A stretch of DNA of 64,000 bases. Origin: Bacteroidia bacterium (lineage in GTDB: Bacteria > Bacteroidota > Bacteroidia > J057). Location of the stretch: assembly GCA_033391075.1 (NCBI GenBank), contig JAWPMV010000001.1:7626001-7690000 (forward strand), written 5' to 3'. The first letter of the stretch is position 1; every line of letters starts with the position of its first letter. Below, piece after piece: positions 1 through 64,000 of the stretch. Under the pieces are notes generated by a model, which searched no databases, was not told where the DNA came from, and saw only the letters and a list, made by a program, of their open reading frames with translations. Both the position numbers and the translations under genes were made by a program.

Positions 1-2
1 TC

Positions 3-794
3 TTCTTTATCCCGGGAGTAATTGCTTTCGCCCTCATGCAAGAAGGGATGCTGGAATTCTCTATGGAAAAAGCAGACCAGGCTCTGCCTGCTATGATCAC
101 CAACTTTCTGCCTTCTGGTTTAAAAGGACTGGCCATTGCAGGTCTTCTGGCGGCACTCATGAGTTCCCTTTCCTCTGCCTTCAATTCCAGTTCAACTCTG
201 CTGACTATAGATTTTTACCAACAAAAAAATCCCAATGCGACAGAGAAAGAATTGGTGAGATTTGGACAGATTGCAACCGTCGTTTTAGTGATTGTGAGTT
301 TGGGTTGGATTCCATTTATGGAAACCCTCATGGGAGGAGGGATCTTCCTTTATCTCCAAAGTGTTCAAGCTTATATTTCGCCTCCAATCGCAGCCGTTTT
401 TCTCTTCGGTTTATTCTATCCCTGGATCAATGCCCGCGGTGCAATCGTGGCTTTATGGTCAGGTTTTGCAATCGGTGTGTTTCGTCTGGTAGTAGAATTT
501 ATGAGCAAAGAAGGAGCAATTACGATTAGCGAAGGCTCTCTCCTGAGCATGTTTTTAGGAATCAACTTCCTTCATTTTGCTTTCTTCCTTTTCATTTTCT
601 GTGCAGCAGTATTGATGCTGGTGAGTCGTACTAGTGAGGCTCAGAATCCCGAAGATTTGGCAATGCTTACATTCCAGAGAAATGGAGATCGAGCTGGATT
701 TAAAATGAATACAGATGTGCGACTGACCTTATTATTAATTGGTCTGGTTTTGATCCTTTGGTGGGCATTTAGTCCGCTGGGATTGGCAGCTTAA
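3..794 (+). CDS. Sodium/solute symporter (SSS family), C-terminal part
   Basis: The 5' part lies outside the window; the frame is open from base 3 and the visible part is 263 residues. It is a hydrophobic multi-helix membrane protein. The segment GLAIAGLLAALMSSLSSAFN followed by SSSTLLTIDFY matches the conserved helix of the SLC5/SSS family that carries serine and threonine residues of the sodium site. The end of the protein holds further TM helices and a last helix rich in Trp/Leu. Substrate (sugar, sialic acid or similar) cannot be told from this part. The SDR gene starts 11 bp downstream, so the two are probably co-transcribed and may serve uptake and oxidation of one substrate; that link is inference. 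Confidence 0.88.
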   Translation, partial: FFIPGVIAFALMQEGMLEFSMEKADQALPAMITNFLPSGLKGLAIAGLLAALMSSLSSAFNSSSTLLTIDFYQQKNPNATEKELVRFGQIATVVLVIVSLGWIPFMETLMGGGIFLYLQSVQAYISPPIAAVFLFGLFYPWINARGAIVALWSGFAIGVFRLVVEFMSKEGAITISEGSLLSMFLGINFLHFAFFLFIFCAAVLMLVSRTSEAQNPEDLAMLTFQRNGDRAGFKMNTDVRLTLLLIGLVLILWWAFSPLGLAA

Positions 795-805
795 GTCTTC
801 TTGAT

Positions 806-1600
806 ATGGATCTGAAATTAACAAATAAAACCGCCTTGATTACGGGTTCTACTTCCGGAATTGGCTATGCAACTGCTAAAATGCTGTCTCAGGAAGGGGT
901 AGAAGTTATTTTGAATGGAAGGAATCAAGCCAGTCTGGAAAAAGCCGTTAAGAAATTGAAGGCTGAGGTAGAAGGAGCGAAAGTCAGTGGGATTGCTGCT
1001 GATTTTGGGGTGGCTGAAGAAGTAGATGGGCTAATAAAAATGCTCCCGGATATCGACATCCTCATCAACAATGTCGGTATCTATAGCAGTACTTCATTTT
1101 ATGATACTACAGATGAGGATTGGTTCAGGCATTTCGAAGTAAATGTGATGAGTGGTGTCCGACTTTCCCGAGCCATTCTTCCCAAAATGCTCGATCGAAA
1201 TTGGGGAAGAATTATTTTTATTTCCAGCGAATGTGCGACCCTGATTCCTGAGGATCTGATTGCCTATAGCATGACCAAAGCGGCATTGCTCTCTGTTTCA
1301 CGTGGACTCGCTCAACTATGCAAAGGAACTGAAGTTACTGTCAATAGTGTCTTGCCGGGATCTACCCTTACAGAAGGGGCCGAAAGCTTTCTGGAAAAGC
1401 TGGCTAAGAAAGAGGGAAGTACAGTTGAACAAGCAGAAGCTGATTTCTTTACCAATATCCGAACCTCTTCTCTATTGGCTCGTTTTGCCAAAGTCGAAGA
1501 AGTAGCCAGTACCATTGCATACCTGAGTAGCCCGTTGGCAGTCGCGACCAATGGAGCCTCTGTCAAGGTAGATGGAGGAAGTACGGGAGGGATTTTGTAA
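806..1600 (+). CDS. SDR family NAD(P)-dependent oxidoreductase
   Basis: A 264-residue classical short-chain dehydrogenase with a Rossmann fold. It shows the cofactor motif TGSTSGIG at residues 13-20, the NNVG motif near residue 90 (in place of NNAG), a serine in the ISSE segment and the catalytic YSMTK (YxxxK) near residue 155. The C-terminal VDGGSTGG is the usual family ending. The chemistry is reversible oxidation of an alcohol or sugar by NAD(P); the substrate is unknown. It follows the symporter by 11 bp with no promoter seen, so it is likely part of that operon. A perfect palindrome just after the stop may serve as terminator. Confidence 0.92.
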   Translation: MDLKLTNKTALITGSTSGIGYATAKMLSQEGVEVILNGRNQASLEKAVKKLKAEVEGAKVSGIAADFGVAEEVDGLIKMLPDIDILINNVGIYSSTSFYDTTDEDWFRHFEVNVMSGVRLSRAILPKMLDRNWGRIIFISSECATLIPEDLIAYSMTKAALLSVSRGLAQLCKGTEVTVNSVLPGSTLTEGAESFLEKLAKKEGSTVEQAEADFFTNIRTSSLLARFAKVEEVASTIAYLSSPLAVATNGASVKVDGGSTGGIL

Positions 1601-1608
1601 AATTATAC

Positions 1609-1640
1609 TCATAGGGACAGATTATAATCTGTCCCTATGA
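1609..1640. repeat. 32-bp perfect palindrome between convergent genes
   Basis: Each half reads TCATAGGGACAGATTA and the two halves are exact inverted copies with no loop. It lies between the ends of two convergent genes. A shorter relative occurs at 7160-7185 and a GC-richer relative at 57681-57710; all share the outline TAGGG(A/G)CAG..CTG(T/C)CCCTA. It could fold as a hairpin in RNA of either strand and act as a bidirectional terminator or mRNA 3' stabiliser; REP-like dispersed repeats of this outline occur in many bacterial genomes (from general knowledge). Confidence 0.85.
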
Positions 1641-1648
1641 AGAATTCT

Positions 1649-2500
1649 TTAAGCTGGCTCTTTCACTGCCACCAATTCCAATATGGTTTTTGAACTGTCA
1701 ATATTGGTATAATCAAGCTTTACGAAGCCATATTCCTGATTGAAAAGAGATACCAGCTGAGTAAGCCCTAAATCGCTTGTAGCACTAGCATGTATTTCAA
1801 TACACTCGATTTCTCCCAATGCTGTTTGATATAGCTTCTTTTCTTTGATCTCATACTGATAGGTGTTTTCGATCACCCCTTCCCATTCCTTCCATCGTTC
1901 ATCTCCCCAGGCAGCTCCAATGTTCAAAGACCAGTCCCAGCTATTTCCCACTTCATAAGGAGCCTGAACAAAAGGAAAAGGATTGAGTTCAAGGATGCGA
2001 AAATATTTATCCCGGGGAGGATGTATCCAGGTGTTTTTTTCATTTTCAATGACTCCGGACATGGAATTGAAAGTCGAATTCCCGGAAACATCCGGATAGT
2101 CATAGGAAACAATGGTCTGATTGTAGTCGGGTATGCTTTCGACAAAAGGACTGAGACCACTTCTTGACTTAATGATTACCTGTTTAACTGCGGCTTCAGC
2201 ATCCGGCTCAACAAAGTGCCAGGAAGTAGCCCATTTCTCCGGATCTCTGCCGTCTTTGAATGATTGTTTTTTGCCTTCTTTGGTTTGGTGAAAGAAATCA
2301 TAGGCAAATGCCCGGCCGGGTAGATAAATACGATTGTTGTCTGTAAAGCGATTTTGATCTGTATAGGTAGAATCAAACACTTCTACATAAATGCCATCTT
2401 CTTCTATCAATTGGTAGGCAGTAGTTTCCGTTTTTTCGGTTGTAGACGGTTTTTCGCAGGCAATAAAAGCGAGTAAAACCAGCGTGATGTATTTCTTCAT
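1649..2500 (-). CDS. Hypothetical lipoprotein
   Basis: A 283-residue protein with a short signal ending in a lipobox-like FIAC (Cys at residue 15), so probably a lipidated envelope protein. The mature part is mixed alpha/beta with many aromatic residues and no catalytic motif I recognise. Its start codon overlaps the stop codon of the upstream small membrane gene as ATGA, which suggests translational coupling. It is the last gene of a four-gene minus-strand set beginning at 4766. Function unknown. Confidence 0.8.
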   Translation of the reverse strand: MKKYITLVLLAFIACEKPSTTEKTETTAYQLIEEDGIYVEVFDSTYTDQNRFTDNNRIYLPGRAFAYDFFHQTKEGKKQSFKDGRDPEKWATSWHFVEPDAEAAVKQVIIKSRSGLSPFVESIPDYNQTIVSYDYPDVSGNSTFNSMSGVIENEKNTWIHPPRDKYFRILELNPFPFVQAPYEVGNSWDWSLNIGAAWGDERWKEWEGVIENTYQYEIKEKKLYQTALGEIECIEIHASATSDLGLTQLVSLFNQEYGFVKLDYTNIDSSKTILELVAVKEPA

Positions 2501-2691
2501 GTACGTTTCAGGAAATTAGGTTTAAGAATATATCGATATAGATTTAGCAGGAATAAAATCAAAATAAAAGCGGGAATCGCTACTAAAAAGAGCCAGAAAT
2601 TAAATTCCATATAGCTCATGCCCAGGAGATTGGCCATGTTGATACAGAAATCTGTGAAATAAAAGTAGGTCGATTTAAGGATTTCAGCCAT
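2497..2691 (-). CDS. Small membrane protein, paralogous to its upstream neighbour
   Basis: A 64-residue protein when started at the ATG at 2691 (MAEILKST), which overlaps the end of the preceding gene by 8 bp; a longer reading starting at 2742 would overlap that gene far more and is less likely. It has one strong TM helix (FWLFLVAIPAFILILFLL) followed by basic residues. The segment LGMSY..N..LF...P resembles NNPLGMSYQAINLLIYVILAP in the gene just upstream, so the two appear to share a module. The stop overlaps the next start as ATGA. No known domain recognised. Confidence 0.7.
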   Translation of the reverse strand: MAEILKSTYFYFTDFCINMANLLGMSYMEFNFWLFLVAIPAFILILFLLNLYRYILKPNFLKRT

Positions 2692-3010
2692 GTCTTTTTC
2701 GAATAAGGCCCCAGAAAAGAAGGAGCATAAAAAGGGGAGCAAGAATTACGTAAATCAAGAGATTTATGGCCTGATAACTCATGCCCAAAGGATTGTTTTT
2801 GAGCCATTGAATATTGGCGACATAGTAGGAAGAAAGTTGAGGATGATTCTCCCGAAAACTACCTGCATGTGGGCAGCCTTTGTCGTGGCAATAACGGCTG
2901 CAGTCAACGTTGTCATAAGCATGAGTAGGAGAGGGACTACATTCATTTATCCCCACCATAAATAGGAAGGGGAGAAGTATAAAGCCGATAATTTTTAAGC
3001 GAATTGACAT
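2684..3010 (-). CDS. Small Cys/His-rich membrane protein
   Basis: A 108-residue protein from the ATG at 3010. An N-terminal hydrophobic stretch (IIGFILLPFLFMVGI) is followed by an extracytoplasmic segment with the dense motif CSRYCHDKGCPH (three Cys, two His) and then by a second TM helix (INLLIYVILAPLFMLLLF) with a basic tail. The Cys/His cluster could bind metal or form disulfides; that is inference. It lies 10 bp after the stop of the large secreted protein upstream and overlaps the following gene, so it belongs to the same transcript. No family recognised. Confidence 0.68.
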   Translation of the reverse strand: MSIRLKIIGFILLPFLFMVGINECSPSPTHAYDNVDCSRYCHDKGCPHAGSFRENHPQLSSYYVANIQWLKNNPLGMSYQAINLLIYVILAPLFMLLLFWGLIRKRHG

Positions 3011-3020
3011 CTGCTTATGC

Positions 3021-4766
3021 TTAAAAATGAAGAAGCTTATACTTTTTGGCGAATGCATAAACCGCTTCAGGTGGACCAAAAATGAACTGAGCCGTTTGAT
3101 CACCAGTAAATATATCGACGAAACGTTCTTTATAGCCTTTTTCCATGAGGATAAAATGCAGGAGTTCCATGATTGGGCTTAATTCATACCAATCTCCGCT
3201 ATCCTCAAGTTCTATGATATAAGCTTTCTCATTTTCAAATGCAGTGAGCTTGTAGCTGTATTCATATTCGGAGACTTCTTCGACTTCTAGCCAGACTTCC
3301 AAATCCTCCAGGCTTCCCTGACTGTTTTTTGCAAACTCCAGCATTAGGCTGTCATAATCTAAAGGAACTATACTGGCTTCTACATCAAACCATAGAGAGA
3401 TTTTTGCGGCTTCAAAAAGTGTATTGATTTTGCCTTGACTTGTCTGTTCTTGAAAGGCCTTTGCCCGTTCGAAAACATCCTGAGAAAATGTTTGGCTAAT
3501 CACTCCCATGCGTAGCGCATCAGCTGCCAGTTCTTCAAAACTCATAACTTGGAAGGCATAGGATTGCTGAAACGCTTTAATTAAGTCCTGATTCTTTAGG
3601 AGTTGATCCAGCTTGTCAATCAGGTCTTTTTGATTTCTGGCAATTAGCTTTGATACAAAAGAATCCAGTTCATAATCTTCAAATGAGTTCTGCTCAAATT
3701 GGAGAATAATTTCATGGAGAATTTCCTCTTCATCAGTAGCATCAAATACATGAATCATAATATTTGTATAAGCCAGGGGACTTTTTTGAAAATCCAGGCC
3801 TTCTAATAGTTGCTGCTTATACTTTTTTGCATCTATTCGCATTAATGCCAGCTGAACCCATCCCTTAAATTCCTCTTTTTCTGAAAGCTGTTCTGCTATG
3901 GGAAGTATTTTTTCTCCCTCGTACTGAAGCATAAGGGAAAGAATATTTTGTGCTGGATCAACATTTTCAAGCACTTTCCCATCCAGAAAGTCTTTCAATC
4001 CATATTGATTTTTATCCAACATATCCCAAAAGAGCTGAAGTACTTTCTTTTTGGCTTCTTCATTGCCATTTTCTATATATTTCTCAAGGCCAAAAAGGAT
4101 ATTGTTATTTTGCCATCCCCCTAATTCAAAGTTTCCAGCCAGCATATTTTCGCAGATAAAGTCGAGGGCCTTCATACTCCTTCCATCTGTACCTAGCCAA
4201 AAAATTAATCGGGGCACTTTAAATGCTTTGCCTTTAATCAATAAATTTTCAAAAACTTCCACATAGCCCGGGAGTTTTGAATAGCCAGCTAACTGGACAA
4301 TGCTAGAGAAATCTTCTTCTTTATTCAGGTTGGCAAAAATGGCTTCTACTAGAACCGCCTCCCTAACCTGATAGGATTCGGGATCGTCATAGTCTCGATC
4401 TATGTGATTATAAAGCAGCCTTCTTTGCTCAGCATCTTCTCCTTTAAGAATCTCTATTAATTCTGGGATCACAGATTTATCTCCCCCTTTATATTTCTCA
4501 GGAGCTGATTTGTTTGCCTCGATTTTTCTTAGCTCTCTTTCGAGTTTTTCTCTTTTTACTTGTATGCTTTGACGTAGTTTACGTAACTCATTTTTTTTAG
4601 AGATGACCAAAATATCAGGCTTGTAATCTGCTTCTTGCATTGCTTTCGTTCTGTCCAGCTGAGCCCTCACCATCTCCTCCAGAAATTTGTCCAAATCCAG
4701 GGTGTCAGATTGCGAGTAAAGAAAGAAGGGGAAAATTAAAATGAGAAATGAAAGGATTGGTTTCAT
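3021..4766 (-). CDS. Large secreted helical protein of unknown function
   Basis: A 581-residue protein started at the ATG at 4766, which opens directly into the signal peptide MKPILSFLILIFPFFLYSQ; a TTG four codons upstream is the alternative. Residues about 45-95 are highly charged and probably coiled-coil, and the rest is mainly helical with repeated acidic segments that resemble helical-repeat scaffolds. No catalytic motif seen. It heads the operon that continues with the Cys/His membrane protein, the small membrane protein and the lipoprotein, which points to one envelope-associated assembly of unknown role. Confidence 0.78.
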   Translation of the reverse strand: MKPILSFLILIFPFFLYSQSDTLDLDKFLEEMVRAQLDRTKAMQEADYKPDILVISKKNELRKLRQSIQVKREKLERELRKIEANKSAPEKYKGGDKSVIPELIEILKGEDAEQRRLLYNHIDRDYDDPESYQVREAVLVEAIFANLNKEEDFSSIVQLAGYSKLPGYVEVFENLLIKGKAFKVPRLIFWLGTDGRSMKALDFICENMLAGNFELGGWQNNNILFGLEKYIENGNEEAKKKVLQLFWDMLDKNQYGLKDFLDGKVLENVDPAQNILSLMLQYEGEKILPIAEQLSEKEEFKGWVQLALMRIDAKKYKQQLLEGLDFQKSPLAYTNIMIHVFDATDEEEILHEIILQFEQNSFEDYELDSFVSKLIARNQKDLIDKLDQLLKNQDLIKAFQQSYAFQVMSFEELAADALRMGVISQTFSQDVFERAKAFQEQTSQGKINTLFEAAKISLWFDVEASIVPLDYDSLMLEFAKNSQGSLEDLEVWLEVEEVSEYEYSYKLTAFENEKAYIIELEDSGDWYELSPIMELLHFILMEKGYKERFVDIFTGDQTAQFIFGPPEAVYAFAKKYKLLHF

Positions 4767-5151
4767 AATGTATTTCAAGGCTGCATGATTCTACCGTAAA
4801 TTATAAATAATTATAGACGAAAGCCCAATTTGCGGTCTTGATTTTGCATATGCTACCCAGGACGAATTATACTGTTTCTCGTGTAGTTTGAATTAGTAGA
4901 TTTTTCTACACAGTTCAGGAGGCAAAATGTACCGCTTAGTGAGAAAAGTTTCCTTTCCCGTGAGAAAGTTGAAAATATACTCATAGAGGCATGTACTTTT
5001 ATGTAACACTCAGATCAAAAATACGGACCCAAAAAAACCCTGAAAAGAGCTTTAACTAAAATAGCGCTTGAGATATTGATGTCCGGAATATGTCCAAATT
5101 TTGGCAAAAGCATCTCAGCCAATTTTACTGATTAAGTCAATAAGAAAGGGA
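4767..5151. other. Intergenic region between divergent genes
   Basis: A 385-bp gap between the secreted protein gene on the minus strand and the glycosyltransferase on the plus strand. It should hold both promoters, but I could not place a convincing TTTG-N19-TAnnTTTG pair. It contains two near-identical stretches around GTGAGAAAAGTTT and GTGAGAAAGTTG (about 4939-4971) and a small inverted pair GTAG-ATTTTT-CTAC near 4902. No coding sequence supported. Confidence 0.5.
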
Positions 5152-6090
5152 ATGGGAAAAAAGAGTTCTCCTAAAGTAAGCCTTGTTACTGTAGCATATA
5201 ATCGTGCGCATCTGATTGAGCGCTCAATCGAGAGTGTCCTGAAGCAAACCTTCAAGGACTGGGAGCTTATTATTGTTGACAATGGCTCCACAGATAATAC
5301 ACGTGAAGTCCTGAAAAAGTATAAGGCTTCGAAATACAAGAAGAAGATTCGGATTTTTCATCTGGAAGAAAATCGTCGCTATGCAGGAGGAGTAAATTTT
5401 GGGATGGACCAAATCAGAGGGGAATGGTTTAGCTGGCATGATGATGATGATGAGATCATTCCAGAGGCGCTGGAAACTTTATTAAGAATTCCGGAAGAAA
5501 TTGATCCGACCATAAATGCAGTTACTTGTAATTGTATCGACACGACTACCCAGAAATTTTCCGGTCATGGACTGAGTGAAGATGGCTTTCTCAGCTATGA
5601 GGATATCATGACCAAGGTAAGTGGAGAATTTTGGGGAATCACCAAAACCGAACTACTTGGAGATAAGCGGCTCAATGAAGATTTGGTGGGCTTTGAAGCC
5701 ACCCTTTGGAACCAAATTGATCGGATTGCTAATCGCTACTATATCCATAAGCCTTTGAGAATTTGGTACACCGATCATGCAGGAACCATCTCCAAGGCAC
5801 TCCGCAAGAAAAATGTTACTACCAAAGCAAAAATATACAGAGCCCTGATCAATGAAGGCATGTACTGGGAAGATATGCGCAAGTATCAGCCGAGTAAGTA
5901 TCTTTCTAAATTGGCGAAAGGAATGGTATATCTGTATGGAGATGGCGATGCTCCCAACGCTAGATTATACGAGCAGCAATTGAAAGGGGAGTCCCGCAGC
6001 ATAAGGCATGCTTTACTTTCAAGGGTAGCAAAATCTTTACCGGCCGGCCTGCTGAAAGGTCTCATACAGGCAGTACCTACCAACGATTAA
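5152..6090 (+). CDS. Glycosyltransferase family 2
   Basis: A 312-residue GT-A fold enzyme. The ATG at 5152 is chosen because it is preceded by AAGAAAGGG and opens just before the conserved core; a TTG 51 bp upstream is possible but less likely. Core motifs are SLVTVAYNRAHLI, IIVDNGSTDNT and, near residue 100, the acidic HDDDDE that stands at the DXD metal/nucleotide-sugar site. It transfers a sugar from a nucleotide donor, probably to a cell-surface polysaccharide or glycolipid; donor and acceptor unknown. It stands alone rather than in a polysaccharide cluster. A stem-loop with a T tract follows the stop. Confidence 0.9.
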   Translation: MGKKSSPKVSLVTVAYNRAHLIERSIESVLKQTFKDWELIIVDNGSTDNTREVLKKYKASKYKKKIRIFHLEENRRYAGGVNFGMDQIRGEWFSWHDDDDEIIPEALETLLRIPEEIDPTINAVTCNCIDTTTQKFSGHGLSEDGFLSYEDIMTKVSGEFWGITKTELLGDKRLNEDLVGFEATLWNQIDRIANRYYIHKPLRIWYTDHAGTISKALRKKNVTTKAKIYRALINEGMYWEDMRKYQPSKYLSKLAKGMVYLYGDGDAPNARLYEQQLKGESRSIRHALLSRVAKSLPAGLLKGLIQAVPTND

Positions 6091-6100
6091 ATGCATTTTA

Positions 6101-6457
6101 TCAATATACTGGGTCTTGCGAAGTATCGTGAGACCCTGTTTTTTTGTCTTCTCTGAGGTAAAGGAAAAAAGGAAGGCCAAAAGCAATTCCAAAAGCAAAG
6201 GTCATCAACCAGACCAGGGGCCACTTCTTTATGCCCAGTTTCTGGCTTTCCCTATAGGACCAGATCAAAAAAAGGATTAGCACAAAAAAGAGGTCCATCA
6301 TAAAGGCGGAGGAAACATGATTGGCAAACATAAGTTGCATCGTTTCCAGGGGGCGTGCATACAAAAGATAATTCCCAGTCTCGATAGATTCCAGTAACAC
6401 AAAGATATTGGGTAGGACAAAGCCGAGGATGCTGAGGAGAAGATAGCTTCTTTTCAT
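6101..6457 (-). CDS. DUF2834 family membrane protein
   Basis: A 118-residue protein with three TM helices. The ATG at 6457 is preferred over a TTG 18 bp upstream. The middle part FANHVSSAFMMDLFFVLILF, the following W..RESQKLGIKKW and the end GLPFFLYLRE match the DUF2834 pattern known from bacteria and eukaryotic terpene-type membrane proteins. Role unknown. It follows the Crp/Fnr regulator gene by 34 bp on the same strand and is probably in its transcript. Its last codons overlap the terminator hairpin of the opposing glycosyltransferase gene. Confidence 0.82.
   Translation of the reverse strand: MKRSYLLLSILGFVLPNIFVLLESIETGNYLLYARPLETMQLMFANHVSSAFMMDLFFVLILFLIWSYRESQKLGIKKWPLVWLMTFAFGIAFGLPFFLYLREDKKTGSHDTSQDPVY
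6111..6145 (+). terminator. Intrinsic terminator of the glycosyltransferase gene
   Basis: Stem GGGTCT and CGA pairs with TCG and AGACCC (two internal mismatches, AGTA loop), 6111-6136, followed by TGTTTTTTT. It begins 20 bp after the stop at 6090. The hairpin lies inside the 3' coding end of the opposing DUF2834 gene. Confidence 0.75.
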
Positions 6458-6491
6458 AGAAAATTGTTTCCTCAAATCTAGCTGTCTCTCT

Positions 6492-7100
6492 TTAGGTATC
6501 TCCTTGACTTTTGTTAAGAAAATCTTTTTCCATCCTTCTTTTTTTGATCCGACTCAAAGATTCCGGAGTAATGCCCAGATAGGTGGCCAAATGGTATTGT
6601 GGAATTCTTTGAAGCAGGCCTGGATTTTCTTCCGACAGTTTGAGGTAGCGTTCTTCAGGCTTGAGGGTAATAAAGGAAGAAATGATGTCCTGGTAAATGA
6701 TAAGTTCCTCTTCCATCATGATACGGGCAAGGGCTTCAAACTTTGGGGAGAACGCCAGCAGTTTCGCAGCCGCTTCCATTCCGATTTCTACCAATTGACT
6801 ATCCTCTATACATTGCAGACTGTGGCGGGACGGAAGTTGGCGGGTAAAGCTTTCGTAAGAACTTATAAATTGATTCTCTGTATAGAAAAAAGCGGTTTTT
6901 TCTTCTCCTTCTATTTCATAGTACAGCCTCACACAGCCCTTGAGATTAAAGTAAAAGCTCTGAGAAATTTCCTTCGTTTTGAGGATGATGCTTCCTTTTG
7001 AAAATTCCCGTAAGCCAACTGCCTGCATGAGAAACTCTTTTTCTTGCTCATTCAGGGCTAAAAATTGGTTGAGGTGATCCAAAAAGGGCTGCAAACTCAT
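6492..7100 (-). CDS. Crp/Fnr family transcriptional regulator
   Basis: A 202-residue protein from the ATG at 7100 (MSLQPFLDHL). An upstream in-frame extension would run into the palindrome at 7160 and is rejected. Residues about 25-120 form a cyclic-nucleotide-binding-like beta roll (FSKGSIILKTKE, FYFNLKGCVRLYYE), and the C-terminal part carries a helix-turn-helix (IPQYHLATYLGITPESLSRI). This layout is the common Bacteroidota Crp-like regulator in which the nucleotide-binding site is often not conserved, so the effector is unknown. The DUF2834 gene directly downstream is a likely target or partner. Confidence 0.88.
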   Translation of the reverse strand: MSLQPFLDHLNQFLALNEQEKEFLMQAVGLREFSKGSIILKTKEISQSFYFNLKGCVRLYYEIEGEEKTAFFYTENQFISSYESFTRQLPSRHSLQCIEDSQLVEIGMEAAAKLLAFSPKFEALARIMMEEELIIYQDIISSFITLKPEERYLKLSEENPGLLQRIPQYHLATYLGITPESLSRIKKRRMEKDFLNKSQGDT

Positions 7101-7159
7101 AGGAGCAAGATAAAAAAGTGCTTCCAATATTTCATGAATGAAATATGGCCTGAAAAGCA

Positions 7160-7185
7160 TAGGGACAGATAATTATCTGTCCCTA
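7160..7185. repeat. 26-bp perfect palindrome
   Basis: Half site TAGGGACAGATAA with its exact inverted copy. It lies 9 bp beyond the stop codon of the DUF4132 gene and 60 bp upstream of the Crp/Fnr start. Its outer 11 bases per arm (TAGGGACAGAT) are identical to the palindrome at 1609-1640. Likely a 3'-end hairpin of the DUF4132 transcript. Confidence 0.85.
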
Positions 7186-7194
7186 CAGTTTTTT

Positions 7195-9768
7195 TTATCT
7201 TCTTATCTGAGAGGTGATGGTCGAATCTTTGATTTTATCATCTTCTGCCAGGAGGAAAGCCTTGGACAAAATGATCGATAATCCCTGATCTCCTTCGAAA
7301 GGAATGAATACTTTTTCTGAGACAGATTTTTTCTGACTTCGATCCGGCACGATGCAGAGATATTGATCATTGGGCTCCATGAGGATATTGGTGCTACCCA
7401 TGTGGATTTTGTAGGTTCTGATTTTGCCTTTTACGGTCAGGAATTTTTCCCCTACTTCTGCTACCTCTTTGATTTTGAGACGCGGGACGAGATTCTTGAG
7501 TATCGACTTACGGTTCTTGGCTATCTCCGATAAGTCCCCAAAGGAATAGCTTTGCCAATAGGTCTGCATCTGTGGTCGCCCTCCATTGTCATGCCAGGTC
7601 GGATCATTTCCTACACTGGCTACTCCTACAAATAAATCTACATCTCGCAGAACTTCCGAAAACAATACCCGTGGCACATCTACCAACTCCACAACATCTC
7701 CTGTATCGATTTTGATAAAGCGAATCTGATCCGTACTCATGTATTTCCAGATCCCCGAATCATTAAATTCGTCATGTCCATCGACGGCCTGCACCCAGAA
7801 TTGTGCTCGTAGGTTGTGTTCAGGTATGGGCAATTCACAATAGTCATCATAGCCCCCGTCCCAGGCTCCCTGTAAAGCCGCTTTCCACATGCGTCCTTTG
7901 GCCAGATTTACATATTGATGTTGTTTTAGAATGTGGGTAGCCATGCGATTGCTATAGGTTCGGGTATTGATCTCAGCATCTGTGAGGAGGTAAACTTCTC
8001 GAAAGGCTTGCTTCATAGGCTGCTGAATTTCTTTTTCGATCAGGAAATTTCGCCAGGCCTCTATCCCATCTACCGAATCCAAAGCCGGATGCCACAATGA
8101 AACCTCTGCTTTTTCAGTAATCTTGACTTCTCCTTTTTCCGGATGTATCCATTTCCCTTCCAAATAAATGGCAGGAGTCATCTTTCCTTCATGCTCGAAA
8201 TTCCATATCAGCTTTTTAGCGATACTGGACATCAACCCATGATCCAGAAAATGCTTGCGGAAAGTCTCCATGTCCCACTTTCTATCGACTTTGAACATGC
8301 GATCTATACGCTCCTTTTGAGCAGAAGTACTCTGCTCAATCTGCTTTTTGCTTTGCTTGAGTTTTTTCAGCTTGTCTGGATATTTCTCCTTGACCAAAGC
8401 AGGGACAGATTTTTGTCGCTTCCCATCTTCTTTTAACCAGTAAAAATCAGTTCTGCCGGGCTTGGTGATCTCAATTACTGCTGTAAAAGGATCGAAGTTT
8501 ACTTCCTTTCGCCCATCTACCAATCCAAAATTATCTACTGCCAGGTCTTCAATCTCATGGACGGAAATGCCTTTCTCTTTGGCAGCTTGATTCAGGTATT
8601 TATTGATGATTTTATTGGCAGAAGGCTGTTTGATCTTCATTTTAAGGCGAGAAAGCCTGCCGATTCCATCCAACCCTCTCGATTTGAATAGACTATAAAA
8701 ACAAGCATTGCCCAAAGCGGGCGCAATGGGACCAACTCCAGGGACTTTCTTATAACATCTTTCCCCTAATGCACTGAGGTTGCTGAGTGTTCGAGCATCG
8801 GAGAAATGAGAACTCATCCAGATTAAGCCTTTCAGGTTTACGGCATTAGGAGGACTCAGGAAGCCGTAGAAGTGATTGGGCCTATATGAATATCCAGTAA
8901 GCTGTACCTGGTCCCTCAAGCTTTCCTTGAGGCCCAGAACGAATTCCATCCATTCATTGATCGTATTTCGGAAGCTATCCTTTCCCAATTGCTCGATGAG
9001 GGCTTTGCTGTCTTTGAGGTAGCGGGCACTAGGTTTCGAAGAGCTGGCAGATTGGGTTTTTCTAAGCAGGAGGAACCATACGGACTGTTCGAGATCATTC
9101 GGCCAGTTTTCTATAGACAAATTGACCTTGTCTTTGAGCGGGTCATTTCCCTTGAGGTAATATGGAACAATGGTGGGTTTTCCATCCGACTTATTCCCAA
9201 GTACCTGATCTATACGATCCAGGACTTTCACTCTTTCCTTCTCATATTGGTACTCCTGATAAGCGTCTATCTTTTTTCGAAAATGTATCAGATATTCTCC
9301 TAGCTCTTTCGAAATGCTCGTTTTTTTATACTGTTTGAGGAGTTGATTCAAAAAGGAAAGGATGGGCCAGCTAAAGAGATTTCCCCAATTTCGATATTGC
9401 CTGCTCATGAAGATGCTGAGTAAACGTTTTACTTCCTCATCTTCCCAGCTGATTTTAATTCTGAAGAGTTGTTTGAAATAAGCTTCAAGAATGTAAATCC
9501 TTCTATAAGGATTATCATTATAGTTTCTCTTTTTGAGTTTATAGTAAGCATAAATCTCATCACATAAATAGAATAGAAAAGCTACTTTTTCCTTATCTGA
9601 TAAAGGCTTTATAATTTCTTCCCAGGCTGTTAATTCTGTTGCCTTTAAGGAAAAGAGGTATTGACGATCTTCTACTTCTTTGAAACTTTGTTTTATGATA
9701 ACTGCGTAGGGGCTTTCCTGGCTTTCTTCCAGACCGAAGAAATTCAAAACATTTTTTAGTATTTCCAT
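7195..9768 (-). CDS. DUF4132 domain protein (MolR/YehI-like)
   Basis: An 857-residue cytoplasmic protein with no signal or TM helix. The central region (about residues 340-560, with LDGIGRLSRLKMKIK, QKSVPALVKEKYPDKLKKLK and the WDMETFRKHFLDHGLM stretch) and the C-terminal 200 residues (DVDLFVGVASVGNDPTW, HMGSTNILMEPNDQYLCIVP) match the DUF4132 family, which includes E. coli MolR/YehI; the WGR domain found in some members is not visible here. Biochemical function is not established. It is preceded by 11 bp by the gene for a 129-residue protein ending in Gly-Gly, and the two appear to form an operon. Confidence 0.85.
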   Translation of the reverse strand: MEILKNVLNFFGLEESQESPYAVIIKQSFKEVEDRQYLFSLKATELTAWEEIIKPLSDKEKVAFLFYLCDEIYAYYKLKKRNYNDNPYRRIYILEAYFKQLFRIKISWEDEEVKRLLSIFMSRQYRNWGNLFSWPILSFLNQLLKQYKKTSISKELGEYLIHFRKKIDAYQEYQYEKERVKVLDRIDQVLGNKSDGKPTIVPYYLKGNDPLKDKVNLSIENWPNDLEQSVWFLLLRKTQSASSSKPSARYLKDSKALIEQLGKDSFRNTINEWMEFVLGLKESLRDQVQLTGYSYRPNHFYGFLSPPNAVNLKGLIWMSSHFSDARTLSNLSALGERCYKKVPGVGPIAPALGNACFYSLFKSRGLDGIGRLSRLKMKIKQPSANKIINKYLNQAAKEKGISVHEIEDLAVDNFGLVDGRKEVNFDPFTAVIEITKPGRTDFYWLKEDGKRQKSVPALVKEKYPDKLKKLKQSKKQIEQSTSAQKERIDRMFKVDRKWDMETFRKHFLDHGLMSSIAKKLIWNFEHEGKMTPAIYLEGKWIHPEKGEVKITEKAEVSLWHPALDSVDGIEAWRNFLIEKEIQQPMKQAFREVYLLTDAEINTRTYSNRMATHILKQHQYVNLAKGRMWKAALQGAWDGGYDDYCELPIPEHNLRAQFWVQAVDGHDEFNDSGIWKYMSTDQIRFIKIDTGDVVELVDVPRVLFSEVLRDVDLFVGVASVGNDPTWHDNGGRPQMQTYWQSYSFGDLSEIAKNRKSILKNLVPRLKIKEVAEVGEKFLTVKGKIRTYKIHMGSTNILMEPNDQYLCIVPDRSQKKSVSEKVFIPFEGDQGLSIILSKAFLLAEDDKIKDSTITSQIRR

Positions 9769-9779
9769 GATTGTGTTGA

Positions 9780-10169
9780 TTATCCTCCGACCAGAGGGGT
9801 AAGTTTGATGAAGCTGATTTCTGTGTTTTCGTTAAGCATAACCGCCTGATCCAGGCTTTCAGATTGTATGGTATCAACCAGGACAAAGAAGCCGTTTTTC
9901 TGAAAGGCATCCAGGGCGATATATACCTGCTTTTCTGCATCTATGGGCTTGGGGCGTTTGAGCTTGTAGCCATTGATGCTTTGCTCGGCTTCACTGGGTT
10001 TAACCAGGCCTTTGAAATACTCCGGCAATCTTTCATTATAAAGTCTAACCTCTTCCCGTACGCGCGCACTAATGATTTCTCTTACGGTGCTCTTTTCGCT
10101 TTGCATGTCCAGGCTCAGTTCGTGAATGACTTGACCCGTAAAGCTTTCGTCTTTGATGGTAATGATCAT
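9780..10169 (-). CDS. Small protein with C-terminal Gly-Gly, partner of DUF4132 protein
   Basis: A 129-residue protein from the ATG at 10169 (MIITIKDESFTGQ). A longer frame exists upstream but has no plausible start context. The N-terminus looks like a beta hairpin followed by a helix (STVREIISARVREEV), then INGYKLKRPKPIDAEKQVYIALDAF, and the chain ends in SFIKLTPLVGG. A short beta-rich protein with an exposed diglycine terminus recalls ubiquitin-like modifiers or carrier proteins, but no E1, E2 or JAB gene lies nearby, so this is only a suggestion. It probably shares a transcript with the DUF4132 gene. Confidence 0.75.
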   Translation of the reverse strand: MIITIKDESFTGQVIHELSLDMQSEKSTVREIISARVREEVRLYNERLPEYFKGLVKPSEAEQSINGYKLKRPKPIDAEKQVYIALDAFQKNGFFVLVDTIQSESLDQAVMLNENTEISFIKLTPLVGG

Positions 10170-10736
10170 ATCTGTGTTGATTATGCTTGTTACTTGATTG
10201 AATTCAGTTTCATATTTATTTGGATAAATCAATTCGTCTTGCCCAAGCTTGATGCCAGATTTAGACATGCCAAATCCAGGCTCAATCCTGAGTTGCCGAT
10301 AAGTATGATACATTTGAATGGCTCTACCCTTAGCCTCCTATCCAGAAATGGGATAGAATTGTTTCATGCGTTGGGTTAAAGAAAATGAGATGGGAATATT
10401 GTGTTCTCCTCTGTACTTTTCTTGTGTTAAAGATCGGGAAAATCCGAGAGATTTCAAAAGGATTTTTGAGTCTTGATGGACCCTTCGCCTCAGGCCTACA
10501 CTCCCTAGGCCTGCGGAACAATGGAGTGCGCGCAGGCCATTAAAAACAAATCTTGTCATTCCGAGGCTAGGTTAGGAAAGGCTCCTGCGTGCCGAGGAAT
10601 CTTATCTTCTGATCGTCTCAAATAATACATGATCTCTCAGCCCGCATGCCCTTTCACAATCAAACTTCGAGATGACCTGCGGCCTGGATTGAGGCTTGTT
10701 TCTCTCCCGAGAGAAACGGGGCCTGCAGCGGAAGAG
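10170..10736. other. Intergenic region with dispersed-repeat sequence
   Basis: A 567-bp gap. Bases 10315-10470 are AT-rich and probably contain the promoter of the Gly-Gly protein gene, although no clean box pair was found. From about 10480 the sequence is GC-richer, with AGGCCT twice (10493 and 10507 region) and the TGTCATTCCGAG element described separately. No protein-coding sequence is supported. Confidence 0.5.
10554..10677. repeat. TGTCATTCCGAG-type dispersed element
   Basis: The element begins TGTCATTCCGAGG and ends CTTCGAGATGAC, whose inverse GTCATCTCGAAG matches the start at 9 of 12 positions. Inside is GCCGAGGAATCTT. The start and the CGAGGAA(T/C)CT core recur at 53578. Dispersed elements of this outline are widespread in Bacteroidota genomes (general knowledge); mobility is not shown. 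Confidence 0.6.
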
Positions 10737-10829
10737 TCAATCGCTTTTCCTCTTACCAAAGATCTTACAAAGACTGAATCCTGCCAGAAAGGCGATCAGT
10801 AGCCAGACAAACATTCCCAATTGCGGCAT
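10737..10829 (-). CDS. Candidate 30-residue single-TM microprotein
   Basis: An ATG at 10829 starts 17 bp after the stop of the HAD phosphatase gene and gives MPQLGMFVWLLIAFLAGFSL followed by CKIFGKRKSD and a stop. One clear TM helix with a basic tail is the typical form of a small bacterial membrane protein, and the position fits the end of an operon. It rests on frame, composition and position only; it could also be a chance frame. Confidence 0.35.
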   Translation of the reverse strand: MPQLGMFVWLLIAFLAGFSLCKIFGKRKSD

Positions 10830-10845
10830 TAGGATTTCTATGGTC

Positions 10846-11547
10846 TTAAAGTTGATTTGTTTTTAAAAATTGCGGGAAGGCATCAATATGCTGAATTTCA
10901 AAATCTGGTTGTACCTCGGATTGATTTGATCTACCATGGCTCACCCAGCAGGTTTTTATCCCGAAATCATTTCCTCCCTGTATATCGGAATGAATGCTAT
11001 CTCCCACTATGAGCATTTCTTCTTTGGGAGGGTTTTGGGGAATGGAATCGTAAACGGCTTCAAAATATGCTCCATGAGGTTTGGCTACTCCGATTTCATC
11101 CGAAACAATGATGCTGTCGAAGTAGTGGCTCATATTCAGGCGATTTAAGCGTGCCCGTTGAACTTCCTTCAGTCCGTTGGTTACGATGCTGAGGTGGTAG
11201 TCTTTTTTTAGACCCGTTAATAAATCCGCGACTCCCTCATAGGCTTCACTTTTCAGGATGAGATTGTCGAGAAAAGCCTTGCTAAACGTCTGGGCAGGCA
11301 ATTCGCTTCTGCCGATTTCCTGAAAGAGGACTTCAAAGCGTTTGTATCGGAGGGTAACGGCATCGATTTTCCCTTGTTCGAAGGCCATCCAATGGTGGTG
11401 GTTGACTTCCTGGTAGATCGCATGAATTTCGTCTGTGCATTCCACTTCATGCGCTTCAAAACTTGCCCATAAAGCGGCTTTGGCAGCACCGCTAAAGTCT
11501 AATAAAGTATTGTCGACATCAAAAAGAAGCCAGGATAGCTTTTGCAT
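10846..11547 (-). CDS. YjjG-type HAD family noncanonical pyrimidine nucleotidase
   Basis: A 233-residue HAD phosphatase. Motif I is LLFDVDNTLLDF (nucleophile Asp and acid Asp), motif II is SIVTNG, the motif III lysine sits in GVAKPHGAYF and motif IV is IVGDSIHSDI. The helical cap between motifs I and II and overall sequence match the YjjG family, which dephosphorylates pyrimidine nucleotides including damaged ones and protects against mutagenic analogues. It is cytoplasmic and probably in one transcript with the two genes upstream (gaps of 28 and 35 bp). Confidence 0.87.
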   Translation of the reverse strand: MQKLSWLLFDVDNTLLDFSGAAKAALWASFEAHEVECTDEIHAIYQEVNHHHWMAFEQGKIDAVTLRYKRFEVLFQEIGRSELPAQTFSKAFLDNLILKSEAYEGVADLLTGLKKDYHLSIVTNGLKEVQRARLNRLNMSHYFDSIIVSDEIGVAKPHGAYFEAVYDSIPQNPPKEEMLIVGDSIHSDIQGGNDFGIKTCWVSHGRSNQSEVQPDFEIQHIDAFPQFLKTNQL

Positions 11548-11582
11548 CTTGTGTTTTTAGATCGATAGATTTCCAACAGGGC

Positions 11583-12068
11583 TTAGAGTACTTCCCTGAT
11601 CTTATTGCTAATTATACTAAAAAGTCCCCATTGTTCTTTGCGAACAGCTTTCTCAAGCAAACTGAACGGAAAGACGGTAAGGCTATTTTTTTCGTGATAT
11701 AAACCGGTTTCCCGACCATATTGATCTGTGATGATCTTCCACTGCATGCCAAAGCTATCTTCGAGATACTTCCCCCAGGCAGCAGCGAGTGCATTATTGA
11801 TGAAATTGGTTTCAATGCCATATTTCTCCTGCAGATTTTGTTCCTGTCCGATTTTTAAAAGGGCTTCGACATTGGCGGGAGCAAAGGGATGCTCAGGATC
11901 GGATTCAGGAAGTCCTTGCAGTAATTCTCCTGCTAGCCCCTGAAGGTTTTCCAAATACTCTACCTCTTCAGGCTTCAGATCCTCCAGATCAAGTTTCTTT
12001 TTTCCCTCTTCTGTAGTTTCCTGCTCGCTGTATTCCTGTCCGTCCGGACCGATGATATTTTTAGACAT
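11583..12068 (-). CDS. DUF3806-like protein
   Basis: A 161-residue cytoplasmic protein. The first 55 residues are charged and probably disordered or helical. The later part INNALAAAWGKYLEDSFGMQ followed by WKIITDQYGRETGLY and LTVFPFSLLEKAV resembles DUF3806, a domain found in small proteins of unknown function, often near secretion or immunity-like genes. It sits between the HAD phosphatase and a basic protein of unknown type in one minus-strand run. Family assignment is from pattern memory and moderate. Confidence 0.65.
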   Translation of the reverse strand: MSKNIIGPDGQEYSEQETTEEGKKKLDLEDLKPEEVEYLENLQGLAGELLQGLPESDPEHPFAPANVEALLKIGQEQNLQEKYGIETNFINNALAAAWGKYLEDSFGMQWKIITDQYGRETGLYHEKNSLTVFPFSLLEKAVRKEQWGLFSIISNKIREVL

Positions 12069-12095
12069 AGTGTAAAGGTAGAGATAAATCTAGCG

Positions 12096-12707
12096 CTAAT
12101 ATCGCTCTCCTTTCCATTTCTCCTTTTTGCGTTTTTTCAAGACCTTGCCAAACTCATTTCCTTGAGGAATTATTCGTAGGATACGCTTGGCAGGAATCGA
12201 ATGAGAAAGGACGATTTGATAATCCGAAAGGGAAGTCCACATATAGTCATGAGAATTCATGCTTTCAATGAGGGATTTTGGATCATTGTTTTGGGCCAGC
12301 TTTGCTTGCTCCATGCAAATTTTGTACATCTCCTGCCCATCAATGATGCCTTTGAGGAGTTTTTTCTGACTGGCAATTCGATAGCCCAACTCAAAACTGA
12401 GGTTGTCCCGAAATTTCTTTCCTAATTCCTTGGTTGTACTGATCTCCTTTTCAAATTCTGTCCAATTGGTCGCCCCAAACCATTGCCCGAAATAAGCTGG
12501 CATATCATCATCTGTAATGCGGAAGAGTATGCCATTGTATTTCATCCGGCTTCTTACCTGATATCTATTGAAAAAGTGGACCCACCAACGATCGAGTGCA
12601 TGGTGACCGGTCAGGGGAAAGCAGAAGAGTCCTTTTTTATTCTTCCGTATCCCGTTTTTAAGTATGTTTTTCGTTTTACTTACCGGTGTCCAGTGTACTG
12701 CTAGCAT
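12096..12707 (-). CDS. Conserved hypothetical protein, possible ART-like N-terminus
   Basis: A 203-residue protein with no signal peptide and a very basic tail. The start LAVHWTPVSKTKNILKNGIR followed by GLFCFPLTGH has the layout of ADP-ribosyltransferase/RNA 2'-phosphotransferase folds (H-x-T, then a helix ending ILKNGI, then a Gly-aromatic strand), but no full catalytic set can be pointed to. Known members appear in Bacteroidota as small stand-alone proteins. It heads the run with the DUF3806-like and HAD genes. Function not assigned. Confidence 0.7.
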   Translation of the reverse strand: MLAVHWTPVSKTKNILKNGIRKNKKGLFCFPLTGHHALDRWWVHFFNRYQVRSRMKYNGILFRITDDDMPAYFGQWFGATNWTEFEKEISTTKELGKKFRDNLSFELGYRIASQKKLLKGIIDGQEMYKICMEQAKLAQNNDPKSLIESMNSHDYMWTSLSDYQIVLSHSIPAKRILRIIPQGNEFGKVLKKRKKEKWKGERY

Positions 12708-12723
12708 GTATGTGAAGTGAATA

Positions 12724-12731
12724 CAAATTTA
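12724..12731 (-). promoter_or_regulatory. Candidate -7 box for the operon starting at 12707
   Basis: On the minus strand the bases read TAAATTTG, a full match to TAnnTTTG, 17 bp before the start codon. No TTTG lies at the usual 19-21 bp spacing upstream, so the support is partial. Confidence 0.35.
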
Positions 12732-12823
12732 CGAATCCATCCGGGAATTGTTTGGCCTTGAGCATATAGAGGATTACCTTAAGAGGAATCGACACATTCT
12801 ATACCCAAGCTAGCGCTATTCTT

Positions 12824-14050
12824 ATGAAGAAATATCTGCTAATCTTTCTGCTACTACTGGCTGCTTGTTCTCCGAAACTCAAGCGGCATAAATTCCCCAC
12901 CAAAGTAGACACGACAACAAAGCCGGTTTCCTATCAGGAAAAGAAAACATTTTCTGTAGGAGGAGTAATGGCTAGCAATGACTTTCCTGCGGCTCGCCTC
13001 AATGATTTTACACAGATCAATGATTCAACTTTCGAAGCTACCATACTTCCGGAAAATGAACCCATAAATCCAAGTCCCTGGTATGCTTTTAGGATTTGGT
13101 CAGAAGAAAAAGAAAAAGTGTATGTCAAATTGAATTATCCGGGGCATAAGCATCGCTATAATCCCAAACTAAGCAAAGAAGGAGATTACTGGCAGCCCCT
13201 GGATAGTATGGATATTGAGCTGGCAGAGGATAAGTCTCATGCGATCCTCAAACTGAAGATCGGAAAACAGCCTTTATGGGTAGCTGCTCAGGAAATAGAA
13301 GACCATAAAAGGGTAGGGGAATGGGTCAATGAAATGGCGGAACATCGGGCGGTTACAGCAGGCGCAGCAGGGAGTAGTGTACAGGGGCGTTCGCTCTATT
13401 TTATGGATATGGGTTATCGGGAGAAAAAGAAAAAGCCAACCGTCATCATCATCAGCCGACAACATCCACCAGAAGTGACAGGATTTTTAGCGATGAAAGC
13501 TTTTGTCGAAACCATTTTGAAGGAAGGTACTGATAATGGTTTCCTAAGCAAATATCGGGTGCTCGTTTATCCGCTTATGAATCCTGATGGAGTTGATCAG
13601 GGGCATTTTCGACACAATACGGGAGGGATAGATATGAATCGAGACTGGGCCTTTTATCACCAGCCTGAAGTTCGGCAGGTGGCAGAGCATATGGTGAGCC
13701 AAACCGGCGAGCATAAAAATAGAGTAGTGCTGGGCCTGGATTTCCACAGTACCTATAAGGATGTATACTATACCAATAATGAAAGTCTGAGAAGTTGGAT
13801 TCCAGGCTTTACTGCAGATTGGTTATCCCGGATTTCAACCGAGTTGGGACTGGAGGATATCAATGAAAGACCTAGTGGATTGGGAGCACCCGTATCCAAG
13901 GGTTGGTTTTTTCAGCAATTTCGGGCAGAGGGAATTACCTATGAAATAGGAGATGATACGCCCCGCGATTTCATCCGCCAGAAAGGAGAGATTTCCGCTC
14001 GCGCCATGATGGAAGTATTGATGAGCCGGGCAGAAGAGTGGAGACTATAA
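12824..14050 (+). CDS. M14 family zinc metallopeptidase, lipoprotein
   Basis: A 408-residue protein with a lipobox (LLAAC, Cys 15), so anchored in the envelope. Residues about 45-155 form a beta-rich N-terminal domain like that of cytosolic-carboxypeptidase-type M14 enzymes. The catalytic domain shows SRQHPPEVTGF with zinc ligands His214 and Glu217, substrate-site NPDG and MNRDW, the third ligand in GLDFHST (His308) and the general base Glu374 in TYEIGDD. All catalytic residues are present, so it should be an active carboxypeptidase-like enzyme acting on peptides or cell-wall peptides outside the inner membrane. Stands alone. Confidence 0.9.
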   Translation: MKKYLLIFLLLLAACSPKLKRHKFPTKVDTTTKPVSYQEKKTFSVGGVMASNDFPAARLNDFTQINDSTFEATILPENEPINPSPWYAFRIWSEEKEKVYVKLNYPGHKHRYNPKLSKEGDYWQPLDSMDIELAEDKSHAILKLKIGKQPLWVAAQEIEDHKRVGEWVNEMAEHRAVTAGAAGSSVQGRSLYFMDMGYREKKKKPTVIIISRQHPPEVTGFLAMKAFVETILKEGTDNGFLSKYRVLVYPLMNPDGVDQGHFRHNTGGIDMNRDWAFYHQPEVRQVAEHMVSQTGEHKNRVVLGLDFHSTYKDVYYTNNESLRSWIPGFTADWLSRISTELGLEDINERPSGLGAPVSKGWFFQQFRAEGITYEIGDDTPRDFIRQKGEISARAMMEVLMSRAEEWRL

Positions 14051-14166
14051 GAAATTGAAGAACTAGTAAGAAGAAGCTAAGAAATAAGTGAGGTACAAAA
14101 GAGGCCACGGATTCTTGGCTAAATCTTTGATGCTTCTAATTCTGGTTTTGCCATTCATCTACCTGC

Positions 14167-14706
14167 CTAGTCCCGAAGAAATCGATTGCGAAATTCTCCC
14201 CAACTAAGGACCTGATTATTTCGAATGAATTTTCCGTTTTGGTTCTTCAGGTATTCTTTTTCCCCTTCGATAACTCCTTTTACCCGCCCCCGGTCAACTT
14301 GTAGCCAATACTCTCCGCAAATAGAGATACTGTAATCACTATTTCTTTCTTCATCATGTCCTCGGCTACTGCTTCCCCGAGCAAAAGCAATGACCCAGAC
14401 ACTACCTTTGGGATAATTGCTGATAAAGGGACGACAGAGGTCTCCATTGTCTCCCCAGATGATGAGAGATTGTCGATCTTCTCTTCCCTGAAGGACTTCC
14501 ATGACTTCCACTTCCATGGACATGGGTTTTCTGTTATCATAAATATTTTTGAAACTCGTGTGGCGTTTAACCCTGACCAGGGCCACCAGCGGAGCATCCC
14601 GGGACACATCTAAAAATGAGCCACCCCAGGTACAGGAACATTTCATAGACTCCGTGGGAGCTTGGGAAAAGAGCAATGCAAGGAGAAGGACGATGCCTGT
14701 TTTCAT
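14167..14706 (-). CDS. Secreted protein with NTR/TIMP-like domain
   Basis: A 179-residue protein with signal peptide MKTGIVLLLALLFSQA. The mature N-terminus carries KCSCTWGGSFLDV, then an alternating beta pattern (VALVRVKRH, MEVEVMEVLQG, LIIWGDNGDLC, WVIAFARG, SISICGEYWLQV), with further Cys residues spaced as in netrin-like (NTR) and TIMP-like domains. In eukaryotes the CxC N-terminus of TIMPs blocks metalloproteases; whether this bacterial protein inhibits anything is unknown. It lies next to the M14 metallopeptidase but convergently, so no operon link. Confidence 0.72.
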   Translation of the reverse strand: MKTGIVLLLALLFSQAPTESMKCSCTWGGSFLDVSRDAPLVALVRVKRHTSFKNIYDNRKPMSMEVEVMEVLQGREDRQSLIIWGDNGDLCRPFISNYPKGSVWVIAFARGSSSRGHDEERNSDYSISICGEYWLQVDRGRVKGVIEGEKEYLKNQNGKFIRNNQVLSWGEFRNRFLRD

Positions 14707-15160
14707 GCGTTTCTGTTTGGGTTGTTAGTATTGTCAATGTTGAGCTGAGCGCATGCGGTTGATAGATCCGGATTCTAAAGAACTTGCTCTAAAGGTTTAG
14801 CTCTTGAGCGGCATGCCTGGATATTTGAGACTGTATTACCTTTTGTTTTGACGAAAAAATAGGTCGAAGTATCAATGGCCCTCTATAAAAAAAGTCCAAC
14901 AAATACGACACACTTATCCCAATGTCTTGACTGCTTAAAGAAAAGAATTGAGGTAAAATCTTAGCGCATCCTGCTAATCTGTCAGCACCTTGTATCGATT
15001 GATGGAATTTTCCCTGAGAGGATCTTGTGTTTCCTGATTCTCTTGAATACCTATTTAAATATCGAAAAAAATAAGCTATCCTCAAATTCGGAAATTGTAG
15101 GCATTCAGAATAGATCTTCCTTCTGAGTGGACAAAATCCTTACTTAGGTTGCTAAAACTT
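14707..15160. other. Intergenic region without recognised features
   Basis: A 454-bp gap on the minus-strand side between the NTR-like gene start and the end of the next gene. An open frame of 98 codons exists here but has a composition unlike the neighbours and no start context. I see no RNA gene or clear hairpin. Confidence 0.5.
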
Positions 15161-16273
15161 CTACTGATAGTGTCTTTTCCAATGCCTATCCCAGAAAAAG
15201 AGGAGGATCGCATAAACAGGAAGTAAAACGGGATAGGCAAAAATGAAGATGAAGGAATAGGCATGATTCATTTTGCTGGCTTCGGGTCCTATGGCCCAGT
15301 CTATAATTTCAAAACTGATGACATATCCCAGCAGTATGAGGAAAGGGATGAGTATACTGCCAGCAATATATACCCAGGAAAAACGCTTTTCCTTTGCGAT
15401 CTGTCTATATTTCTTAATCCCATAAAGATGCAATAAGAGTAAAGCCAGCGTCCATAGCCCTGCCATTACTTCCGGGCCTATTTTGATCAGGGTCCTGGCA
15501 AGAGGACTGATTTCTGGTTCAAAATCTATCGACAACCAATCTGTAGGTAGGTCTTCAAACTTCCAGTAGGCCTGCTGATTCAGACTTCCACTATCCGGAA
15601 CTCCCAAACTGCTACTGAGATTTCCTGCCGGAAAATTTCGCCCATCTATCCAAATCTCTAAACCGCCAAAGGAACGCCAATATCTAGCAGGAGCCAGGGC
15701 ATATTTATAATTATAGACACGTACCCAGTCCATCATCGAAGTGCCTGCTTCGGCCTGGTATTCTACCTTGATGACATGATTCCCTTCTGTGATATCACTT
15801 TGGAAGAATTTGAGTTCGCGGATGCTGACTAGAGAAGATACCTGATCCATATGTGGATCTTTTAGCTCGATTTCCCTATACTTATATCCATCGATTTCCT
15901 TGATCTCAAAAAAGTAATCAAAACCTGCAAAGGGTTTCTCATCCAGTAATTCATAGTCTTCTGGAACCCGATCAATCTGAATCTCTTTTCCATCTATCCA
16001 AATTCGAAAGCCTTTCAGGTATTCAGAGGCATAAAAGAGAAAAGGGATTTCAATACCTGTACTTCTTGCATGAATATGGTATTCAATTTTGAAGTTTGCA
16101 GGCCCCATCTTCTCCGAGAAATCAATCCATATTTTTTCTCCTAAAATATCTACTTCCTCATGCAAAAAGGGAGAAGAGCTCCAGGTCCCTTCAACAAAAG
16201 GCTGAGCCATATTGGCAAAGGATAGCCTGTAAGAGAGCAAGATCAGGAGAATTATAAAGGGATATTTTTTCAT
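15161..16273 (-). CDS. Secreted/membrane protein with periplasmic domain and three C-terminal TM helices
   Basis: A 370-residue protein from the ATG at 16273, which starts directly at the signal MKKYPFIILLILLSYRLSFA; upstream in-frame codons would run into the promoter region of the divergent regulator and are rejected. Residues 25-270 are a beta-rich extracytoplasmic part; after it come three TM helices (LWTLALLLLHLY, YIAGSILIPFLILLGYVIS, FIFIFAYPVLLPVYAILLFF). This resembles sensor-like membrane proteins but has no kinase or known output domain. It is transcribed divergently from the LytTR regulator 99 bp away, which suggests a functional or regulatory link. Confidence 0.78.
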   Translation of the reverse strand: MKKYPFIILLILLSYRLSFANMAQPFVEGTWSSSPFLHEEVDILGEKIWIDFSEKMGPANFKIEYHIHARSTGIEIPFLFYASEYLKGFRIWIDGKEIQIDRVPEDYELLDEKPFAGFDYFFEIKEIDGYKYREIELKDPHMDQVSSLVSIRELKFFQSDITEGNHVIKVEYQAEAGTSMMDWVRVYNYKYALAPARYWRSFGGLEIWIDGRNFPAGNLSSSLGVPDSGSLNQQAYWKFEDLPTDWLSIDFEPEISPLARTLIKIGPEVMAGLWTLALLLLHLYGIKKYRQIAKEKRFSWVYIAGSILIPFLILLGYVISFEIIDWAIGPEASKMNHAYSFIFIFAYPVLLPVYAILLFFWDRHWKRHYQ

Positions 16274-16328
16274 CTGTGCATTTTCCTTTTTACAATTTGG
16301 AGAAAAGAAGGAGGAATGAAAAGCAGCC

Positions 16329-16359
16329 TTTCGGGAAATAACTGATCTTTTTAATTTTG
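16329..16359 (+). promoter_or_regulatory. Candidate promoter of the LytTR gene
   Basis: TTTC at 16329-16332 (3 of 4 to TTTG), 19 bp spacer, then TAATTTTG at 16352-16359, a full match to the Bacteroidota -7 box TAnnTTTG. The start codon follows at 16373, which would leave a very short leader. Confidence 0.45.
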
Positions 16360-16372
16360 TTGAAATTCGTTC

Positions 16373-17167
16373 ATGAAGAAACCGGTCTACTATAAGAACT
16401 GGTGGATATGGGTCGGAGTTCCCGTTATCAGTGTATTGGCAACCTTTGTTGGAACCCCTCATACCATTTTTGATCCCATTTTGTATGTGAAAATGGGCTT
16501 GAATCTGGCGATCGTTAGTTTCGTCTGGTTATTGGCATATGCCTTTACCCTTTTCATGGATAAACGAATGCCCTGGGAGTCCACCTCGCATCTCAAAAGA
16601 TGGGTCTTTCAACTAGGGATATTTATTCCTCTGGGAACCAGCATAGATGCTTTTGGATTGATCTTACGAAATCAAATCATCGAATGGCCCTTTTCCTGGC
16701 ATCTCTTTTTTTATACCGATTTCCCCATCCAAATTTTTTTCACCAGCCTGATCTTTTACCTCTACCAGCAGGCCTATCTGAAATACCGGGAAGAAAAGGC
16801 AAAGCAGGAGGAAGTCGCAGAAAAATCCTGGAATAGCTTCCGGATAAAAAGAGGGAAAAAGACCTATGTGATTCCGGTGGAGGAGATTGCCTATTTCTAC
16901 CGAAAAGATCAGTTCAATTATCTCTGTAAAAAGTCGGGAGAAGCCTATATGGTAGACGAATCTCTGAGTGCTATAGAGCAAAAGCTGGATGCCTCCTCTT
17001 TTTTTCGTATCAATCGACAATTGTTGGCGCACCGAACTTCTATTTCCTCTTTCAAAGTCCTTCCCAATCGGCAAACAGAACTTGCTGTAGAACCAGAAAT
17101 GGACCCCCTTCCTCTCCTCAATAAAAACCGCAGCGCCCAATTCAAGCAGTGGGTGAAATTGGATTAG
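16373..17167 (+). CDS. Membrane-anchored LytTR family transcriptional regulator
   Basis: A 264-residue protein. The first 150 residues hold four TM helices (around WIWVGVPVISVLATFVG, LNLAIVSFVWLLAYAFTLF, WVFQLGIFIPLG, FPIQIFFTSLIFYLYQQ). Residues about 165-262 are a LytTR DNA-binding domain (TYVIPVEEIAYFYRKDQFNY, SLSAIEQKLDASSFFRINRQ, LAHRTSI). There is no receiver domain, so the signal is probably sensed in or at the membrane. LytTR proteins bind pairs of direct repeats about two helical turns apart; exactly such repeats lie just downstream at 17175-17208. Confidence 0.92.
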   Translation: MKKPVYYKNWWIWVGVPVISVLATFVGTPHTIFDPILYVKMGLNLAIVSFVWLLAYAFTLFMDKRMPWESTSHLKRWVFQLGIFIPLGTSIDAFGLILRNQIIEWPFSWHLFFYTDFPIQIFFTSLIFYLYQQAYLKYREEKAKQEEVAEKSWNSFRIKRGKKTYVIPVEEIAYFYRKDQFNYLCKKSGEAYMVDESLSAIEQKLDASSFFRINRQLLAHRTSISSFKVLPNRQTELAVEPEMDPLPLLNKNRSAQFKQWVKLD

Positions 17168-17174
17168 AGATATT

Positions 17175-17208
17175 TGTCCGCTTCATGTATATGAATGTCC
17201 GCTTCATG
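17175..17208 (+). promoter_or_regulatory. Candidate LytTR operator: two direct repeats
   Basis: The 13-mer TGTCCGCTTCATG occurs at 17175-17187 and again at 17196-17208, an exact repeat with a period of 21 bp, i.e. two turns of the helix on one face. It lies after the LytTR gene and 68 bp before the outer-membrane barrel gene. The spacing matches the known binding mode of LytTR domains such as AgrA; the sequence itself is not a known consensus. Confidence 0.5.
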
Positions 17209-17275
17209 CTAAAAACGCCTTTTCAGAAGAAACTGTAGTGCTTTTGTCAGGGTATTTAAGATCAAAATTAGTAGC

Positions 17276-18067
17276 ATGAACCTTAGAAAGAATTTTATTT
17301 ATCTCATTATCCCCTTATTATTATCAAGTCCATTGACACTCCGTGCACAGGAAGAAACTTCAAAAAAACTCTTCCTCCGATTGGGAAGTCTGGACCTCCA
17401 TCTACTTGACGAACAAGCCAGCCCGATCCTCTATCAGGGAAATGGCATTCAAGCCCAAATAGGCTTTGAAAAACAAAAATCCCTTAATAGCTGGGCCTAC
17501 AGTTTAAGCATAGGTCAAATGAAACTACAGCCCGATGATCCTGAAGTGCGCTTTGGCGAGGGGGAAGCAGGAACTTCCGCTATGGCCGTTCAGCTTGCTT
17601 ATCTGAGAAGAATTCCCGGGAGTGGGAGCTTTGCCTGGAGCTATGGGGCGAGACTTCAAAATGAACTTTTGCTGGATTTTGAAGCCATTGGTGATTTTCC
17701 CTGGATCTTTGCGCAAGGAGGAATTTTTGCCCAGACTCAAATGGAGTATGCTGCAGGCGAAAAGCATCAAATTTCTGGCGGTATAGCACTGCCTGTATTT
17801 AGCTGGATCATTGATATGCCTTATAGTCAGGTGCCTCGAACCGAAGGAAAGGCTCCCGGAGTAGGATCAGCAATAACAGAGGGCTTCCGCATACCTTCCT
17901 GGGCGACATATCAGAGAGTTGATCTTTCCTTGGGATACCAATTTGATTTTGCTGAAAAATGGAGTTTAGAAGCTCTGTATCAATGGGCCTGGTTTCACGA
18001 CAAAGAACCGCGCAACCTTTGGGCCTATCAGGGCAGGCTGGGACTCGGAATCAGTCATCGTTGGTAA
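17276..18067 (+). CDS. Putative outer-membrane beta-barrel protein
   Basis: A 263-residue protein with signal peptide ending LTLRAQ. The mature part shows repeated alternating polar/hydrophobic strands of 9-11 residues with aromatic girdles (WAYSLSIGQMKL, FAWSYGARLQNELLLDF, YQRVDLSLGYQFDF, WSLEALYQWAWF, GRLGLGISHRW) and ends in an aromatic residue, as outer-membrane barrels do. No specific family recognised. It is the first gene after the LytTR regulator and its candidate operator, so it is a likely target of that regulator. Confidence 0.8.
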   Translation: MNLRKNFIYLIIPLLLSSPLTLRAQEETSKKLFLRLGSLDLHLLDEQASPILYQGNGIQAQIGFEKQKSLNSWAYSLSIGQMKLQPDDPEVRFGEGEAGTSAMAVQLAYLRRIPGSGSFAWSYGARLQNELLLDFEAIGDFPWIFAQGGIFAQTQMEYAAGEKHQISGGIALPVFSWIIDMPYSQVPRTEGKAPGVGSAITEGFRIPSWATYQRVDLSLGYQFDFAEKWSLEALYQWAWFHDKEPRNLWAYQGRLGLGISHRW

Positions 18068-18074
18068 TGATTTG

Positions 18075-18105
18075 AGGAGGTAGAAGGTTGATGACCAGGC
18101 CTCCT
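18075..18105 (+). terminator. Weak stem-loop after the barrel gene
   Basis: AGGAGG (18075-18080) pairs with CCTCCT (18100-18105) across a 19-base loop, followed by TTATTTG. Only six pairs and a broken T tract, so weak. Confidence 0.3.
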
Positions 18106-18172
18106 TTATTTGAAAAGTTACATACGCACAACTGTGAATATTTAAGCATTTCTCAACAAATAAACAGAAAAC

Positions 18173-19210
18173 ATGAAATCCTATATCTATATAAGCATAC
18201 TTATCCTTCCCATTTTACTCTTTGGTGCATGCAAAGAAGTTCTGATCCCCACTCCTGAAGCCAATACCATACTCAATAATTATGATGTCTTTGGTCAGGA
18301 TTTTCAGGAAAAATATGGCCTGTTCAAAGTCAAGAATTTTGATTGGCAAGAAGAATTGAAAATTCATCGGGCAGATTTGGAAGCCAATCCTACAGAAGCA
18401 GGTTTATACCAAACCCTAACGGATCTCATTGATGTGCTGAATGATTCTCATGTGGCACTCGAACTGCCTGATCGATCTTTTCCCTTTTATGATGGAGGAA
18501 TCTATGGCCGTTTGGAAAGAGCGGGCTTTCAGGATACTGATCTGAATCTGGTAAGAAGTAAATATGTCAATGTGATAGACAGTATTCCGTATTCGCTATT
18601 CTATGGAAGCATTGAGGGCAATATCGGTTACCTTTATCTTTCCGAGATTAGCGACGATCCCAGCTTTTATGAAGACCTCATGCCAAGCATTCTGGAAAAA
18701 TTGAAAGATACCAAAGGCATGATCATTGACATACGTGATAACAATGGAGGCGAAGATGAGGGAGGACGGACACTCGCCAGTTTCTTTGCCAGTAAAGAAG
18801 CTCCCTATATGATCTCCCGATACAAAACAGGTATAGGGCCTGATGATTTTGAAGAGGATCGGCTCTGGACCCTGAGTCCATATGAGGGAGAGCGCTATGA
18901 AAAACCCCTGGCTCTTTTGACCAATCGATATAGTGTAAGTGCTGCAGAGACCTTTAGCTTCGCCATGAAATCCCAAGAACAATTGGTGCATGTCGGAGAT
19001 ACAACAACGGGTGCTTTCTCCGATGCCGTTACCCGCCAACTTCCCAATGGATGGCTATACAGTATATCTGTGGGCGACTATCGAGATGCAGAGAACAAAA
19101 GCTTTGAAAGCATAGGTCTTGCTCCGGATGTGCTCATCAAAAATACAGCTGCTGATCTGGCAGCGGGTGAAGACAAAATGCTGGAAGCTGCTATCCAGGC
19201 TTTACAATAA
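18173..19210 (+). CDS. S41 family peptidase, lipoprotein
   Basis: A 345-residue protein with lipobox LFGAC (Cys 20). It has a helical N-terminal region (QDFQEKYGLFKVKNFDW, a pattern typical of Bacteroidota S41/tricorn-core lipoproteins) and then the S41 catalytic fold: GNIGYLYLSEI, GMIIDIRDNNGGEDEGG and the nucleophile segment LLTNRYSVSAAETF, with GDTTTGAFSD further on. C-terminal processing peptidase-like enzymes of this type cut exported proteins. The usual PDZ domain is not evident. No clear operon partner; the TonB receptor downstream is on the other strand. Confidence 0.88.
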   Translation: MKSYIYISILILPILLFGACKEVLIPTPEANTILNNYDVFGQDFQEKYGLFKVKNFDWQEELKIHRADLEANPTEAGLYQTLTDLIDVLNDSHVALELPDRSFPFYDGGIYGRLERAGFQDTDLNLVRSKYVNVIDSIPYSLFYGSIEGNIGYLYLSEISDDPSFYEDLMPSILEKLKDTKGMIIDIRDNNGGEDEGGRTLASFFASKEAPYMISRYKTGIGPDDFEEDRLWTLSPYEGERYEKPLALLTNRYSVSAAETFSFAMKSQEQLVHVGDTTTGAFSDAVTRQLPNGWLYSISVGDYRDAENKSFESIGLAPDVLIKNTAADLAAGEDKMLEAAIQALQ

Positions 19211-19220
19211 GCCCTTTCCC

Positions 19221-21446
19221 CTAAAATTTGTACACAACTCCAGCTTTGAGGAAAAATGGAGTGCCCGGCGTAAAATGAATTTCTGTAACAGGTTCTGCTT
19301 CTTCATAGAGGCGGGACTCTGTTGCAAATTGGGCTTCCTTCCATTCCTGATTAAAGAGATTCTCAACACTCAGCTGGAAGCCCCAGGATTTCTGATCATA
19401 GGCAAGATTCAGGTCATTTAGAAAATATCCCTCTGCTGTCAGGCTGTAATCTTCATTGGCGGCTCTATCGGCAAGATAACGATAGCGAAGACTGGCAGAG
19501 AAAGCTCTTCCCAATTGGGCCGTAATGCCTCCGGTACTCGTGAGACTGGGAGCCAGGGGAATATGATCATTGCCTGCTTCTGCTTCCAGACTTCTTGCAT
19601 GGGCATAGTTTACATTCACATCTGTATACATGCGGGGGGACAATTGCCATCTCATGCCGAGATCAATGCCTTTGCGCATACTTTTACCCGAAGGCTCGAC
19701 GACTCCTTCATCCCCTACATAGACAAATTCCTGCTCCGAATACAGGCCCCAGACTGCCAGATCGATATATAGGCCCGGAATAGCCTGCCAGATAGCTCCC
19801 AAATCACTTCCATAGGCAGCAGGCAGGATTTCTCTTCTTTGGGTGACTGAAACCCGTGTATCATTTGAGTGAAAGCTTTTGCCACTCTTGAGGTAAAATT
19901 GCCACTGAGGATTGGGACTAAAGATCAGGTTTAATTTAGGACTTGCGATCGTTTGTTTGAGCTGCTCTTTTTCATAGGCTTCCATCAATAAATCCTGCGC
20001 AGAAAAATTGAAATGATCTAGTCGAAGGCCGGGATTGAATAACCATTTTCCATTATTCAGGGAAATCTCAGAATAAAGTGCTGTATTTTCTTCGAAAATA
20101 TTATGGAAACTTCTCCGCTCAAGGATTTCTCTTCGATTGACTGTGTGGCTGAGTTCATTGTTTCGAGAATTGTCTTTTCGCAGGCTAATGCCTGATTTCC
20201 ACTTTCCTTCCCAGCTTCCCAACTCAAAAAAACGATGGAGGCTGGTGTTAAATCCAAAGAGATTGCGGTTTTCCTTTTGTCGGATTTGATCCCCTCTTTC
20301 AGGATCATTGAGGAAAAAGGTGAAATTGGAATAGAGTTCGAAATTGTACTGCGAGAACCAGAGTTGAGACTCTATGAATTGTTTTGGGCTCTGCAGGCTT
20401 CTCAGGCTAAGGGAGACATTGCTTCTGGACGTATAGCCTCCTTCTGTATCATCGATGGCTCCAAAACGCCCTATCTGGCCGGAATCGATAGCTCTTTGCG
20501 GAATTTGTCCCGAAGCATCCCAGGAACTACTAAAAGTGGAGGCTTGAAATTTGAGGTTATGATTGCCAATCTGGGTGACATATTTGCCAAAGAGATTGAG
20601 GCGTTTGAAATCCTGAGGAGATTCGAAAGGACCAGCACTTGTCAGGTATTCGCTGGCGATATAGGCCTGAGAGTTTTGCTGTTGAGGAAGCAGATTGAAG
20701 ATGGCCATCATTCTCCTTGTATCAAAGCTTCCCACTTCCAGCTTCAATTGGCTTTCTGTTATTTTATCATAGGTTTTGAAGTCTACATAGCCTGCTGTGC
20801 TGAAATTCCCTTTGTCTGTGTAATACGGACCTTTCCCAAAATCAATCTTCTCTATGGTTTCGGGAATTAAAAAATGAAGATCTGCATAACCTTGTCCGTG
20901 TGCATGTGATACCATATTTACGGGCAAACCATCAGTATTTATCTGGATATCTGTTCCATGGTCGATATCAAAACCTCTGAGAAAAATTTGTTCGGCCTTT
21001 CCCCCTCCGGCATGTTGGGCAATGAAAAGGCCGGGAACTTTTTTGAGAATATCCTGGGAAGAACGTACCGGATTTAAAGCAATATCTATTTGGGCGATCT
21101 CATTGAGGGTATTGGTCTGTGGGCGGATTTCGATTTGTTGTAGTTGTAAAGGGGCCGGGGAAAGTTTGATCAGGTAATTCCGGGTATTAGGATCAATGAT
21201 CAGGAATTTCTCTTCATATCCGAGATGACTGATACGGATGCTATCTCCTGTTTGTACTTGTTTCAGAATAAAACTTCCTTCCAAATCGCTATGATGATGT
21301 TTGTTCAAGCGTATTTGTTGAATGAGGACATTTTCGAGGATTTCTCCTGTGTGTTTGTCCTGGATTTTTCCTTTGATTTCTTCTTGAGCAAAAGTGGAGT
21401 TGAGGCAAAGAAATAGAATCAGAGTTAAGAGGAATGATATTCTCAT
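19221..21446 (-). CDS. TonB-dependent outer-membrane receptor
   Basis: A 741-residue receptor. After the signal (CLNSTFAQ) comes a carboxypeptidase-regulatory-like beta domain (residues about 22-95: IKGKIQDKHTGEILENVLI, HLGYEEKFL), then the plug (about 110-225, with QIFLRGFDIDHGTDIQINTD, HAHGQGYADLHFLIPETIE, IDFGKGPYYTDKGNFSTAGY) and a C-terminal barrel ending in an aromatic residue (AGVVYKF). Histidines are frequent in the first part (NKHHHSD, VSHAHGQ), which could point to a metal substrate, but the ligand is not known. No SusD partner is adjacent, so this is not a glycan SusCD system. Confidence 0.93.
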   Translation of the reverse strand: MRISFLLTLILFLCLNSTFAQEEIKGKIQDKHTGEILENVLIQQIRLNKHHHSDLEGSFILKQVQTGDSIRISHLGYEEKFLIIDPNTRNYLIKLSPAPLQLQQIEIRPQTNTLNEIAQIDIALNPVRSSQDILKKVPGLFIAQHAGGGKAEQIFLRGFDIDHGTDIQINTDGLPVNMVSHAHGQGYADLHFLIPETIEKIDFGKGPYYTDKGNFSTAGYVDFKTYDKITESQLKLEVGSFDTRRMMAIFNLLPQQQNSQAYIASEYLTSAGPFESPQDFKRLNLFGKYVTQIGNHNLKFQASTFSSSWDASGQIPQRAIDSGQIGRFGAIDDTEGGYTSRSNVSLSLRSLQSPKQFIESQLWFSQYNFELYSNFTFFLNDPERGDQIRQKENRNLFGFNTSLHRFFELGSWEGKWKSGISLRKDNSRNNELSHTVNRREILERRSFHNIFEENTALYSEISLNNGKWLFNPGLRLDHFNFSAQDLLMEAYEKEQLKQTIASPKLNLIFSPNPQWQFYLKSGKSFHSNDTRVSVTQRREILPAAYGSDLGAIWQAIPGLYIDLAVWGLYSEQEFVYVGDEGVVEPSGKSMRKGIDLGMRWQLSPRMYTDVNVNYAHARSLEAEAGNDHIPLAPSLTSTGGITAQLGRAFSASLRYRYLADRAANEDYSLTAEGYFLNDLNLAYDQKSWGFQLSVENLFNQEWKEAQFATESRLYEEAEPVTEIHFTPGTPFFLKAGVVYKF

Positions 21447-21603
21447 GTTTGACTTTTGGCCTACTTACGAGAAGGAGTCCTTGATCGGATTTGTGAGGGA
21501 GGGATTTAATGAAAAATAAAAGTGAAGGAATGAGGATGGGATATGAGAATGGCTTGAATATGAGGGAATTATTTAGCTGCTAAATTTTGCTTTATGTAAT
21601 GCA

Positions 21604-21637
21604 TTCAAAGTTGCTGATTGATACCAGCAACTTTGAA
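21604..21637 (-). terminator. Stem-loop 3' of the serine hydrolase gene
   Basis: Exact 13-bp stem TTCAAAGTTGCTG / CAGCAACTTTGAA with an 8-base loop, 34 bp after the stop codon at 21671 on the minus strand. No strong T tract follows, so it may be a terminator or a 3' stabilising hairpin. Confidence 0.5.
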
Positions 21638-21670
21638 AGAGGAGCAATTTATTCGAAATCCGTAGAGACT

Positions 21671-22735
21671 TTATTCTCGCATCGACATCAGGCTAAAACA
21701 GAGGGTATCAATGGCTCCTCTTTTGGGAGAGCGACCTACGTTCGTCAGGATAATTACAGCTTTATCTTGTTCTGAATTCAGGGCCAAAGAAGATTTGAAG
21801 CCTCCGGTTCCTCCATTATGCCATAAAAAGGGCGATTTCGCAGGTTTTTTACGGATATGCCATCCCAGCGCAATGTCCATGCTTTCTGAATGAGAAAACT
21901 GGGTTTCTCCCATTTCCGCAAATGAGTTTTTGAGGATTTCGAAATTCCATTTTACCCATTTGACCAAATCTATAGTATTGGAAGAAATCGCTCCTGCAGG
22001 GGCGACCACCTGAAAATCCCAGGCTGGGGTTTCTTTCCCTTTCTTATTTCTCCCCCTAACAAAGCTTCCCTGAAGTTTAGCTCTATCTGTACTGCTTTGT
22101 TCCATACCCAAGGGGCCAAAGATGTTCTCCTGCAATAGCGACTCATAGTTTTGACCAGAAACTTCCGATAGTGCATAACCCAAAAGCGTCATGCCGAGAT
22201 TTGAGTATTTGTAGGCTTGACCGGCCGGATTTTCCAGAATCAAAGATTCCTTCAGATAGGCTTCAAATTTCTCTTTGCTGTATTCTTTATAGGGATTTTT
22301 TGCATTAAAAACGGTGGTTCCCAAATTGTCAGGATCGGAAGGTAGGCCGGAGCTATGAGAGGCTAGCTGCCTAAAGCTAAAGTCGGGATTTCCTTTGAGT
22401 GCTATGTCCAGGTTCTCTCTGACTATTGCATCCAGATCTTTAATCTTCCCTTCCTCTATCATAAAGAGCAGGAGTTGAGTGGTAAATACTTTGCTCAGTG
22501 AACCAATTTGAAAAATGTGATCTCTGTTATTTACTTCCTTTATTCCTGATTTCTCCTTCCTTAATCCAAAGTAAACTACCTCTTCCCCTTCAACAATGGC
22601 TATAGAGAATTCGGTATGAGTGGGAAAAGCGGAAAGCTGTTTTTCAATCAGTTCTTTTTCTTCCGGGCTTATACTGATTTGGGCGAAAGTAAATCCATAA
22701 TAAAGGAGTAGAAGGGAAAGAAATATTGTTTTCAT
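21671..22735 (-). CDS. Beta-lactamase family serine hydrolase
   Basis: A 354-residue exported protein; the ATG at 22735 begins directly with the signal MKTIFLSLLLLYYGFTFAQ, so in-frame codons further upstream are not used. The class C/beta-lactamase-like fold motifs are IGSLSKVF (SxxK nucleophile), YKYSNLG (YxN) and HNGGTGGF (HxG in place of KTG). Such proteins act as esterases or D-amino-acid/peptide hydrolases rather than true beta-lactamases. Substrate unknown. Transcribed divergently from the DUF819 gene. A second family member lies at 36639-37811. Confidence 0.9.
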   Translation of the reverse strand: MKTIFLSLLLLYYGFTFAQISISPEEKELIEKQLSAFPTHTEFSIAIVEGEEVVYFGLRKEKSGIKEVNNRDHIFQIGSLSKVFTTQLLLFMIEEGKIKDLDAIVRENLDIALKGNPDFSFRQLASHSSGLPSDPDNLGTTVFNAKNPYKEYSKEKFEAYLKESLILENPAGQAYKYSNLGMTLLGYALSEVSGQNYESLLQENIFGPLGMEQSSTDRAKLQGSFVRGRNKKGKETPAWDFQVVAPAGAISSNTIDLVKWVKWNFEILKNSFAEMGETQFSHSESMDIALGWHIRKKPAKSPFLWHNGGTGGFKSSLALNSEQDKAVIILTNVGRSPKRGAIDTLCFSLMSMRE

Positions 22736-22848
22736 AGGAAAGCGTTTATTTAAATTAGACGAAAAAACGGGATCTTGATAATCAATCGAGCCTTTGGTTT
22801 GCATATCTAAATTTTTTCCCCCTCTTTTCAGGCCCAATTCCTCATCTC

Positions 22849-23991
22849 ATGCAAGACGTTCTGTCGGTTTTTATAGTTGCAATCACTCTTCTCGTTGTAC
22901 TTTTTCTGGATAGAAGTCAGCATAAAGGTATCAAGAAAGTTCTGGAGTGGATACCAGCTATACTTTTCGCCTATGTGGTCCCGGCTCTTTTTACCCATAT
23001 TTTCCAACTAGACCTGTCAAAAGTTTTTCTCCATGGTTTAAGCAAGCAATTCATCATGCCTTTGGCAATAATAGCAGTGATGAGTGCCTTATCCTTTCGT
23101 CAACTTAAAGCAGTAGGATGGAAGCCGATTGGAGTATTCGTGAGTGGATCGGCTGCTGTTGCGCTTTTGCCTATTCTCCTTCTGATGATTTTCAATAATC
23201 TGGGAGAGGGATTTCGGGAAGAAATCCTGGAACATGAGTATTGGAAAGGGCTGGTAACGATTGTAGGAAGTTGGATAGGGGGAAGTACTAGTCAATTGGT
23301 CCTGAAAGAATTGGTGGAATGTCCGGAGGAGATTTTCCTGATTATTCTGGTGATGGATAATGTATTAGTAAATCTCTGGACCATTCTGATGTTTCAGTTT
23401 ATTAAGCGCAGCGATCAGCTCAATAAAAAACTGGGAATTCCTCAGCAGGAAATTGATTTCATTCCAGATGAACAAATGAGTGGTGGTAAGGGCATGAAGC
23501 CTGTTTTGTTGACTATAGGGGTTTGTACGCTGGCTGTATTACTATGCAGTTTTTTCATAGATAGTTTCCTTCTGATCATTCTTGTTCTTTCATTTTTGGG
23601 ATTAGCGCTGGGCAATTTCTTTCCCAAATGGGATCATGCTTTTGTGATCAAAGGTGGGGGCTACCTGATCATTCTGATTATGGCGATCCTTGGCCTTAAG
23701 CTGGACTTTAGCAATTTCTCTATCCCTGCCTATGTTCTCATTTTTTCTGTGATATGGCTAATCCTGCACTATGCGGTGATGATGCTTACTGCCTACCTCA
23801 TGAAACTCGACATGGCCTGGGTACCCATTTCAAGCATGGCAAATGTAGGCGGTATCTCCACGGCCCCGGCAGTAACCAAGGCATACAATGAAGAATTGAT
23901 GCCTCATGCCATCCTCTTGGCTATTCTGAGCATGGTAAGTGGAACTTATTGGGGGATGTTGACGATCTATCTTTTCGGATTATTCTTTTAG
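22849..23991 (+). CDS. DUF819 family membrane protein
   Basis: A 380-residue integral membrane protein with about ten TM helices. The segments IVGSWIGGSTSQLVLKEL, VMDNVLVNLWTILMF, NFSIPAYVLIFSVIWLILHY and ISSMANVGGISTAPAVT match the DUF819 family, whose two halves are similar and which includes YjcL-type proteins thought to be secondary carriers. Here the repeated glycine-rich hairpins (GGSTS and GGISTAPA) mark the two halves. Substrate unknown. The DJ-1/PfpI gene is convergent and ends at the next base. Confidence 0.85.
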   Translation: MQDVLSVFIVAITLLVVLFLDRSQHKGIKKVLEWIPAILFAYVVPALFTHIFQLDLSKVFLHGLSKQFIMPLAIIAVMSALSFRQLKAVGWKPIGVFVSGSAAVALLPILLLMIFNNLGEGFREEILEHEYWKGLVTIVGSWIGGSTSQLVLKELVECPEEIFLIILVMDNVLVNLWTILMFQFIKRSDQLNKKLGIPQQEIDFIPDEQMSGGKGMKPVLLTIGVCTLAVLLCSFFIDSFLLIILVLSFLGLALGNFFPKWDHAFVIKGGGYLIILIMAILGLKLDFSNFSIPAYVLIFSVIWLILHYAVMMLTAYLMKLDMAWVPISSMANVGGISTAPAVTKAYNEELMPHAILLAILSMVSGTYWGMLTIYLFGLFF

Positions 23992-24687
23992 CTATTTCAA
24001 TTTTGAGATCGTTCTGGCATGTTTGATCATTTCCCAAAGGGAGAGGTCTTTTTTTGCGTCCCGAGCCATTTGTTCTTCAGCCAGTTTGATAATCTCAGGA
24101 TCAGCATGGCTAAAATTACCGGAATCATAGAGCGGATCGGGATCGTATTCTATGGCTAATTGTGCGGCTTTTGCAGCATCTTCACCTTCGAGTTCGGTAA
24201 CTAGATGCAAAGCCATATCTATGCCTGCTGAGACTCCGGCTGCCGTAATATATTTTCCATCTCTGACTACTCGTTCCCGGACGGGAGTAGCACCATATTT
24301 GGAGAGCATTTCCAGGGGTTTCCAGTGGGAGGTCGCTTTACGTCCCTCCAGTAAATTTGCGGCTGCAAGGATGATAGATCCTGTACAAACAGAAACCGTT
24401 TTTTTCGTATGCTGATCTACTCTTTTTATCCAGTCCAATACTTTTTTATTGGCGGCTTCTTTGATAAAGGCGATGGTAGAACCCGGAATGAGCAGGATGT
24501 CTGCTTTTTCGACCTCATCTATGCTGTATTTGGCATTGAGGTGGACAAATTGGGAGTCGGCGGTGATTTCGCCTTTTTCTTCCGCGACCAGTTTGATCTC
24601 GGCATTTTTGACATTGCGAAGAACTTCATAGGGACCGATGGCGTCCAGCATGGTCATTCCGCGGTAGATATATATGATGATGTTCAT
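23992..24687 (-). CDS. DJ-1/PfpI family protein (GATase1-like)
   Basis: A 231-residue cytoplasmic protein. The nucleophile elbow is VCTGSIILAAANLLEGRKAT with the reactive Cys, and ILLIPGS and the Glu-bearing N-terminal strand IYRGMTMLDAIGPYEVL follow the isocyanide hydratase/GlxA N-domain pattern. There is no C-terminal AraC domain, so it is a stand-alone enzyme or stress protein. Substrate cannot be deduced. Its stop directly abuts the stop of the convergent DUF819 gene. Confidence 0.88.
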   Translation of the reverse strand: MNIIIYIYRGMTMLDAIGPYEVLRNVKNAEIKLVAEEKGEITADSQFVHLNAKYSIDEVEKADILLIPGSTIAFIKEAANKKVLDWIKRVDQHTKKTVSVCTGSIILAAANLLEGRKATSHWKPLEMLSKYGATPVRERVVRDGKYITAAGVSAGIDMALHLVTELEGEDAAKAAQLAIEYDPDPLYDSGNFSHADPEIIKLAEEQMARDAKKDLSLWEMIKHARTISKLK

Positions 24688-24784
24688 TAGGAATAGTCAT
24701 AGGGTTTTCAGCAAGTTAAAGAATTTGCAGAAGCCCATGTTGACATGGGGTAAGGATTTGGGGTCAGATAATATATAAAGATCC

Positions 24785-24822
24785 AAGCGAAGGTTTTTTA
24801 AAGTTGAATGGTTCCTTCGCTT
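24785..24822. promoter_or_regulatory. Inverted repeat upstream of the toxin-antitoxin pair
   Basis: AAGCGAAGG (24785-24793) and its exact inverse CCTTCGCTT (24814-24822), with a 20-base spacer. It lies 85 bp before the antitoxin start and could be an autoregulatory operator; the following TTATGTTTTT also permits a weak terminator reading. Confidence 0.35.
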
Positions 24823-24907
24823 ATGTTTTTAGTTCTACCTCGAAATCAAAATAAATATCCCTGTGGCTAAAAACTCGTATATTGGTTTAAGTAATCTTTT
24901 TGGCAGT

Positions 24908-25150
24908 ATGCGGAATCTAGTCGTTTCAGCTGAGTTATTAGAAGAACTTCAATTGAGTCCTTCAGAACTTCTTATTGAGCTTGCAGTCTATCTTTACGAC
25001 AAAGAAAAACTGACCCTGGGCCAGGCAAAAAAACTTGCGGGCCTCAATCAAATTGCTTTTCAAGCTGAACTCGCGAAAAGAGATGTTTACCTAAAATACG
25101 ATGTAGATGACCTGGAAACAGATCTTAAGAATCTGAATCTTCGGGATTGA
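24908..25150 (+). CDS. UPF0175 family antitoxin-like protein
   Basis: An 80-residue protein from the ATG at 24908 (MRNLVVSAELLEELQLSPSE); a GTG 45 bp upstream would add residues not present in the family. The pattern LTLGQAKKLAGLNQIAFQAE followed by LAKRDVYLKYDVDDLETDL is typical of UPF0175 proteins, which contain a helix-turn-helix-like part and usually precede a PIN-type toxin. The toxin gene starts one base after its stop, so the two form a type II toxin-antitoxin module. Confidence 0.87.
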   Translation: MRNLVVSAELLEELQLSPSELLIELAVYLYDKEKLTLGQAKKLAGLNQIAFQAELAKRDVYLKYDVDDLETDLKNLNLRD

Positions 25151-25151
25151 A

Positions 25152-25628
25152 ATGTTAATTGTTAGTGACAGCTCACCTATTACAAATCTAATTCAAGTTG
25201 GTCTTTTAGATATCCTCAAAAAACTCTTTGGGGAAATTACTATACCAGAGCAGGTATATTGGGAACTCGCTAATTATGAAAAGCAAAAGACTGAAATAGA
25301 TGTACGTTCCTGGATCCTTATTAGGAAAGTTTCTAATGAAAATGAGGTCTTGACTTTTGAGGGAATCCTGGATTCCGGGGAGGCAGAAGCGATAGTCTTA
25401 TCTCGCGAATTAGGTGCAGAAAGATTATTAATAGATGAGAAAAAAGGGCGCGAAATTGCCCAGAAACTTGGTTTGAAAATAATCGGCTTATTAGGAATAC
25501 TTGTTCTTGCTAAGCGAAAGGGGCACATTACGCTTTTAAAGCCTATACTAGAGAAACTGGTAAAAGAGGCTAACTTTTATATTCATCCGAAATTATACGA
25601 GAAAATCCTTAAAGAGGACTCTGAATAG
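25152..25628 (+). CDS. DUF3368 PIN-like toxin
   Basis: A 158-residue protein. The acidic residues of the PIN-type nuclease fold are visible at SDSSP (Asp6), LDSGEAEAI and LLIDEKKGRE, with LKIIGLLGILVLAKRKG as the characteristic C-terminal helix of DUF3368. Members are presumed RNases held in check by the UPF0175 partner encoded immediately upstream. All acidic positions appear intact, so the toxin is probably functional. Codon use and composition look like those of the surroundings. Confidence 0.87.
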   Translation: MLIVSDSSPITNLIQVGLLDILKKLFGEITIPEQVYWELANYEKQKTEIDVRSWILIRKVSNENEVLTFEGILDSGEAEAIVLSRELGAERLLIDEKKGREIAQKLGLKIIGLLGILVLAKRKGHITLLKPILEKLVKEANFYIHPKLYEKILKEDSE

Positions 25629-25636
25629 TTCCCCTC

Positions 25637-26416
25637 CTAAATCAATCCTTTTAAATATCCAATCACTTCGCGGTTAAAAACTTCCGGCTGCTCTACATTC
25701 ACCACATGCCCACATTGAGGAATCACAAATAAGGTGGAGGAGGTATGGTTCCTGACCAGTTTGCTGATGGAAGGTAAAAACATATAGTCCTCCGATCCCA
25801 TGATGTAAAGAGTTGGTATGCCCGAATCTTTAATCCTAAAAAAGTGAAGTAGAGGATTTACCTGAGAGACCAGGGTAAACCATCGTTTAAATTCCTTTGT
25901 GTAAAGCTTTTTAGCCTCGTTTATGAAGAGATTGCGGGATTCCTTATGCCGCTGCCGGGGCATGATGATAAAAGCAAAAAAACGGTACAAGAATAGATAA
26001 GGAAGGACCGATTGTAAAAGCACTCCCATGCGCATGAGAATTTGGCCTCTAACATTGATCTTCATTACCGCCCCTCCCAATATCATACTACTGGTTCTTT
26101 CCGGATGCCGCTCACTCATTTCTCTGATGATGATGGTTCCCAGTGAGATCCCAACATAATGAGTTTTGGCTATGCCTAAATGATCCAGAACTTCAATCAC
26201 TTCATCTCCAATCACGTCGAAGGTATATCGCTTTAGCTTCTCGTAAATGGCTTGTTTGGATTTGCCATGACCCCGCAGGTCGATCAGCAAAACATTGTAG
26301 TGCTTGCGGAAGTCTCTGATTTGTCTAAACCAGATAGAACTGCTTCCTCCTGCGCCGTGGATAAAGGTTACCCATTCGGCTGAGGGGTCTTTTTTATAGG
26401 TGGTATAATGGAGCAA
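25637..26416 (-). CDS. Alpha/beta hydrolase
   Basis: A 259-residue protein. An in-frame stop lies four codons upstream and no ATG is available, so the start is the TTG at 26416, which is uncommon in this window. Motifs are oxyanion FIHGAGGSSS, LIDLRGHGKS, nucleophile elbow GISLG, acid Asp in MGSEDYMFLP and His in CGHVVNVEQPE. Together these give a complete Ser-Asp-His triad for an esterase, lipase or C-C hydrolase. Substrate unknown. It ends 8 bp from the toxin gene on the other strand. Confidence 0.87.
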   Translation of the reverse strand: MLHYTTYKKDPSAEWVTFIHGAGGSSSIWFRQIRDFRKHYNVLLIDLRGHGKSKQAIYEKLKRYTFDVIGDEVIEVLDHLGIAKTHYVGISLGTIIIREMSERHPERTSSMILGGAVMKINVRGQILMRMGVLLQSVLPYLFLYRFFAFIIMPRQRHKESRNLFINEAKKLYTKEFKRWFTLVSQVNPLLHFFRIKDSGIPTLYIMGSEDYMFLPSISKLVRNHTSSTLFVIPQCGHVVNVEQPEVFNREVIGYLKGLI

Positions 26417-26670
26417 TATTTTGTATTAGAAGTTGGATGGAAGGCAAGGATTGCCCTCTCCTGAGGGCGCTAATTTTCTTTGATAAGAGCCTTGACATAA
26501 AAACCTATGGGCCTTACTATTTGTTCATCTGCTCTCCTATAAAGAGAATAGCATATGCCTATCCCGGAAAAGAGGCAGGCTTTAATTTTCCTTCTGAAAG
26601 AGGTGAAGAAGTACTCCCGATTCATCTAAGATGAGCCGGGAGCTTATGGGTAAAATGAAACGTCAAACAG

Positions 26671-28194
26671 TTAATAGGCCACTTTATTTATAAAAAATAC
26701 ACGCCTCTTTCGCTGGACTTCCGGGTCCACTTTATTTTTGATCTTTTGGGTGCCGAATGCCAGGTAATAATTGTCATACCAGTAATTCAGGCTGGAATGG
26801 GATCGTTTGGTTTGATCGCCTTCATAAGCGGTTAGGATTTGTTCGCTATGCTTGTCACGTAACTCCAGGCCATTTTCGTAGAGGAGTGATTTGCTTATGA
26901 TTTCATTATTGCTGGCAAATACCATATTTATTGCCTGATCATTTGATTCATCTACATTGATAAATCTTGTTACAGTGAAGGGTTTGGAAGAGGGCCACAT
27001 TTTGAAGCTTCGGTCCCAATTTAACTCTCCATCGAAGCTAAACTTAGCCAGGACCGCATGGGTATATTGAAAGCCATCAAAAACGGTTTCTGTTGTGGTC
27101 GTAGTAGTAGTAGTTCCATCCGGACAAACTGAAGTAGTGGTTTCACATTCGGTCCGGTAAGTGGGATAATAAGCTTCTCCCAGGAATAAAAAGCCATCCT
27201 CCAATTCTCTGATTTGATGAGAGGCAATCCGGTACAAAGATTTTAGCTCTTTTCCTCTGGCAGCTTTTCTCTCTTTTTTTCGTTCTCGTTTGGCCAGTTT
27301 TTTGGGGCTGAGATAGTTGAAGAAATTCTCCAGCTCATCGAACTTGTAAAAACGGATAAAATTTTCCTCGTCTTCCTCATAGGAAGCAATGAAGAGTCCT
27401 TCTGATTCCGAACCATATTTTCTTGCATAGGTTCCTGTAAGGATCAATTCTCCCTTTTCGGTTCTTGAAGCCGAGGCTCCTTTGAGCATTCTTCCGGAGC
27501 TTTCACTAAGCTTGATCAGGGACTTTTTTTCTCCCCTTTCATCCAACTTCAGCATATAAGTATCCGCTGTTTTTTTATTGATCTGGGCCTGTATATAAAC
27601 AAAGACTTCCTTGCTTTCCTCCATGAGTTGCAGGCTTTCTATTCTGATTCGTTTTTGGGCAATGCCTGCTATTTGGATAGGAATGAATTTGGAATCTTCT
27701 GTTTGCAAATGTCTCACATGGATGTAGGCTCTTTTTTGTCCACTTGCACTCATAAATGCATAATCCCCCATGATCTTCATGTCTTTCACCCAATGCTTCC
27801 TTCCAAGTTTTCCTTCGATCTGATGTTTTTCCCTAGTCTCAGTATCTAAACTCAAAAGGGTATAATCTCCGGTTTTTTTGTGAAGGAAAAGGCTGTAATT
27901 GATGTGATCGAGGGTATAACTATCTCTGATGATATATTTCTTGTTCAGCTGTAAGCGTTGAAAGCCTTGTGATTTCATATTAGCGTCAAAGAATTCATAT
28001 CGCCATTCTTTTTCAAAGTTTTCTTTTTTCTCACTATGCGAGCGCATGAGAAAGCCTTTATCACCCAAAGGCAAGATCTGCTCATTTGTGAAGCCATCTT
28101 TCAGTTCGATTTCCAATCTCTGCTCATATGCCACTTGAGAAAAAGCAGGAGATAGAGCGGAAAGGCAAAGGAGGAAGAGGAAAAATTGTTTCAT
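26671..28194 (-). CDS. Secreted protein of unknown function
   Basis: A 507-residue protein with signal peptide ending SALSPAFSQ. The mature part is a long run of beta strands with periodic acidic/aromatic residues, as in propeller-type proteins, and includes a lysine/arginine-rich segment (LAKRERKKERKAARGKELKS, about residues 300-320) and a run of six to seven threonines near residue 370. No catalytic motif and no sorting signal seen. Stands alone, with its own flanking gaps of about 165 bp upstream. Confidence 0.75.
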   Translation of the reverse strand: MKQFFLFLLCLSALSPAFSQVAYEQRLEIELKDGFTNEQILPLGDKGFLMRSHSEKKENFEKEWRYEFFDANMKSQGFQRLQLNKKYIIRDSYTLDHINYSLFLHKKTGDYTLLSLDTETREKHQIEGKLGRKHWVKDMKIMGDYAFMSASGQKRAYIHVRHLQTEDSKFIPIQIAGIAQKRIRIESLQLMEESKEVFVYIQAQINKKTADTYMLKLDERGEKKSLIKLSESSGRMLKGASASRTEKGELILTGTYARKYGSESEGLFIASYEEDEENFIRFYKFDELENFFNYLSPKKLAKRERKKERKAARGKELKSLYRIASHQIRELEDGFLFLGEAYYPTYRTECETTTSVCPDGTTTTTTTTETVFDGFQYTHAVLAKFSFDGELNWDRSFKMWPSSKPFTVTRFINVDESNDQAINMVFASNNEIISKSLLYENGLELRDKHSEQILTAYEGDQTKRSHSSLNYWYDNYYLAFGTQKIKNKVDPEVQRKRRVFFINKVAY

Positions 28195-28359
28195 AGGGCA
28201 TGCATAAAATGATCAAATGAGCTTTTCAGCCATTTAACATGCCAATTAGTGGTGGGAAGATAAATCTCCTAAAAAAGAAGCAGGATTCCCAGTTCAGATG
28301 AATAGCTGATTGAGATAAGATACCTTCTGTGAGGAATATGTGGATATGCGTGTCGGGCT

Positions 28360-29319
28360 TTACAGCTCGAAATAGGCTTTTTCTTGCGGGTAGTCAACAA
28401 TCAAGCGAGAGAAATACTTGAAGCAGGAACCTCCGATGGCGCCTTCTATGGGTTCATCCATCCATTGAGACATAAACTCAGTAAAGTTTTTATCAGCCCG
28501 TCTGCTAAACCAAACCGGGCCTACTATATGGCCAGCAATTTCCATTTCAGGAACCTGAATCATGGCTTCATCCAGGGTGAGGTCAGCGCCTTCCAGATAG
28601 GGCCAGTCAGGATGCTCAGCTCTCCATTCGTCAAATATCGTAGCAATCATAAAACTGGTGGCAGCCTGATCGGCTCCTCCAAAATGTGCCTTGGCCGAAT
28701 CACTTAATGGGGCATTGGCTCCTGTATCAAAAAGAGTCTGGATGATTTTTCCATCCACCTTTATGGGGATTCTGGGGAAATGCGTAGCATGTTGCCCCTT
28801 CCCATTGGACATAAAGCCCAGGTCAACGATATGCTTTTTATCTAAATTGCTCCAGTCTACTTCCTCCATGAGGTAGAGTTTTTCTTTCTGGTAGTCAAAA
28901 TTCCAGATTTTATCTGCAAACCAATGAGCCCCCAGCATACCATCATATTTTGAGCCTCCTCTTTCGCCCCTGTAAACAAAATGAGGTCCTACAGGGGTTG
29001 GATGACCTTTTTGGCGGAAAAGATCTATCAGGTTAATCATTTCCATCATATTCTCACCTTCTTCAAGACTATCTATTTTGAGTCCCAGCTTCTCTGCGGC
29101 TTCCGGGTAAATCAACTTTCCTCCGCCTGTATCTGTATAAAAACTTACGGTTTCTCCCTCTTTGCCTTTTGTGTCAAAAAAGACCCTGTGCTGATCAAAT
29201 CTGGCTTCTGTAAGCTCTTTTTGCTTAAGTGGAGTACTTTCCGGGGAATTGTTTTCACTATTCGGGGTACTACAGGCCAGACACAGAGGGAGGAGGATAA
29301 GTAGGAGGTGGAACTTCAT
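28360..29319 (-). CDS. Putative retropepsin-like aspartyl protease, lipoprotein
   Basis: A 319-residue protein with lipobox CLAC (Cys 16). Two D-T-G motifs are present: FYTDTGGGK with Asp63 and LFDTGANAPLSD with Asp198. Bacterial retropepsin-like proteins normally carry one DTG per fold, so two in one chain would fit a two-lobed aspartic protease or a tandem domain. Other family marks are YDGMLGAHWF (the GxLG-type turn after the first lobe) and IGGSCFKYFSRLIVDYPQEK at the end. Substrate unknown, located in the envelope. Confidence 0.75.
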   Translation of the reverse strand: MKFHLLLILLPLCLACSTPNSENNSPESTPLKQKELTEARFDQHRVFFDTKGKEGETVSFYTDTGGGKLIYPEAAEKLGLKIDSLEEGENMMEMINLIDLFRQKGHPTPVGPHFVYRGERGGSKYDGMLGAHWFADKIWNFDYQKEKLYLMEEVDWSNLDKKHIVDLGFMSNGKGQHATHFPRIPIKVDGKIIQTLFDTGANAPLSDSAKAHFGGADQAATSFMIATIFDEWRAEHPDWPYLEGADLTLDEAMIQVPEMEIAGHIVGPVWFSRRADKNFTEFMSQWMDEPIEGAIGGSCFKYFSRLIVDYPQEKAYFEL

Positions 29320-29350
29320 ATGGGTGTGTATTGATGTAGATTTTTATGGA

Positions 29351-30643
29351 TTATATAAGGCCTCTCAGGCTTTGCATTTTTCGTATAGCTACTGGCTCGC
29401 CCTTATTTACGGATCGTTGTAAATATTCCATGCCTTTTTCCCTTTCCCCAACTTCCAACAAGAATTCTGCATAATGAAAATCCAGCAAATCGACGGGCTG
29501 GCTGATATTCTCATAAGAAAGCTCGAAATAGCCTCTTGCTTCTTCTATCTCACCCTTTGCAAGGTGGTAGAGAGCTAGATTTCTAAATGAATAGGCGACA
29601 TCATTCTCATTACTTAATAAAGCTTCCTTGATACAGGCCCTGCCTTTGTCGGGGAATCCCATTCTGATATAGGCATATCCCATATTATCATAGGCATAAC
29701 TAAAGTCGGGATTCAATTCCAGCGCTTTTTCGTAACAGGGAATACTTGCTTCATAATTTCCATTGAGGCTTTGGTAATAACCGAGGTTATTATATACGAT
29801 CGATAGATTTATCTCATCTGGAGCCAGGTCAATTAAGGATTGCATTGCCTCAATGGCTTTGTCGTATTTTTTCTCCTGAGAAAAATCAGACGCCTTCTGA
29901 AATTCCAGGCTAAATTTTATATCTGCTCTTGCGGTAAGATCAGTATCTGAATCATTCAGGAAGCGCAGGGCAAACTGATAATCGATGCTAAAGTCCGAAG
30001 GTAATAGTTTTATCCAGTCAGGATCTTTTTCTTCTTTTAACTGGGTATATAGAGCCAGCGCATAGGCCATAATCTCATCTGCCGCTGCTCCCGGACTCAT
30101 CCACTTGCTATCCCAATACTCGTAATTGGGCTTGCCATAGGAATAAACATTCCTCGAAATGAGCACTCCTAATCCAAAATAAACGCCGGCTATGCACATA
30201 AATGGGCCGATATCGTCCATCACTTCAAAAATCAGGGCACTCCCCAGCATTTTTATCTGCAGGAACTCATACATCAGGAGGAAAATGAGTCTGCGGGGTT
30301 CCTGAAGAAGGTTTCTGCTGATGAAAAGGGTAAAGCTGTCCTCTTCCTGAACTACGTGGGTCTCGTAATTTCGCTTACGAATCGCTTTCGGGACCTCTTT
30401 TCGCTTCAGGTCTTCTATATAGGCGAATCGAATGTGCTTCGCATTCAATTGAAATAGCTGACTGAGGTCCTCTATCAACTGAGGTAGTCGAATCTTTTTA
30501 TCAGCAATTACATGCGGAAAGAAATCGGCATTGATGATTACCGGAGAACTATCCTTTGCGGGTAGGCCAAATATTTGAATAAAGGCAGCGAAATTATCGT
30601 CTACCCATTGTTTATCCTCTGGATTTAGCTGAAATGTATTCAT
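29351..30643 (-). CDS. TPR-repeat cytoplasmic protein
   Basis: A 430-residue protein without signal. The first 260 residues are a unique domain (FLLMYEFLQIKMLGSALIFE, MCIAGVYFGLGVLISRNVYS) with no match I can name. From about residue 270 there are TPR units (NNLGYYQSLNGNYEASIPCY, EKALELNPDFSYAYDNMGYA, YIRMGFPDKG, FRNLALYHLAKGEIEEARGY). TPRs serve protein-protein contacts, so it may be an adaptor. The gene is followed by the lipoprotein gene and preceded by the zincin-like gene on the same strand with gaps of 31 and 46 bp. Confidence 0.82.
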   Translation of the reverse strand: MNTFQLNPEDKQWVDDNFAAFIQIFGLPAKDSSPVIINADFFPHVIADKKIRLPQLIEDLSQLFQLNAKHIRFAYIEDLKRKEVPKAIRKRNYETHVVQEEDSFTLFISRNLLQEPRRLIFLLMYEFLQIKMLGSALIFEVMDDIGPFMCIAGVYFGLGVLISRNVYSYGKPNYEYWDSKWMSPGAAADEIMAYALALYTQLKEEKDPDWIKLLPSDFSIDYQFALRFLNDSDTDLTARADIKFSLEFQKASDFSQEKKYDKAIEAMQSLIDLAPDEINLSIVYNNLGYYQSLNGNYEASIPCYEKALELNPDFSYAYDNMGYAYIRMGFPDKGRACIKEALLSNENDVAYSFRNLALYHLAKGEIEEARGYFELSYENISQPVDLLDFHYAEFLLEVGEREKGMEYLQRSVNKGEPVAIRKMQSLRGLI

Positions 30644-30689
30644 CCCTCGATTCGACCCCGATAAAAATGATGAGATAAATTTATCAATT

Positions 30690-31439
30690 CTATCTTATAT
30701 GTTCGGAAATTTCTTTCCAGAGTTGCCCTTCTTCCAAGTCTTCTTCCATAAATTCCTGATAAGTCAAGTTTTTATTATCCATGCAGTATTTAGTCAGGAT
30801 CAAAAATCCTATGTGTAATTTCAGACTCCCTTCCTCATCTTTCAATTTCACAAAGACATATGGATCATCTGCTGCCGCTTTGTAGGCAGTGTAAAGTTCT
30901 GCTAATTCATATTTCTCCCCTAAAACTACATAGTCTGCATAACCTTCCCATTTCCATTCCGGATGCCCTCCCAGGGGATTTGATCCCCAGAGGCCATGAT
31001 GATGAAATTGCAAATTGTGAACCATCACATGGGCGAGGAATTGCTCATAAAGGAAAACATGTCCTTTCCAGATCAGATACTGATTCCCAGGGTCGGTTTC
31101 AGCCTGGACTACATTGATATTACTAAAGGAACGAATGACATCTACTCCCAGGATTGATTCGATGAGATGGGGATAATTAGATCCATCTTTTAGACATAAT
31201 TGAAAGCTGAGTTGCTCAGAGAATAAAGGAGAGGCTTCAATGCGGGCCTTACTGTTCCGAATAATTTCTGTGAGGGCTGGATCGAGTTCCTGTTCATGGT
31301 AGATTTCTACTCCTTCTATCGTACTGTGATGTGCATAGGAAAGGGAAGGATTGAGCATAAATCCAATCAAGAGGATAAATGCAAAAACACTTGCTACCAT
31401 TCCCCTGAATAGCCATTTTTTTAGCGAGGACCTTTTCAT
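30690..31439 (-). CDS. Membrane-anchored zincin-like protein with altered active site
   Basis: A 249-residue protein with a single N-terminal TM anchor/signal (VASVFAFILLIGFML). Around residue 135 the stretch LAHVMVHNLQFHHHGLWG and the later WKWEGYADYV have the layout of gluzincin metallopeptidases (HExxH ... EGxA), but the catalytic Glu of HExxH is replaced by Val (H-V-M-V-H). Zinc could still bind through the two His and the Glu, but normal peptidase activity is unlikely. Role unknown, possibly a binding or regulatory relative. Confidence 0.72.
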   Translation of the reverse strand: MKRSSLKKWLFRGMVASVFAFILLIGFMLNPSLSYAHHSTIEGVEIYHEQELDPALTEIIRNSKARIEASPLFSEQLSFQLCLKDGSNYPHLIESILGVDVIRSFSNINVVQAETDPGNQYLIWKGHVFLYEQFLAHVMVHNLQFHHHGLWGSNPLGGHPEWKWEGYADYVVLGEKYELAELYTAYKAAADDPYVFVKLKDEEGSLKLHIGFLILTKYCMDNKNLTYQEFMEEDLEEGQLWKEISEHIR

Positions 31440-31476
31440 AATTTTTTTCTTATCAGTCTATAGAGAAAGAAAAAAC

Positions 31477-32145
31477 TTAACGGGGCAGGAAAAAATAACT
31501 AATTCCGAAGTTAAATGCCCTGGGTAATAGGCTCCCCTGGCTTATCCGATAATCGGAAAAGTTGGACATATCATTGGTTCCTAATTCAAAACTCATTTCC
31601 AATGCCAGGTAATTGCTATTATGAACGGCGAATTCTTGTCCTAAAGCAAGCCCAAAGCCCAGATCAAAGGTGTTTTTAGGGGTATAGCTAGGGAGATTTT
31701 CAAATCCTTTATGGGGGTGAGAAATAAGCATTCCTAAATAGGGTCCCATTCCCAGATAGAAGCCCCTTATTTTGAGCGGATGGAATCGCAACATAATAGG
31801 TATTTGGGTAAAGCTAAAGTTTAAGTTCTCCCCAGGAATCAGGAGAATACCTCCTCTTCCAAATGGCGAAGGTTGTAAAATAGTGGCCGCTCCTTTTTGG
31901 GTATAGTAAATACCTGTTTTAAGGGAGATTTGAGATTTGAGTTGGTAGCGCAGATTTAGGCCTAAGCGAGGTCCTAAACTATTTAAGATTTCTCCCCGGA
32001 ATAAACTACTGGTTAAGTCGACCGGAGGTACTTTTAGGAATCCTCTTACGATTCCTGCTTCCAGTCCCATATGTAAGTTGGTTTGGGCGGAAGCAGTTTG
32101 CATCACCCACAAAAGGCAAAGCCCGATAAGTAGCGCTTTTTTCAT
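31477..32145 (-). CDS. Outer-membrane beta-barrel protein (PorT-like)
   Basis: A 222-residue protein with signal peptide ending QTASAQ. The mature chain starts TNLHMGLEAGIVRGF and shows repeated strands with turn glycines (PRLGLNLRYQL, SLKTGIYYTQKGA, FTQIPIMLRFHPL, GFYLGMGPYLGML, FDLGFGLALGQEF), which is the pattern of the small 8-strand barrels of the OMP_b-brl_2/PorT group. It ends in YFFLPR. Function not known; PorT-type barrels are common in Bacteroidota. Probably co-transcribed with downstream genes at 31439 (37 bp gap). Confidence 0.85.
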   Translation of the reverse strand: MKKALLIGLCLLWVMQTASAQTNLHMGLEAGIVRGFLKVPPVDLTSSLFRGEILNSLGPRLGLNLRYQLKSQISLKTGIYYTQKGAATILQPSPFGRGGILLIPGENLNFSFTQIPIMLRFHPLKIRGFYLGMGPYLGMLISHPHKGFENLPSYTPKNTFDLGFGLALGQEFAVHNSNYLALEMSFELGTNDMSNFSDYRISQGSLLPRAFNFGISYFFLPR

Positions 32146-32218
32146 GGTTTTCGCTTGATTATTGTGTTAAGCTTAAACTAGCAAAAGCAGCTACGAAAAG
32201 AAAGGCAAATGTTTTGTC

Positions 32219-32956
32219 CTAGATGTTACCGGCTTGCTCAAAAAAATGCAAGATCTCTCTCTGGTCCAGGAGTTTTTCCACATAAGCCTTTGCGGTAATT
32301 GAATTCAATCCCGGGCTTTCTACCTGCAGAAAGCGGAGGGATCCATCCTTCTGTGGAGCGATCAGGATGGTCTGCCCAAAGCGGAGGTCGAAGAAACGCA
32401 TATTGATCACTGCATAGTTGTTTCTATCTCCCGTCATCATGGCGAGGAAGTCGATATTTTGCTTTTGGGTTTTGAGGGTTCCTTCACAGATATAGTGAGG
32501 ATGATTGCGAGACTCTGCATAGGTCGTCGCATGTGAATAATTGACGGTATCAATAAAATCGGTGAGTAAGACAAAGGTAAAATACACCTCCTGCAAGCGT
32601 TCTTCACCAAGGTAAACGGCATTGTGTTCTCCTTTATTGACAATAAAACTTTTGCTCATAAAGGATTTTCCTGCCTTTCGGAAATAGGAACTATTGCTTC
32701 CTCCTGTGCCTGGCGTATCGTAAAGTGCCACGGGAAATACGCCTGCATGTATAGGTAGGCTGTTATCATCTGTCTCGATATACTCCATATCCTCCTCCAA
32801 CAATTCCTGGTCCCATTTCTGAGGATCATTTTGCGCATGTGCATGCTTTTGGGCTTTTTCCCAGGTCCAGTAAAGAGGAGTGGTTGATTGAGCGGGGAGA
32901 AAGCAGAGGGGAGATAGGAGGAAGAGTAGGAATGCAATTTTGGAGAAAGATTTCAT
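32219..32956 (-). CDS. Secreted protein of unknown function
   Basis: A 245-residue protein with signal peptide ending LCFLPAQS. The mature part includes the acidic DQELLEEDMEYIETDDN segment, a glycine/serine turn (DTPGTGGSNSSYF) and several beta strands in the second half (AVINMRFFDLRFGQTILIAP). No motif known to me. It may be an envelope or secreted protein typical of this phylum. Stands in a run of minus-strand genes with gaps of 73 bp on each side. Confidence 0.75.
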   Translation of the reverse strand: MKSFSKIAFLLFLLSPLCFLPAQSTTPLYWTWEKAQKHAHAQNDPQKWDQELLEEDMEYIETDDNSLPIHAGVFPVALYDTPGTGGSNSSYFRKAGKSFMSKSFIVNKGEHNAVYLGEERLQEVYFTFVLLTDFIDTVNYSHATTYAESRNHPHYICEGTLKTQKQNIDFLAMMTGDRNNYAVINMRFFDLRFGQTILIAPQKDGSLRFLQVESPGLNSITAKAYVEKLLDQREILHFFEQAGNI

Positions 32957-33030
32957 GGTAATAATAGTCTTAGTGTTTTCCTATTAGATGGAAACACGAA
33001 AGAAAAAGTTCGGTGGAGGGAAGATTTTTT

Positions 33031-33309
33031 TTACAAATTTTCTTTTCTAGCCGTATGCGGCTTCCTGGTTCGGCGGTAATTTGATTTCCTTCCAAGTCGA
33101 TAACAAAGAATTGCCAGTATAATGGATAGGAAGGAAACGGAGCCTGCGAAAATAGAGAGGATAGCCGAAATCCCTAAGGTGATCGAGGAATAGAAAGATA
33201 AATTTTCCCAAAACTCTCCTCCTCTCCTATAACTTATGATAGAAGAAATAATAGCGGTCAATGCGAGGATTCTGTCTAAGAGGAGTGCTCCAAATATGAG
33301 GGTTTCCAT
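33031..33309 (-). CDS. Small 2-TM membrane protein
   Basis: A 92-residue protein with two hydrophobic segments (LIFGALLLDRILALTAIISSII and ITLGISAILSIFAGSVSFLSII) and a strongly basic tail (RLGRKSNYRRTRKPHTARK). The tail is likely cytoplasmic. No family recognised; the role is unknown. It lies between two secreted-protein genes on the same strand and may share their transcript. Confidence 0.6.
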   Translation of the reverse strand: METLIFGALLLDRILALTAIISSIISYRRGGEFWENLSFYSSITLGISAILSIFAGSVSFLSIILAILCYRLGRKSNYRRTRKPHTARKENL

Positions 33310-33337
33310 GATAGGAGCAATTTAGGGAATAATCTTC

Positions 33338-34183
33338 TTATCGTTTATAAGTCCCATCAGGCAAAATGGTCGGGAAATGATATTGGGGATCGCTGAGCAG
33401 TGCATATACATCTGCATCCATTTCCTGCAACTTTTCGGGCGTATTTGCTCTCCATTCCTGGCCAATTTCTGAGAGCCGATTTGCCTGAGCCCCAAGAAGA
33501 GAAGTCAATGCCCAATAGTGATATTCAGTCAGCATGCAGGAATAGTCACAAGTTTTGTCATCATAAGTATACCATGCATCATCCGGATAGGGATTGGGGA
33601 TTTGGGTAAAGCGACCTCCTCTTGCCTTATCCATGGCATGGGCCAGTTTGCTACCTGCCTTTTCTCCAAAAATAGCCGGATAAGCTTCTGCATAACCTGC
33701 ATGCGTAATGATATGAAGGACTTCTTCCAGGCTGGCATCAAATGGACCAGATAATGATTGTCGGACAAAATCTGGATGCGTTTCATCATTCCCCAAATCC
33801 TGCCCTTCCCAGCCATTTGGAATATTTACGCGCAAATCCTTTTCTTTCTTCCACATGACCATAAAGGCTTTCTGCTCTTTCATTTTTTCCAGTACCAGAG
33901 AATTATCTACTTCTCCATCTTCATCATTGTCCAGGTACTGCGCCATAATATTGGCTGCGTGGAGCAGTTTTTTGTCTTCAACTTCTGCGACTGCATAAAT
34001 GCTTATCCCAAATACTTCGACTTTCCTGTTATAGCCTTTCAGCACGCCATCCTCATTGGCGACAATTGTAAAATTGGGATCATCGCCGGGGAGAATTTCC
34101 TGAGGAGAGCCGGGGCCTTCAGACTCGCAGGATAAAAATAGCAGGAAACTTAGGAGGTGGAATAACATAAATCGAAATTTCAT
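33338..34183 (-). CDS. Lipoprotein with EF-hand-like loop and HxxxH motif
   Basis: A 281-residue protein with lipobox LFLSC (Cys 19). Near residue 87 the loop DNDEDGEVDN has the D-x-D-x-D-G spacing of EF-hand or dockerin-type calcium sites. Near residue 157 the stretch SLEEVLHIITHAGYAEAYP contains two His four residues apart, as in zincins, but without the HExxH glutamate in between. Tyr- and Asp-rich segments follow (NPYPDDAWYTYDDKTC). Similar proteins occur in marine bacteria but their function is unknown to me. Confidence 0.72.
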   Translation of the reverse strand: MKFRFMLFHLLSFLLFLSCESEGPGSPQEILPGDDPNFTIVANEDGVLKGYNRKVEVFGISIYAVAEVEDKKLLHAANIMAQYLDNDEDGEVDNSLVLEKMKEQKAFMVMWKKEKDLRVNIPNGWEGQDLGNDETHPDFVRQSLSGPFDASLEEVLHIITHAGYAEAYPAIFGEKAGSKLAHAMDKARGGRFTQIPNPYPDDAWYTYDDKTCDYSCMLTEYHYWALTSLLGAQANRLSEIGQEWRANTPEKLQEMDADVYALLSDPQYHFPTILPDGTYKR

Positions 34184-34257
34184 AGGGTTTCTGTAAGCTA
34201 ATGAGTTTTTAGGACACAGAAAGTTATTTTCTCCCCTATGATGAGTTCCAAAAAGAA

Positions 34258-34288
34258 AGTAGCGACTGGATTTTATCCTGTCGCTACT
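34258..34288 (-). terminator. Intrinsic terminator of the PIG-L operon
   Basis: On the minus strand AGTAGCGAC pairs with GTCGCTACT, with four further pairs beyond one mismatch and a five-base loop, and the tail TTTCTTTTTGG follows. It lies 140 bp after the stop at 34428. Confidence 0.6.
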
Positions 34289-34427
34289 ATATTTCGCATT
34301 TAGTAATGCTACTACTTAACCTTAGATTCTCAATTGTATAAGCTATAAATCGAGAAAATTGTTTTGAATTTTTTTCTTTATCTGGCAATATTCTGACAGG
34401 GGAGAAAAATCACAAAGATGCTTAAGC

Positions 34428-35222
34428 CTAAAGTTCAGTTTGTAAGTTGTATTCTGTATGAAATTTTCGGAAGTACAATACATTTTCCTGATCCTCCTGT
34501 TCCAACTTTATCCAGCGATCAATTTCTTCTTCCGAATATTGGCTTTGATAGCAAGTTATGGACTCGAGTGCTTGCTGCTCTTCTGCTTCACTAAATGAGA
34601 TCCTATAATTGAACTCCTCATCTGCCAGATAATTTAAGTTCCAATCCCAATATTTTGCGGCTTGTTTCTTTGTCCATCCGTAATAGTACAGATCAACTTC
34701 CCTGCTTAAGCCTTCACGCAAGTAAATCTCTGTCGTAATGATGCCGACCATGCGATGATCAGGATGACCCGTATCGCCATCTGGTCCAAAGGTGAGAATC
34801 TTGCTCGGTTTTATTCTGTCAATTTCTTTTTTGATCAGGGTTTTCATCAGGTCCAACTGGCCATAATATTTCCCCATGTCCTTCATTTCCAATTGATCCT
34901 TTAAGCCCAGAAAAACCGGGGGATTGATGCCCAGTTTTTCGCAGGAACAAATGGCTTCTTTTTTTCTGATCTGTACCAAAGAATCCCCGGCGGGAATGCC
35001 TGCATGCTCCGTTACGCCAAGATCTCCATTGGTTGCAATGATGAGGTGTACAGGATGTTCTTTAGCATATTTTGCCAGGACTGGGCCTATGGCGGTTTCA
35101 TCATCGGGATGTGCAACTATGAGGAGGAAGCGCTCTTCTGTAGTTTCGGTATTTTCCTTTACCTCTGTTTGGCAGGAAAGGAGGAGGCCGAGGAATAAAG
35201 AAGCAAGGACCAGATTTTTCAT
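34428..35222 (-). CDS. PIG-L family deacetylase, lipoprotein
   Basis: A 264-residue protein from the ATG at 35222, which opens with a lipoprotein signal (lipobox LLLSC); in-frame codons further upstream lie inside the preceding gene. The PIG-L/LmbE metal motif is AHPDDETAIGP, the second ligand set is in FGPDGDTGHPDHRMVG (HPDH), and ATNGDLGVTEHAGI carries a further conserved turn. These zinc enzymes remove N-acetyl groups from amino sugars. The envelope location suggests action on an extracellular glycan or glycolipid. It starts 3 bp after the upstream gene, so the pair is one operon. Confidence 0.9.
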   Translation of the reverse strand: MKNLVLASLFLGLLLSCQTEVKENTETTEERFLLIVAHPDDETAIGPVLAKYAKEHPVHLIIATNGDLGVTEHAGIPAGDSLVQIRKKEAICSCEKLGINPPVFLGLKDQLEMKDMGKYYGQLDLMKTLIKKEIDRIKPSKILTFGPDGDTGHPDHRMVGIITTEIYLREGLSREVDLYYYGWTKKQAAKYWDWNLNYLADEEFNYRISFSEAEEQQALESITCYQSQYSEEEIDRWIKLEQEDQENVLYFRKFHTEYNLQTEL

Positions 35223-35224
35223 GT

Positions 35225-36460
35225 TTATAGGGATTTGCCTTTTCTCAATAGACGAAAGATTAAATAACCGAAAAATAATGAGACTAAGAAGGAATAGAAA
35301 TGGGTCCACTTTCTCCAATTAGTTTCTTCCGGCATCAAATCGGCTTGCAGGACCTCAAGAGAATTACTCCAGGTGATAAAGGCATCGGCCATGATCAACT
35401 GCCCAAACAAATAGCTTTTTTGTTCTTCTCGCTCTCGGCTCATTCCAAAGGTCTCGATACTATTGCGAAGTCCCTTGGCAATCTCATATTCTCCATAAAT
35501 CTGCATTGTTCTTCTTCCGACGATAGAGGCCGCTCCTCCAATACTCAGGATGACAGGCCCTGAATCTATGTCTCCCCTGCCAGAAACTCCACTTGGATAT
35601 TCTCGGATACCGGGCAGACCAAAACGATAATCGATGAAGGCTTTTTTGTAGATATCAAACTTTTCCCGGGCATATACGGAATCAACTTCCTGCAAAAAAT
35701 TGAGAATCAGACTCTGGGAAGATCCTCTGGAAGCTTCAATAAATCGGTTTTGTCTGCAAATCCAGGAATGAGAGATAAGTCCCAAAGAATCTTCATGTCG
35801 TTTTATCTCTTTCAGCCAATTGTTGATAGTGGCTTCGAAGCTATGAGGATAAAGGCTTTCATACTGAGACATGGCAGCCATTGCGACTATATTATCTGCC
35901 GGCCAGCAAGCATCCTTATAGGAGGGGAGATATAAGGTTTTTGATTTTTCTTTACTCTCTCTTAGGTGCTCAAGCTCTTCATATACCGTCTGTAGCCACA
36001 AGGTATCTCTTTGGTCTTCCGGCAAAGCTTTCAAATAGCGAATCGCCACATAATTGGTCCATCCCAGGTAGAAAACTCCATTTCTGGGGGAAGCCAATCC
36101 CCTGAAAGGCGCTTTTCCTTTATCAGATCGTAATTCGGTGATTGCCCACTCAACTTCCTTTTGCGCTCTTTGGGCCAGGTCGCTTTGTACGGGAACTTTT
36201 TCCAGCACTTCTATCCATGACAATCCATAAAGGGCATTGAGAAAAACATAGCCTTCCGGATAAAGTCTTTGCATTTCGACTGCCGCACCTTTATGCATTT
36301 CTGATTCGAGATGGTTGAGTTGGAATAAAAGATCCTGATTGATCTTTTCTTGATCAAGGGAAACAAAGGCAGGCTGGTAATAGAGGTTGAGATTGAAAAG
36401 GAAGAGGAGAACAAGAATTCCGCTAAGCAAGCTGGCCAGGATTCTTTTGAGGAATTTCAT
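35225..36460 (-). CDS. Membrane-anchored helical protein, possible alpha/alpha toroid
   Basis: A 411-residue protein with an N-terminal TM anchor (ILASLLSGILVLLFLFNLN) and a C-terminal TM helix (HFYSFLVSLFFGYLIFRLL) with a basic tail. The region between is about 330 residues of helices with conserved-looking glycine/tryptophan turns (FYLGWTNYVAIRYL, CWPADNIVAMAAMSQYE, GDIDSGPVILSIGGAASIVG), similar in style to (alpha/alpha)6 barrel enzymes such as glycoside hydrolases or the linalool dehydratase group. No catalytic pair can be fixed. It is directly coupled to the PIG-L deacetylase gene, so it may act on the same glycan. Confidence 0.72.
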   Translation of the reverse strand: MKFLKRILASLLSGILVLLFLFNLNLYYQPAFVSLDQEKINQDLLFQLNHLESEMHKGAAVEMQRLYPEGYVFLNALYGLSWIEVLEKVPVQSDLAQRAQKEVEWAITELRSDKGKAPFRGLASPRNGVFYLGWTNYVAIRYLKALPEDQRDTLWLQTVYEELEHLRESKEKSKTLYLPSYKDACWPADNIVAMAAMSQYESLYPHSFEATINNWLKEIKRHEDSLGLISHSWICRQNRFIEASRGSSQSLILNFLQEVDSVYAREKFDIYKKAFIDYRFGLPGIREYPSGVSGRGDIDSGPVILSIGGAASIVGRRTMQIYGEYEIAKGLRNSIETFGMSREREEQKSYLFGQLIMADAFITWSNSLEVLQADLMPEETNWRKWTHFYSFLVSLFFGYLIFRLLRKGKSL

Positions 36461-36476
36461 GTTTTCTTTGGTCGTG

Positions 36477-36495
36477 ATTAATTCCGGGAATTAAT
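36477..36495. promoter_or_regulatory. 19-bp palindrome upstream of the 36460 gene
   Basis: ATTAATTCC-G-GGAATTAAT, an exact palindrome with one central base, 17 bp upstream of the start codon of the gene at 36460. Position and symmetry fit a repressor or activator site for a dimeric regulator. No known consensus is claimed. Confidence 0.45.
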
Positions 36496-36567
36496 TTTCT
36501 TACGCGCTCTAGTCTTTTAGGTTGGTGTGGGCGGTGAAAGGATATGCTGAATAAAGCATCAGCTCTG

Positions 36568-36623
36568 CTGTCATAGCGAGCCAGGACTTCAGGGGAAACA
36601 AACTCCCTGGCTCGCAATGACAG
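36568..36623. repeat. TGTCAT(A/T)GCGAG inverted-repeat element
   Basis: Left arm CTGTCATAGCGAGCCAGG (36568-36585) and right arm CCTGGCTCGCAATGACAG (36606-36623) pair at 17 of 18 positions with a 20-base spacer. It lies between the serine hydrolase gene (start region at 36639 is its stop) and the gene at 36460, i.e. 3' of the hydrolase. It belongs in outline with the TGTCATTCCGAG elements at 10554 and 53578. Confidence 0.75.
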
Positions 36624-36638
36624 GGCTATTTTCTATTT

Positions 36639-37811
36639 TCAGGGATCCAGCAAATCATTCTCATACTTCGCGATGATATTATGGATTTGCCGGTATTGCT
36701 CCCAAAGGGCGTCATTGTCTTCTGCGTTGACATTACAAAGAATGATTCTCCCGATTTGGGTGTCGGCATTGAACTGGATATCTGTCTGTGCACCGGGATC
36801 GCTGCCTCCATGACCGATATTTCGGCTTTTTTCGCCCATGCCCCAAAAGGCACGAATATCATTATCATCTCCTGGCAAAAGTAGTTTGGCGTATCTATAA
36901 CTTAGGTAGGTGCTTTCTCCTCTAAATGCCCGTATCATCTCTGTGAGATATTTTTTGAGATCATCTACATTGCTCACGAGGCCTCCATCCGGATAGGTGA
37001 TTAGGCCGTATTTGGGGACGATGAGTTTGCTTGGGAAATAAAGCGTACTCTGCTCTTCTTTAGATAAGTTTTCAAATGACCAGGCGGTGTTTTTCATTTT
37101 TAAGGGCTCAAAAATGTATTTCCGAGTGAAATCTTTGAAAGACATTCCACTGCTTTGCTCGACAATCAGGGCTGCAACTGCTGCATTAAGATTGCTGTAT
37201 TCTTTCTGAGTGCCGGGAGCTGATTTGATAAAGTTTTTCTTTTTATACCATTTACCTCCTTTGCTCAAAATCTTTTGTACAAAATCTGCCAATTCCATTT
37301 TTTCATGCGAGCGGATAAAATCCAGATAATCCGTATGCATACCTTCTTTGTCCTCCGGCTCAACATTCAGGACATAGCTTTGTCCATAGTATTTCGTGTC
37401 CAGAATGCTGGAAGTATGATTGGCGAGATGTCTTACCAGAATCGGCTGATCAGGGAAATGGGGATTATGTATTTCAAAGGGGAGGAAGTCATTGATGGGA
37501 CTGGACATTGTCAGATCCGTATGCTCAATGGCTTTGATTAATGCCAGACCGGTTACGGTTTTACTGACAGACCCCAGATTTTGCAGGCTACTCGAAGAAT
37601 AAGGAATTTTATTTTTAATGTCGGCAAAACCATGCGAAGATGTAATGAGGTTTCCCCCTCGGTTTATCACAGAAATAGAAAAGCCTGGTAAATCTGATGA
37701 CTCATAATGAGCTTTTAATTCTGCATGAAGTTTTTGAAGATTATCCTGTGCGTGTGTGGAAAAGATAATCAGGCTAAGGAGTAGACTCAGGGAAAGAGAT
37801 AGAATTTTCAT
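36639..37811 (-). CDS. Beta-lactamase family serine hydrolase
   Basis: A 390-residue exported protein with signal ending IIFSTHAQ. Motifs are LGSVSKTVTG (SxxK), EYSNLNAAV (YxN) and IGHGGSDPGA (HGG in place of KTG), the usual set of serine-active penicillin-binding-protein-like esterases and peptidases. It is a distant paralogue of the enzyme at 21671-22735 and shares its overall plan, but the two are not adjacent and are too divergent to be a recent duplication. Substrate unknown. Confidence 0.9.
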   Translation of the reverse strand: MKILSLSLSLLLSLIIFSTHAQDNLQKLHAELKAHYESSDLPGFSISVINRGGNLITSSHGFADIKNKIPYSSSSLQNLGSVSKTVTGLALIKAIEHTDLTMSSPINDFLPFEIHNPHFPDQPILVRHLANHTSSILDTKYYGQSYVLNVEPEDKEGMHTDYLDFIRSHEKMELADFVQKILSKGGKWYKKKNFIKSAPGTQKEYSNLNAAVAALIVEQSSGMSFKDFTRKYIFEPLKMKNTAWSFENLSKEEQSTLYFPSKLIVPKYGLITYPDGGLVSNVDDLKKYLTEMIRAFRGESTYLSYRYAKLLLPGDDNDIRAFWGMGEKSRNIGHGGSDPGAQTDIQFNADTQIGRIILCNVNAEDNDALWEQYRQIHNIIAKYENDLLDP

Positions 37812-38148
37812 GATGCCAATATTAGGATGTGAGGACTAAAGCGGGCATTGTGTGTTTATAAGATACCCAAAGTTCTGGGAAGGGTTGCACCTTTGGAAAA
37901 GAGAAGACCGCAAGTTTCAAGATCAAAAAAATCCTGATTCATGAACTCGATGAATCAGGGGATATGTTTTTGAAAATATAGTTTGTCAGGATATCTCAGA
38001 AGGGGCATTGCATTTCTTTCCTCTAAAGAATTTACTTAAAGCAATGGATTTCCAGAACTCGGTAAATCAGGGCGCCGATGCTCTAAACAACCACTTGATC
38101 CACATCAGGATCGAAATCAGCATAGGGAGAAGCTTTTCTGACCAAAGC
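37812..38148. other. Intergenic region with terminator and short repeats
   Basis: A 337-bp gap between the hydrolase start and the end of the small membrane gene. It contains the terminator at 37923-37959 and, further on near 38050-38068, the related phrase AACTCGGTAAATCAGGGC, which resembles AACTCGATGAATCAGGGG in the hairpin. No gene is supported. Confidence 0.5.
37923..37959 (-). terminator. Intrinsic terminator on the minus strand
   Basis: Exact 10-bp stem CCTGATTCAT / ATGAATCAGG with a 7-base loop, followed on the minus strand by ATTTTTTTG. It lies about 190 bp beyond the stop of the gene at 38149 and probably ends its transcript. Confidence 0.65.
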
Positions 38149-38529
38149 CTATGAGATAATTCCGGATAGGCTCAAGATCAAAACGGTGCTTAATAAGACA
38201 CTTAAAACAAGTCCAAATAGTAAAAAACTCCGGTACAAGCGTTTCAAATAACTCCAGGGAGCAAATCTGAAAATACTGACGATAAGCGCAAGGAGGAGGC
38301 TGATAATAGGGATTAAAAATGCCTGGAGTACCATGCCAACTATAAATCCATCTGTGTCATCGGGATTATCTCTGGCAAAATCATATGGGAACATGATCAC
38401 ATTAGCAATTACAAGGATTCCCATAATTAGGATTATTCGAAGGTTGACACGAGTGATACGCGAATGCAAACTCTCCTCCCGCGCTTCAATCAATAAATCT
38501 TCAAGTTCTTGTCGACTCTTGTCTTCCAT
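38149..38529 (-). CDS. Small 3-TM membrane protein (paralogue of 43257-43649)
   Basis: A 126-residue protein. A charged N-terminal helix (MEDKSRQELEDLLIEAREES) precedes three TM segments (IILIMGILVIANVIMFPYD, VLQAFLIPIISLLLALIVSIF, SFLLFGLVLSVLLSTVLILS), with FAPWSYLKRLYRSFL between the last two. The same layout and many of the same residues occur in the protein at 43257-43649 (EELEDLLFEARDEA, FSPWTYLDRLYRSFLF), so they are paralogues. No known family recognised; role unknown. Confidence 0.75.
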   Translation of the reverse strand: MEDKSRQELEDLLIEAREESLHSRITRVNLRIILIMGILVIANVIMFPYDFARDNPDDTDGFIVGMVLQAFLIPIISLLLALIVSIFRFAPWSYLKRLYRSFLLFGLVLSVLLSTVLILSLSGIIS

Positions 38530-38858
38530 TTAATTCAATCCTCATAAGTTCATTTAGAGACCCTAGCCTGCATATTTCTCTAAATTCAGAGAAAGAGTTC
38601 AGGAAATAGTCGATGAAGAATCATTAGGAAGCTTAAAGATATTAGGATTGGGGGAATAGAAAAATTCTTTCTTCTTTTCGATTTTTGGAAGAATAATCAT
38701 GCACCTACTAAGGGACTGCTAATATTTCCTTTCCTATAAAAAAAATAAATTCCACTACATTTAATCATCCTCAGAGATGATCCTTGTCCTTTATTGTTAA
38801 TCATTTGGGTGATTATTTCCACTCAAGTAATCCTTTTTCACCTAAAAAAGGAAAGAAT
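38530..38858. other. Intergenic region upstream of the radical SAM gene
   Basis: A 329-bp gap between divergent genes. I searched it for a short peptide that could be a substrate of the radical SAM enzyme; the only ATG frames are 4 to 8 codons long. An AT-rich tract at 38735-38765 may hold promoter elements, but no clean box pair was found. Confidence 0.5.
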
Positions 38859-40070
38859 ATGCTTTATGTAAAAGACGAGAAATCACTAAAGAAATCCCTG
38901 ATTCCTTCCTTCCCATCTCCCTTTCTTCCGGAAAATGCCTGGGAGAAAAAAGTACTCAAGGGGAAAGTTGTTCAGACTTTCCTTAAACGATCATTTCAGG
39001 CAGTGGGCAGTCCCCTAAAGGTGTATAAAGCCTTGAAGGAATTGAACAAACGGGGAGCCATTGCCAATGATTATCCCGCCTTTCAGAAAGTGGCCAAAGT
39101 TGATGGGCGCTATTATTGGCGAATGGGAAATCCCGGATATCCATCCAAAGCCTTTCAGCGAGTTTTTGATAATGAACTTAATCGGGTAGCTCCTTTTAAA
39201 AAGAGCAGCGGCTTGCGAACCATTGTACTCGCCATAACAAAAAAATGTCCACTTGCATGTGAGCATTGTTTTGAATGGAATAACCTCAATAAGAAAGAAA
39301 CGCTTAGTCTTTCTGATCTGATCAAAATTGTTTCCGACTATCAGGAACATGGAAATACCCAATTCCTTTTGAGTGGTGGAGAGCCTATGGTCAGAGTCAA
39401 GGATCTCTACAAATTGCTGGAAGCGGTAGATACAGAGGCTTCAGATTTTTGGATCTATAGTTCTGGCTTTGGGTTCACGAGAGAGCATGCATTTGGCTTA
39501 AAGGAGCGGGGCCTGCGCGGGGTCTTATGGAGTCTGGATCATCATGAAGAAGAAAAACATGATTCATTCAGAGGCTATCCCGGTGCTTTCCAGGCCGTAA
39601 TGGATTCAATTGGATATGCTAAAGAAGCGGGCCTGGTTCCGGGTTTTTCAGTCTGCGTACGGCCAGAATACATAGAACCAGAAGACATCGAGCAACTTAT
39701 GGAGCTGGCCAGGCAGTTGGGAATGGTTTTTATTCGGATTCTGGAAGCGCGACCGACGGGAAGATACCAGGGGAAAGCTGTTTCCCTTTCCGAAGAACAA
39801 ATCGAGCAATTAAAAAAACTTTACTTCCGCTATAATACCGATCCCGAGTATTGGGACTATCCCATTCTTGACTGGCTGGATCATCAACAACGATTGGCGG
39901 GATGCTATGGGGGAGGCAATCGCTACCTGTATATAGATACAGATGGTGCCATTCATGCCTGTCCTTTTTGTAGTCGAAAAGCCGCGAATACCCTCAAACA
40001 AAGTCCGGAGGAAGTTATCGAGGCCCTGGAAAGCAATTCCTGTAGTCTTTTCGGTAAAAGCCTCATATAG
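38859..40070 (+). CDS. Radical SAM protein with Cys-rich C-terminus
   Basis: A 403-residue protein from the ATG at 38859, which has AAAGGAAAG upstream; a TTG 75 bp further upstream is the alternative. About 130 residues precede the radical SAM core, whose cluster motif is TKKCPLACEHCFEW (CxxxCxxC), followed by LLSGGEPMV. The C-terminus has GCYGGGNRYLYIDTDGAIHA and then CPFC, a partial SPASM/twitch-like auxiliary cluster site. Such enzymes often modify peptides or assemble cofactors, but no precursor peptide or maturation gene is nearby. It lies 61 bp upstream of a large lipoprotein gene on the same strand. Confidence 0.88.
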   Translation: MLYVKDEKSLKKSLIPSFPSPFLPENAWEKKVLKGKVVQTFLKRSFQAVGSPLKVYKALKELNKRGAIANDYPAFQKVAKVDGRYYWRMGNPGYPSKAFQRVFDNELNRVAPFKKSSGLRTIVLAITKKCPLACEHCFEWNNLNKKETLSLSDLIKIVSDYQEHGNTQFLLSGGEPMVRVKDLYKLLEAVDTEASDFWIYSSGFGFTREHAFGLKERGLRGVLWSLDHHEEEKHDSFRGYPGAFQAVMDSIGYAKEAGLVPGFSVCVRPEYIEPEDIEQLMELARQLGMVFIRILEARPTGRYQGKAVSLSEEQIEQLKKLYFRYNTDPEYWDYPILDWLDHQQRLAGCYGGGNRYLYIDTDGAIHACPFCSRKAANTLKQSPEEVIEALESNSCSLFGKSLI

Positions 40071-40131
40071 ACATACCTAAGAATAAGACATCCTCCTCCT
40101 CTCTTTATCACTCACTTTAATCAAAATCCTT

Positions 40132-41754
40132 ATGTACACGCAAAGTAAGATCTATAATATCCTGACAAAGGGAGTATTATTCCTTCTGTTGTTTAGTCTA
40201 AGTTCTTGTTTTTACTATCGGAAAAGAAAAGTTCAACCCATTCCTCCGGAAGCATGGAAGAGCGTGATTCTGGAAAATGGTAAAGAGAATAGAGTATCTA
40301 GCCGTATTAGGATAATAAGTGGAGATTCACATTATGAAATGGTAAGCATGATATATACTGGAGATAAACTAAAGGGCTATTTAAGACCGGTGGAATCCTT
40401 CGAAATGCCTAAGTATAATGGTTTTCGTGAAAAAAAGATTCCTAAGGATCTCAGGTCTATAGTTAAAAAGACCTTGTATGTGTATACCGATAAAAGTTTT
40501 GAGGAAGGTCCTGTAGAATTAGATATTAAAGATTTCGGAGGCTTTATGAAAATTAGAGATGACGTTGCTACAACTCTGGTAACAAGTGTAGGGACAGTTA
40601 TTTTAGCCGGGGCTGCCACTGTAGTTCTTATTTGCCTAAACTGCCCCAAAGCCTATGTAGTGGATGAAAGCGGAGAAAAGCATTTTCAGGGCGCCATGTT
40701 TACTGGAGCGATTACCAAATCAAGAGAAAGGATAGACTTATTGCCCATTGAGACCTTTATAACCGATCAGGATAAAGTATCTGTTCATATTGCTAATGAA
40801 TTTGCCGAAGTTGAGCACCTCAATCAATTGGAACTCCTGAAAGTAAAAAAGCAGAAAAATACGGAATTGGGTTTTGGGCTAGAGGCTGAATTGTTTGAAT
40901 ACAGTTCCAGGGTCTCTCCCATTGAGGCAAAGTCTATAGATGGACGGGATTTTCTGGAAGTCCTTGCTGAAAGCGATGGTGAAGCCTATGATTTTGATGA
41001 TCCGAGGCAAGGGGATGAGCTCAATACAATTAGCCTGAAATTTGAAAAAGCTGCATTTACACAAGACAAAGTCAAGCTCCTCATTCAATCGAGGCAAACA
41101 GACTGGATGTCCAAAACGGTAGGAGGCTTTTTTAGCCTGTATGGAGATACGTATGACAAAGTGATCAAGCGTATGGACAAAGTTCCTGCCGGATTTTTTG
41201 AGAAATATAATGCTAAACAAGGCATATCGATGAATGCCTATCTGAAAACAGACAATGGCTGGCAAGGCCTGGGGAGCGTTCAAAACGTTGGGATATTTAA
41301 ACAGAAACTCATGGGTATTGACCTGGATTTATCTGAGATTTCTTCTGAGGAAATAGAGATAAAATTGGAGAGTGCTTTTAAGTTTTGGGAAATTGACCAG
41401 GTCGCCTTGACGGAAGATTTTCAAACCTTGAAAGATTACGAAGTCGTACCTATGTTGTCTGCTATAAATGATCAGGGACAAGATGTAGCTAGCCTATTAG
41501 AGAAAATCGACAAAGATTATGCGATTCAGGATGGGCCTGGAACCTATATAGATCTTAGCTTCAAACATACGGCTGATTCAGATGAAATCTATGTATTAAG
41601 TGGTAGCGGATTTTATTATGAAAAGCGGGAATTTGAACATGAAAAACAGAAAGATGCCTTAAAAGCACTTCGGTCAAAAAAGGAATTAGCTGCGGATGAA
41701 CTTTCCCGTCTATTGTATGAGGAATTTCCCAGTCTTCAGGCAACCCGCCCATAA
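40132..41754 (+). CDS. Large lipoprotein of unknown function
   Basis: A 540-residue protein with lipobox SLSSC (Cys 25) followed by FYYRKRK. A possible TM or buried helix (VTSVGTVILAGAATVVLICL, about residues 150-170) ends in NCPKAYVVD. The rest is mixed alpha/beta with many charged segments and no catalytic motif. It follows the radical SAM gene by 61 bp and could share its transcript, but no direct functional link can be shown. It ends just before a convergent gene, with a shared hairpin between them. Confidence 0.78.
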   Translation: MYTQSKIYNILTKGVLFLLLFSLSSCFYYRKRKVQPIPPEAWKSVILENGKENRVSSRIRIISGDSHYEMVSMIYTGDKLKGYLRPVESFEMPKYNGFREKKIPKDLRSIVKKTLYVYTDKSFEEGPVELDIKDFGGFMKIRDDVATTLVTSVGTVILAGAATVVLICLNCPKAYVVDESGEKHFQGAMFTGAITKSRERIDLLPIETFITDQDKVSVHIANEFAEVEHLNQLELLKVKKQKNTELGFGLEAELFEYSSRVSPIEAKSIDGRDFLEVLAESDGEAYDFDDPRQGDELNTISLKFEKAAFTQDKVKLLIQSRQTDWMSKTVGGFFSLYGDTYDKVIKRMDKVPAGFFEKYNAKQGISMNAYLKTDNGWQGLGSVQNVGIFKQKLMGIDLDLSEISSEEIEIKLESAFKFWEIDQVALTEDFQTLKDYEVVPMLSAINDQGQDVASLLEKIDKDYAIQDGPGTYIDLSFKHTADSDEIYVLSGSGFYYEKREFEHEKQKDALKALRSKKELAADELSRLLYEEFPSLQATRP

Positions 41755-41762
41755 TAAATATC

Positions 41763-41809
41763 TGATCATGTCAGGGATCAATTTCTGAAAATGGTTCCTG
41801 ACATGATCA
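41763..41809. terminator. Bidirectional stem-loop between convergent genes
   Basis: Exact 13-bp stem TGATCATGTCAGG / CCTGACATGATCA with a 21-base loop. It starts 8 bp after the lipoprotein stop, and its right arm lies inside the last codons of the convergent cytochrome/monooxygenase gene, covering the stop region at 41778. No long T tract, so the terminator role is moderate. Confidence 0.5.
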
Positions 41810-43139
41810 TCATTTCATCATCTTCTGAGGTTCCAAATTTGATGGTCTTATTTGTCATATTTGAATAGACCGCCTCTCCCCTCAATCCTGTTCCTCCTTT
41901 AAGGATAATAGGGGGATTGAAATCTATCATAGGCGGATGTTGCCAGTCTCTGCTGAAATAGATCAGCTCTCCATCTCTGGGGCCTCCTTCCAGATAGATT
42001 CTAAACTCAGTATTTCTTTTATGTGCATGGCTAAATAAAAGGATGAGCTGTACTTCGTCTTCAAAAATATGAGTATTAGAGATTGTAGTAATTTTCTTTG
42101 GAGGGAGTTTGAAATCTTTATTGTTAATAAACAGATTTTCTGCCTCATACATAACCTTTTCTTTGGCTAAGGTGTGGAGGTTTACCCAGGCTTCTCCTAT
42201 CATATCTTCCTCTCCAAAATTTACATAGTGCGTATTAAAATCGATCCCATCATTAGCTGGAAATTTTAATGCTACACCCGGAGGGTAAAAATAGTCTGCA
42301 AATCTATACTGCGAACCAAATATGTAAATCCTATCCTTCATTTGACGAAGGGTAGACAAAACATAGCGACCATTATTTCTATACAGATCTCGGTAGACTC
42401 GAGATTCGGGTTTATCTCCCGGATATCTATGCATGAGAAAATGATGACTTCCTATTTTCATTGAAATCTCAAATCCCGAAATATAGATCGCTTCTTCATT
42501 TTCAAGGGGTTCATAGTAAAAGAGTTCTCGTTCTGTTCCCGGCTTTATTCGGAACGGCCCCATGTGAAATTGTATTCCCTGTGGAGGGGGATCAAGGGGC
42601 TTGGCTGCCGTTTGTGGAAGCTCTACCTGACTATGGTCCAGCAAGAGACTATCATCCGCTACCCAGCCAGTTTTAGGTGCTCCCTGTATGATCCATTCTT
42701 TTATATAAGCCAGCTCCCCATTCGTAAGAAAAGGCCCACCCAAAGGCATCATTTCCCCATAATGCGGATGATCCTGATAAAAATGTTCTGCATTTGGGGC
42801 ATTTATCTTTTCCCATAAGAAACTCTCTTCCAGACTTTTGATTCCTTCCTTTCGCAATAACCATAAGCCCTCATTTTCTGCTGCAGAATTAAAGGGTTTG
42901 CGATTTAAAAGGTTTTCATAGCCTGTTTCCTTGTTCAGGATCAAATCAGATTCTTGTGCAAAGCGACTATTGGGAGAATGACAGGCAACACATTTGGGCT
43001 CAAATATGTTGTGTTGGATCAATTCCCAACTTGAGTTGGGGATAAAGGGATCAACAATGATGGGGTCATGCTTGCAGCCATTCAGAAGGCCAAAAGCCCA
43101 AACGGCTAAAACAATGCATGAAAAAAGTCTTTTCTTCAT
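41778..43139 (-). CDS. Cytochrome c / copper type II monooxygenase-like fusion, lipoprotein
   Basis: A 453-residue protein with lipobox LLNGC (Cys 22). Residues 45-160 form a cytochrome c domain: CVACH (heme Cys50, Cys53, His54) and a distal Met candidate in MMPLGGPF. Residues 190-453 follow the PHM/DBH copper-monooxygenase plan with a complete set of ligands: SHHF (His232, His233), NTHYVN (His304) for the first copper, HAH (His371, His373) and DEMM (Met443/444) for the second. Known enzymes of this fold hydroxylate C-H bonds using copper and a reductant; here the fused heme could deliver the electrons. Substrate unknown; envelope-located. Confidence 0.85.
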   Translation of the reverse strand: MKKRLFSCIVLAVWAFGLLNGCKHDPIIVDPFIPNSSWELIQHNIFEPKCVACHSPNSRFAQESDLILNKETGYENLLNRKPFNSAAENEGLWLLRKEGIKSLEESFLWEKINAPNAEHFYQDHPHYGEMMPLGGPFLTNGELAYIKEWIIQGAPKTGWVADDSLLLDHSQVELPQTAAKPLDPPPQGIQFHMGPFRIKPGTERELFYYEPLENEEAIYISGFEISMKIGSHHFLMHRYPGDKPESRVYRDLYRNNGRYVLSTLRQMKDRIYIFGSQYRFADYFYPPGVALKFPANDGIDFNTHYVNFGEEDMIGEAWVNLHTLAKEKVMYEAENLFINNKDFKLPPKKITTISNTHIFEDEVQLILLFSHAHKRNTEFRIYLEGGPRDGELIYFSRDWQHPPMIDFNPPIILKGGTGLRGEAVYSNMTNKTIKFGTSEDDEMMIMSGTIFRN

Positions 43140-43256
43140 GATGCAAAGCTTTATCCTGCCTGGAACGAGGAGTCAAGCAGTTATATAAGTCAAAAACTGT
43201 AAGTTAATTTAGAGACTTCCTCTCCTTAGCTCCTATGACAAAAATCAATCTGAAGC

Positions 43257-43649
43257 TCAACCAAATAAATGGAATCGAAAACGGGCTAAATTCAGGATCA
43301 AGATCAGGAGAAGAAATATGAGAGACAGAGAATAGAAAAAAAGAAAACTACGATACAATCGATCTAGATAAGTCCATGGACTGAATTTGAGGAGACTGAC
43401 TAGCACCGAGATAGCCATGGACGCTCCAGACAAGATTACCCCCTGTATCAGTAAAACCGCACCTAATGCTTCGGGTGTATCAGTCTTTATCCGTGCATAA
43501 TCAAAGGGGAAAAGGATGAAATTGATCAGGGCAATAATAGCGATTAGGATAAGGAATTGTTGATTTCCTTTAGTCAATCTTGCCTTTTTTGCTTCATCAC
43601 GAGCTTCAAAAAGTAGGTCTTCTAATTCTTCTTGGTCCTTTTCTTCCAT
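43257..43649 (-). CDS. Small 3-TM membrane protein (paralogue of 38149-38529)
   Basis: A 130-residue protein with a charged N-terminal helix (EELEDLLFEARDEAKKARLT), then TM segments (FLILIAIIALINFILFPFDY, AVLLIQGVILSGASMAISVL, FLFFYSLSLIFLLLILILNL) and FSPWTYLDRLYRSFL before the last. Layout and sequence parallel the protein at 38149-38529. It starts 12 bp after the stop of the Cys-rich membrane protein upstream, so these two are likely co-transcribed. Function unknown. Confidence 0.75.
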   Translation of the reverse strand: MEEKDQEELEDLLFEARDEAKKARLTKGNQQFLILIAIIALINFILFPFDYARIKTDTPEALGAVLLIQGVILSGASMAISVLVSLLKFSPWTYLDRLYRSFLFFYSLSLIFLLLILILNLARFRFHLFG

Positions 43650-43661
43650 GAATGCTTGGTC

Positions 43662-44192
43662 TCAAACGTCCTCTAGCAGTTTTTGAGTTTTACTCCAGAG
43701 CCAGGGAATGAGTTTGGGAAATCGGCTATGGATGATCCATATACATGCCAAAATAATAAGAAATATACTGCCATTTACCTGCCAATCTTCCCAACGTTTA
43801 TATCTCGGGAAATAGTCTACAGTTCTCCACTGACTGACCTCAAATTCAGGGGCTATTTCGCATCTGTCCTCACGACATAGAATGGTGTCTGTACCTATGA
43901 TCTGTCCATCTACATAGAGGGGCATGGTAGCAATTTCAAAAACAAAGGGCTTGAAAGGATGATTGCCAACCAGATTCATTTGCGTCCGGAAGATTTCAGG
44001 ATCCCTGATGAGAATAGAGTCCGGAATCTGTAGTTTTTCTTCCAGGGTGCGGGCATTTGCACAAGGGCATCCACAAGCCTGACCCATGATAACAATGGCA
44101 TCTTCTGACATTTCTGTCCAGAGGTATTCCATAGGGTAGGGAAGATAAGCGGCTATTACAATAGCAAGACAAAGAGAAAAATAGAGTTTCAT
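43662..44192 (-). CDS. Membrane protein with CGCPC motif
   Basis: A 176-residue protein with an N-terminal signal/anchor (LYFSLCLAIVIAAYLPY), an extracytoplasmic part with the dense motif MGQACGCPCANARTL and a later pair of Cys (ILCREDRCE), and a C-terminal TM helix (GSIFLIILACIWIIHS) with a tail containing W-L-W. The Cys motif could bind metal or take part in disulfides. No family recognised. It heads a two-gene transcript with the 3-TM protein. Confidence 0.7.
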   Translation of the reverse strand: MKLYFSLCLAIVIAAYLPYPMEYLWTEMSEDAIVIMGQACGCPCANARTLEEKLQIPDSILIRDPEIFRTQMNLVGNHPFKPFVFEIATMPLYVDGQIIGTDTILCREDRCEIAPEFEVSQWRTVDYFPRYKRWEDWQVNGSIFLIILACIWIIHSRFPKLIPWLWSKTQKLLEDV

Positions 44193-44455
44193 GCATTCAT
44201 TTTTTAGAATAAATGCATAGATATTTTTCGGACCCTAATGGGCAAATCAGGTATATGACAACGTAATTTAGGAGTAGGATAGGTCTTGAGTACTCCTCAT
44301 CAAATATCCTAAAATATTGCTGTTCTTGCAAATAGAGATGAGCAGAGCATTTGTCTCAGCGAATTTTGACTCCCACTTTTTCTGAAAAAGGGGAATATGT
44401 GTCTCAATTCACAGGCTTTCATTTTTATAAGTAAAAGCCGTAAACAAAGCCTGAT

Positions 44456-45274
44456 CTAATTCTTCCTTTGCAGCAATAACCAGCTATAAAATTGTGTGCT
44501 GGTATAGACATCATCCCAGACATTGTGAATGTCTCTTTCAAATACGGTAAAGATGTTTTTGTGCTTGAGATATTCCTGAGAAAAAGTTTTGGCCGTATTC
44601 ATGCGAAAGAATTTCTCGGCTCCCAAAGCTTCAATTTTCTCTACAGCTTCTTTGATTGGGGGAAAGACCAGACTTGGGTCTTCATTCGCATGTGCCACCC
44701 AAAAGGAAAGCTCTTTCATGGCCGAAAAATCTTCTACCATCCAGACCCCACCTGCCATGGGTGCCACAGCAGCAAATACATCGTACATACTTGCTGCCAA
44801 TCCCCAACTTCCCATCCCCCCACGACTCAAGCCCGTCAGGTATATTCTTTGTGCATCAACCCGGTATTTATCTTTCAGTTCCTCAATTATGTCCCGCAAT
44901 ACCTCTTCCTCTTCAAAATATTGTCCATCTCGAATATGGGGACAAACTACAATGAAAGAATCCAGGAGCATCTGATTGAGTCTTTTGCTCATATCCGTTT
45001 CCTTTTCCAGCATCATCGGAATTTCTCCCATTGCAATACCACTTACCGGTCCCCCGACGGCTGCACTGCCTTGTAGAAACATAAGCAAGGGATAGGAATG
45101 TGTGTTCTTTTTATAGCTCTGTGGTAGATAGAGCAAAAATCCATCTACCTGGCTGTCGGGATAGGATCGTTCTAATGTGATTTGTCTTCCCGGCTCGGCT
45201 TGATCCTGAGCAGCTAGCTGAGCAGTTGATAGAGCAAATAAAAAGATGAGGAGAATGATGGATGAATGTTTCAT
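44456..45274 (-). CDS. Secreted alpha/beta hydrolase (phospholipase/esterase D-like)
   Basis: A 272-residue protein with signal peptide ending AQLAAQ. Motifs: oxyanion LLMFLQGSAAVGG, nucleophile elbow TGLSRGGMGSWGLA, acid region HANEDPSLVFP and final His in FERDIHNVWDDVY. The order and spacing match the feruloyl-esterase/PHB-depolymerase-like group of the alpha/beta hydrolases, often fused to or named 'prolyl oligopeptidase' type in this phylum. It likely cleaves an ester in the periplasm or outside the cell. Stands alone. Confidence 0.85.
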   Translation of the reverse strand: MKHSSIILLIFLFALSTAQLAAQDQAEPGRQITLERSYPDSQVDGFLLYLPQSYKKNTHSYPLLMFLQGSAAVGGPVSGIAMGEIPMMLEKETDMSKRLNQMLLDSFIVVCPHIRDGQYFEEEEVLRDIIEELKDKYRVDAQRIYLTGLSRGGMGSWGLAASMYDVFAAVAPMAGGVWMVEDFSAMKELSFWVAHANEDPSLVFPPIKEAVEKIEALGAEKFFRMNTAKTFSQEYLKHKNIFTVFERDIHNVWDDVYTSTQFYSWLLLQRKN

Positions 45275-45329
45275 GGGTTTGAGCTTTATCCTAAGTTATC
45301 ATCTTTTTGGGAAGATGTGGGATGGGGAA

Positions 45330-45421
45330 AGTATTCTGGTGTTCTAGTATTCAGGTATTCTGCTCATATTTTAGAATAAAATAGAAACGAGAACACATGA
45401 ACACCAGAATACTTGAACACA
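45330..45421. repeat. Dispersed repeat with GAACACCAGAATACT arms
   Basis: Exact 15-bp inverted arms AGTATTCTGGTGTTC (45330-45344) and GAACACCAGAATACT (45399-45413), with further GAACAC copies at both sides of the right arm. The outer right part GAACACCAGAATACTTGAAC recurs with a few changes at 50802-50821. It starts 5 bp after the stop of the methyltransferase gene. Function unknown; a 3'-end hairpin or a decayed MITE-type element are both possible. Confidence 0.7.
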
Positions 45422-45425
45422 TCCT

Positions 45426-46064
45426 CTACTTCAAAACCTCCGTCAACTCAGATCCCCCTTTTGCATCCTGAAGCCGGACACTTCTGTATTTCTCAGGCTT
45501 TGACCTCAGGTAGCTCAGATAGGGTTTTGCGCTGGGGAAAGAGGCATTGTCCGCATAAATCAAGGCTCCTTTTTTTAGGCGAGGCTCAAGTAGCTCCATC
45601 AAGGGCAAATAGAGGTCATTCCATCCGTCCATGAGGAGGAAATCGATCTGCTCAGGAGTTTCCTTTAGCGTTTCCAGGGCATCCCCTTCTCTCAGGTCTA
45701 TCCACTCTGCCAGTCCTGCTTCTTCAAAATTCTGCTGGGCAAGTCTGCATTTTCCCGGAAGTAATTCAGTTGTGATCACCTTAGCTCCATTTTCCCTTGC
45801 AGCAATAGCGAGGTAGAGGGTGGATATACCAAAGGAGGTTCCAAATTCGACGATGTTTTTGAATTCTTTCTCAAGAAGGAGTTTGTACAAATACTCTCCC
45901 TGATCACGTGAAATTGCAAGGTAAGCATCCTTCATATCTTCTGGCCTCAAGGGGCGAAAAACTCCTTTGCTAAGGCCTTTGAAGATAGTGAATCCTTCGG
46001 AAGAAGCTTCATCATGAAGCCTGTTTAGGGTAGTGTATACCCGTTGATCTGAAATTATACTCAT
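45426..46064 (-). CDS. Class I SAM-dependent O-methyltransferase
   Basis: A 212-residue cytoplasmic enzyme. The SAM-binding core reads IVEFGTSFGISTLYLAIAAR (motif I), VITTELLPGKCRLAQQNFEE (acidic post-I), ALETLKETPEQIDFLLMDG (motif II) and LKKGALIYADN (motif III). The pattern matches the catechol/caffeoyl-CoA-type O-methyltransferase group (methyltransf_24/3). Acceptor unknown. It is followed directly by the dispersed repeat at 45330 and is otherwise alone. Confidence 0.87.
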   Translation of the reverse strand: MSIISDQRVYTTLNRLHDEASSEGFTIFKGLSKGVFRPLRPEDMKDAYLAISRDQGEYLYKLLLEKEFKNIVEFGTSFGISTLYLAIAARENGAKVITTELLPGKCRLAQQNFEEAGLAEWIDLREGDALETLKETPEQIDFLLMDGWNDLYLPLMELLEPRLKKGALIYADNASFPSAKPYLSYLRSKPEKYRSVRLQDAKGGSELTEVLK

Positions 46065-46353
46065 TAACTGTGTTTGGTAAAATGAAAAAACTCTTTTGGG
46101 TAGTTCGTCAGTTTGTTAGCCTTTTTTCATTTTAACAAGAGGAGAATTTTTTGAACGAAAAGTCAAAAATCCAGTCTTTGTCTATAAAAATCAAGTAGTC
46201 ATCTAACTCATAGTAAGTCACTTTTTTATGACTAAAATTGAGTATCAGTGTTTTAGGGATGAATATTTTTTGAAATTTTTTTCGATCGCTTTCTTCAGTA
46301 AATTAAATCAGGTGTTTTGGGCCCAAAGAAGGTCCGAACTTCAATCCTTGATC

Positions 46354-47451
46354 ATGTCATATTCCCTGGCAAGCATACTGGCAATTCTTGTGAGTTTTCA
46401 ACTCGCCTTTCTGGCAACTTTCCTGCTTACTAACAAAAAAGGGAATCAGCTCAGCAATGCATTATTGGGGATATTATTTGCACTGATCGCCCTCAATCTG
46501 ACGGACCTGGCCCTGCAGTTATTTGATCCTGCTTTGGCTCCTTTATTTTTGGCTAAACTAAATGATGCCTTTCTCTTTGTCTTTGGTCCCCTGATCTATT
46601 TGTATACCAAGTCGATCATCTACTCTAATTTTCGACTCACTCTTCGGGACCTTATTCATCTGATTCCGGCTATTTTGGTCTTGATAATTTTTTTCCTTCC
46701 CCAGGAATCAGCTCCTGCTACCCAGGTCCAGGGGGCCCTTCCTCTTTCTGTCCAAATCTACAATCTCATCTTGTACCTTCATTTGTTTGCTTACTATTTA
46801 TCCTCCCTATCCCTACTCAAAACATATCGTCGAGAAATCAGAGAAAACTATTCCAATCTAAGCGAGCGGAATTTGAGCTGGCTGGCTTTTGCCATCAACA
46901 ATTTTGGAATCATGATCCTCTTTTCTTTGATAATGACCCTCAGTCCTATAACTGGCTCTCCCTTGGTGATTAGCCTGGGCTTGTTTGGGATACTCTTGTT
47001 TATATTCTATTTCATAAACCGGGTGATTTTTAAAGCGCTTCGTCAGCCTGAACTGTTCTCCGGAATTCCTCAAGCTCCCTCCCGGAAATATGCCTCGTCC
47101 AAATTGGTGCATGACGAAGCTGAGGAAATTAGCACTCAACTTATCAAACTCATGTCCGAAGAGCGCTTGTTTCTAAATCCTGATTTGACCTTGGATCAGT
47201 TGGCTAAACGTCTGGGGTATCCAGTCAAAACACTCTCACAGGTTATCAATCAATCTATAGAGAAAAGCTTTTATGATTTTGTGAATGAATACAGAATCGA
47301 AGAAGCACAGAAGCTCTTAAAAAATCCGCCTGATCCCCGAATGACCATACAAGAAGTGATGTATGATGTGGGCTTTAGTTCGAAATCTTCTTTCAATACT
47401 GTTTTCAAGAAATTGACTGGAAAAACACCCAGCGAGTTTCGGAAATCCTAA
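46354..47451 (+). CDS. Membrane-bound AraC family transcriptional regulator
   Basis: A 365-residue protein from the ATG at 46354 (MSYSLASILAILVSFQLA), chosen because it opens into the first TM helix; upstream in-frame codons lack a start context. Residues 1-250 hold about seven TM helices (LNLTDLALQLFDPALAPLFL, LIHLIPAILVLIIFFLP, LPLSVQIYNLILYLHLFAY, VISLGLFGILLFIFYFINRV). The C-terminal 100 residues are an AraC DNA-binding domain with two helix-turn-helices (LTLDQLAKRLGYPVKTLSQV, TIQEVMYDVGFSSKSSFNTV, FKKLTGKTPSEFRKS). Membrane signal sensing is inferred. The CPBP gene follows 94 bp downstream, with an inverted repeat between. Confidence 0.9.
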   Translation: MSYSLASILAILVSFQLAFLATFLLTNKKGNQLSNALLGILFALIALNLTDLALQLFDPALAPLFLAKLNDAFLFVFGPLIYLYTKSIIYSNFRLTLRDLIHLIPAILVLIIFFLPQESAPATQVQGALPLSVQIYNLILYLHLFAYYLSSLSLLKTYRREIRENYSNLSERNLSWLAFAINNFGIMILFSLIMTLSPITGSPLVISLGLFGILLFIFYFINRVIFKALRQPELFSGIPQAPSRKYASSKLVHDEAEEISTQLIKLMSEERLFLNPDLTLDQLAKRLGYPVKTLSQVINQSIEKSFYDFVNEYRIEEAQKLLKNPPDPRMTIQEVMYDVGFSSKSSFNTVFKKLTGKTPSEFRKS

Positions 47452-47471
47452 TCTTTGTTCAATAATATTTC

Positions 47472-47493
47472 GTTCGAATTCCGGTATTCGAAC
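47472..47493 (+). promoter_or_regulatory. Inverted repeat between the AraC and CPBP genes
   Basis: GTTCGAAT (47472-47479) and ATTCGAAC (47486-47493), exact inverse copies with a 6-base spacer, 52 bp upstream of the CPBP start codon. Could be an operator for the upstream regulator; no T tract, so a terminator is unlikely. Confidence 0.4.
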
Positions 47494-47544
47494 CATTGTC
47501 AGGCTTCCTATTAGCTATTTGAGGAAAACAAAAATTGAATTCCT

Positions 47545-48315
47545 ATGAATACTTCAAATAGTTCAGCAAGTCTGTTCTCTGCTAAAATCGGTCAGAATCT
47601 TCATCAGAATACTTGGGCGAAAGTGGCTGAAATACTGGGATTATTTCTGCTCGCATTTTTAATTCTGGGGATCGGTAGTCCCTATGTAGCAGAAAACCCA
47701 TTTTACACACAAATTTTAGTCTGGTTCGCCAATGTTGCCATGATCATCTATGTTTGGATGGGGCTTAGGCTGAGAGGAGAAAATTGGAAGGCCTTTGGTT
47801 TTAGTTTTACCTGGCCGGGCTGGAAGGAGGCATTGAAAATCTTTGGCCTTTCTCTCCTGGTATTTATCATTACTACAGCAGTTTTTGTTCTGGTCGGGGG
47901 TTTTCTTTCGAGTATGGGAGATGAGATCGAAAAAGCCGATATGAGTTCCTATAATTATCTGGCTGGAAATCTTCCTTTGACCATACTTGCACTGCTTGGG
48001 GTTTTTATCGTTTCCAGTTTTGGGGAGGAAGTGGTCTATCGGGCATTCCTAATGAATCGAATAGGGGAATTGGGAAATAATAAAAAATGGGCCTGGTTCT
48101 TAGCCGTACTACTCAGTTCTATAATCTTTGGATTAGTGCATGCAAGCTGGGGCTGGATGGGGATGGTTCAAACGGCTTTTATGGGACTTTCTCTGGCCTT
48201 GTTTTATTTGTTCTTCGGCCGAAAATTATGGATCAATATAATTGCTCATGTCTATATGGATGCAATTCTGATCATACAAATGTATATGCCTGCACAGGAT
48301 ATGGGAGTAGTTTAA
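47545..48315 (+). CDS. CPBP family intramembrane metalloprotease
   Basis: A 256-residue protein with about eight TM helices. The ABI/CPBP catalytic signature is present: SSFGEEVVYRAFLMNRIG (EExxxR), FGLVHASWGWMGM (the FxxxH type motif) and NIIAHVYMDAILI (the HxxxD/N part). These residues coordinate the catalytic metal in CAAX-type proteases, which cleave near membrane-embedded sites; some homologues serve peptide self-immunity or stress signalling. It lies next to a membrane AraC regulator, which could control it, with an inverted repeat in between. Confidence 0.9.
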   Translation: MNTSNSSASLFSAKIGQNLHQNTWAKVAEILGLFLLAFLILGIGSPYVAENPFYTQILVWFANVAMIIYVWMGLRLRGENWKAFGFSFTWPGWKEALKIFGLSLLVFIITTAVFVLVGGFLSSMGDEIEKADMSSYNYLAGNLPLTILALLGVFIVSSFGEEVVYRAFLMNRIGELGNNKKWAWFLAVLLSSIIFGLVHASWGWMGMVQTAFMGLSLALFYLFFGRKLWINIIAHVYMDAILIIQMYMPAQDMGVV

Positions 48316-48316
48316 A

Positions 48317-48676
48317 TTAAACCTTCATTAGCAAATCCAAAGCCCCGAAACCTGCACAGCCAATAATGATGGTCCAGGAAATCCAGTCTTTGAATTCATT
48401 GTTTTTGTGTTTGAGAAAGAGGAGGTGGAGAAAGAGATGTATGATAAAAAAGTAGTCCAATCCCCGTATCAGGCTCTCTGGATCTGGCAGGCTTTGCAAA
48501 TAATGTATGGGGAAGTAATACAAAGGGATGTGGATGAACATGAATATGGGGAAGGCGACTTTTTCATCCATCATTGAAAGTCCCGGGAAAATGCGCCACT
48601 CTCTGCAGCGAATCGCATCCATTTCATGCATGAGGATAAAGGCAAAGGCGAGGTAAAAGAAAAAATGTTCGAGCAT
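48317..48676 (-). CDS. DUF6713 family membrane protein
   Basis: A 119-residue protein from the ATG at 48676 (MLEHFFFYLAFAFILMHEMD). The conserved N-terminal pattern FAFILMHEMDAIRCREWRIF followed by FPIFMFIHIPLYYF matches the DUF6713 family, small proteins with four hydrophobic segments and a conserved His-Glu-x-Asp-Ala turn whose function is unknown. It ends convergently to the CPBP gene with no gap to speak of. The terminator hairpin of the upstream gene lies 35 bp before it. Confidence 0.75.
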   Translation of the reverse strand: MLEHFFFYLAFAFILMHEMDAIRCREWRIFPGLSMMDEKVAFPIFMFIHIPLYYFPIHYLQSLPDPESLIRGLDYFFIIHLFLHLLFLKHKNNEFKDWISWTIIIGCAGFGALDLLMKV

Positions 48677-48710
48677 AAGGCAAAAAATAAAATCTGACTT
48701 CCTGAAAATA

Positions 48711-48748
48711 AAAAAAGCGACTTGAGCTATCAACTCAAGTCGCTTTTT
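48711..48748 (-). terminator. Strong bidirectional terminator after the pirin gene
   Basis: Exact 10-bp stem GCGACTTGAG / CTCAAGTCGC (48717-48726 and 48734-48743) with a 7-base loop, flanked by AAAAAA and TTTTT so that a U tract follows the hairpin on either strand. On the minus strand it directly follows the pirin gene (stop at 48761). Confidence 0.85.
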
Positions 48749-48760
48749 GAAAGCTTTACT

Positions 48761-49639
48761 TTAGACATTCATCGGCACTTCCATCAACAATACTTTGGCA
48801 TCGCTATTTGCTTTCACTTCGATCTTATCGGTATTCCAGACCCCAAATCCATCTCGCTTGTTCAAGCCTTGTCCTTCGATACTTACTTCTCCCTCCAAAA
48901 CGAAAGCATATACGCCATTACCTGATTTGTTGAGTTTATAGGTATCGCTTGCACCCGACTCGAAATTTCCAATCTGGAACCAGGCATCCTGATGAATCCA
49001 TACGCCCTGATCCTCGGCATTTGGAGAAAGGATTTGGTAAAACTCATTCTGCTTTTCTACTTCTTTGAGAGAAAGCTGGTCATAGCGAGGCTCTACATTC
49101 TTTTTATTCGGGAATATCCAGATTTGCAGGAACTTCACTGCTTTGTCAGGGTTCTTATTGTATTCGCTGTGAAATACGCCTGTACCAGCACTCATTACCT
49201 GTATATCTCCTTCTCGGATGACAGCTTTGGTACCCATGCTATCCTGGTGCTCAAGGTCTCCTTCCAATGGGATGGAGATGATTTCCATGTTATCGTGGGG
49301 ATGGGTACCAAAGCCTTTCCCTTCGGAAACTACATCATCATTCAGTACCCGTAGCACCCCAAAGTGCATGCGCTCCGGATTGTAGTAATTGGCGAAGCTA
49401 AAGCTGTGATGGCTGTTCAACCAACCATGATTAGCCTGTCCTCGGCTTTCTGCTTTGTGCAATACAGTGTTCATTGTTCTTTCCTCCTTATTTGGTAAAT
49501 GATTGAATCCTATTTGTTTGATCATTTGATCGTAAGTCGAGTGTTTAAGCTTCACTTTTGAAATTCCTGCCAGTGGAGAGGCCATGCTAGCAGCAGCTCC
49601 TGTGAGTAGGCTTTTTTTGAGAAATTCTTTACGATCCAT
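48761..49639 (-). CDS. Pirin family protein with Tat-type signal
   Basis: A 292-residue protein from the ATG at 49639. The first 25 residues (MDRKEFLKKSLLTGAAASMA) have the twin-arginine-like R-K-x-F-L-K-K and hydrophobic segment of Bacteroidota Tat signals, then a linker GFNHLPN precedes the normal pirin start MNTVLHKAESRGQANHGWLN. The bicupin core has the metal-site motifs FGTHPHDNMEIISIP (two His, Glu) and GTGVFHSEYN. Pirins bind iron and some act as quercetin dioxygenases; here the protein would act in the periplasm. A strong terminator follows, so it is monocistronic. Confidence 0.9.
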   Translation of the reverse strand: MDRKEFLKKSLLTGAAASMASPLAGISKVKLKHSTYDQMIKQIGFNHLPNKEERTMNTVLHKAESRGQANHGWLNSHHSFSFANYYNPERMHFGVLRVLNDDVVSEGKGFGTHPHDNMEIISIPLEGDLEHQDSMGTKAVIREGDIQVMSAGTGVFHSEYNKNPDKAVKFLQIWIFPNKKNVEPRYDQLSLKEVEKQNEFYQILSPNAEDQGVWIHQDAWFQIGNFESGASDTYKLNKSGNGVYAFVLEGEVSIEGQGLNKRDGFGVWNTDKIEVKANSDAKVLLMEVPMNV

Positions 49640-49859
49640 TTGTATAAGCATTTATATTTTCTTCCCACTTTTTCTCTCAAAAAGTGGGGCAAAAAGTCGG
49701 AACGAACCATCCAAGGCCATCTCACATTCCAACCTCCCCGCGTTCGTTCCATCTCCAGCGCACGTTTTCAGATTACTGATCTCGTTGCATTACAAAGATC
49801 ATAGAATTACTTCTCAGAAAGAATATGAGAATACGTGAAAGACTTATGAAAATCCGACT

Positions 49860-50726
49860 TTAGGCTTGTTTGCGGAATTGAGAAGGGGAAATACCTGTAC
49901 ATTTTTTGAAGAATGCACTGAAGTTGGCGGGTTCAGAGAAGCCAAGTTCGAAGCCGATTTCTTTATTGGAAAGCTCAGAGAAATAGAGCATACGTTTGGC
50001 GGCTGTAGTGATTCGGGATTGGATGTATTCTTTGGCTGTTTTTCCGATAAGGGATTTGATACTACGATTGAGGTGATCGGGGCTGATGTGCAGAGCTTCT
50101 GCGTATTGAGAGCTGGCGTGCCAGGCTTTATACTTTTCCTCGACCAGTTCCTTAAAGCCTCGCAGGATGGAATTTCCCGCTTCCAGGCTTTGGGTATTGT
50201 CAAAAGGCAGGCTACAGATATTATTGCAGTTGATGAGGAAAAGTTCGACCAATGCAGCTATGGCTTTTTCTTTAAACTTATCCTGTCCGTGATAATAAGC
50301 GAATATTTCCTGGCAGTAATTTTCCAGTTTTTTGACCTGGGTTTCATCCGCAAGTAAAGGAGGATTTTCTCCATAATCCCTGAACAGATTGAGATCATCT
50401 ATGAATCGCAAAGGGATATTATTTTCGACCAAAAAATCTGCGGAAAATACCATGGCAAATCCTTGAGGGCGATCCTCTTCAATGATTTGGTGCACCTGCC
50501 CCGGTCCAATAAAAAAAATCTGCCTTTCCCCTAGTGCATACTCCTTAAAATCGATGAGGTGTCTGCCTTTTGCCTGTTTACTGAGAATAACGGTATAAAA
50601 ATCATGGCGATGAGGCGCATCGGCTTTGCCTTCATGCTTATCATAAATCTCTTCTGTACGGGATATACCAAAACTCTTGAGCGGATCGGCTCTGTTTACA
50701 TTTTGATATGTTTTGATGGGATTCAT
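49860..50726 (-). CDS. AraC family transcriptional regulator
   Basis: A 288-residue protein from the ATG at 50726 (MNPIKTYQNVNRADPLKSFG). A longer frame upstream would run through the dispersed repeat at 50751 and is rejected. Residues 1-140 form a cupin-type ligand-binding domain (HDFYTVILSKQAKGRHLIDF, IFFIGPGQVHQI), and the C-terminal 100 residues an AraC DNA-binding domain (YAEALHISPDHLNRSIKSL, SNKEIGFELGFSEPANFSAF, FKKCTGISPSQFRKQA). Ligand unknown. The pirin gene lies downstream on the same strand but 220 bp away and behind its own start, so co-transcription is not clear. Confidence 0.9.
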   Translation of the reverse strand: MNPIKTYQNVNRADPLKSFGISRTEEIYDKHEGKADAPHRHDFYTVILSKQAKGRHLIDFKEYALGERQIFFIGPGQVHQIIEEDRPQGFAMVFSADFLVENNIPLRFIDDLNLFRDYGENPPLLADETQVKKLENYCQEIFAYYHGQDKFKEKAIAALVELFLINCNNICSLPFDNTQSLEAGNSILRGFKELVEEKYKAWHASSQYAEALHISPDHLNRSIKSLIGKTAKEYIQSRITTAAKRMLYFSELSNKEIGFELGFSEPANFSAFFKKCTGISPSQFRKQA

Positions 50727-50750
50727 GAAGAAGTCTTCTGCTGTTCTCGT

Positions 50751-50824
50751 GCTCTGGTGTTCAAGGAATTTAATTCTATAGAAAGATACACAAGAAGAGC
50801 TGAACACTAGAATACTTGCGCACA
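50751..50824. repeat. Second copy of the GAACAC dispersed repeat
   Basis: CTGGTGTTC at 50754-50762 and GAACACTAGAATACTTGCGC at 50802-50821. The right part matches 45399-45418 at 17 of 20 positions and the left part is its imperfect inverse. As at 45330, it lies directly 3' (7 bp) of a minus-strand gene, here the hydrolase at 50831. Confidence 0.65.
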
Positions 50825-50830
50825 TATTTC

Positions 50831-51661
50831 TTAACAGCTTTCAAAGAAGTCCAGGCTGATGGGCCAAAGGCTTTCTCTAAACTTTCTCCGAAAAAATCCG
50901 AAGTGCCCGATCTCCTCTTCATGCTGCAACACCTTTATTTCTTTATCTGCTGCCGAATACCATTGATGCATACGCTGGATAGCTGCCTCGGTACCAATGG
51001 GGTCATCATAGAGCCCCAGACTGAGTAATTTTCCCTTGTAATTTTCGTAGAAAATCTGCTCGTCTCTGCTTTTCATTTGAATTCTGAGATCCGCTTCCTT
51101 TCTACGCTGCTTCCACTCATTTATCACTCCTTTGGGCACATCTTCGAGTATGCCCAGACGCTTACCGGGGAAGTATCCAAAAATAGCCGTCATAGCTGGT
51201 AGAAACAGATGCCAAAGAAAGAAAATTTTCCCCCTTTGCCCCGGCGCCCAGTCTTTGTAGTAGGCGGTTTGGCTGGCAATTGTCAATAGGCCATCGATTT
51301 CCAGCAAACTCTCTGACATGCCTGTCAAGGTTCCTCCAATGCTATGTCCTAACACAAAAAGCTTATGTCGAGGGAAGACTGAACGTGCGTGAGAAATGAC
51401 CGCTGGAAAATCTTTCTCTCCCCAATCCCGAAAACTGGTCTTGAAGCCTCTGAGTTTCCTGGGTCTTGATTCGGCTATTCCTCGATAATCATAGGTGAAA
51501 ACTTCGTATCCTTCTCCAGCCAGCCAATTGGCATAATGGAAGTATAATTTTCGATCTACAGCGGTGGCAGAATTGATGATGAGTACTTTCCCTTCCTCTT
51601 TTTTCGCAGGAAAATGAGAGGCTGCAAGTTGAAAACCGTCATTGCATGGAATTTTTAACAT
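50831..51661 (-). CDS. Alpha/beta hydrolase (serine aminopeptidase-like)
   Basis: A 276-residue protein from the ATG at 51661 (MLKIPCNDGFQLAASHFPAK); upstream in-frame codons lie within the preceding gene. Motifs: VLIINSATAVDRKLY (oxyanion strand), TYDYRGIAESRP, nucleophile elbow LGHSIGGTLTG, acid region YDDPIGTEAAI and His in HEEEIGHFGFF. It resembles the uncharacterised YheT/lysophospholipase-like branch common in Bacteroidota. It starts 8 bp after the acyl dehydratase gene, so both are one transcript and may act on the same acyl compounds. Confidence 0.85.
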   Translation of the reverse strand: MLKIPCNDGFQLAASHFPAKKEEGKVLIINSATAVDRKLYFHYANWLAGEGYEVFTYDYRGIAESRPRKLRGFKTSFRDWGEKDFPAVISHARSVFPRHKLFVLGHSIGGTLTGMSESLLEIDGLLTIASQTAYYKDWAPGQRGKIFFLWHLFLPAMTAIFGYFPGKRLGILEDVPKGVINEWKQRRKEADLRIQMKSRDEQIFYENYKGKLLSLGLYDDPIGTEAAIQRMHQWYSAADKEIKVLQHEEEIGHFGFFRRKFRESLWPISLDFFESC

Positions 51662-51669
51662 AATGGGAG

Positions 51670-52506
51670 TTAGGCGAGGCTTCCATATAATACCAGCTTC
51701 CCTTCTGAATTGTGAAGGGTAAAGCCTGTAGTTTCTTCCTTTTCGAATAAAGCAAATTTCTGCTGGCTGGGCAGAAATACCGGAGATTTGAAGGCAACTT
51801 CGATATAACTCACGGGTTTTTGTAAATGAGTCTCTGCTTCTATTACAGCTTTGGCAACAGAATACCAACCATGAGCGATGGGACGTTTGAATCCCATCAG
51901 TTTGGCGAAAAAGCCATGCGTATGAATGGGATTGCTATCTCCGGATACTTTCGCATATTTTTTTCCGGTATTGCCTGCAATATCCCATTGCTGACTCAGG
52001 ATGGCTTCGGGAAAAACGAGGGCTTGTTTTTCTTTCTTCTTGCCTGCTTGTTTGCCTTTTCTACGAGCCATATATACACTGGAGCAACTCACAACCTTTT
52101 GATTTTCCTGAAAAAAATGCACTTCACATCTGGGAATGAGTGCGCCTTCGCTTTTCGGTTCTACCTCTATGTTGACTTCTATGTCAAAGGCTTTATTGGG
52201 AGACCAGGGCGGCTTCTCTTCGAGTATATTTTCGAGGTGTACCATGCCGGGCAAGGCAATGCTAAAGTCCTTATCCAGCATGACAGCGATTTGGGCTCTT
52301 TGTGCGAGGCAATAGAGGTAGCTTAGGGGAGCTCTATTAACTGAGCCTAAAAAATCCGCGTATGCATGCATACTATTTAAATCAAGCCTAAGCCCGGAGA
52401 AGGTTTTTTGTAGGGAAATCCCGGAGGGCTTAATTTTTACTCCTCTTCCCATACTCAGGAGAGTAGGAAACAACATTTGTGAAAGCCTGGGGAGTTTGTG
52501 AGGCAT
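51670..52506 (-). CDS. MaoC/FabZ-type acyl dehydratase domain protein
   Basis: A 278-residue cytoplasmic protein. The C-terminal half holds the hydratase 2 motif YAKVSGDSNPIHTHGFFAKL followed by MGFKRPIAHGWYS, with the catalytic Asp and His of R-specific enoyl hydratases. The N-terminal half is a second, degenerate hot-dog domain (FDIEVNIEVEPKSEGALIPR, VHFFQENQKVVSCSSVYMAR), so the protein is a double hot-dog like many MaoC proteins. Likely hydrates an enoyl-CoA; the specific pathway is not evident. It is the first gene of a pair with the alpha/beta hydrolase. Confidence 0.88.
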   Translation of the reverse strand: MPHKLPRLSQMLFPTLLSMGRGVKIKPSGISLQKTFSGLRLDLNSMHAYADFLGSVNRAPLSYLYCLAQRAQIAVMLDKDFSIALPGMVHLENILEEKPPWSPNKAFDIEVNIEVEPKSEGALIPRCEVHFFQENQKVVSCSSVYMARRKGKQAGKKKEKQALVFPEAILSQQWDIAGNTGKKYAKVSGDSNPIHTHGFFAKLMGFKRPIAHGWYSVAKAVIEAETHLQKPVSYIEVAFKSPVFLPSQQKFALFEKEETTGFTLHNSEGKLVLYGSLA

Positions 52507-52637
52507 ATTGATATTATTGAGCTTGATCTATATTAGTTTTTTTCTTTTTGATCCTGCTTAAACCTGTATAATTTGTCTGTAGAATTAGACTTTCAATGGG
52601 TAAATCGTATCCTGCCCTGGATAAGTAAGAAGAAAAT

Positions 52638-53555
52638 ATGCATGCAGGCTTTCAGAATATAGAGATCCGGGATGAGGAACTGGAACTAAGTTTTCCCCTA
52701 AAGATTTTTTATCCCTCTAAAGCTAAGTCCCAAATCCAACAGTTTGGACCTTACCAAATGGAGATTTGTGTGGGGGGAGAAATTGCGGGGGAAAATTTGC
52801 CTTTGGTAATCATTTCTCATGGATCAGGAGGAGCTGGCCTGGTGTATCGGGATTTGGCGATGCATCTGGCGAAAGCAGGTTTTGTTGTTGCATTGCCTCA
52901 GCATCCCTTCAATAATCGATTTGATAATAGCTGGGAGGGAGATATCCGGAATTTGATTCACCGACCCAGACATATAAAAATGACAGCTGATACCCTATAT
53001 GCAAAAGATGACTTAAGAGACAAATTAAAGGAAGATAGTATCGCTCTGATCGGACATTCTATGGGAGGCTATACGGCTCTGGCAGTTGCTGGAGGAAAGC
53101 CCAATACCGGGCATATGATCGAATTCTGTAAACAGCCTGAAAACATACAGAGCCCGATGGCGCAAAGCATCCTGAAACATGATCCGGTGGCTCAGGATAT
53201 CTCTGTAGAGAAAGATGATCGGGTAAAGGCTGTGGTTTTGATGGCGGCCGCAAGTATCGAATTCAAATCCTCATCTGCATTGGAAGAGGTTGATGCGCAG
53301 GTGTTGATGTATACTCCAACTTTGGATGAGTCGGCTGTAAAGCAGGCAGAGATCGTTGAGACCAATTTGAAAAAGGAATTACTGACCCATAAAGTCATAG
53401 AAAAAGGAGATCATTATTCATTTTTGAGTCCTTTCCCCGAAAGAATACGGCCCCATGTAGGTCCGGCAGGGAGGGATGCTCCGGGTTTTGATCGATCGGC
53501 TTTTCATGCGAAGATGCATGCGGAGCTGGAGGCTTTTTTCAAGGAGCATTTGTAG
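52638..53555 (+). CDS. Alpha/beta hydrolase (dienelactone hydrolase/PAF-AH-like)
   Basis: A 305-residue protein without signal peptide. Motifs: LVIISHGSGGAGLVYRDLA (oxyanion), VVALPQHPFNNRFDN, nucleophile elbow LIGHSMGGYTALAVAGG, acid region LMYTPTLDESAVKQAE and His in EKGDHYSFLSPFPE. The long insert after the elbow and the order of motifs fit the 'predicted dienelactone hydrolase' group related to PAF-acetylhydrolases. Substrate unknown. Divergent from the MaoC gene 131 bp away. Confidence 0.87.
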   Translation: MHAGFQNIEIRDEELELSFPLKIFYPSKAKSQIQQFGPYQMEICVGGEIAGENLPLVIISHGSGGAGLVYRDLAMHLAKAGFVVALPQHPFNNRFDNSWEGDIRNLIHRPRHIKMTADTLYAKDDLRDKLKEDSIALIGHSMGGYTALAVAGGKPNTGHMIEFCKQPENIQSPMAQSILKHDPVAQDISVEKDDRVKAVVLMAAASIEFKSSSALEEVDAQVLMYTPTLDESAVKQAEIVETNLKKELLTHKVIEKGDHYSFLSPFPERIRPHVGPAGRDAPGFDRSAFHAKMHAELEAFFKEHL

Positions 53556-53577
53556 GGGAATAATACACACATATTCG

Positions 53578-53606
53578 TGTCATTCCGAGCCTGTCGAGGA
53601 ACCTCA
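53578..53606. repeat. Partial TGTCATTCCGAG-type dispersed element
   Basis: TGTCATTCCGAG followed three bases later by GTCGAGGAACCTC. The first 12 bases and the CGAGGAA(T/C)CT core are shared with the element at 10554-10677. No inverse end is present, so this copy is truncated or decayed. It lies 22 bp after the stop of the hydrolase. Confidence 0.55.
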
Positions 53607-53716
53607 ATCAGCTGGCAAAAATTATTAATTGGATAAATAATTAGGATAGCTTGGGGGAATAAATGTAGGCCCTTCCACTGCGATCAGGGGGACAGCTGTG
53701 CATTAAGCAATATGTG

Positions 53717-54262
53717 TCAGGGAGTAGCTTTAGGATTGAGGCTTGCATAAATGTCGATGTTGATAAAATCTCCATCCTTGAACTCATAATCTCGCATAGT
53801 GCCTTCATAGGCAAAGTCCATTTTTGCCATACCTCTTTTGCAATTTTCGTTGCTGCTTTCCACAAAACCCTCGATGCGCCTGAGCCCGATTTCCTCAAAG
53901 GCATACTTCATAATGGCAGGCATGGCTTCTGACATGATCCTTTTTCCCCAATGCTCTGGCAATAACCAAAATCCAATCTCGGCTCGCTTATGTTCATGGT
54001 TCATGTCATTTAAACCTCCTGCTCCATAAAAGCTGCTATTATCAGGCGAACAAACGGCCCACCAGATGCCTTCCTTTTTTTTCTCCAGTCCTGCGTACCA
54101 ATCCATTTGTTCCTGGGTAGCTTCCAGCGTATCATAGCTGACGCCATAGTATTTGATGACTTCCGGATGGGAAAGTCCATGGAAGATGTGAGCTATGTCT
54201 TCGGGAAGGATTTGGCGAAGGAGTAAGCGCTCGGTTTTTATTTGCGGAAAGGGTGTGAACAT
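53717..54262 (-). CDS. GNAT family N-acetyltransferase (RimJ/RimL-like)
   Basis: A 181-residue protein. It begins with the typical TERLLLRQILPEDIAHIFHG strand-helix and has the acetyl-CoA loop region in AEIGFWLLPEHWGKRIMSEA followed by MPAIMKYAFEEIGLRRIEGF, then VESSNENCKRGMAKMDFAYE, all hallmark parts of the ribosomal-protein/[alanine] acetyltransferase group. Substrate unknown; many such proteins acetylate amino-acid or antibiotic amino groups. Confidence 0.9.
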   Translation of the reverse strand: MFTPFPQIKTERLLLRQILPEDIAHIFHGLSHPEVIKYYGVSYDTLEATQEQMDWYAGLEKKKEGIWWAVCSPDNSSFYGAGGLNDMNHEHKRAEIGFWLLPEHWGKRIMSEAMPAIMKYAFEEIGLRRIEGFVESSNENCKRGMAKMDFAYEGTMRDYEFKDGDFINIDIYASLNPKATP

Positions 54263-54317
54263 GCAAGTGTTTGTGTATGAAAATTGGCAGATTACAGCTT
54301 GTCTTTGCGTTTATAGC

Positions 54318-54953
54318 TTAGCCATGTTTTAGTTTGGAGGATGTAATCTGTTTATCTGTGATGCCCAGTCTTACGGCAAGACCATGGCAGAGGTTTTTGC
54401 TCAACTTCAAAATAGCTTCTTTCGTTTCGACTTCGCCTCCAGCATGTATGCTGGTTTCTTGTATCGCGAAAAGCCTGATCCTCTCTCTATCTCGGGTTTT
54501 TATAAAAACAAGAACTTCAAACTTTGGCTTTAAGCGGTGATAATATCCCCGGATATTTTGGAGTCCTTTATGCATCAGCAATTCATACTCAATTCGGATG
54601 AGATCCGATTGGAATAGGCGCTTATTTCTGCCTTTGGTAGCAAGGTGCAGAAATTCAATGTTCCGATCATAATGCAGGATATTTCTTCGAGTTGCATTGA
54701 TCCTTTTGAAAATCTCCTTGTACACTCCCATAACGGTAAATCCAAACAGGAAGGTCAGGGCAAGAAATAAACTCATGTAATCCCCCTCATTGGATATTTT
54801 TAGGTAGGCGATCCCCAACATAAACAAAGGAATGGAACCGATAAGAATGAATCCTAAAAAGTGGGTATAATCTCGTCTGGTCCAGTGATAATGTAGCCTG
54901 AAGCCATCATCATCGGACGCGATTTCGTATGATTCGTAATATTCGCTGGGCAT
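54318..54953 (-). CDS. 2-TM protein with C-terminal beta-rich domain
   Basis: A 211-residue protein with two adjacent TM helices (HFLGFILIGSIPLFMLGIAY and YMSLFLALTFLFGFTVMGVY) after an acidic N-terminus, then about 120 residues that read as a beta sandwich with helices (IEFLHLATKGRNKRLFQSDL, FEVLVFIKTRDRERIRLFAI). The order of TM hairpin plus PH-like or YcxB-like domain is shared with the next two proteins upstream on this strand (55010 and 55510). Function unknown. Confidence 0.7.
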   Translation of the reverse strand: MPSEYYESYEIASDDDGFRLHYHWTRRDYTHFLGFILIGSIPLFMLGIAYLKISNEGDYMSLFLALTFLFGFTVMGVYKEIFKRINATRRNILHYDRNIEFLHLATKGRNKRLFQSDLIRIEYELLMHKGLQNIRGYYHRLKPKFEVLVFIKTRDRERIRLFAIQETSIHAGGEVETKEAILKLSKNLCHGLAVRLGITDKQITSSKLKHG

Positions 54954-55009
54954 TGGTTTTATGCTTCCGGGTTTTTAGGGTTTATTCGTTGTGCAAAGCA
55001 AGTAGAAAG

Positions 55010-55507
55010 TTAAGCAACTACTTTATGCTTTCTATATCCACTCTTTCTCAAATTAGCATAAATTTCCCGCAACAAATTTTCTGTCCAGTTCTCAAGATCC
55101 AGAGTGAATATCTGTCCATCATCCACGAATATGTTTATTCGCTGTTTTCGTGCATCTTCCCAATAATCTTCAAAGGAAATTCTCGATTCAGATCGAGTAA
55201 GTTTTAGCTTTTCAAGCTTGAAATTTGCCGTTCTAAAGGAAATAGAAAGTTCATTCTCATCAATCTCTAAACTTCTTATGGGTTTGCTGAACAATGAATC
55301 AAGCAACTTTTTCAAGTTGGAACCCCAGGCAAAAAGAGCTAGCAGAGCAAAAAGAAAACCTAAAAGAGGGCGGTTTTCTACTTCCATGATCTTCAAGCCT
55401 TCCCTCAAACTAAAGAAGAGAAACAAAGCAGTGATTGAAAAAACGGCAAACCATATGTAGGGCTCGTATTTATGGTTTCGATCAGCACGATAAGTAAGCG
55501 GATTCAT
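55010..55507 (-). CDS. 2-TM protein with C-terminal PH-like domain
   Basis: A 165-residue protein with two TM helices (YIWFAVFSITALFLFFSL and LLGFLFALLALFAWGSNL) and a C-terminal part LEIDENELSISFRTANFKLE followed by FVDDGQIFTLDLENWTENLL. This corresponds position by position to LEIRERSASLKYFHKNFQLG and FVHPDGSKFQLDNDLRLW in the gene upstream, so the two are paralogues. The start lies 2 bp after the upstream stop. Role unknown. Confidence 0.73.
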   Translation of the reverse strand: MNPLTYRADRNHKYEPYIWFAVFSITALFLFFSLREGLKIMEVENRPLLGFLFALLALFAWGSNLKKLLDSLFSKPIRSLEIDENELSISFRTANFKLEKLKLTRSESRISFEDYWEDARKQRINIFVDDGQIFTLDLENWTENLLREIYANLRKSGYRKHKVVA

Positions 55508-55509
55508 GG

Positions 55510-55992
55510 CTAAATAACTCTTCTCGGATAATTCATGGCTTCGATGGTAGACCAGATTTCCTTCACGCTATCTGTTCTCCATAGCCTGAGATCATTATCC
55601 AATTGGAATTTCGAACCATCGGGATGGACGAATCTAATAACATGCATAGTGCTTTCTCCTTCAACAACTTGATAATAAATCTTGATATGTGAGCGGGGAA
55701 TTTGTACCTCTCCTAACTGAAAATTTTTATGAAAATATTTTAGGGAAGCACTCCTTTCCCTGATTTCTAATTCGTAGACTTTCTTTTTGTGATATACCTT
55801 TATTCCGAATCGAAAGAGAATAATCATTAAGGGACTCAAAAGTATCATGAAGAATACGGCTTTCCCATCACCCGCTTGGTAAAAGTTAATTCCTGCGTAT
55901 AAGAAGAGAAGCGGGAGGGAGAAGAAAAATCCTAAAAAAAGATAAGTCCAATACTGAACGAATCTAGGACTACCTCTGGAAATAAAAATCAT
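55510..55992 (-). CDS. 2-TM protein with C-terminal PH-like domain
   Basis: A 160-residue protein with two TM helices (YWTYLFLGFFFSLPLLFLYA and VFFMILLSPLMIILFRFGIK) and a beta-rich C-terminal part (YELEIRERSASLKYFHKNFQ, SHIKIYYQVVEGESTMHVIR, FVHPDGSKFQLD). It is the first of three similar genes in a row; the close 2-bp gap to the next one indicates one transcript. The fold is proposed from the strand pattern only. Confidence 0.73.
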   Translation of the reverse strand: MIFISRGSPRFVQYWTYLFLGFFFSLPLLFLYAGINFYQAGDGKAVFFMILLSPLMIILFRFGIKVYHKKKVYELEIRERSASLKYFHKNFQLGEVQIPRSHIKIYYQVVEGESTMHVIRFVHPDGSKFQLDNDLRLWRTDSVKEIWSTIEAMNYPRRVI

Positions 55993-56050
55993 GGTTCTGC
56001 ACTTTCAATAAAGAGTGCTTTTTCGAAGAAAAGTTGGAGAAAATAGAGCT

Positions 56051-56677
56051 TTACCAATAATATAATTTCGGCTCCTTTTTTCTTTCTGCAAGTGCTTGTT
56101 TAGCCTCTGCTGTAAGAGGTGTCCAGGCATATCTCATCGCCTTTGTATAAGTAAGTATATCCAGTATGCGGATGAGGTCGCCATAGTTCGTAGTGGGTGT
56201 GAGGGAGAAGGAAATTGCAGGACTATTAAATTCCGAATAAGCAGCCAGGTTTTGAGTTAATAATTGTATCAATTCCCTTTCACTGTACCATTCCAGGCAA
56301 TCTGAGTTTAGTCCTATTGGAGGATTTGTTTCCTGATAATTATCGTCAAACTCTTTGGTGAGGTATTCAGCTAGAAAATGAACGTAATACTCACCATCCT
56401 TATCTACGATAATATTGATTTGTCCATAGTGTAAGTGCTTGATTTCAATTCCATGGATAAACTCAAGATTTTCCGGTTTTGGAGCCATAGCAAATTTGAT
56501 TTCTCTTAAATTCCATCCATTTACCTCATTATAAATTAGCCGGGCATCAACATAAATAAGTAGGAGTAAGAGAAGATGTAGAACAAGGTTTAATACATTT
56601 ATTTTGGGAGGTCTCGATTTTCTGGAACCCCTTCTTGATCGGATTTCCTTTAGCTGTTTCTGTCTTTTCTTATTCAT
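56051..56677 (-). CDS. ExbD/TolR-like protein (orphan)
   Basis: A 208-residue protein from the ATG at 56677 (MNKKRQKQLKEIRSRRGSRK); a longer reading extends into the divergent gene and is rejected. A basic cytoplasmic N-terminus is followed by one TM helix (LVLHLLLLLLIYVDARLIYN) and a periplasmic domain with INIIVDKDGEYYVHFL and the later SFSLTPTTNYGDLIRILDIL, which match the ExbD pattern (strand with D-x-D-G and 'YGDV..vLD'). ExbD works with ExbB to energise TonB-type transport, but no exbB or tonB gene is in the window. The essential TM Asp can be seen in VDAR. Confidence 0.72.
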   Translation of the reverse strand: MNKKRQKQLKEIRSRRGSRKSRPPKINVLNLVLHLLLLLLIYVDARLIYNEVNGWNLREIKFAMAPKPENLEFIHGIEIKHLHYGQINIIVDKDGEYYVHFLAEYLTKEFDDNYQETNPPIGLNSDCLEWYSERELIQLLTQNLAAYSEFNSPAISFSLTPTTNYGDLIRILDILTYTKAMRYAWTPLTAEAKQALAERKKEPKLYYW

Positions 56678-56850
56678 GATTGCCTTTATGTAAAGGAGTT
56701 GGTAGAATTCTTCTTTCCATAGGCTTCCTTTATTTTTCTCGGTCGAAATTTTCCATGGCTTGTAGGTAGCTGATTGATTCTTCGTATATTTGTCGTACCC
56801 CAGAAGAAATACGATTCCCCCGATAGACTTAATTTTTACACAAACATCGT

Positions 56851-57654
56851 ATGAAACGTATTTTTTCTCTTTCAACAACTTGTATTGTCCTTTTGATGGC
56901 CCTGTCCTCTTGTAATGGGACCTGGTTCAATGTGCCGGACATCATTCCTCCCATTCCTTCAACAACAGTTATTAGCGTACCGACCTTTGATGAGATCGAA
57001 GTGAATGCCCCTGTGCATTTGCATTTGACTCAGGCCAATACGCAAAAAATCGAAGTCCTCGCGGATAGTTTCTGGACCGCACGTTTGGATGTGCAGGTAA
57101 GTGGCAATGTGCTCAGCATAAACTTCCTTCCAGATTCCAGCAATAATCAGCCCGATTCCATTCCGCAGTATGATGTAGATGTATTCGTGGAAATCCCGAA
57201 TTTGACTCGGGTGCAAACGCGTACGGCTACCAAAATCGAGGGAACCAATCGCTTTAATTTGACAGATGTGCTGTTTAAACTGCGCGGTGCTTCAGATGTG
57301 AGTTTTGAGGCAGATGCTACCACCTTTGATCTGGATGTGGCAGGCGCTTCTCAATTGGTATTGGACGTGGATGTTGATACCCTTTATACGCGTATGGGAT
57401 TGGCCGGTCGCATGGAAGCCATGGGAGATGCAGATGTCCACGAATTGAAAATCAGAGGAGCCAGCGAAGTGGAGAGTTTTGACCTGCAAACCAATAGTAC
57501 CTCTGTAAACATCATTGGAGCCGGAAATTGTGAGGTGAATGCCCAGAATGATCTGGAGGTAAGTATCACCGGAGCGGGTATTGTTTACTACAAAGGAAAC
57601 CCAACCATCACCCAAAGTATCACGGGTCTTGGGCAAGTGGTGGATGCGAATTAG
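56851..57654 (+). CDS. Head-GIN domain (DUF2807) lipoprotein
   Basis: A 267-residue protein with lipobox ALSSC (Cys 21). The mature part is a parallel beta-helix-type repeat with the characteristic steps VPTFDEIEVNAPVHLHLTQA, VQTRTATKIEGTN, FKLRGASDVSFEADATTFDL, LDVAGASQL, ELKIRGASEVESFD, SVNIIGAGNCEVNAQNDLEV and SITGAGIVYYKGNPTITQSI, which are the hallmark of the 'putative auto-transporter adhesin, head GIN' family common in Bacteroidota. Likely surface-exposed; biochemical role unknown. Its gene is divergent from the ExbD-like gene. Confidence 0.92.
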   Translation: MKRIFSLSTTCIVLLMALSSCNGTWFNVPDIIPPIPSTTVISVPTFDEIEVNAPVHLHLTQANTQKIEVLADSFWTARLDVQVSGNVLSINFLPDSSNNQPDSIPQYDVDVFVEIPNLTRVQTRTATKIEGTNRFNLTDVLFKLRGASDVSFEADATTFDLDVAGASQLVLDVDVDTLYTRMGLAGRMEAMGDADVHELKIRGASEVESFDLQTNSTSVNIIGAGNCEVNAQNDLEVSITGAGIVYYKGNPTITQSITGLGQVVDAN

Positions 57655-57680
57655 AAATTTTTTAAAAAAAATAATGATAT

Positions 57681-57738
57681 AGTAGGGGCAGCTCATGAGC
57701 TGCCCCTACTCTCATGATCTCATGAGCTGCCCCCTACA
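57681..57738. repeat. 30-bp palindrome plus an added right half
   Basis: 57681-57710 is an exact palindrome with half site AGTAGGGGCAGCTCA. It is followed by CTCATGATC and a second copy of the right half, CATGAGCTGCCCC, with one extra C. The outline TAGGGGCAG..CTGCCCCTA is that of the palindromes at 1609 and 7160. It lies between convergent genes (head-GIN and S41) and may end both transcripts. Confidence 0.85.
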
Positions 57739-57742
57739 TTTT

Positions 57743-59209
57743 TTAATTTCGCGCCAATTCTAGCGCCTTTTCCATTTCCGTATCTATACCCTTTAGCAGA
57801 TCATCTACAGATGGCTTTACTTCCACATCCGGTTTGACTCCTTCATTGGGGCGATCTTCCGTCGGGTAATAACCGATTAGCGGGATGTCGACCTCTATCC
57901 CGGAATTAGGGAGCTTGAGAAAGAAGATTTGTCCAGCTGTTATTCCCTGCATATTTCCCCCACTTTCCTGCCCAACTATTGTCGCTAATCTATTTTGTTT
58001 GAGGTAGTGCAAGAGGAAGAAGCTCCCGGAACTATTAGAAGCATCGGCCAGGACATATACTTCTCCCTCAAAGGCTTTGGATTTTGGCTTGACTTCCTGT
58101 TTGATAAGACCTTTTCGATTGAAGGTGTAAAAGCCATTGGACATTTGATAGGTTCGATTGGAGACGTCCATCATTCCCTTATTCCAGGTTCCGATATAGG
58201 GCCGAAGTTCCTCCGAGACAGTTTGAGCTTTAAGTGTTTGTTGAAAAGGGCCGCGTAGAGCAGCTTTTTGGGTGAGGTAGCCGAAAAGGAACTCCTGCAC
58301 AGAAGAATTTCCCCCTCCGTTACCTCGTATATCCAGGATGAGCTTGTCTATGTTCTTGCTTTCCATTTGGGCAAAAGCATCTTTGATAAATTTTCGCCAG
58401 TTCAGACTCATTTTCCAGGTTACGAAAGTTCCCAAAGTCAAAACCCCAACTTCATCGTCCCTGATCTCAAATTTCCAGTAGTCATCATAACTTTCGATCT
58501 GTTTGCCATATCTTTCCCTAAGTCTTTGAAAGCGTTCTTTGCGGCTAAGGGGCTTTAGGGTAAAGCTGGATGCTTGGCTGTTTTCATAGGAGGCTGTTCT
58601 GACTGTCAAACTTTCCCCAACTTCAAATACTAGCGGATAGAAAATGTCAAAAGCATTGTAATTGTCCTGCCCAAACACCTGCAGCTCGAAATAGCGTTTT
58701 CCATCATTATTCCCATCCGAGTTTACATAGGGGAGGAGGGAAGCTAGAATTTCTTCAGTCGAAACCCCATCAATGCTAAGTACCTGATCGCCACTTTTGA
58801 GTTTGGCTTCCTCAGATAAATTCTGATGTACAAATATCTTCTGATCGATGATCCAGAAGGTAAAGGGCAATTTGTTTTCTGCTTCTATGAAATGTGTGCG
58901 AATCTCTTTCTTCTGGTTCCAGTAATTGGCGTAGGTGTGACCGCATTTAATCCTGGCTGTGAAGGCTGAGATTTTTGTGTAAACTTCCAATGCTGTCTGC
59001 TCCTGATTGAGACTTTCTTTTAGTGCGGCAAAGTCCTTTTCTCGTGTTTCTTTATCATCGTATTTGTACAGGGCAGGATGAAGTTCCTCAAGGGCTTGCT
59101 TGAGGATGGCATAATCCTCCTGGAGCTTATTGGCCGGGATGAGTTCCTGAGCTTTAGCGGTAGAAATGAAGAGAATAAGGAAAGTGAAAATAGCTTTGTT
59201 GAATTTCAT
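57743..59209 (-). CDS. S41 family peptidase
   Basis: A 488-residue exported protein with signal ending STAKAQE. A helical N-terminal region (LQEDYAILKQALEELHPALY) is followed by a PDZ-like part (KLKSGDQVLSIDGVSTEEIL), then the S41 core: GVLTLGTFVTWKM, KLILDIRGNGGGNSSVQEFL, VYVLADASNSSGSFFLLHYL (nucleophile Ser in the SSGS turn) and IVGQESGGNMQG. It should be active. Substrates of such secreted peptidases in this phylum are not known. It is a distant relative of the shorter lipoprotein at 18173-19210. Confidence 0.9.
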   Translation of the reverse strand: MKFNKAIFTFLILFISTAKAQELIPANKLQEDYAILKQALEELHPALYKYDDKETREKDFAALKESLNQEQTALEVYTKISAFTARIKCGHTYANYWNQKKEIRTHFIEAENKLPFTFWIIDQKIFVHQNLSEEAKLKSGDQVLSIDGVSTEEILASLLPYVNSDGNNDGKRYFELQVFGQDNYNAFDIFYPLVFEVGESLTVRTASYENSQASSFTLKPLSRKERFQRLRERYGKQIESYDDYWKFEIRDDEVGVLTLGTFVTWKMSLNWRKFIKDAFAQMESKNIDKLILDIRGNGGGNSSVQEFLFGYLTQKAALRGPFQQTLKAQTVSEELRPYIGTWNKGMMDVSNRTYQMSNGFYTFNRKGLIKQEVKPKSKAFEGEVYVLADASNSSGSFFLLHYLKQNRLATIVGQESGGNMQGITAGQIFFLKLPNSGIEVDIPLIGYYPTEDRPNEGVKPDVEVKPSVDDLLKGIDTEMEKALELARN

Positions 59210-59399
59210 TATGATTTATTTGGAGCTTGTGAATTGATGAGTCCAAATAGGATGAAATTCAGCTTTAGATCGCCTCAAATGATTTGATACGGGTCTCATT
59301 TCTTGTTTTGAGACTTATTGGGTGCTTTTGCTACTTTTTTGAGGATGTCTATTTCCTTTACCCTAAAGATATAAAACACCTTTTCCCATGGAATAGATT

Positions 59400-60089
59400 C
59401 TAGCCCTCCTTCATCTTCCACAATTTCCACCAGGGGGTTACCGGCGAATCGTGATGCTCGTAATGATAGCCGAAGAAGTAACAAGAGAGGAAGGCCCAGA
59501 TATGATTTTTCTTTTGGCTACGGGAATGGTGATGGTTATTGTGCTCTCCTTTATGCGGGGTATAGGTGCCGAAATAAAATAATTGGAAAAGGCTCAGAAA
59601 GGAAGGAATGATCCAGAACAGAATGAGATTTTCCTGTGGTAAAAAAAGCTTGGCTAGATTGAAGGAAATGGCTGCGAGGAGAATTTGTTTCCAGCTGATA
59701 TACTCTGTAACAAAGTCCCAAAACCAGCGAAAGAAATTGGGATTGCCGTTGTGGAAATCGGGATCATGCTCTGTACCTACATGCTTATGATGTTCATAGT
59801 GTTTGGGACGAAGAACTTTATAGGAATTGAAGATGAAGAGGGTTGTACAAATTTTGCCTATGGCATGATTGAGTTTAGCGTTTTTGGGGGCAACTGTTCC
59901 ATGCATGGCATCATGTGCCGTAATGAAGAGGCCGGTAAAGAGATGCATTTGAATGAGCATACGAAGCAGGGTCCATCCACTTAAGAGCTCAGCATCTAGC
60001 AGGAGGTTGAAGGCGAGCATAGCAGACCAAAGTAGGATGATCCCTATACCAATCCAAATACCTGTAGTGGGAGCCTGAGCTGTCTTCAT
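59400..60089 (-). CDS. crtW: Beta-carotene ketolase CrtW-type (fatty acid desaturase superfamily)
   Basis: A 229-residue membrane enzyme with about four TM helices and the full set of histidine boxes: ITAHDAMHGT (His59, His63), KHYEHHKHVGTEHDPDFH (from His97), GEHNNHHHS and FFGYHYEHHDSPVTPWW. This arrangement fits CrtW beta-carotene 4-ketolases of the membrane di-iron desaturase superfamily, and the operon context (cyclase, phytoene synthase) supports the call over a lipid desaturase. It adds keto groups at C4/C4' of the beta-ring. Start overlaps the ispH stop as ATGA, so translation is coupled. Last gene of the operon. Confidence 0.88.
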   Translation of the reverse strand: MKTAQAPTTGIWIGIGIILLWSAMLAFNLLLDAELLSGWTLLRMLIQMHLFTGLFITAHDAMHGTVAPKNAKLNHAIGKICTTLFIFNSYKVLRPKHYEHHKHVGTEHDPDFHNGNPNFFRWFWDFVTEYISWKQILLAAISFNLAKLFLPQENLILFWIIPSFLSLFQLFYFGTYTPHKGEHNNHHHSRSQKKNHIWAFLSCYFFGYHYEHHDSPVTPWWKLWKMKEG

Positions 60090-60967
60090 ATGACTTTTAG
60101 CCTTGCTTGTTCTGTGATAGAGGAATAAGACTCGATTTTCTCTTTAATGGCTTCCATGAGCCATTGGGGAGTACTGGTTGCTCCGCAAATTCCGACATTT
60201 CTCATTCCCCTAAACCATTCTCTCTGCAATTCCTCTCTGCTGGATACAAAATAACTATTGGGATTGTGTTCTCTACAAACTTTGTAGAGCATCCTTCCAT
60301 TGGAGGATTTTTTCCCTGAAACAAAAATAATGAGCTCATGCGCTTTGGCAAAACTTTCCAGTTCAAGATCCCGATGGGAAACCTGCCGGCAGATGGTATC
60401 ATGTGCCTTTACTTCCAGTCCGGCTGCCCGCAATTCTTGCAATACCCGATAAAAGGAACGCTTACTTTTTGTGCTCTGGCTGTATAGAGTAACTCTCCGG
60501 GGAAGTTTACGAAAATCCAGTTCAGAGATATCCTGAAAAACGGTTGCATCATTTCCGGTTTGTCCCGCTAAACCTATGACTTCGGCATGCCTTGCTTTTC
60601 CGTATATGAGGATGTGTTCTTTCTTTTCATAAGAAGTCCTGATTCTATTTTGAAGTTTGAGAATGACCGGACAGGAAGCATCTATGAGTTGCAGCCTGTT
60701 TTGAAGGGCAATTTTATAAGTCTCGGGGGCTTCGCCATGTGCCCGAATCAGGACCTTGGCATCATAGATATTTTTGAAGGTATCATGATCTATGATTTTT
60801 AGCCCCATCCTTTCCAGACGTTCCACCTCCATATCATTGTGGACGATATCTCCCAGACAATACAGGCTATCTTCCTGACGAAGGATTTCCTCCGCCATTT
60901 CGATGGCGTAGACTACGCCAAAGCAAAAACCCGAACCGGGATCGATATGTACCTGAAGATTAGGCAT
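60086..60967 (-). CDS. ispH: 4-hydroxy-3-methylbut-2-enyl diphosphate reductase IspH
   Basis: A 293-residue enzyme of the last step of the MEP pathway, making IPP and DMAPP from HMBPP with a 4Fe-4S cluster. Cluster ligands are Cys15 (GFCFGV), Cys99 (DASCPVI) and Cys193 (TICRQVSHR). Catalytic histidines are seen at VHN (His43), RAHGE (His77) and KARHAEV (His127), and GSxKSSN is replaced by VSGKKSSNGRM. Length is normal. It overlaps the upstream cyclase by 8 bp and the crtW start by 4 bp. Its place in a carotenoid operon would tie precursor supply to pigment output. Confidence 0.93.
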   Translation of the reverse strand: MPNLQVHIDPGSGFCFGVVYAIEMAEEILRQEDSLYCLGDIVHNDMEVERLERMGLKIIDHDTFKNIYDAKVLIRAHGEAPETYKIALQNRLQLIDASCPVILKLQNRIRTSYEKKEHILIYGKARHAEVIGLAGQTGNDATVFQDISELDFRKLPRRVTLYSQSTKSKRSFYRVLQELRAAGLEVKAHDTICRQVSHRDLELESFAKAHELIIFVSGKKSSNGRMLYKVCREHNPNSYFVSSREELQREWFRGMRNVGICGATSTPQWLMEAIKEKIESYSSITEQARLKVI

Positions 60968-61673
60968 AGTTTTTTTCCAGAGGAGCCTTATTTGCTTTAC
61001 GAGCTGTCTGGCGGGCTTTAAAAATTTCGAAAAAATGGGTAGTAAGAAGTAACAGAAGCATCATATACATGCTGTCTTCTACCGGGATTGTATATATACG
61101 TGTCGCGAGGTTTTCCAAATCATTGTATTGTACAACGGGAAATGCTGTGAGCATTCCATTCACAATCATAAAAGGAACAAGAGCCACCAGATATCCCATA
61201 TAAAATCTACCCATCCAGGGACTTTTCCATACTTCACTGTGGAGGAGGAGATAGATAGCAGTCGAAATAAAGGTTACTGCCGTGTACATTCGTTCCCAAA
61301 ACACAATTCCTATCACCAAAAGTATCAAAGCCAAGACCCGATTGATCGTTTTAGCATGGGATCCTAAGAGATCTTTTTTGACATAGGCATTCATACAAGC
61401 ATAAATAAATATGCAGGCATAGGGAATGGTAAAGAAGAACAACCATTCACCTAAGGGAAGCCCAAAAGCGGAAATTCCGGAAAGGTATTTGGGATTGAAA
61501 CTCCATACGCCCCATTCGGTAAAGAAGATGTCCCAGATGATAAATGCTCCACCAGCTATACCTGTAGCGGCAAATAATGGGCCCCAGCTTTTGTAAAAGG
61601 CTACTTTTTTATCGAAAGAAAGGATAAAAGGGCCCAGGATGCTGCCAAGATTTATTAGTAAATAAGTATACAC
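60960..61673 (-). CDS. Lycopene cyclase, CrtYcd-type fused domains
   Basis: A 237-residue membrane protein. The start is GTG at 61673, 3 bp after the upstream stop. It holds two copies of the lycopene-cyclase domain: the first with IIWDIFFTEWGVWSFNPKYL and PLGEWLFFFTIPYACIFIY, the second with GYLVALVPFMIVNGMLTAF and IYTIPVEDSMYMMLLLLLT. The PLGEW and PVEDS acidic turns are the conserved marks. Two-domain CrtYcd-type cyclases (carotenoid cyclase of the heterodimer type fused into one) are known in Bacteroidota and archaea. It converts lycopene ends to beta rings, so the product feeds CrtW. Confidence 0.9.
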   Translation of the reverse strand: MYTYLLINLGSILGPFILSFDKKVAFYKSWGPLFAATGIAGGAFIIWDIFFTEWGVWSFNPKYLSGISAFGLPLGEWLFFFTIPYACIFIYACMNAYVKKDLLGSHAKTINRVLALILLVIGIVFWERMYTAVTFISTAIYLLLHSEVWKSPWMGRFYMGYLVALVPFMIVNGMLTAFPVVQYNDLENLATRIYTIPVEDSMYMMLLLLLTTHFFEIFKARQTARKANKAPLEKNYA

Positions 61674-61676
61674 AGA

Positions 61677-62147
61677 TTATGGATCATTTTGGGTTAAGCG
61701 ATCTTTGATCTGATCGAGTACTTCTTCGCTGATTCTTTTACTCTCTTCCAGAAACTCAAGCATGAAGCTTAGGTGAGCATCTTTTAGCTTAAATTCTGCG
61801 AATCGATGGATCTCCTTTTTTATGCATTCAAGATCCTCATCCAGCTCCTCACTCAGATCAAGAAATTCAGGGGTATTATGTTGGACCGTGAATCTCAAAA
61901 ATCGCATTTCTATATTCTCTGGCTCCGTTTCGATGGCTTCCCGAAACATTGCCATTGCTTCTTTTATATAATTCCACTTTTTATGTGGAATCCAGGAATC
62001 TTTGGCTTGCAAGGCTTTAGCAGCAGCTTTGTAAGCAAAGAGTACGCCTGCATCTTTTTGATAGTCCTTTACTTTTTCCCAGAGGTCTTCCAACTCTTCC
62101 AAATCAGCAGTTGCTTCCTTATAGAGCTGTCGAACCAGATCCAGCAT
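61677..62147 (-). CDS. Small helical protein in the carotenoid operon
   Basis: A 156-residue cytoplasmic protein that is almost wholly helical and charged. It includes FAYKAAAKALQAKDSWIPHK and MAMFREAIETEPENIEMRFL, a TPR-like segment, then RFTVQHNTPEFLDLSEELDE and a long acidic tail helix. Similar proteins accompany phytoene synthase genes in other Bacteroidota from what I recall, but no function is known. It follows crtB by 20 bp and the cyclase follows it by 3 bp, so it is firmly within the operon. Confidence 0.75.
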   Translation of the reverse strand: MLDLVRQLYKEATADLEELEDLWEKVKDYQKDAGVLFAYKAAAKALQAKDSWIPHKKWNYIKEAMAMFREAIETEPENIEMRFLRFTVQHNTPEFLDLSEELDEDLECIKKEIHRFAEFKLKDAHLSFMLEFLEESKRISEEVLDQIKDRLTQNDP

Positions 62148-62167
62148 ATTGATTTGCTTAGGGAAAT

Positions 62168-63016
62168 TTAACTTAAAGCCTGGGGGGCGGGCTTCATTTG
62201 CCTTTCCAAATAGGTCCTTAATAGGATCAACAGCTTTTGTTTGTCCGGTACCCGAATCCTTTCTTTCAGGATTCTTGCAGGAGGAAGCTTTGTGATCTTG
62301 TGGAAAAGCTTCAAATAATATCTATATGCCAGGTAAACACCTCGTCTCGCTCCTTCAGGCAATTCGACGATACCGGTATAGGCATGATCAAAATCAGCCT
62401 GTATATCTGTTTCAATTTTTATCTTTTCTTCCAGATTGAATTCATGGAAATCTACGCCCGGGAAATAAACCCTGCCTCTTTCTTCATGATCACTTTTCAT
62501 GTCCCGGAGGAAGTTTACTTTCTGAAAGGCTTTGCCCAGACTCTGTGCCGGTGCTTTCAGGCGATCATATTCTGCCTGATCTCCTCCGCAAAATACATAC
62601 AGACACATGAGGCCTACTACCTCAGCCGATCCATATATATAAGTCTCGTACAAATCCTGAGAATATTCTTTCTTCTGCAAATCCATCTCCATGCTATACA
62701 GGAAAGCATCGATCAATTCATGGTCGATGTTGTATTCATTTACTACGGATTGAAAGGAATGTAAAACCGGATTCAGGCTGATCCCGGACTCGATTGCCTC
62801 ATAGGTATCTGTGCGGAATTTATCCAGGAGGAGTTTTTTATCGAAGCCATGAAAAGTATCCACAATTTCGTCTGCATATCTGACGAAACCATAGATGGCG
62901 TATATGGGAAAATGAAATTTCTTATGTAAGGTCTTGATCCCTAAGGTAAATGAAGTACTGTAGTTTTGAGTAATTACCTTGCTACAGTCCAAACATGTTT
63001 GCTTGTAGAGTTGCAT
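62168..63016 (-). CDS. crtB: Phytoene synthase
   Basis: A 282-residue enzyme of the squalene/phytoene synthase family. The first Asp-rich site is VRYADEIVDTF (Asp49 to Asp53) and the second is NFLRDMKSDHEERGRVYFP (DMxxD, near residue 170), both needed for Mg and diphosphate binding. It condenses two geranylgeranyl diphosphates to phytoene, the committed step for carotenoids. The gene lies 108 bp downstream of the ECF sigma gene and opens the run of overlapping biosynthesis genes. No separate promoter was found. Confidence 0.92.
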   Translation of the reverse strand: MQLYKQTCLDCSKVITQNYSTSFTLGIKTLHKKFHFPIYAIYGFVRYADEIVDTFHGFDKKLLLDKFRTDTYEAIESGISLNPVLHSFQSVVNEYNIDHELIDAFLYSMEMDLQKKEYSQDLYETYIYGSAEVVGLMCLYVFCGGDQAEYDRLKAPAQSLGKAFQKVNFLRDMKSDHEERGRVYFPGVDFHEFNLEEKIKIETDIQADFDHAYTGIVELPEGARRGVYLAYRYYLKLFHKITKLPPARILKERIRVPDKQKLLILLRTYLERQMKPAPQALS

Positions 63017-63124
63017 AGCTTCTTGTCTTAGCTTTTCCTGAGGTAATATTAAACCTCGGGGCCCAAAAATTGTTCCCTTCTTATAGGAAATTAAACAAAT
63101 TAATGAATTTGTCTATGTAGGCAC

Positions 63125-63643
63125 TTAGGCTTTTTTATTGGATTTGTAGCTTTTGAGCTGCCCCTTTAACTCCTTCCTGGCAATGTGAATTCTATTCTTA
63201 ACGGTGCCGATGGGAATATTCAGGATATCTGCAATTTCAAAATATTTATACCCTTGAAAGTGCATCATAAAAGGCGTCTTGTGCTCATAATCAAGGCTCT
63301 TGATTGCTTTCTGAATTTCATCCATCGCAAGCTTTACTCCTGCATTATTGTCGATCGTATGACTAGACGAATTGATGAAATGCATATTGTCAGTTGTGTC
63401 GATAAAGGTCTTTCTTTTTACGAAGCGATGATAGTTCGTAATGAAGGTATTCTTCATGATCGTATACAACCAGGCTTTGAGGTTTGTGCCGTCCCGAAAC
63501 TTATCTCTATTAGAGAGCGCTTTTACCAAAGTATCCTGAATTAAATCATTTGCTTCTTCGAGGTCGCGAGTCAGTTTGAACGCGATGGGTTTGAGTGATG
63601 GATGCAAATTTACTACGGCGGTGTTGAACTCTATGGACGTCAT
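63125..63643 (-). CDS. ECF-type RNA polymerase sigma factor
   Basis: A 172-residue sigma-70 family protein. Region 2 is DLIQDTLVKALSNRDKFRDG followed by NLKAWLYTIMKNTFITNYHR, and region 4 is MHFQGYKYFEIADILNIPIG followed by TVKNRIHIARKELKGQL. There is no anti-sigma gene beside it, unlike many ECF systems. It lies upstream of crtB on the same strand, a placement seen in other Bacteroidota carotenoid clusters. It may direct the carotenoid operon or itself respond to oxidative or light stress; that is inference. Confidence 0.92.
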   Translation of the reverse strand: MTSIEFNTAVVNLHPSLKPIAFKLTRDLEEANDLIQDTLVKALSNRDKFRDGTNLKAWLYTIMKNTFITNYHRFVKRKTFIDTTDNMHFINSSSHTIDNNAGVKLAMDEIQKAIKSLDYEHKTPFMMHFQGYKYFEIADILNIPIGTVKNRIHIARKELKGQLKSYKSNKKA

Positions 63644-63673
63644 AACTTATTGAAGTTTCTGAAAGTATTGATA

Positions 63674-63704
63674 CAAAGTTATTAACTAAAAGCTACTTTC
63701 CAAA
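63674..63704 (-). promoter_or_regulatory. Promoter of the ECF sigma gene
   Basis: On the minus strand TTTG (63704-63701), a 19-bp spacer and TAACTTTG (63681-63674), an exact match to the Bacteroidota vegetative promoter TTTG-N19-TAnnTTTG. The start codon lies 31 bp further, giving a leader of roughly 24 bases. Confidence 0.75.
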
Positions 63705-63962
63705 TATTTTGTTTAAATTTTGTAAAAAAAGATTAAACAAACTAATATACTTTTCTCTATATAGGCTTTCTAGGCTCTTGAGGCCGATTTTTGCGCCTAA
63801 ATTTCTAATTTACAGTCGGTTGAGATATGGTAAAACAAATATATTGATAAGAATATATATGAAAAACCTTGTCTTTAAAGGGGATAAATAGGGAAAATCA
63901 TATATTTTTGTCTAAGCAAAATTAAACAAAAGCTAAACAGAAAAATTTGACTTTAGGAATAC

Positions 63963-63970
63963 TATATTTG
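63963..63970 (+). promoter_or_regulatory. Candidate -7 box for the gene at 63979
   Basis: TATATTTG, a full match to TAnnTTTG, 8 bp before the ATG at 63979. A TTTG lies 13 bp upstream (63946-63949), shorter than the usual 19-21 bp, so the promoter call is tentative. Confidence 0.35.
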
Positions 63971-63978
63971 TAGGGAAA

Positions 63979-64000
63979 ATGAGAATCATCGGAGGAAAAT
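63979..64000 (+). CDS. rsmD: Start of a probable rsmD (16S rRNA m2G966 methyltransferase), 3' truncated
   Basis: Only the first seven codons are visible before the window ends: ATG then R-I-I-G-G-K. MRII(G/S)GK is the almost invariant N-terminus of RsmD, which methylates G966 of 16S rRNA. The -7 box just upstream fits a gene start. With seven residues the call is provisional. Confidence 0.45.

What the first reader, a model, noticed from the sequence alone, without database searches (positions are those of the whole stretch)
7195..10169. Diglycine-ended small protein coupled to a DUF4132 protein
The 129-residue protein at 9780-10169 ends in LTPLVGG with no residues after the Gly-Gly, has a short beta-helix N-terminus, and lies 11 bp upstream of a DUF4132 (MolR/YehI-like) gene whose function is unknown. 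A free C-terminal GG is the mark of ubiquitin-like modifiers, sulfur carriers and some pupylation-like tags. No E1, E2 or deubiquitinase-type gene is nearby, so if this is a modifier, the large DUF4132 protein would have to be its activator or target. That would be a new two-gene system.
Basis: partly seen in the sequence, partly recalled or inferred. Interest (0 to 1): 0.62.

Follow-up and report, generated by a model that had tools for sequence, protein, structure and literature searches.

The report
Ubiquitin-like protein paired with DUF4132 protein
This bacterium carries a small ubiquitin-like protein with a free Gly-Gly end whose partner gene (DUF4132) travels with it across several bacterial phyla, sometimes with a dedicated ubiquitin-activating-type enzyme, which points to an undescribed ubiquitin-like system that is switched on by DNA damage in Deinococcus.

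Summary
The 129-aa protein (9780-10169, -) ends in Gly-Gly 11 bp before an 857-aa DUF4132-DUF7737 gene. 78 of 80 homologues end in exactly GG; 74 of 80 sit beside a DUF4132 gene (73 downstream, one in swapped order). Across 395 Bacteroidota genomes the two families co-occur in 11 of 12. The model is a beta-grasp fold nearest MoaD, Urm1 and ubiquitin, with a disordered tail. In about 19 loci a third gene overlaps the DUF4132 stop codon: a dedicated E1-like (MoeB/ThiF-type) enzyme, keeping the adenylation motifs and the ThiF Cys184 equivalent. Pairs also occur in Deinococcus (DRA0165-DRA0166, induced by DNA damage), Actinomycetota, Alphaproteobacteria and cyanobacterial MAGs. One cysteine of the partner (C805) is kept wherever the small protein ends in free GG; both are lost together in one Bacteroidota clade whose small protein ends in YW, RLW or GGW. 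Best explanation: an E1-activated ubiquitin-like protein delivers its C-terminus (thioester, or thiocarboxylate sulfur) to its DUF4132 partner at C805. Modifier versus sulfur carrier is unresolved, and the non-GG clade shows a non-covalent role also exists. No biochemistry; the evidence is comparative.

The parts
9780..10169 (-). Ubiquitin/MoaD-like beta-grasp protein, 129 aa, free C-terminal Gly-Gly
9783..9788 (-). Codons of the terminal Gly128-Gly129, followed by the TAA stop
7195..9768 (-). Partner protein, 857 aa, DUF4132 + DUF7737
7885..8424 (-). DUF4132 domain (PF13569, residues 449-628) with the invariant core H560, Q583, K586, Q587, R590, E591, Y593, T596, E599, S606, R608, H612, R626, W628
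7204..7521 (-). DUF7737 domain (PF24879, residues 750-855)
7354..7356 (-). Codon of Cys805, the only invariant cysteine of the C-terminal 560 residues in this subfamily; kept with free-GG partners, lost with non-GG partners
10173..10184 (-). ATAATCAACACA leader before the small protein's ATG
9772..9783 (-). ATAATCAACACA leader before the DUF4132 ATG

Best explanation
The small protein is a MoaD/Urm1-class ubiquitin-like protein and the regular partner of DUF4132-DUF7737 proteins. Shown by sequence and comparison: the beta-grasp model with a flexible free GG tail, the conserved gene pair, a dedicated E1-like enzyme in a subset of loci, and the joint presence or absence of free GG and Cys805. 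Inferred: an E1 (the dedicated one, or the genome's MoeB-rhodanese enzyme here) adenylates the terminal glycine. The tail then docks in the DUF4132-DUF7737 partner, as MoaD docks in MoaE, and passes its acyl group or thiocarboxylate sulfur to Cys805, which loads or switches the activity of the conserved DUF4132 core. In Deinococcus the pair is part of the DNA-damage response.
For: Terminal GG in 78/80 homologues. DUF4132 beside it in 74/80, order swapped in Actinoallomurus. Co-occurrence: 12 and 12 genomes of 395, 11 shared, Fisher p about 1e-19, not corrected for phylogeny. Most small proteins without an adjacent DUF4132 have a DUF7737 gene elsewhere in the genome (5/6). AlphaFold pLDDT 86.7, pTM 0.82, tail 126-129 disordered; top folds MoaD/MOCS2A, ubiquitin, ISG15, SAMP1; the Deinococcus homologue was independently modelled as MoaD/SAMP1-like (PMC9650054). 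E1-like gene overlapping or abutting the DUF4132 stop in 13 of 80 loci plus 6 later ones, the first 13 one clade at 100/100, with GAGGLG, NLHRQ, CDCTDN and a Cys at the ThiF C184 position. E1 only in Cys805-type loci. Free GG with Cys805: 84 pairs plus Actinomycetota; intact non-GG tails with Ser, Asn, His or Ala: 19 pairs. Home genome has separate MoaD+MoaE and ThiS, so this is a third carrier. DRA0166 protein rises with mitomycin C only if IrrE is present (PMC8533742).
Against: No biochemistry. Fold matches are middling (Foldseek best E 0.023, VIA Z 8). The GG/Cys805 association rests on one coincident loss, and about 28 other positions also separate the first two sets compared. Cys805 borders a low-confidence loop. 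The pair persists without a free GG in one clade, so the pairing itself does not need GG chemistry. Most loci, including this one, lack a linked E1. L086 has Cys805 with a GV tail. Trx1, not DRA0166, is the pull-down-validated partner of the Deinococcus protein so far (PMC9650054).
Confidence: 0.55

Rival explanations
1. Pure sulfur carrier: the small protein forms a thiocarboxylate and hands sulfur to a DUF4132-catalysed reaction, as MoaD does with MoaE or ThiS with ThiG. (A sub-case of the best explanation.)
For: Carrier + partner enzyme + E1 gene arrangement is that of ThiS-ThiG-ThiF and MoaD-MoaE-MoeB (PMC1779556). Best fold match is MoaD. The home genome's only E1 has a C-terminal rhodanese-like part with the CKSGARS loop.
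Against: No metabolic or cofactor gene recurs at the loci. The linked E1 lacks a rhodanese domain. The partner is kept in a clade whose small protein has no free GG.
Confidence: 0.3
2. Protein modifier: the small protein is conjugated to DUF4132 or to other proteins, with Cys805 as an E2/E3-like thioester site. (A sub-case of the best explanation.)
For: Free GG, dedicated E1 with a ThiF C184-type cysteine, Cys805 tied to free GG. DNA-damage induction in Deinococcus.
Against: No E2 or JAB-type gene was seen to recur at the loci. No adducts have been reported for DRA0165.
Confidence: 0.3
3. Non-covalent subunit: the small protein only stabilises or regulates the DUF4132 protein; GG is kept for a structural reason.
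For: The clade ending in YW, RLW or GGW keeps the pairing with no linked E1. DUF4132 core residues are shared by both types.
Against: Exact GG across several phyla, dedicated E1s and Cys805 are not expected on this view.
Confidence: 0.25
4. A stand-in MoaD or ThiS for cofactor synthesis.
For: MoaD-like fold and tail; the historical name molR for E. coli DUF4132 relatives.
Against: Canonical MoaD+MoaE and ThiS are present in the same genome; D. radiodurans moeA and moeB do not respond with the operon (PMC8533742).
Confidence: 0.03

Closest known systems
MoaD/ThiS sulfur carriers with MoeB/ThiF (PMC1779556)
   Same: beta-grasp fold, free C-terminal GG, E1-type partner, neighbouring partner enzyme
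   Different: no ThiS-family (PF02597) match, 129 aa with an insert between alpha1 and beta3, partner is DUF4132-DUF7737, genome has its own MoaD and ThiS
Urm1 / SAMP1 / TtuB dual carriers and modifiers
   Same: fold matches to Urm1 (1wgk, 7q5n) and SAMP1 (3po0); MoeB-type E1
   Different: strict coupling to one partner family; Urm1 family score not significant (E 0.06 in 2 of 50)
Deinococcus radiodurans DR_A0165 (SEP068184) and DRA0166 (PMC9650054, PMC8533742)
   Same: shown here to be a member: GG end, 2 bp before a DUF4132 gene with Cys805
   Different: described as Deinococcus-only; GG, homologues elsewhere, E1 and partner link were not noted in the text read here
Bil and Bub bacterial ubiquitin-like operons (PMC13373217 and references there)
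   Same: ubiquitin-like protein plus E1; Bub operons are also controlled by DNA damage
   Different: no E2 or JAB gene seen at these loci; PADLOC has no model for the small protein or DUF4132
E. coli YehI / MolR DUF4132 proteins
   Same: DUF4132 domain
   Different: E. coli has no DUF7737 match; YehI sits with MoxR, VWA and SWIM genes and no such small protein is annotated beside it

Membership tests
Ubiquitin-like beta-grasp proteins | beta-grasp fold | tested here: met
   AlphaFold order beta-beta-alpha-(insert)-alpha-beta-beta-beta, pLDDT 86.7; matches dominated by MoaD, ubiquitin, Urm1 and SAMP1 though scores are middling
Ubiquitin-like modifiers and sulfur carriers | free C-terminal Gly-Gly on a flexible tail | tested here: met
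   78/80 homologues; tail 126-129 pLDDT below 50
Ubiquitin-like modifiers and sulfur carriers | cognate E1-like activating enzyme | tested here: met
   linked E1 in about 19 relatives, distinct clade; for the window's own copy only a MoeB-rhodanese elsewhere in the genome
MoaD/ThiS family (PF02597) | match to the curated family model | tested here: not met
   no Pfam match for the window protein; ThiS is not among the families shown for 50 homologues; the own-genome search with PF02597 found MoaD and ThiS but not this gene
MoaD/ThiS sulfur carriers | C-terminal thiocarboxylate | not testable with these tools
   needs intact-mass spectrometry
Protein modifiers (ubiquitin, Urm1, SAMP) | covalent conjugates in cells | not testable with these tools
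   needs blots and GG-remnant proteomics
Bil/Bub operons | E2 and JAB-type peptidase in the operon | tested here: inconclusive
   clustering of neighbouring ORFs in 80 loci shows E1 as the only further gene recurring in a fixed place; neighbours were not scanned with E2 or JAB models
DUF4132 (PF13569) / DUF7737 (PF24879) | score above the curated cut-off | tested here: met
   149.7 and 131.9 bits against cut-offs of 27

The most novel reading that the evidence does not exclude
DUF4132-DUF7737 proteins are a new kind of ubiquitin-like transferase or target enzyme: an E1 loads the small protein onto Cys805, making a compact E2-less ubiquitin-like pathway that serves the DNA-damage response in several bacterial phyla.
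Probability: 0.25. Interest if true: 0.9.

Novelty: new variant of a known kind. Interest (0 to 1): 0.73.

Why it matters
It gives the uncharacterised DUF4132 family a partner and a testable chemistry, links a DNA-damage-induced Deinococcus operon to ubiquitin-like activation, and offers a natural contrast (free GG with Cys805 against YW/RLW/GGW without) for asking how ubiquitin-like proteins move between covalent and non-covalent use.

Tried and rejected
Chance GG: rejected by conservation. MoaD or ThiS replacement: rejected, both present. Upstream start at 10313 (177 aa): not supported by homologues. DUF4132 as the activator: no longer needed once an E1 was found. Cys805 as a mere marker of the short architecture: rejected in part, because long-type Deinococcus and Actinomycetota partners of GG proteins keep it. 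PADLOC: no match for the small protein or DUF4132; the E1 matches generic E1-E2 models. Acetobacter DUF4132: the annotated upstream gene does not look like a homologue of the small protein.

Full report
Observation. The 129-aa ORF at 9780-10169 (-) ends ...SFIKLTPLVGG-stop and lies 11 bp before the 857-aa ORF at 7195-9768. The larger protein scores 149.7 bits to DUF4132 and 131.9 to DUF7737; the small one matches no Pfam or NCBIfam model. A longer start at 10313 exists, but homologues support the 129-aa start. The 12-mer ATAATCAACACA, found only twice in the window, precedes both start codons.

Conservation. In 100 relatives, six carry a homologue. A scan of one genome for each of 84,980 species found 99 relatives and kept 80. 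78 end in exactly GG, most in LTPLVGG; the exceptions are a truncated gene (L078) and one ending in GV (L086). 74 of 80 have a DUF4132 gene adjacent, 73 downstream and one upstream in Actinoallomurus; one Hymenobacter locus has three DUF4132 genes in tandem after one small gene. Of six loci without an adjacent DUF4132 gene, five genomes have a DUF7737 protein elsewhere. The relative G001 lacks both the GG end and any DUF7737 match.

Co-occurrence. Searches of 395 Bacteroidota genomes gave 12 with the small protein and 12 with DUF7737, 11 shared; the one small-protein-only hit is an unrelated protein and the one DUF7737-only hit a fragment. The Fisher p is about 1e-19, uncorrected for shared ancestry.

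Fold. AlphaFold2 gives pLDDT 86.7 and pTM 0.82: a beta-hairpin, a long helix, an insert with a second helix, then three strands and a disordered tail from residue 126. Among the best matches are human MoaD (5mpo, VIA Z 8.0), a ubiquitin-like spliceosomal protein (Z 8.1), many ubiquitins near Z 7, and SAMP1; Foldseek E-values are weak (0.02 to 0.1). Such Z values alone are not decisive, but the list is dominated by one fold, and the Deinococcus homologue was independently modelled as MoaD/SAMP1/Urm1-like (PMC9650054).

E1. In 13 of the 80 loci (Flavobacterium, Pedobacter, Chitinophaga and two further Flavobacteriales) the next gene, starting at or before the DUF4132 stop, is an E1-like protein of about 235 aa. 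Six more were found later. They match MoeB (1e-54) and ThiF (1e-52) structures, keep GAGGLG, NLHRQ and CDCTDN, have an invariant cysteine aligned with ThiF Cys184, and lack the CxxC zinc pairs and a rhodanese domain. The first 13 form one clade at 100/100 apart from 31 other genomic MoeB/ThiF proteins. The home genome has a single E1, a 390-aa MoeB-rhodanese, plus separate MoaD+MoaE and ThiS. Of 36 genomes examined, 35 have an E1.

Two kinds of pair. A second kind has a longer partner (about 1,650-1,720 aa). In Flavobacteriaceae and other Bacteroidota its small protein ends in YW (AGSYW, TGTYW, SGAYW), RLW or GGW, so no free GG, and no linked E1 was found. In Deinococcus and two Actinomycetota the long partner goes with a small protein ending in free GG. 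Short and mid-size partners in Novosphingobium, Nonomuraea and other Actinomycetota also go with GG.

Cys805. This is the only invariant cysteine in the aligned C-terminal part of GG-type partners. Over all adjacent pairs: GG with Cys 84 (18 with E1); intact non-GG with Ser, Asn, His or Ala 19 (none with E1); non-GG with Cys 4, of which three small genes are interrupted and one ends in GV. Actinomycetota pairs add further GG with Cys cases. On a tree of 55 partners the non-GG group is one clade (100/99) nested among long partners that keep GG and Cys. So both were lost together, but only once. GGW-ended proteins have Asn or His, so it is a free GG that goes with Cys. This is the basis for proposing that the activated C-terminus meets Cys805. 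It is an inference.

Biology. In D. radiodurans the pair is DRA0165-DRA0166. The operon has a predicted DdrO site, rises on DdrO depletion, and DRA0166 protein rises with mitomycin C in an IrrE-dependent way (PMC8533742). Deleting DRA0165 raised catalase and total antioxidant activity, and the protein bound thioredoxin Trx1 in pull-downs (PMC9650054). That paper found no RDRM before the gene and called it Deinococcus-specific; the first point conflicts with PMC8533742 and the second is corrected here.

Mechanism. Shown: fold model, free GG, strict pairing, E1 in a subset, joint GG/Cys805 states. Inferred: adenylation by E1, docking of the tail in the partner, transfer to Cys805, and control of a DUF4132 activity whose conserved core (H560, Q583, K586, Q587, R590, E591, Y593, T596, E599, S606, R608, H612, R626, W628) is shared by GG and non-GG types. 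Whether the transferred group is sulfur or the protein itself is open. The non-GG clade shows that the pairing can persist without GG chemistry, so a non-covalent role is likely too.

Literature. Only three library papers hold the word DUF4132, and none was found to link it to a bacterial ubiquitin-like protein; subscription papers and preprints are not covered. Fold search closed, so the DUF4132 model was not compared with known folds.

Noticed in passing
window 9772-9783 and 10173-10184 (-): The 12-mer ATAATCAACACA occurs only twice in the window, just before the start codons of the small gene and the DUF4132 gene.
   Followed up: partly
L059:8463-16377: One small gene is followed by three tandem DUF4132-DUF7737 genes (Hymenobacter sp. 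H14-R3); that strain also gave locus L086, whose small protein ends in GV, and the genome of L086 has five DUF7737 matches.
   Followed up: no
L257-L264, L276-L278: Actinomycetota encode weak homologues with tails such as LERPVVA, no GG; no DUF4132 match nearby in the three loci examined: possibly a separate family.
   Followed up: partly
L078, L227, L242: Small genes interrupted by a premature stop or frameshift beside a DUF4132 gene with Cys805.
   Followed up: no
L182:5492-6493: Decayed long DUF4132 gene (147-aa remnant) beside an intact YW-ended small gene.
   Followed up: no
L178, L183, L184: Long-type loci of one Flavobacteriaceae genus lie beside nucleotidyltransferase-like genes.
   Followed up: no
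D. radiodurans DRA0165 promoter (L188 upstream of 1634): PMC8533742 lists a DdrO motif at -83, while PMC9650054 reports that none was found.
   Followed up: no
L061: A contig binned as Leptospirales carries a GG-ended small gene but its genome gave no DUF7737 match; may be mis-binned or incomplete.
   Followed up: no

Follow-up and report, generated by a model that had tools for sequence, protein, structure and literature searches.

Candidate Direct-Repeat Operator between a Membrane-Anchored LytTR Regulator Gene and a Putative Outer-Membrane Barrel Gene, and Its Recurrence in Related Loci of Bacteroidota

Judging from excerpts of the papers cited here, membrane-bound LytTR regulators (CoxC, HigX, and those of the Bacteroides LRS-like operons) and the direct-repeat geometry of LytTR operators are already known. 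Canonical LytTR operators are pairs of 9-bp repeats 10 to 13 bp apart, typically separated by about 10 bp from the -35/-33 box downstream, and most LytTR regulators activate from such upstream operators (excerpts of PMC11347149). The LRS-like operons of Bacteroides encode membrane-spanning LytTR regulators, such as Btheta7330_RS19915 of B. thetaiotaomicron (Zou et al. 2018, PMC6193735, in excerpt). Transmembrane transcription regulators are, moreover, enriched in Bacteroidota/Bacteroidia (PMC10269533, in excerpt). The targets of membrane-anchored LytTR regulators in Bacteroidota are little described in the literature that we found. Here, we compare with these systems a locus in a window of 64,000 nucleotides (the whole stretch of DNA that was analyzed) from a Bacteroidia bacterium, in which a LytTR gene, an exact direct repeat, and a barrel-like gene follow one another.

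The regulator gene (16373 to 17167, + strand) encodes a protein of 264 amino acids. LytTR (PF04397; 45.9 bits against a cut-off of 22.6) is the sole Pfam family above cut-off in this protein, and Pfam detected neither a receiver nor a kinase family at E <= 0.1, which agrees with the first-pass annotation and sets the protein apart from two-component response regulators, with their receiver domain. Its hydropathy profile contains three segments. An AlphaFold model built with an alignment of seven relatives (A3) predicts four helices, at residues 11-27, 35-65, 73-103, and 109-151 (block pLDDT mostly 51-68), followed by a C-terminal LytTR domain at residues 162-247 (mostly 79-89). When the model was searched with Foldseek, the LytTR fold matched 3d6w, the AgrA LytTR structures 4g4k, 4xqn, 4xqj, and 3bs1 (with and without DNA), and ComE (4cbv), the 11 best matches having E values between 6e-8 and 1e-3; a PDB sequence search with the profile of alignment A2 returned 3d6w alone. 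The regulator is thus predicted to be a four-helix protein that is probably located in the membrane. A DNA-binding domain and predicted helices in one chain, with no receiver or kinase, are what characterize transmembrane transcription regulators, and sequence and model place the protein provisionally in this group. A periplasmic sensor domain would seem to have no room among these helices, and the signal may therefore reside within the membrane itself.

Seven bases beyond the end of the LytTR stop codon (17167) and 67 bases ahead of the ATG at 17276, two identical 13-base copies of TGTCCGCTTCATG are present on the + strand at 17175-17187 and 17196-17208 (motif cores 17175-17185 and 17196-17206), with a period of 21 and an 8-base spacer, TATATGAA; both coordinates and identity are as first annotated. 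At lags 14-26, this pair is the sole exact run of at least 10 bases in the whole 64 kb, and at lags 14-30 there are two others, with lags of 27 and 29. These are a 15-bp exact direct repeat, CTCATGAGCTGCCCC, at 57692 and a 10-bp run at 55502, respectively. The pair agrees with the LytTR operator rule of approximately 9-bp direct repeats 10 to 13 bp apart (PMC11347149, in excerpt) when read as TCCGCTTCA-12 bp-TCCGCTTCA. The full pair occurs once in the 9,489,248-base genome, its 20-base core still occurs only once when 3 mismatches are permitted, and the single 13-mer with at most 1 mismatch is found at 10 sites, compared to 8 for the reversed control, and is thus not enriched. This indicates one private site rather than a regulon word. 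A genome-wide regulon of the TGTCCGCTTCATG word is not supported, given the uniqueness of the pair together with the control-level count of the 13-mer.

The locus resembles the LRS-like operons in that their LytTR proteins also have several transmembrane segments, and in that their repeats (TCCGGTATTCA-11 bp-ACCGGAAATCA), which precede a promoter with TATCTTTG at its end, have a similar direct-repeat layout (excerpts of PMC6193735). According to the same excerpts, however, the LRS-like repeats lie in the intergenic region of the operon itself and are presumed to be autoregulatory, whereas the repeats described here are located between the regulator gene and the barrel-like gene that follows it; the LRS-like operons also encode a separate NfeD/DUF2154 membrane protein, whereas the co-directional neighbors of the present regulator encode a putative barrel and an S41-like protein. 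The helices in the window are those of the regulator itself, with no separate membrane inhibitor encoded in the operon, and in the 400 bp upstream of the regulator gene the best repeat at lags 18-25 matches at only 8 of 11 positions (lag 22), so that no repeat is seen at its own promoter. By these two features, the locus is not an LRS.

CoxC of Afipia carboxidovorans, an MHYT-LytTR protein, is likewise a membrane-bound one-component regulator, acting on its cox cluster by way of direct repeats about two turns (18-21 bp) apart, but it has a seven-helix MHYT sensor and three repeats overlapping the -35 region, and it acts as a repressor (excerpts of PMC11347149). HigX of Caulobacter crescentus similarly combines four helices and no apparent periplasmic domain with a LytTR domain and a link to the cell envelope; in contrast to the private direct repeat of the window, the motif derived from its ChIP data is an inverted repeat, an imperfect one, and its binding peaks are many (excerpts of PMC13384398). 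YpdB also has direct repeats (GGCATTTCAT twice; PMC4847170, in excerpt) but is a response regulator with a partner kinase. As to a fixed cassette in which a barrel-like gene follows a membrane-anchored LytTR (TM-LytTR) gene whose stop codon adjoins the operator, with a lineage-specific spacing of 21 or 22, we found no description in the literature searched, outside of which lie most subscription journals. The DNA-binding domain of ToxR is a winged helix. ToxR-type transmembrane transcription regulators likewise unite a membrane tether and a DNA-binding domain in one protein, and the excerpts of PMC10269533 mention no barrel cassette for them.

We consider it highly probable from the sequence that 17175-17208 is the operator of the adjacent four-helix TM-LytTR protein, in a one-component circuit that acts in cis on the next gene. 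We infer that the LytTR domain binds DNA at this site: two LytTR domains would occupy the half-sites TCCGCTTCA, 12 bp, TCCGCTTCA, which are two turns apart and thus face the same side of the DNA, and the bound protein would act on the barrel promoter and, through it, probably on the following S41-like gene as well. Sensor, operator, and target would then lie side by side, with a signal that presumably comes from the envelope. The first-pass annotation had suggested a one-component sensor with its target in cis, and the recurrence of the repeat, its position, and the gene pair in related loci lends support to this suggestion.

Related loci were collected with searches of increasing breadth. The window LytTR protein found 3 other genomes among 119 (own genome included) at 1e-15, through its C-terminal part only, and 21 of 395 class genomes (own genome included) at 1e-14, mostly over the LytTR part. 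Three of the class matches (L182, L183, and L187) are membrane-anchored LytTR genes followed by an exported barrel-like gene. The window protein alone had no match in the named genome collection; an alignment of these three proteins and the window protein (A1) identified 36 loci there, including those of Echinicola arenosa, Fibrisoma limi, Fibrisoma montanum, a Phaeodactylibacter MAG, and a Cyclobacteriaceae MAG. In the family of G229, a wider profile had matches at 1e-32 in 81 of 344 genomes, and 91 of its 105 places were taken in, the 14 omitted being partial or among the weaker. TM-LytTR rows were required to have three hydropathy segments, with one row per C-terminus, and these filters removed 13 of the 90 loci L264-L353 despite a strong profile match (L264, L265, L271, L276, L297, L298, L300, L307, L308, L310, L329, L332, and L334). 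The retained set consisted of 93 TM-LytTR genes, 78 from the family of G229, 8 from the 36 named loci, 6 from the class searches, and that of the window; an NRQ motif is found in 75 of the 93 rows. A co-directional open reading frame of at least 100 amino acids follows at a gap of 30-350 in 59 of the 93, which gave 51 nonredundant gaps, and does not in the other 34. Many TM-LytTR genes of L336-L350 and similar branches have no downstream co-directional gene, and the operators of such branches may lie upstream of the gene instead.

When repeats matching at 9 or more of 11 positions were counted in the 51 gaps with no motif assumed, lags 21 and 22 gave 10 each and every other lag from 10 to 39 gave 0-2. 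Repeats at lag 21 or 22 were thus found in 20 of 51 gaps, compared to a mean of 1.43 and a maximum of 6 in 200 dinucleotide shuffles. A weaker excess upstream of the related LytTR genes (11 of 87 stretches at 9/11 or better versus 3.73 expected) raises the possibility that some relatives also autoregulate. The fitted motif (consensus GCTACACTTCA, with a strong TTC core), which was trained at lags 21/22 on the same 51 gaps that it scores, reaches at least 12 bits in 36 of them. At the remaining lags between 12 and 35, this score is reached in 0-6 gaps (6 at lag 20), on the reverse strand at lags 21 and 22 in none, and in the gaps of receiver-type LytTR genes in 3 and 2 of 96 at lags 21 and 22, respectively. 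Receiver-type LytTR genes of the relatives also display no clear lag excess (8 of 79 at lag 21, 9 at lag 19, and 8 at lag 12). In two relatives (G002 and G010), simple repeats distort the lag statistics at 14 and 21; heptamer-like intergenic repeats of the TTTCGGG/GAACCCT type were seen there in L092, L143, L153, L157, L170, and L171.

Single-linkage clustering of the 59 next-gene proteins produced one family of 37 (types A/B, approximately 185-226 amino acids), one of 6 (window type), and 16 others, so that at 43 of 59 loci the regulator gene is followed by a member of these two barrel-like families, a share that is not an unbiased survey because the A2 seeds were picked after barrels had already been noticed beside several of them. 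Sites of at least 12 bits precede 25 of 30 A/B barrels, 5 of 6 window-type barrels, and 6 of 15 other genes; the 15 gaps below this score include that of L330, with a window-type barrel, and those of five A/B loci, one of them Fibrisoma L206. The operator starts between -4 and +7 from the end of the stop codon in 30 of the 36 loci, overlaps or abuts the stop codon in 16, and ends 65-74 bp ahead of the next ATG in 26, while at L294 it lies 303 bp from the ATG. The core of the window site, TGTCCGCTTCA, recurs exactly in L210 of Echinicola arenosa. With a motif derived from all loci but the window, 17175 ranks first among sites at lags 21/22 on both strands of the 64 kb, with 17.5 bits and the next at 11.8; once lags 15-30 are admitted, however, a pair arising by chance at another place scores 17.4 (lag 24), so that this test by itself is only modest. 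The check on related genomes named in the first-pass annotation thus did not go against its reading: lag 21/22 repeats recur in the same place after related TM-LytTR genes, including that of L318.

On the tree, which is a quick one with long branches, the LytTR protein of L318 is the sister of the window protein (SH-aLRT 98, 36% identity), and the order of regulator, operator, barrel-like gene, and S41-like gene is kept. The L318 operator, also of lag 21, has kept 16 of 22 half-site bases, compared to 30 of 82 in the spacer and the rest of the gap in an ungapped comparison; in the spacer by itself, 3 of 10 are kept. Over 35 rows, the spacing changes between 21 and 22 twice on the tree, in contrast to a mean of 10.2 and a minimum of 6 changes in 300 label shuffles. 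The spacing of 21 or 22 follows the descent of the regulators.

The -7 promoter element of Bacteroidota is TAnnTTTG. By inspection, a candidate -7 element, TGCTTTTG, is located at 17239-17246 on the + strand, and an alternative candidate, TATTTAAG, at 17253-17260 (+), a poor match, stands at offset 47, the place of TA...TTG in the relatives; the operator core ends 32 and 46 bases, respectively, before them. TA...TTG starts 45-47 bp past the operator in 15 of the 36 loci (17 when reading past two called starts) and was found elsewhere in the 60 bp past the operator once; the window does not have it at that fixed distance. The B. theta rows of Zou et al. imply 34 bases from operator to -7 element, and in the related loci TA...TTG is about one helical turn farther off than in LRS-like operons (PMC6193735, in excerpt).

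The position of the operator upstream of the candidate promoters leads us to favor activation over repression. The adjacent LytTR protein could instead repress the barrel promoter until a signal arrives, a variant that overlaps with our main reading and has a precedent in a membrane-bound LytTR protein, since CoxC represses at PcoxB (PMC11347149, in excerpt). The operator of CoxC overlaps the -35 region, however, whereas here there are 32 or 46 bases between the core and the candidate -7 elements, and in many related loci the operator is 45-47 bp before TA...TTG; we regard repression as rather unlikely.

A different question is which LytTR protein the operator serves. Our search detected 61 LytTR matches in the genome of the window, 12 of which have at least 3 hydropathy segments and a start that by eye does not look like a receiver, and a protein other than the adjacent TM-LytTR could be the one that binds. 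Among repeats of at least 11/13 in 81.5 kb of intergenic DNA around the LytTR genes, lag 21 is the highest with 15, followed by lag 16 with 8. Control intergenic stretches from this genome, 54.6 kb in all, gave 2 and 6, respectively, and contained no lag-21 repeat of at least 12/13. Several receiver-type LytTR genes adjoin such repeats. The first TM-LytTR set (13 gaps, 10 of them from this genome) gave a weak signal, with 2 each at lags 20, 21, and 22. The words of the other lag-21 sites near LytTR genes nevertheless differ from that of the window, which is unique in the genome, and in other genomes, TM-LytTR genes of this group are again followed by a site at the corresponding position, L318 included. 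These observations make service to another LytTR protein improbable and argue for the adjacent TM-LytTR protein as the partner of the operator.

The repeat might also be an RNA element, in the 3' end of the LytTR mRNA or in the leader of the barrel mRNA, and inverted TTCAT/ATGAA matches between the copies, seen by eye, would fit such a role. The recurrence of the 21/22 direct-repeat periodicity across loci, the better conservation of half-sites than of spacer in L318, and the location of the candidate promoters downstream of the repeat render this very improbable. Chance or a recent local duplication, for which the lack of enrichment of the single 13-mer might speak, is the least credible explanation, given that position and spacing recur in related loci, the L318 half-sites are partly kept, and the core recurs in L210.

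The presumed target of the operator is the gene at 17276-18067 (+), which encodes a putative outer-membrane beta-barrel protein of 263 amino acids with a signal peptide-like start and homologs after TM-LytTR genes. Pfam yielded no match for this protein and nothing above cut-off for three target-type proteins of other loci. BLASTP of the window protein against its five cluster members (L294, L318, L324, L330, and L339) gave E values of 2e-19 to 9e-10, and in alignment A4, from which L318 was omitted because parts of its barrel read N, all 7 rows have a signal-like start and an aromatic last residue. The first-pass annotation had placed the site between a LytTR gene and an outer-membrane barrel gene; the position is confirmed, and the term barrel is to be taken as a putative label drawn from sequence character and the alignment with relatives, as the model of the single sequence has a pLDDT of 32, too low for a fold.

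Behind the barrel-like gene lies its recurrent partner at 18173-19210 (+), which encodes an S41-family (Peptidase_S41) lipoprotein-like protein of 345 amino acids (PF03572, 88.7 bits). By tblastn, an S41-like gene follows the window-type barrel gene in 4 of the 5 other TM-LytTR loci (L318, L294, L330, and L339), with 51% identity over 150 amino acids in L318, and none was found behind the barrel of L324. By eye, S41-like genes are also seen behind the barrel in L088, L089, and L090. Three barrel/S41-like pairs for which the stretch covered includes no TM-LytTR gene have no operator within 200 bp upstream, the start in L090 being uncertain. L090 (G000 C1:5043302) is a second, partial barrel match with an S41-like gene in the genome of the window, and the stretch covered there contains no LytTR gene.

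We tentatively propose, with somewhat less than even confidence, that these loci represent an envelope cassette that is self-contained and widespread in Bacteroidota. It would comprise a LytTR sensor with four helices, a private operator (21 or 22 bp) where the sensor gene ends, and an outer-membrane barrel dedicated to this sensor, joined in one branch by an S41-like lipoprotein. Regulator, word, and spacing would be inherited together, and feedback of the barrel/lipoprotein pair on the membrane sensor might constitute an envelope surveillance loop. Uncharacterized barrel-like and S41-like envelope proteins would thereby be linked to a dedicated sensor. Because the operator often stands at a fixed distance from the regulator gene, the sequence alone indicates both target and binding site, and the approximately three dozen predicted regulator-operator pairs, with their varied words, open the LytTR recognition code and the 21- versus 22-bp spacing to direct testing.

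Other repeats were observed near LytTR genes of the same genome (G000). An identical 34-base lag-21 repeat (TGTTCTGAATGGT twice) is present at L022 1269 and 4814 (C1, near 1231768 and 1235313), near two LytTR genes, one copy lying between convergent called genes. In gaps after the TM-LytTR genes of L056 and L021, imperfect words of the CCACT/GTCA type are found approximately 21 bp apart, by eye. A word AGCTGTG occurs three times with a 21-bp period at L045 3945-4001 (C4), immediately next to where a receiver-type LytTR gene ends. Lag-21 words of the TACCATTCAGAACA and TACCAACTACTCA types are each found at two places near receiver-type LytTR genes. Repeats of the TACCAACTACTCA type are located at L023 182 and 4422 (C1, near 5137681 and 5141921), one before a gene of approximately 1068 amino acids and one just after the next gene, a receiver-type LytTR gene, and this pair of sites looks like a private two-site circuit.
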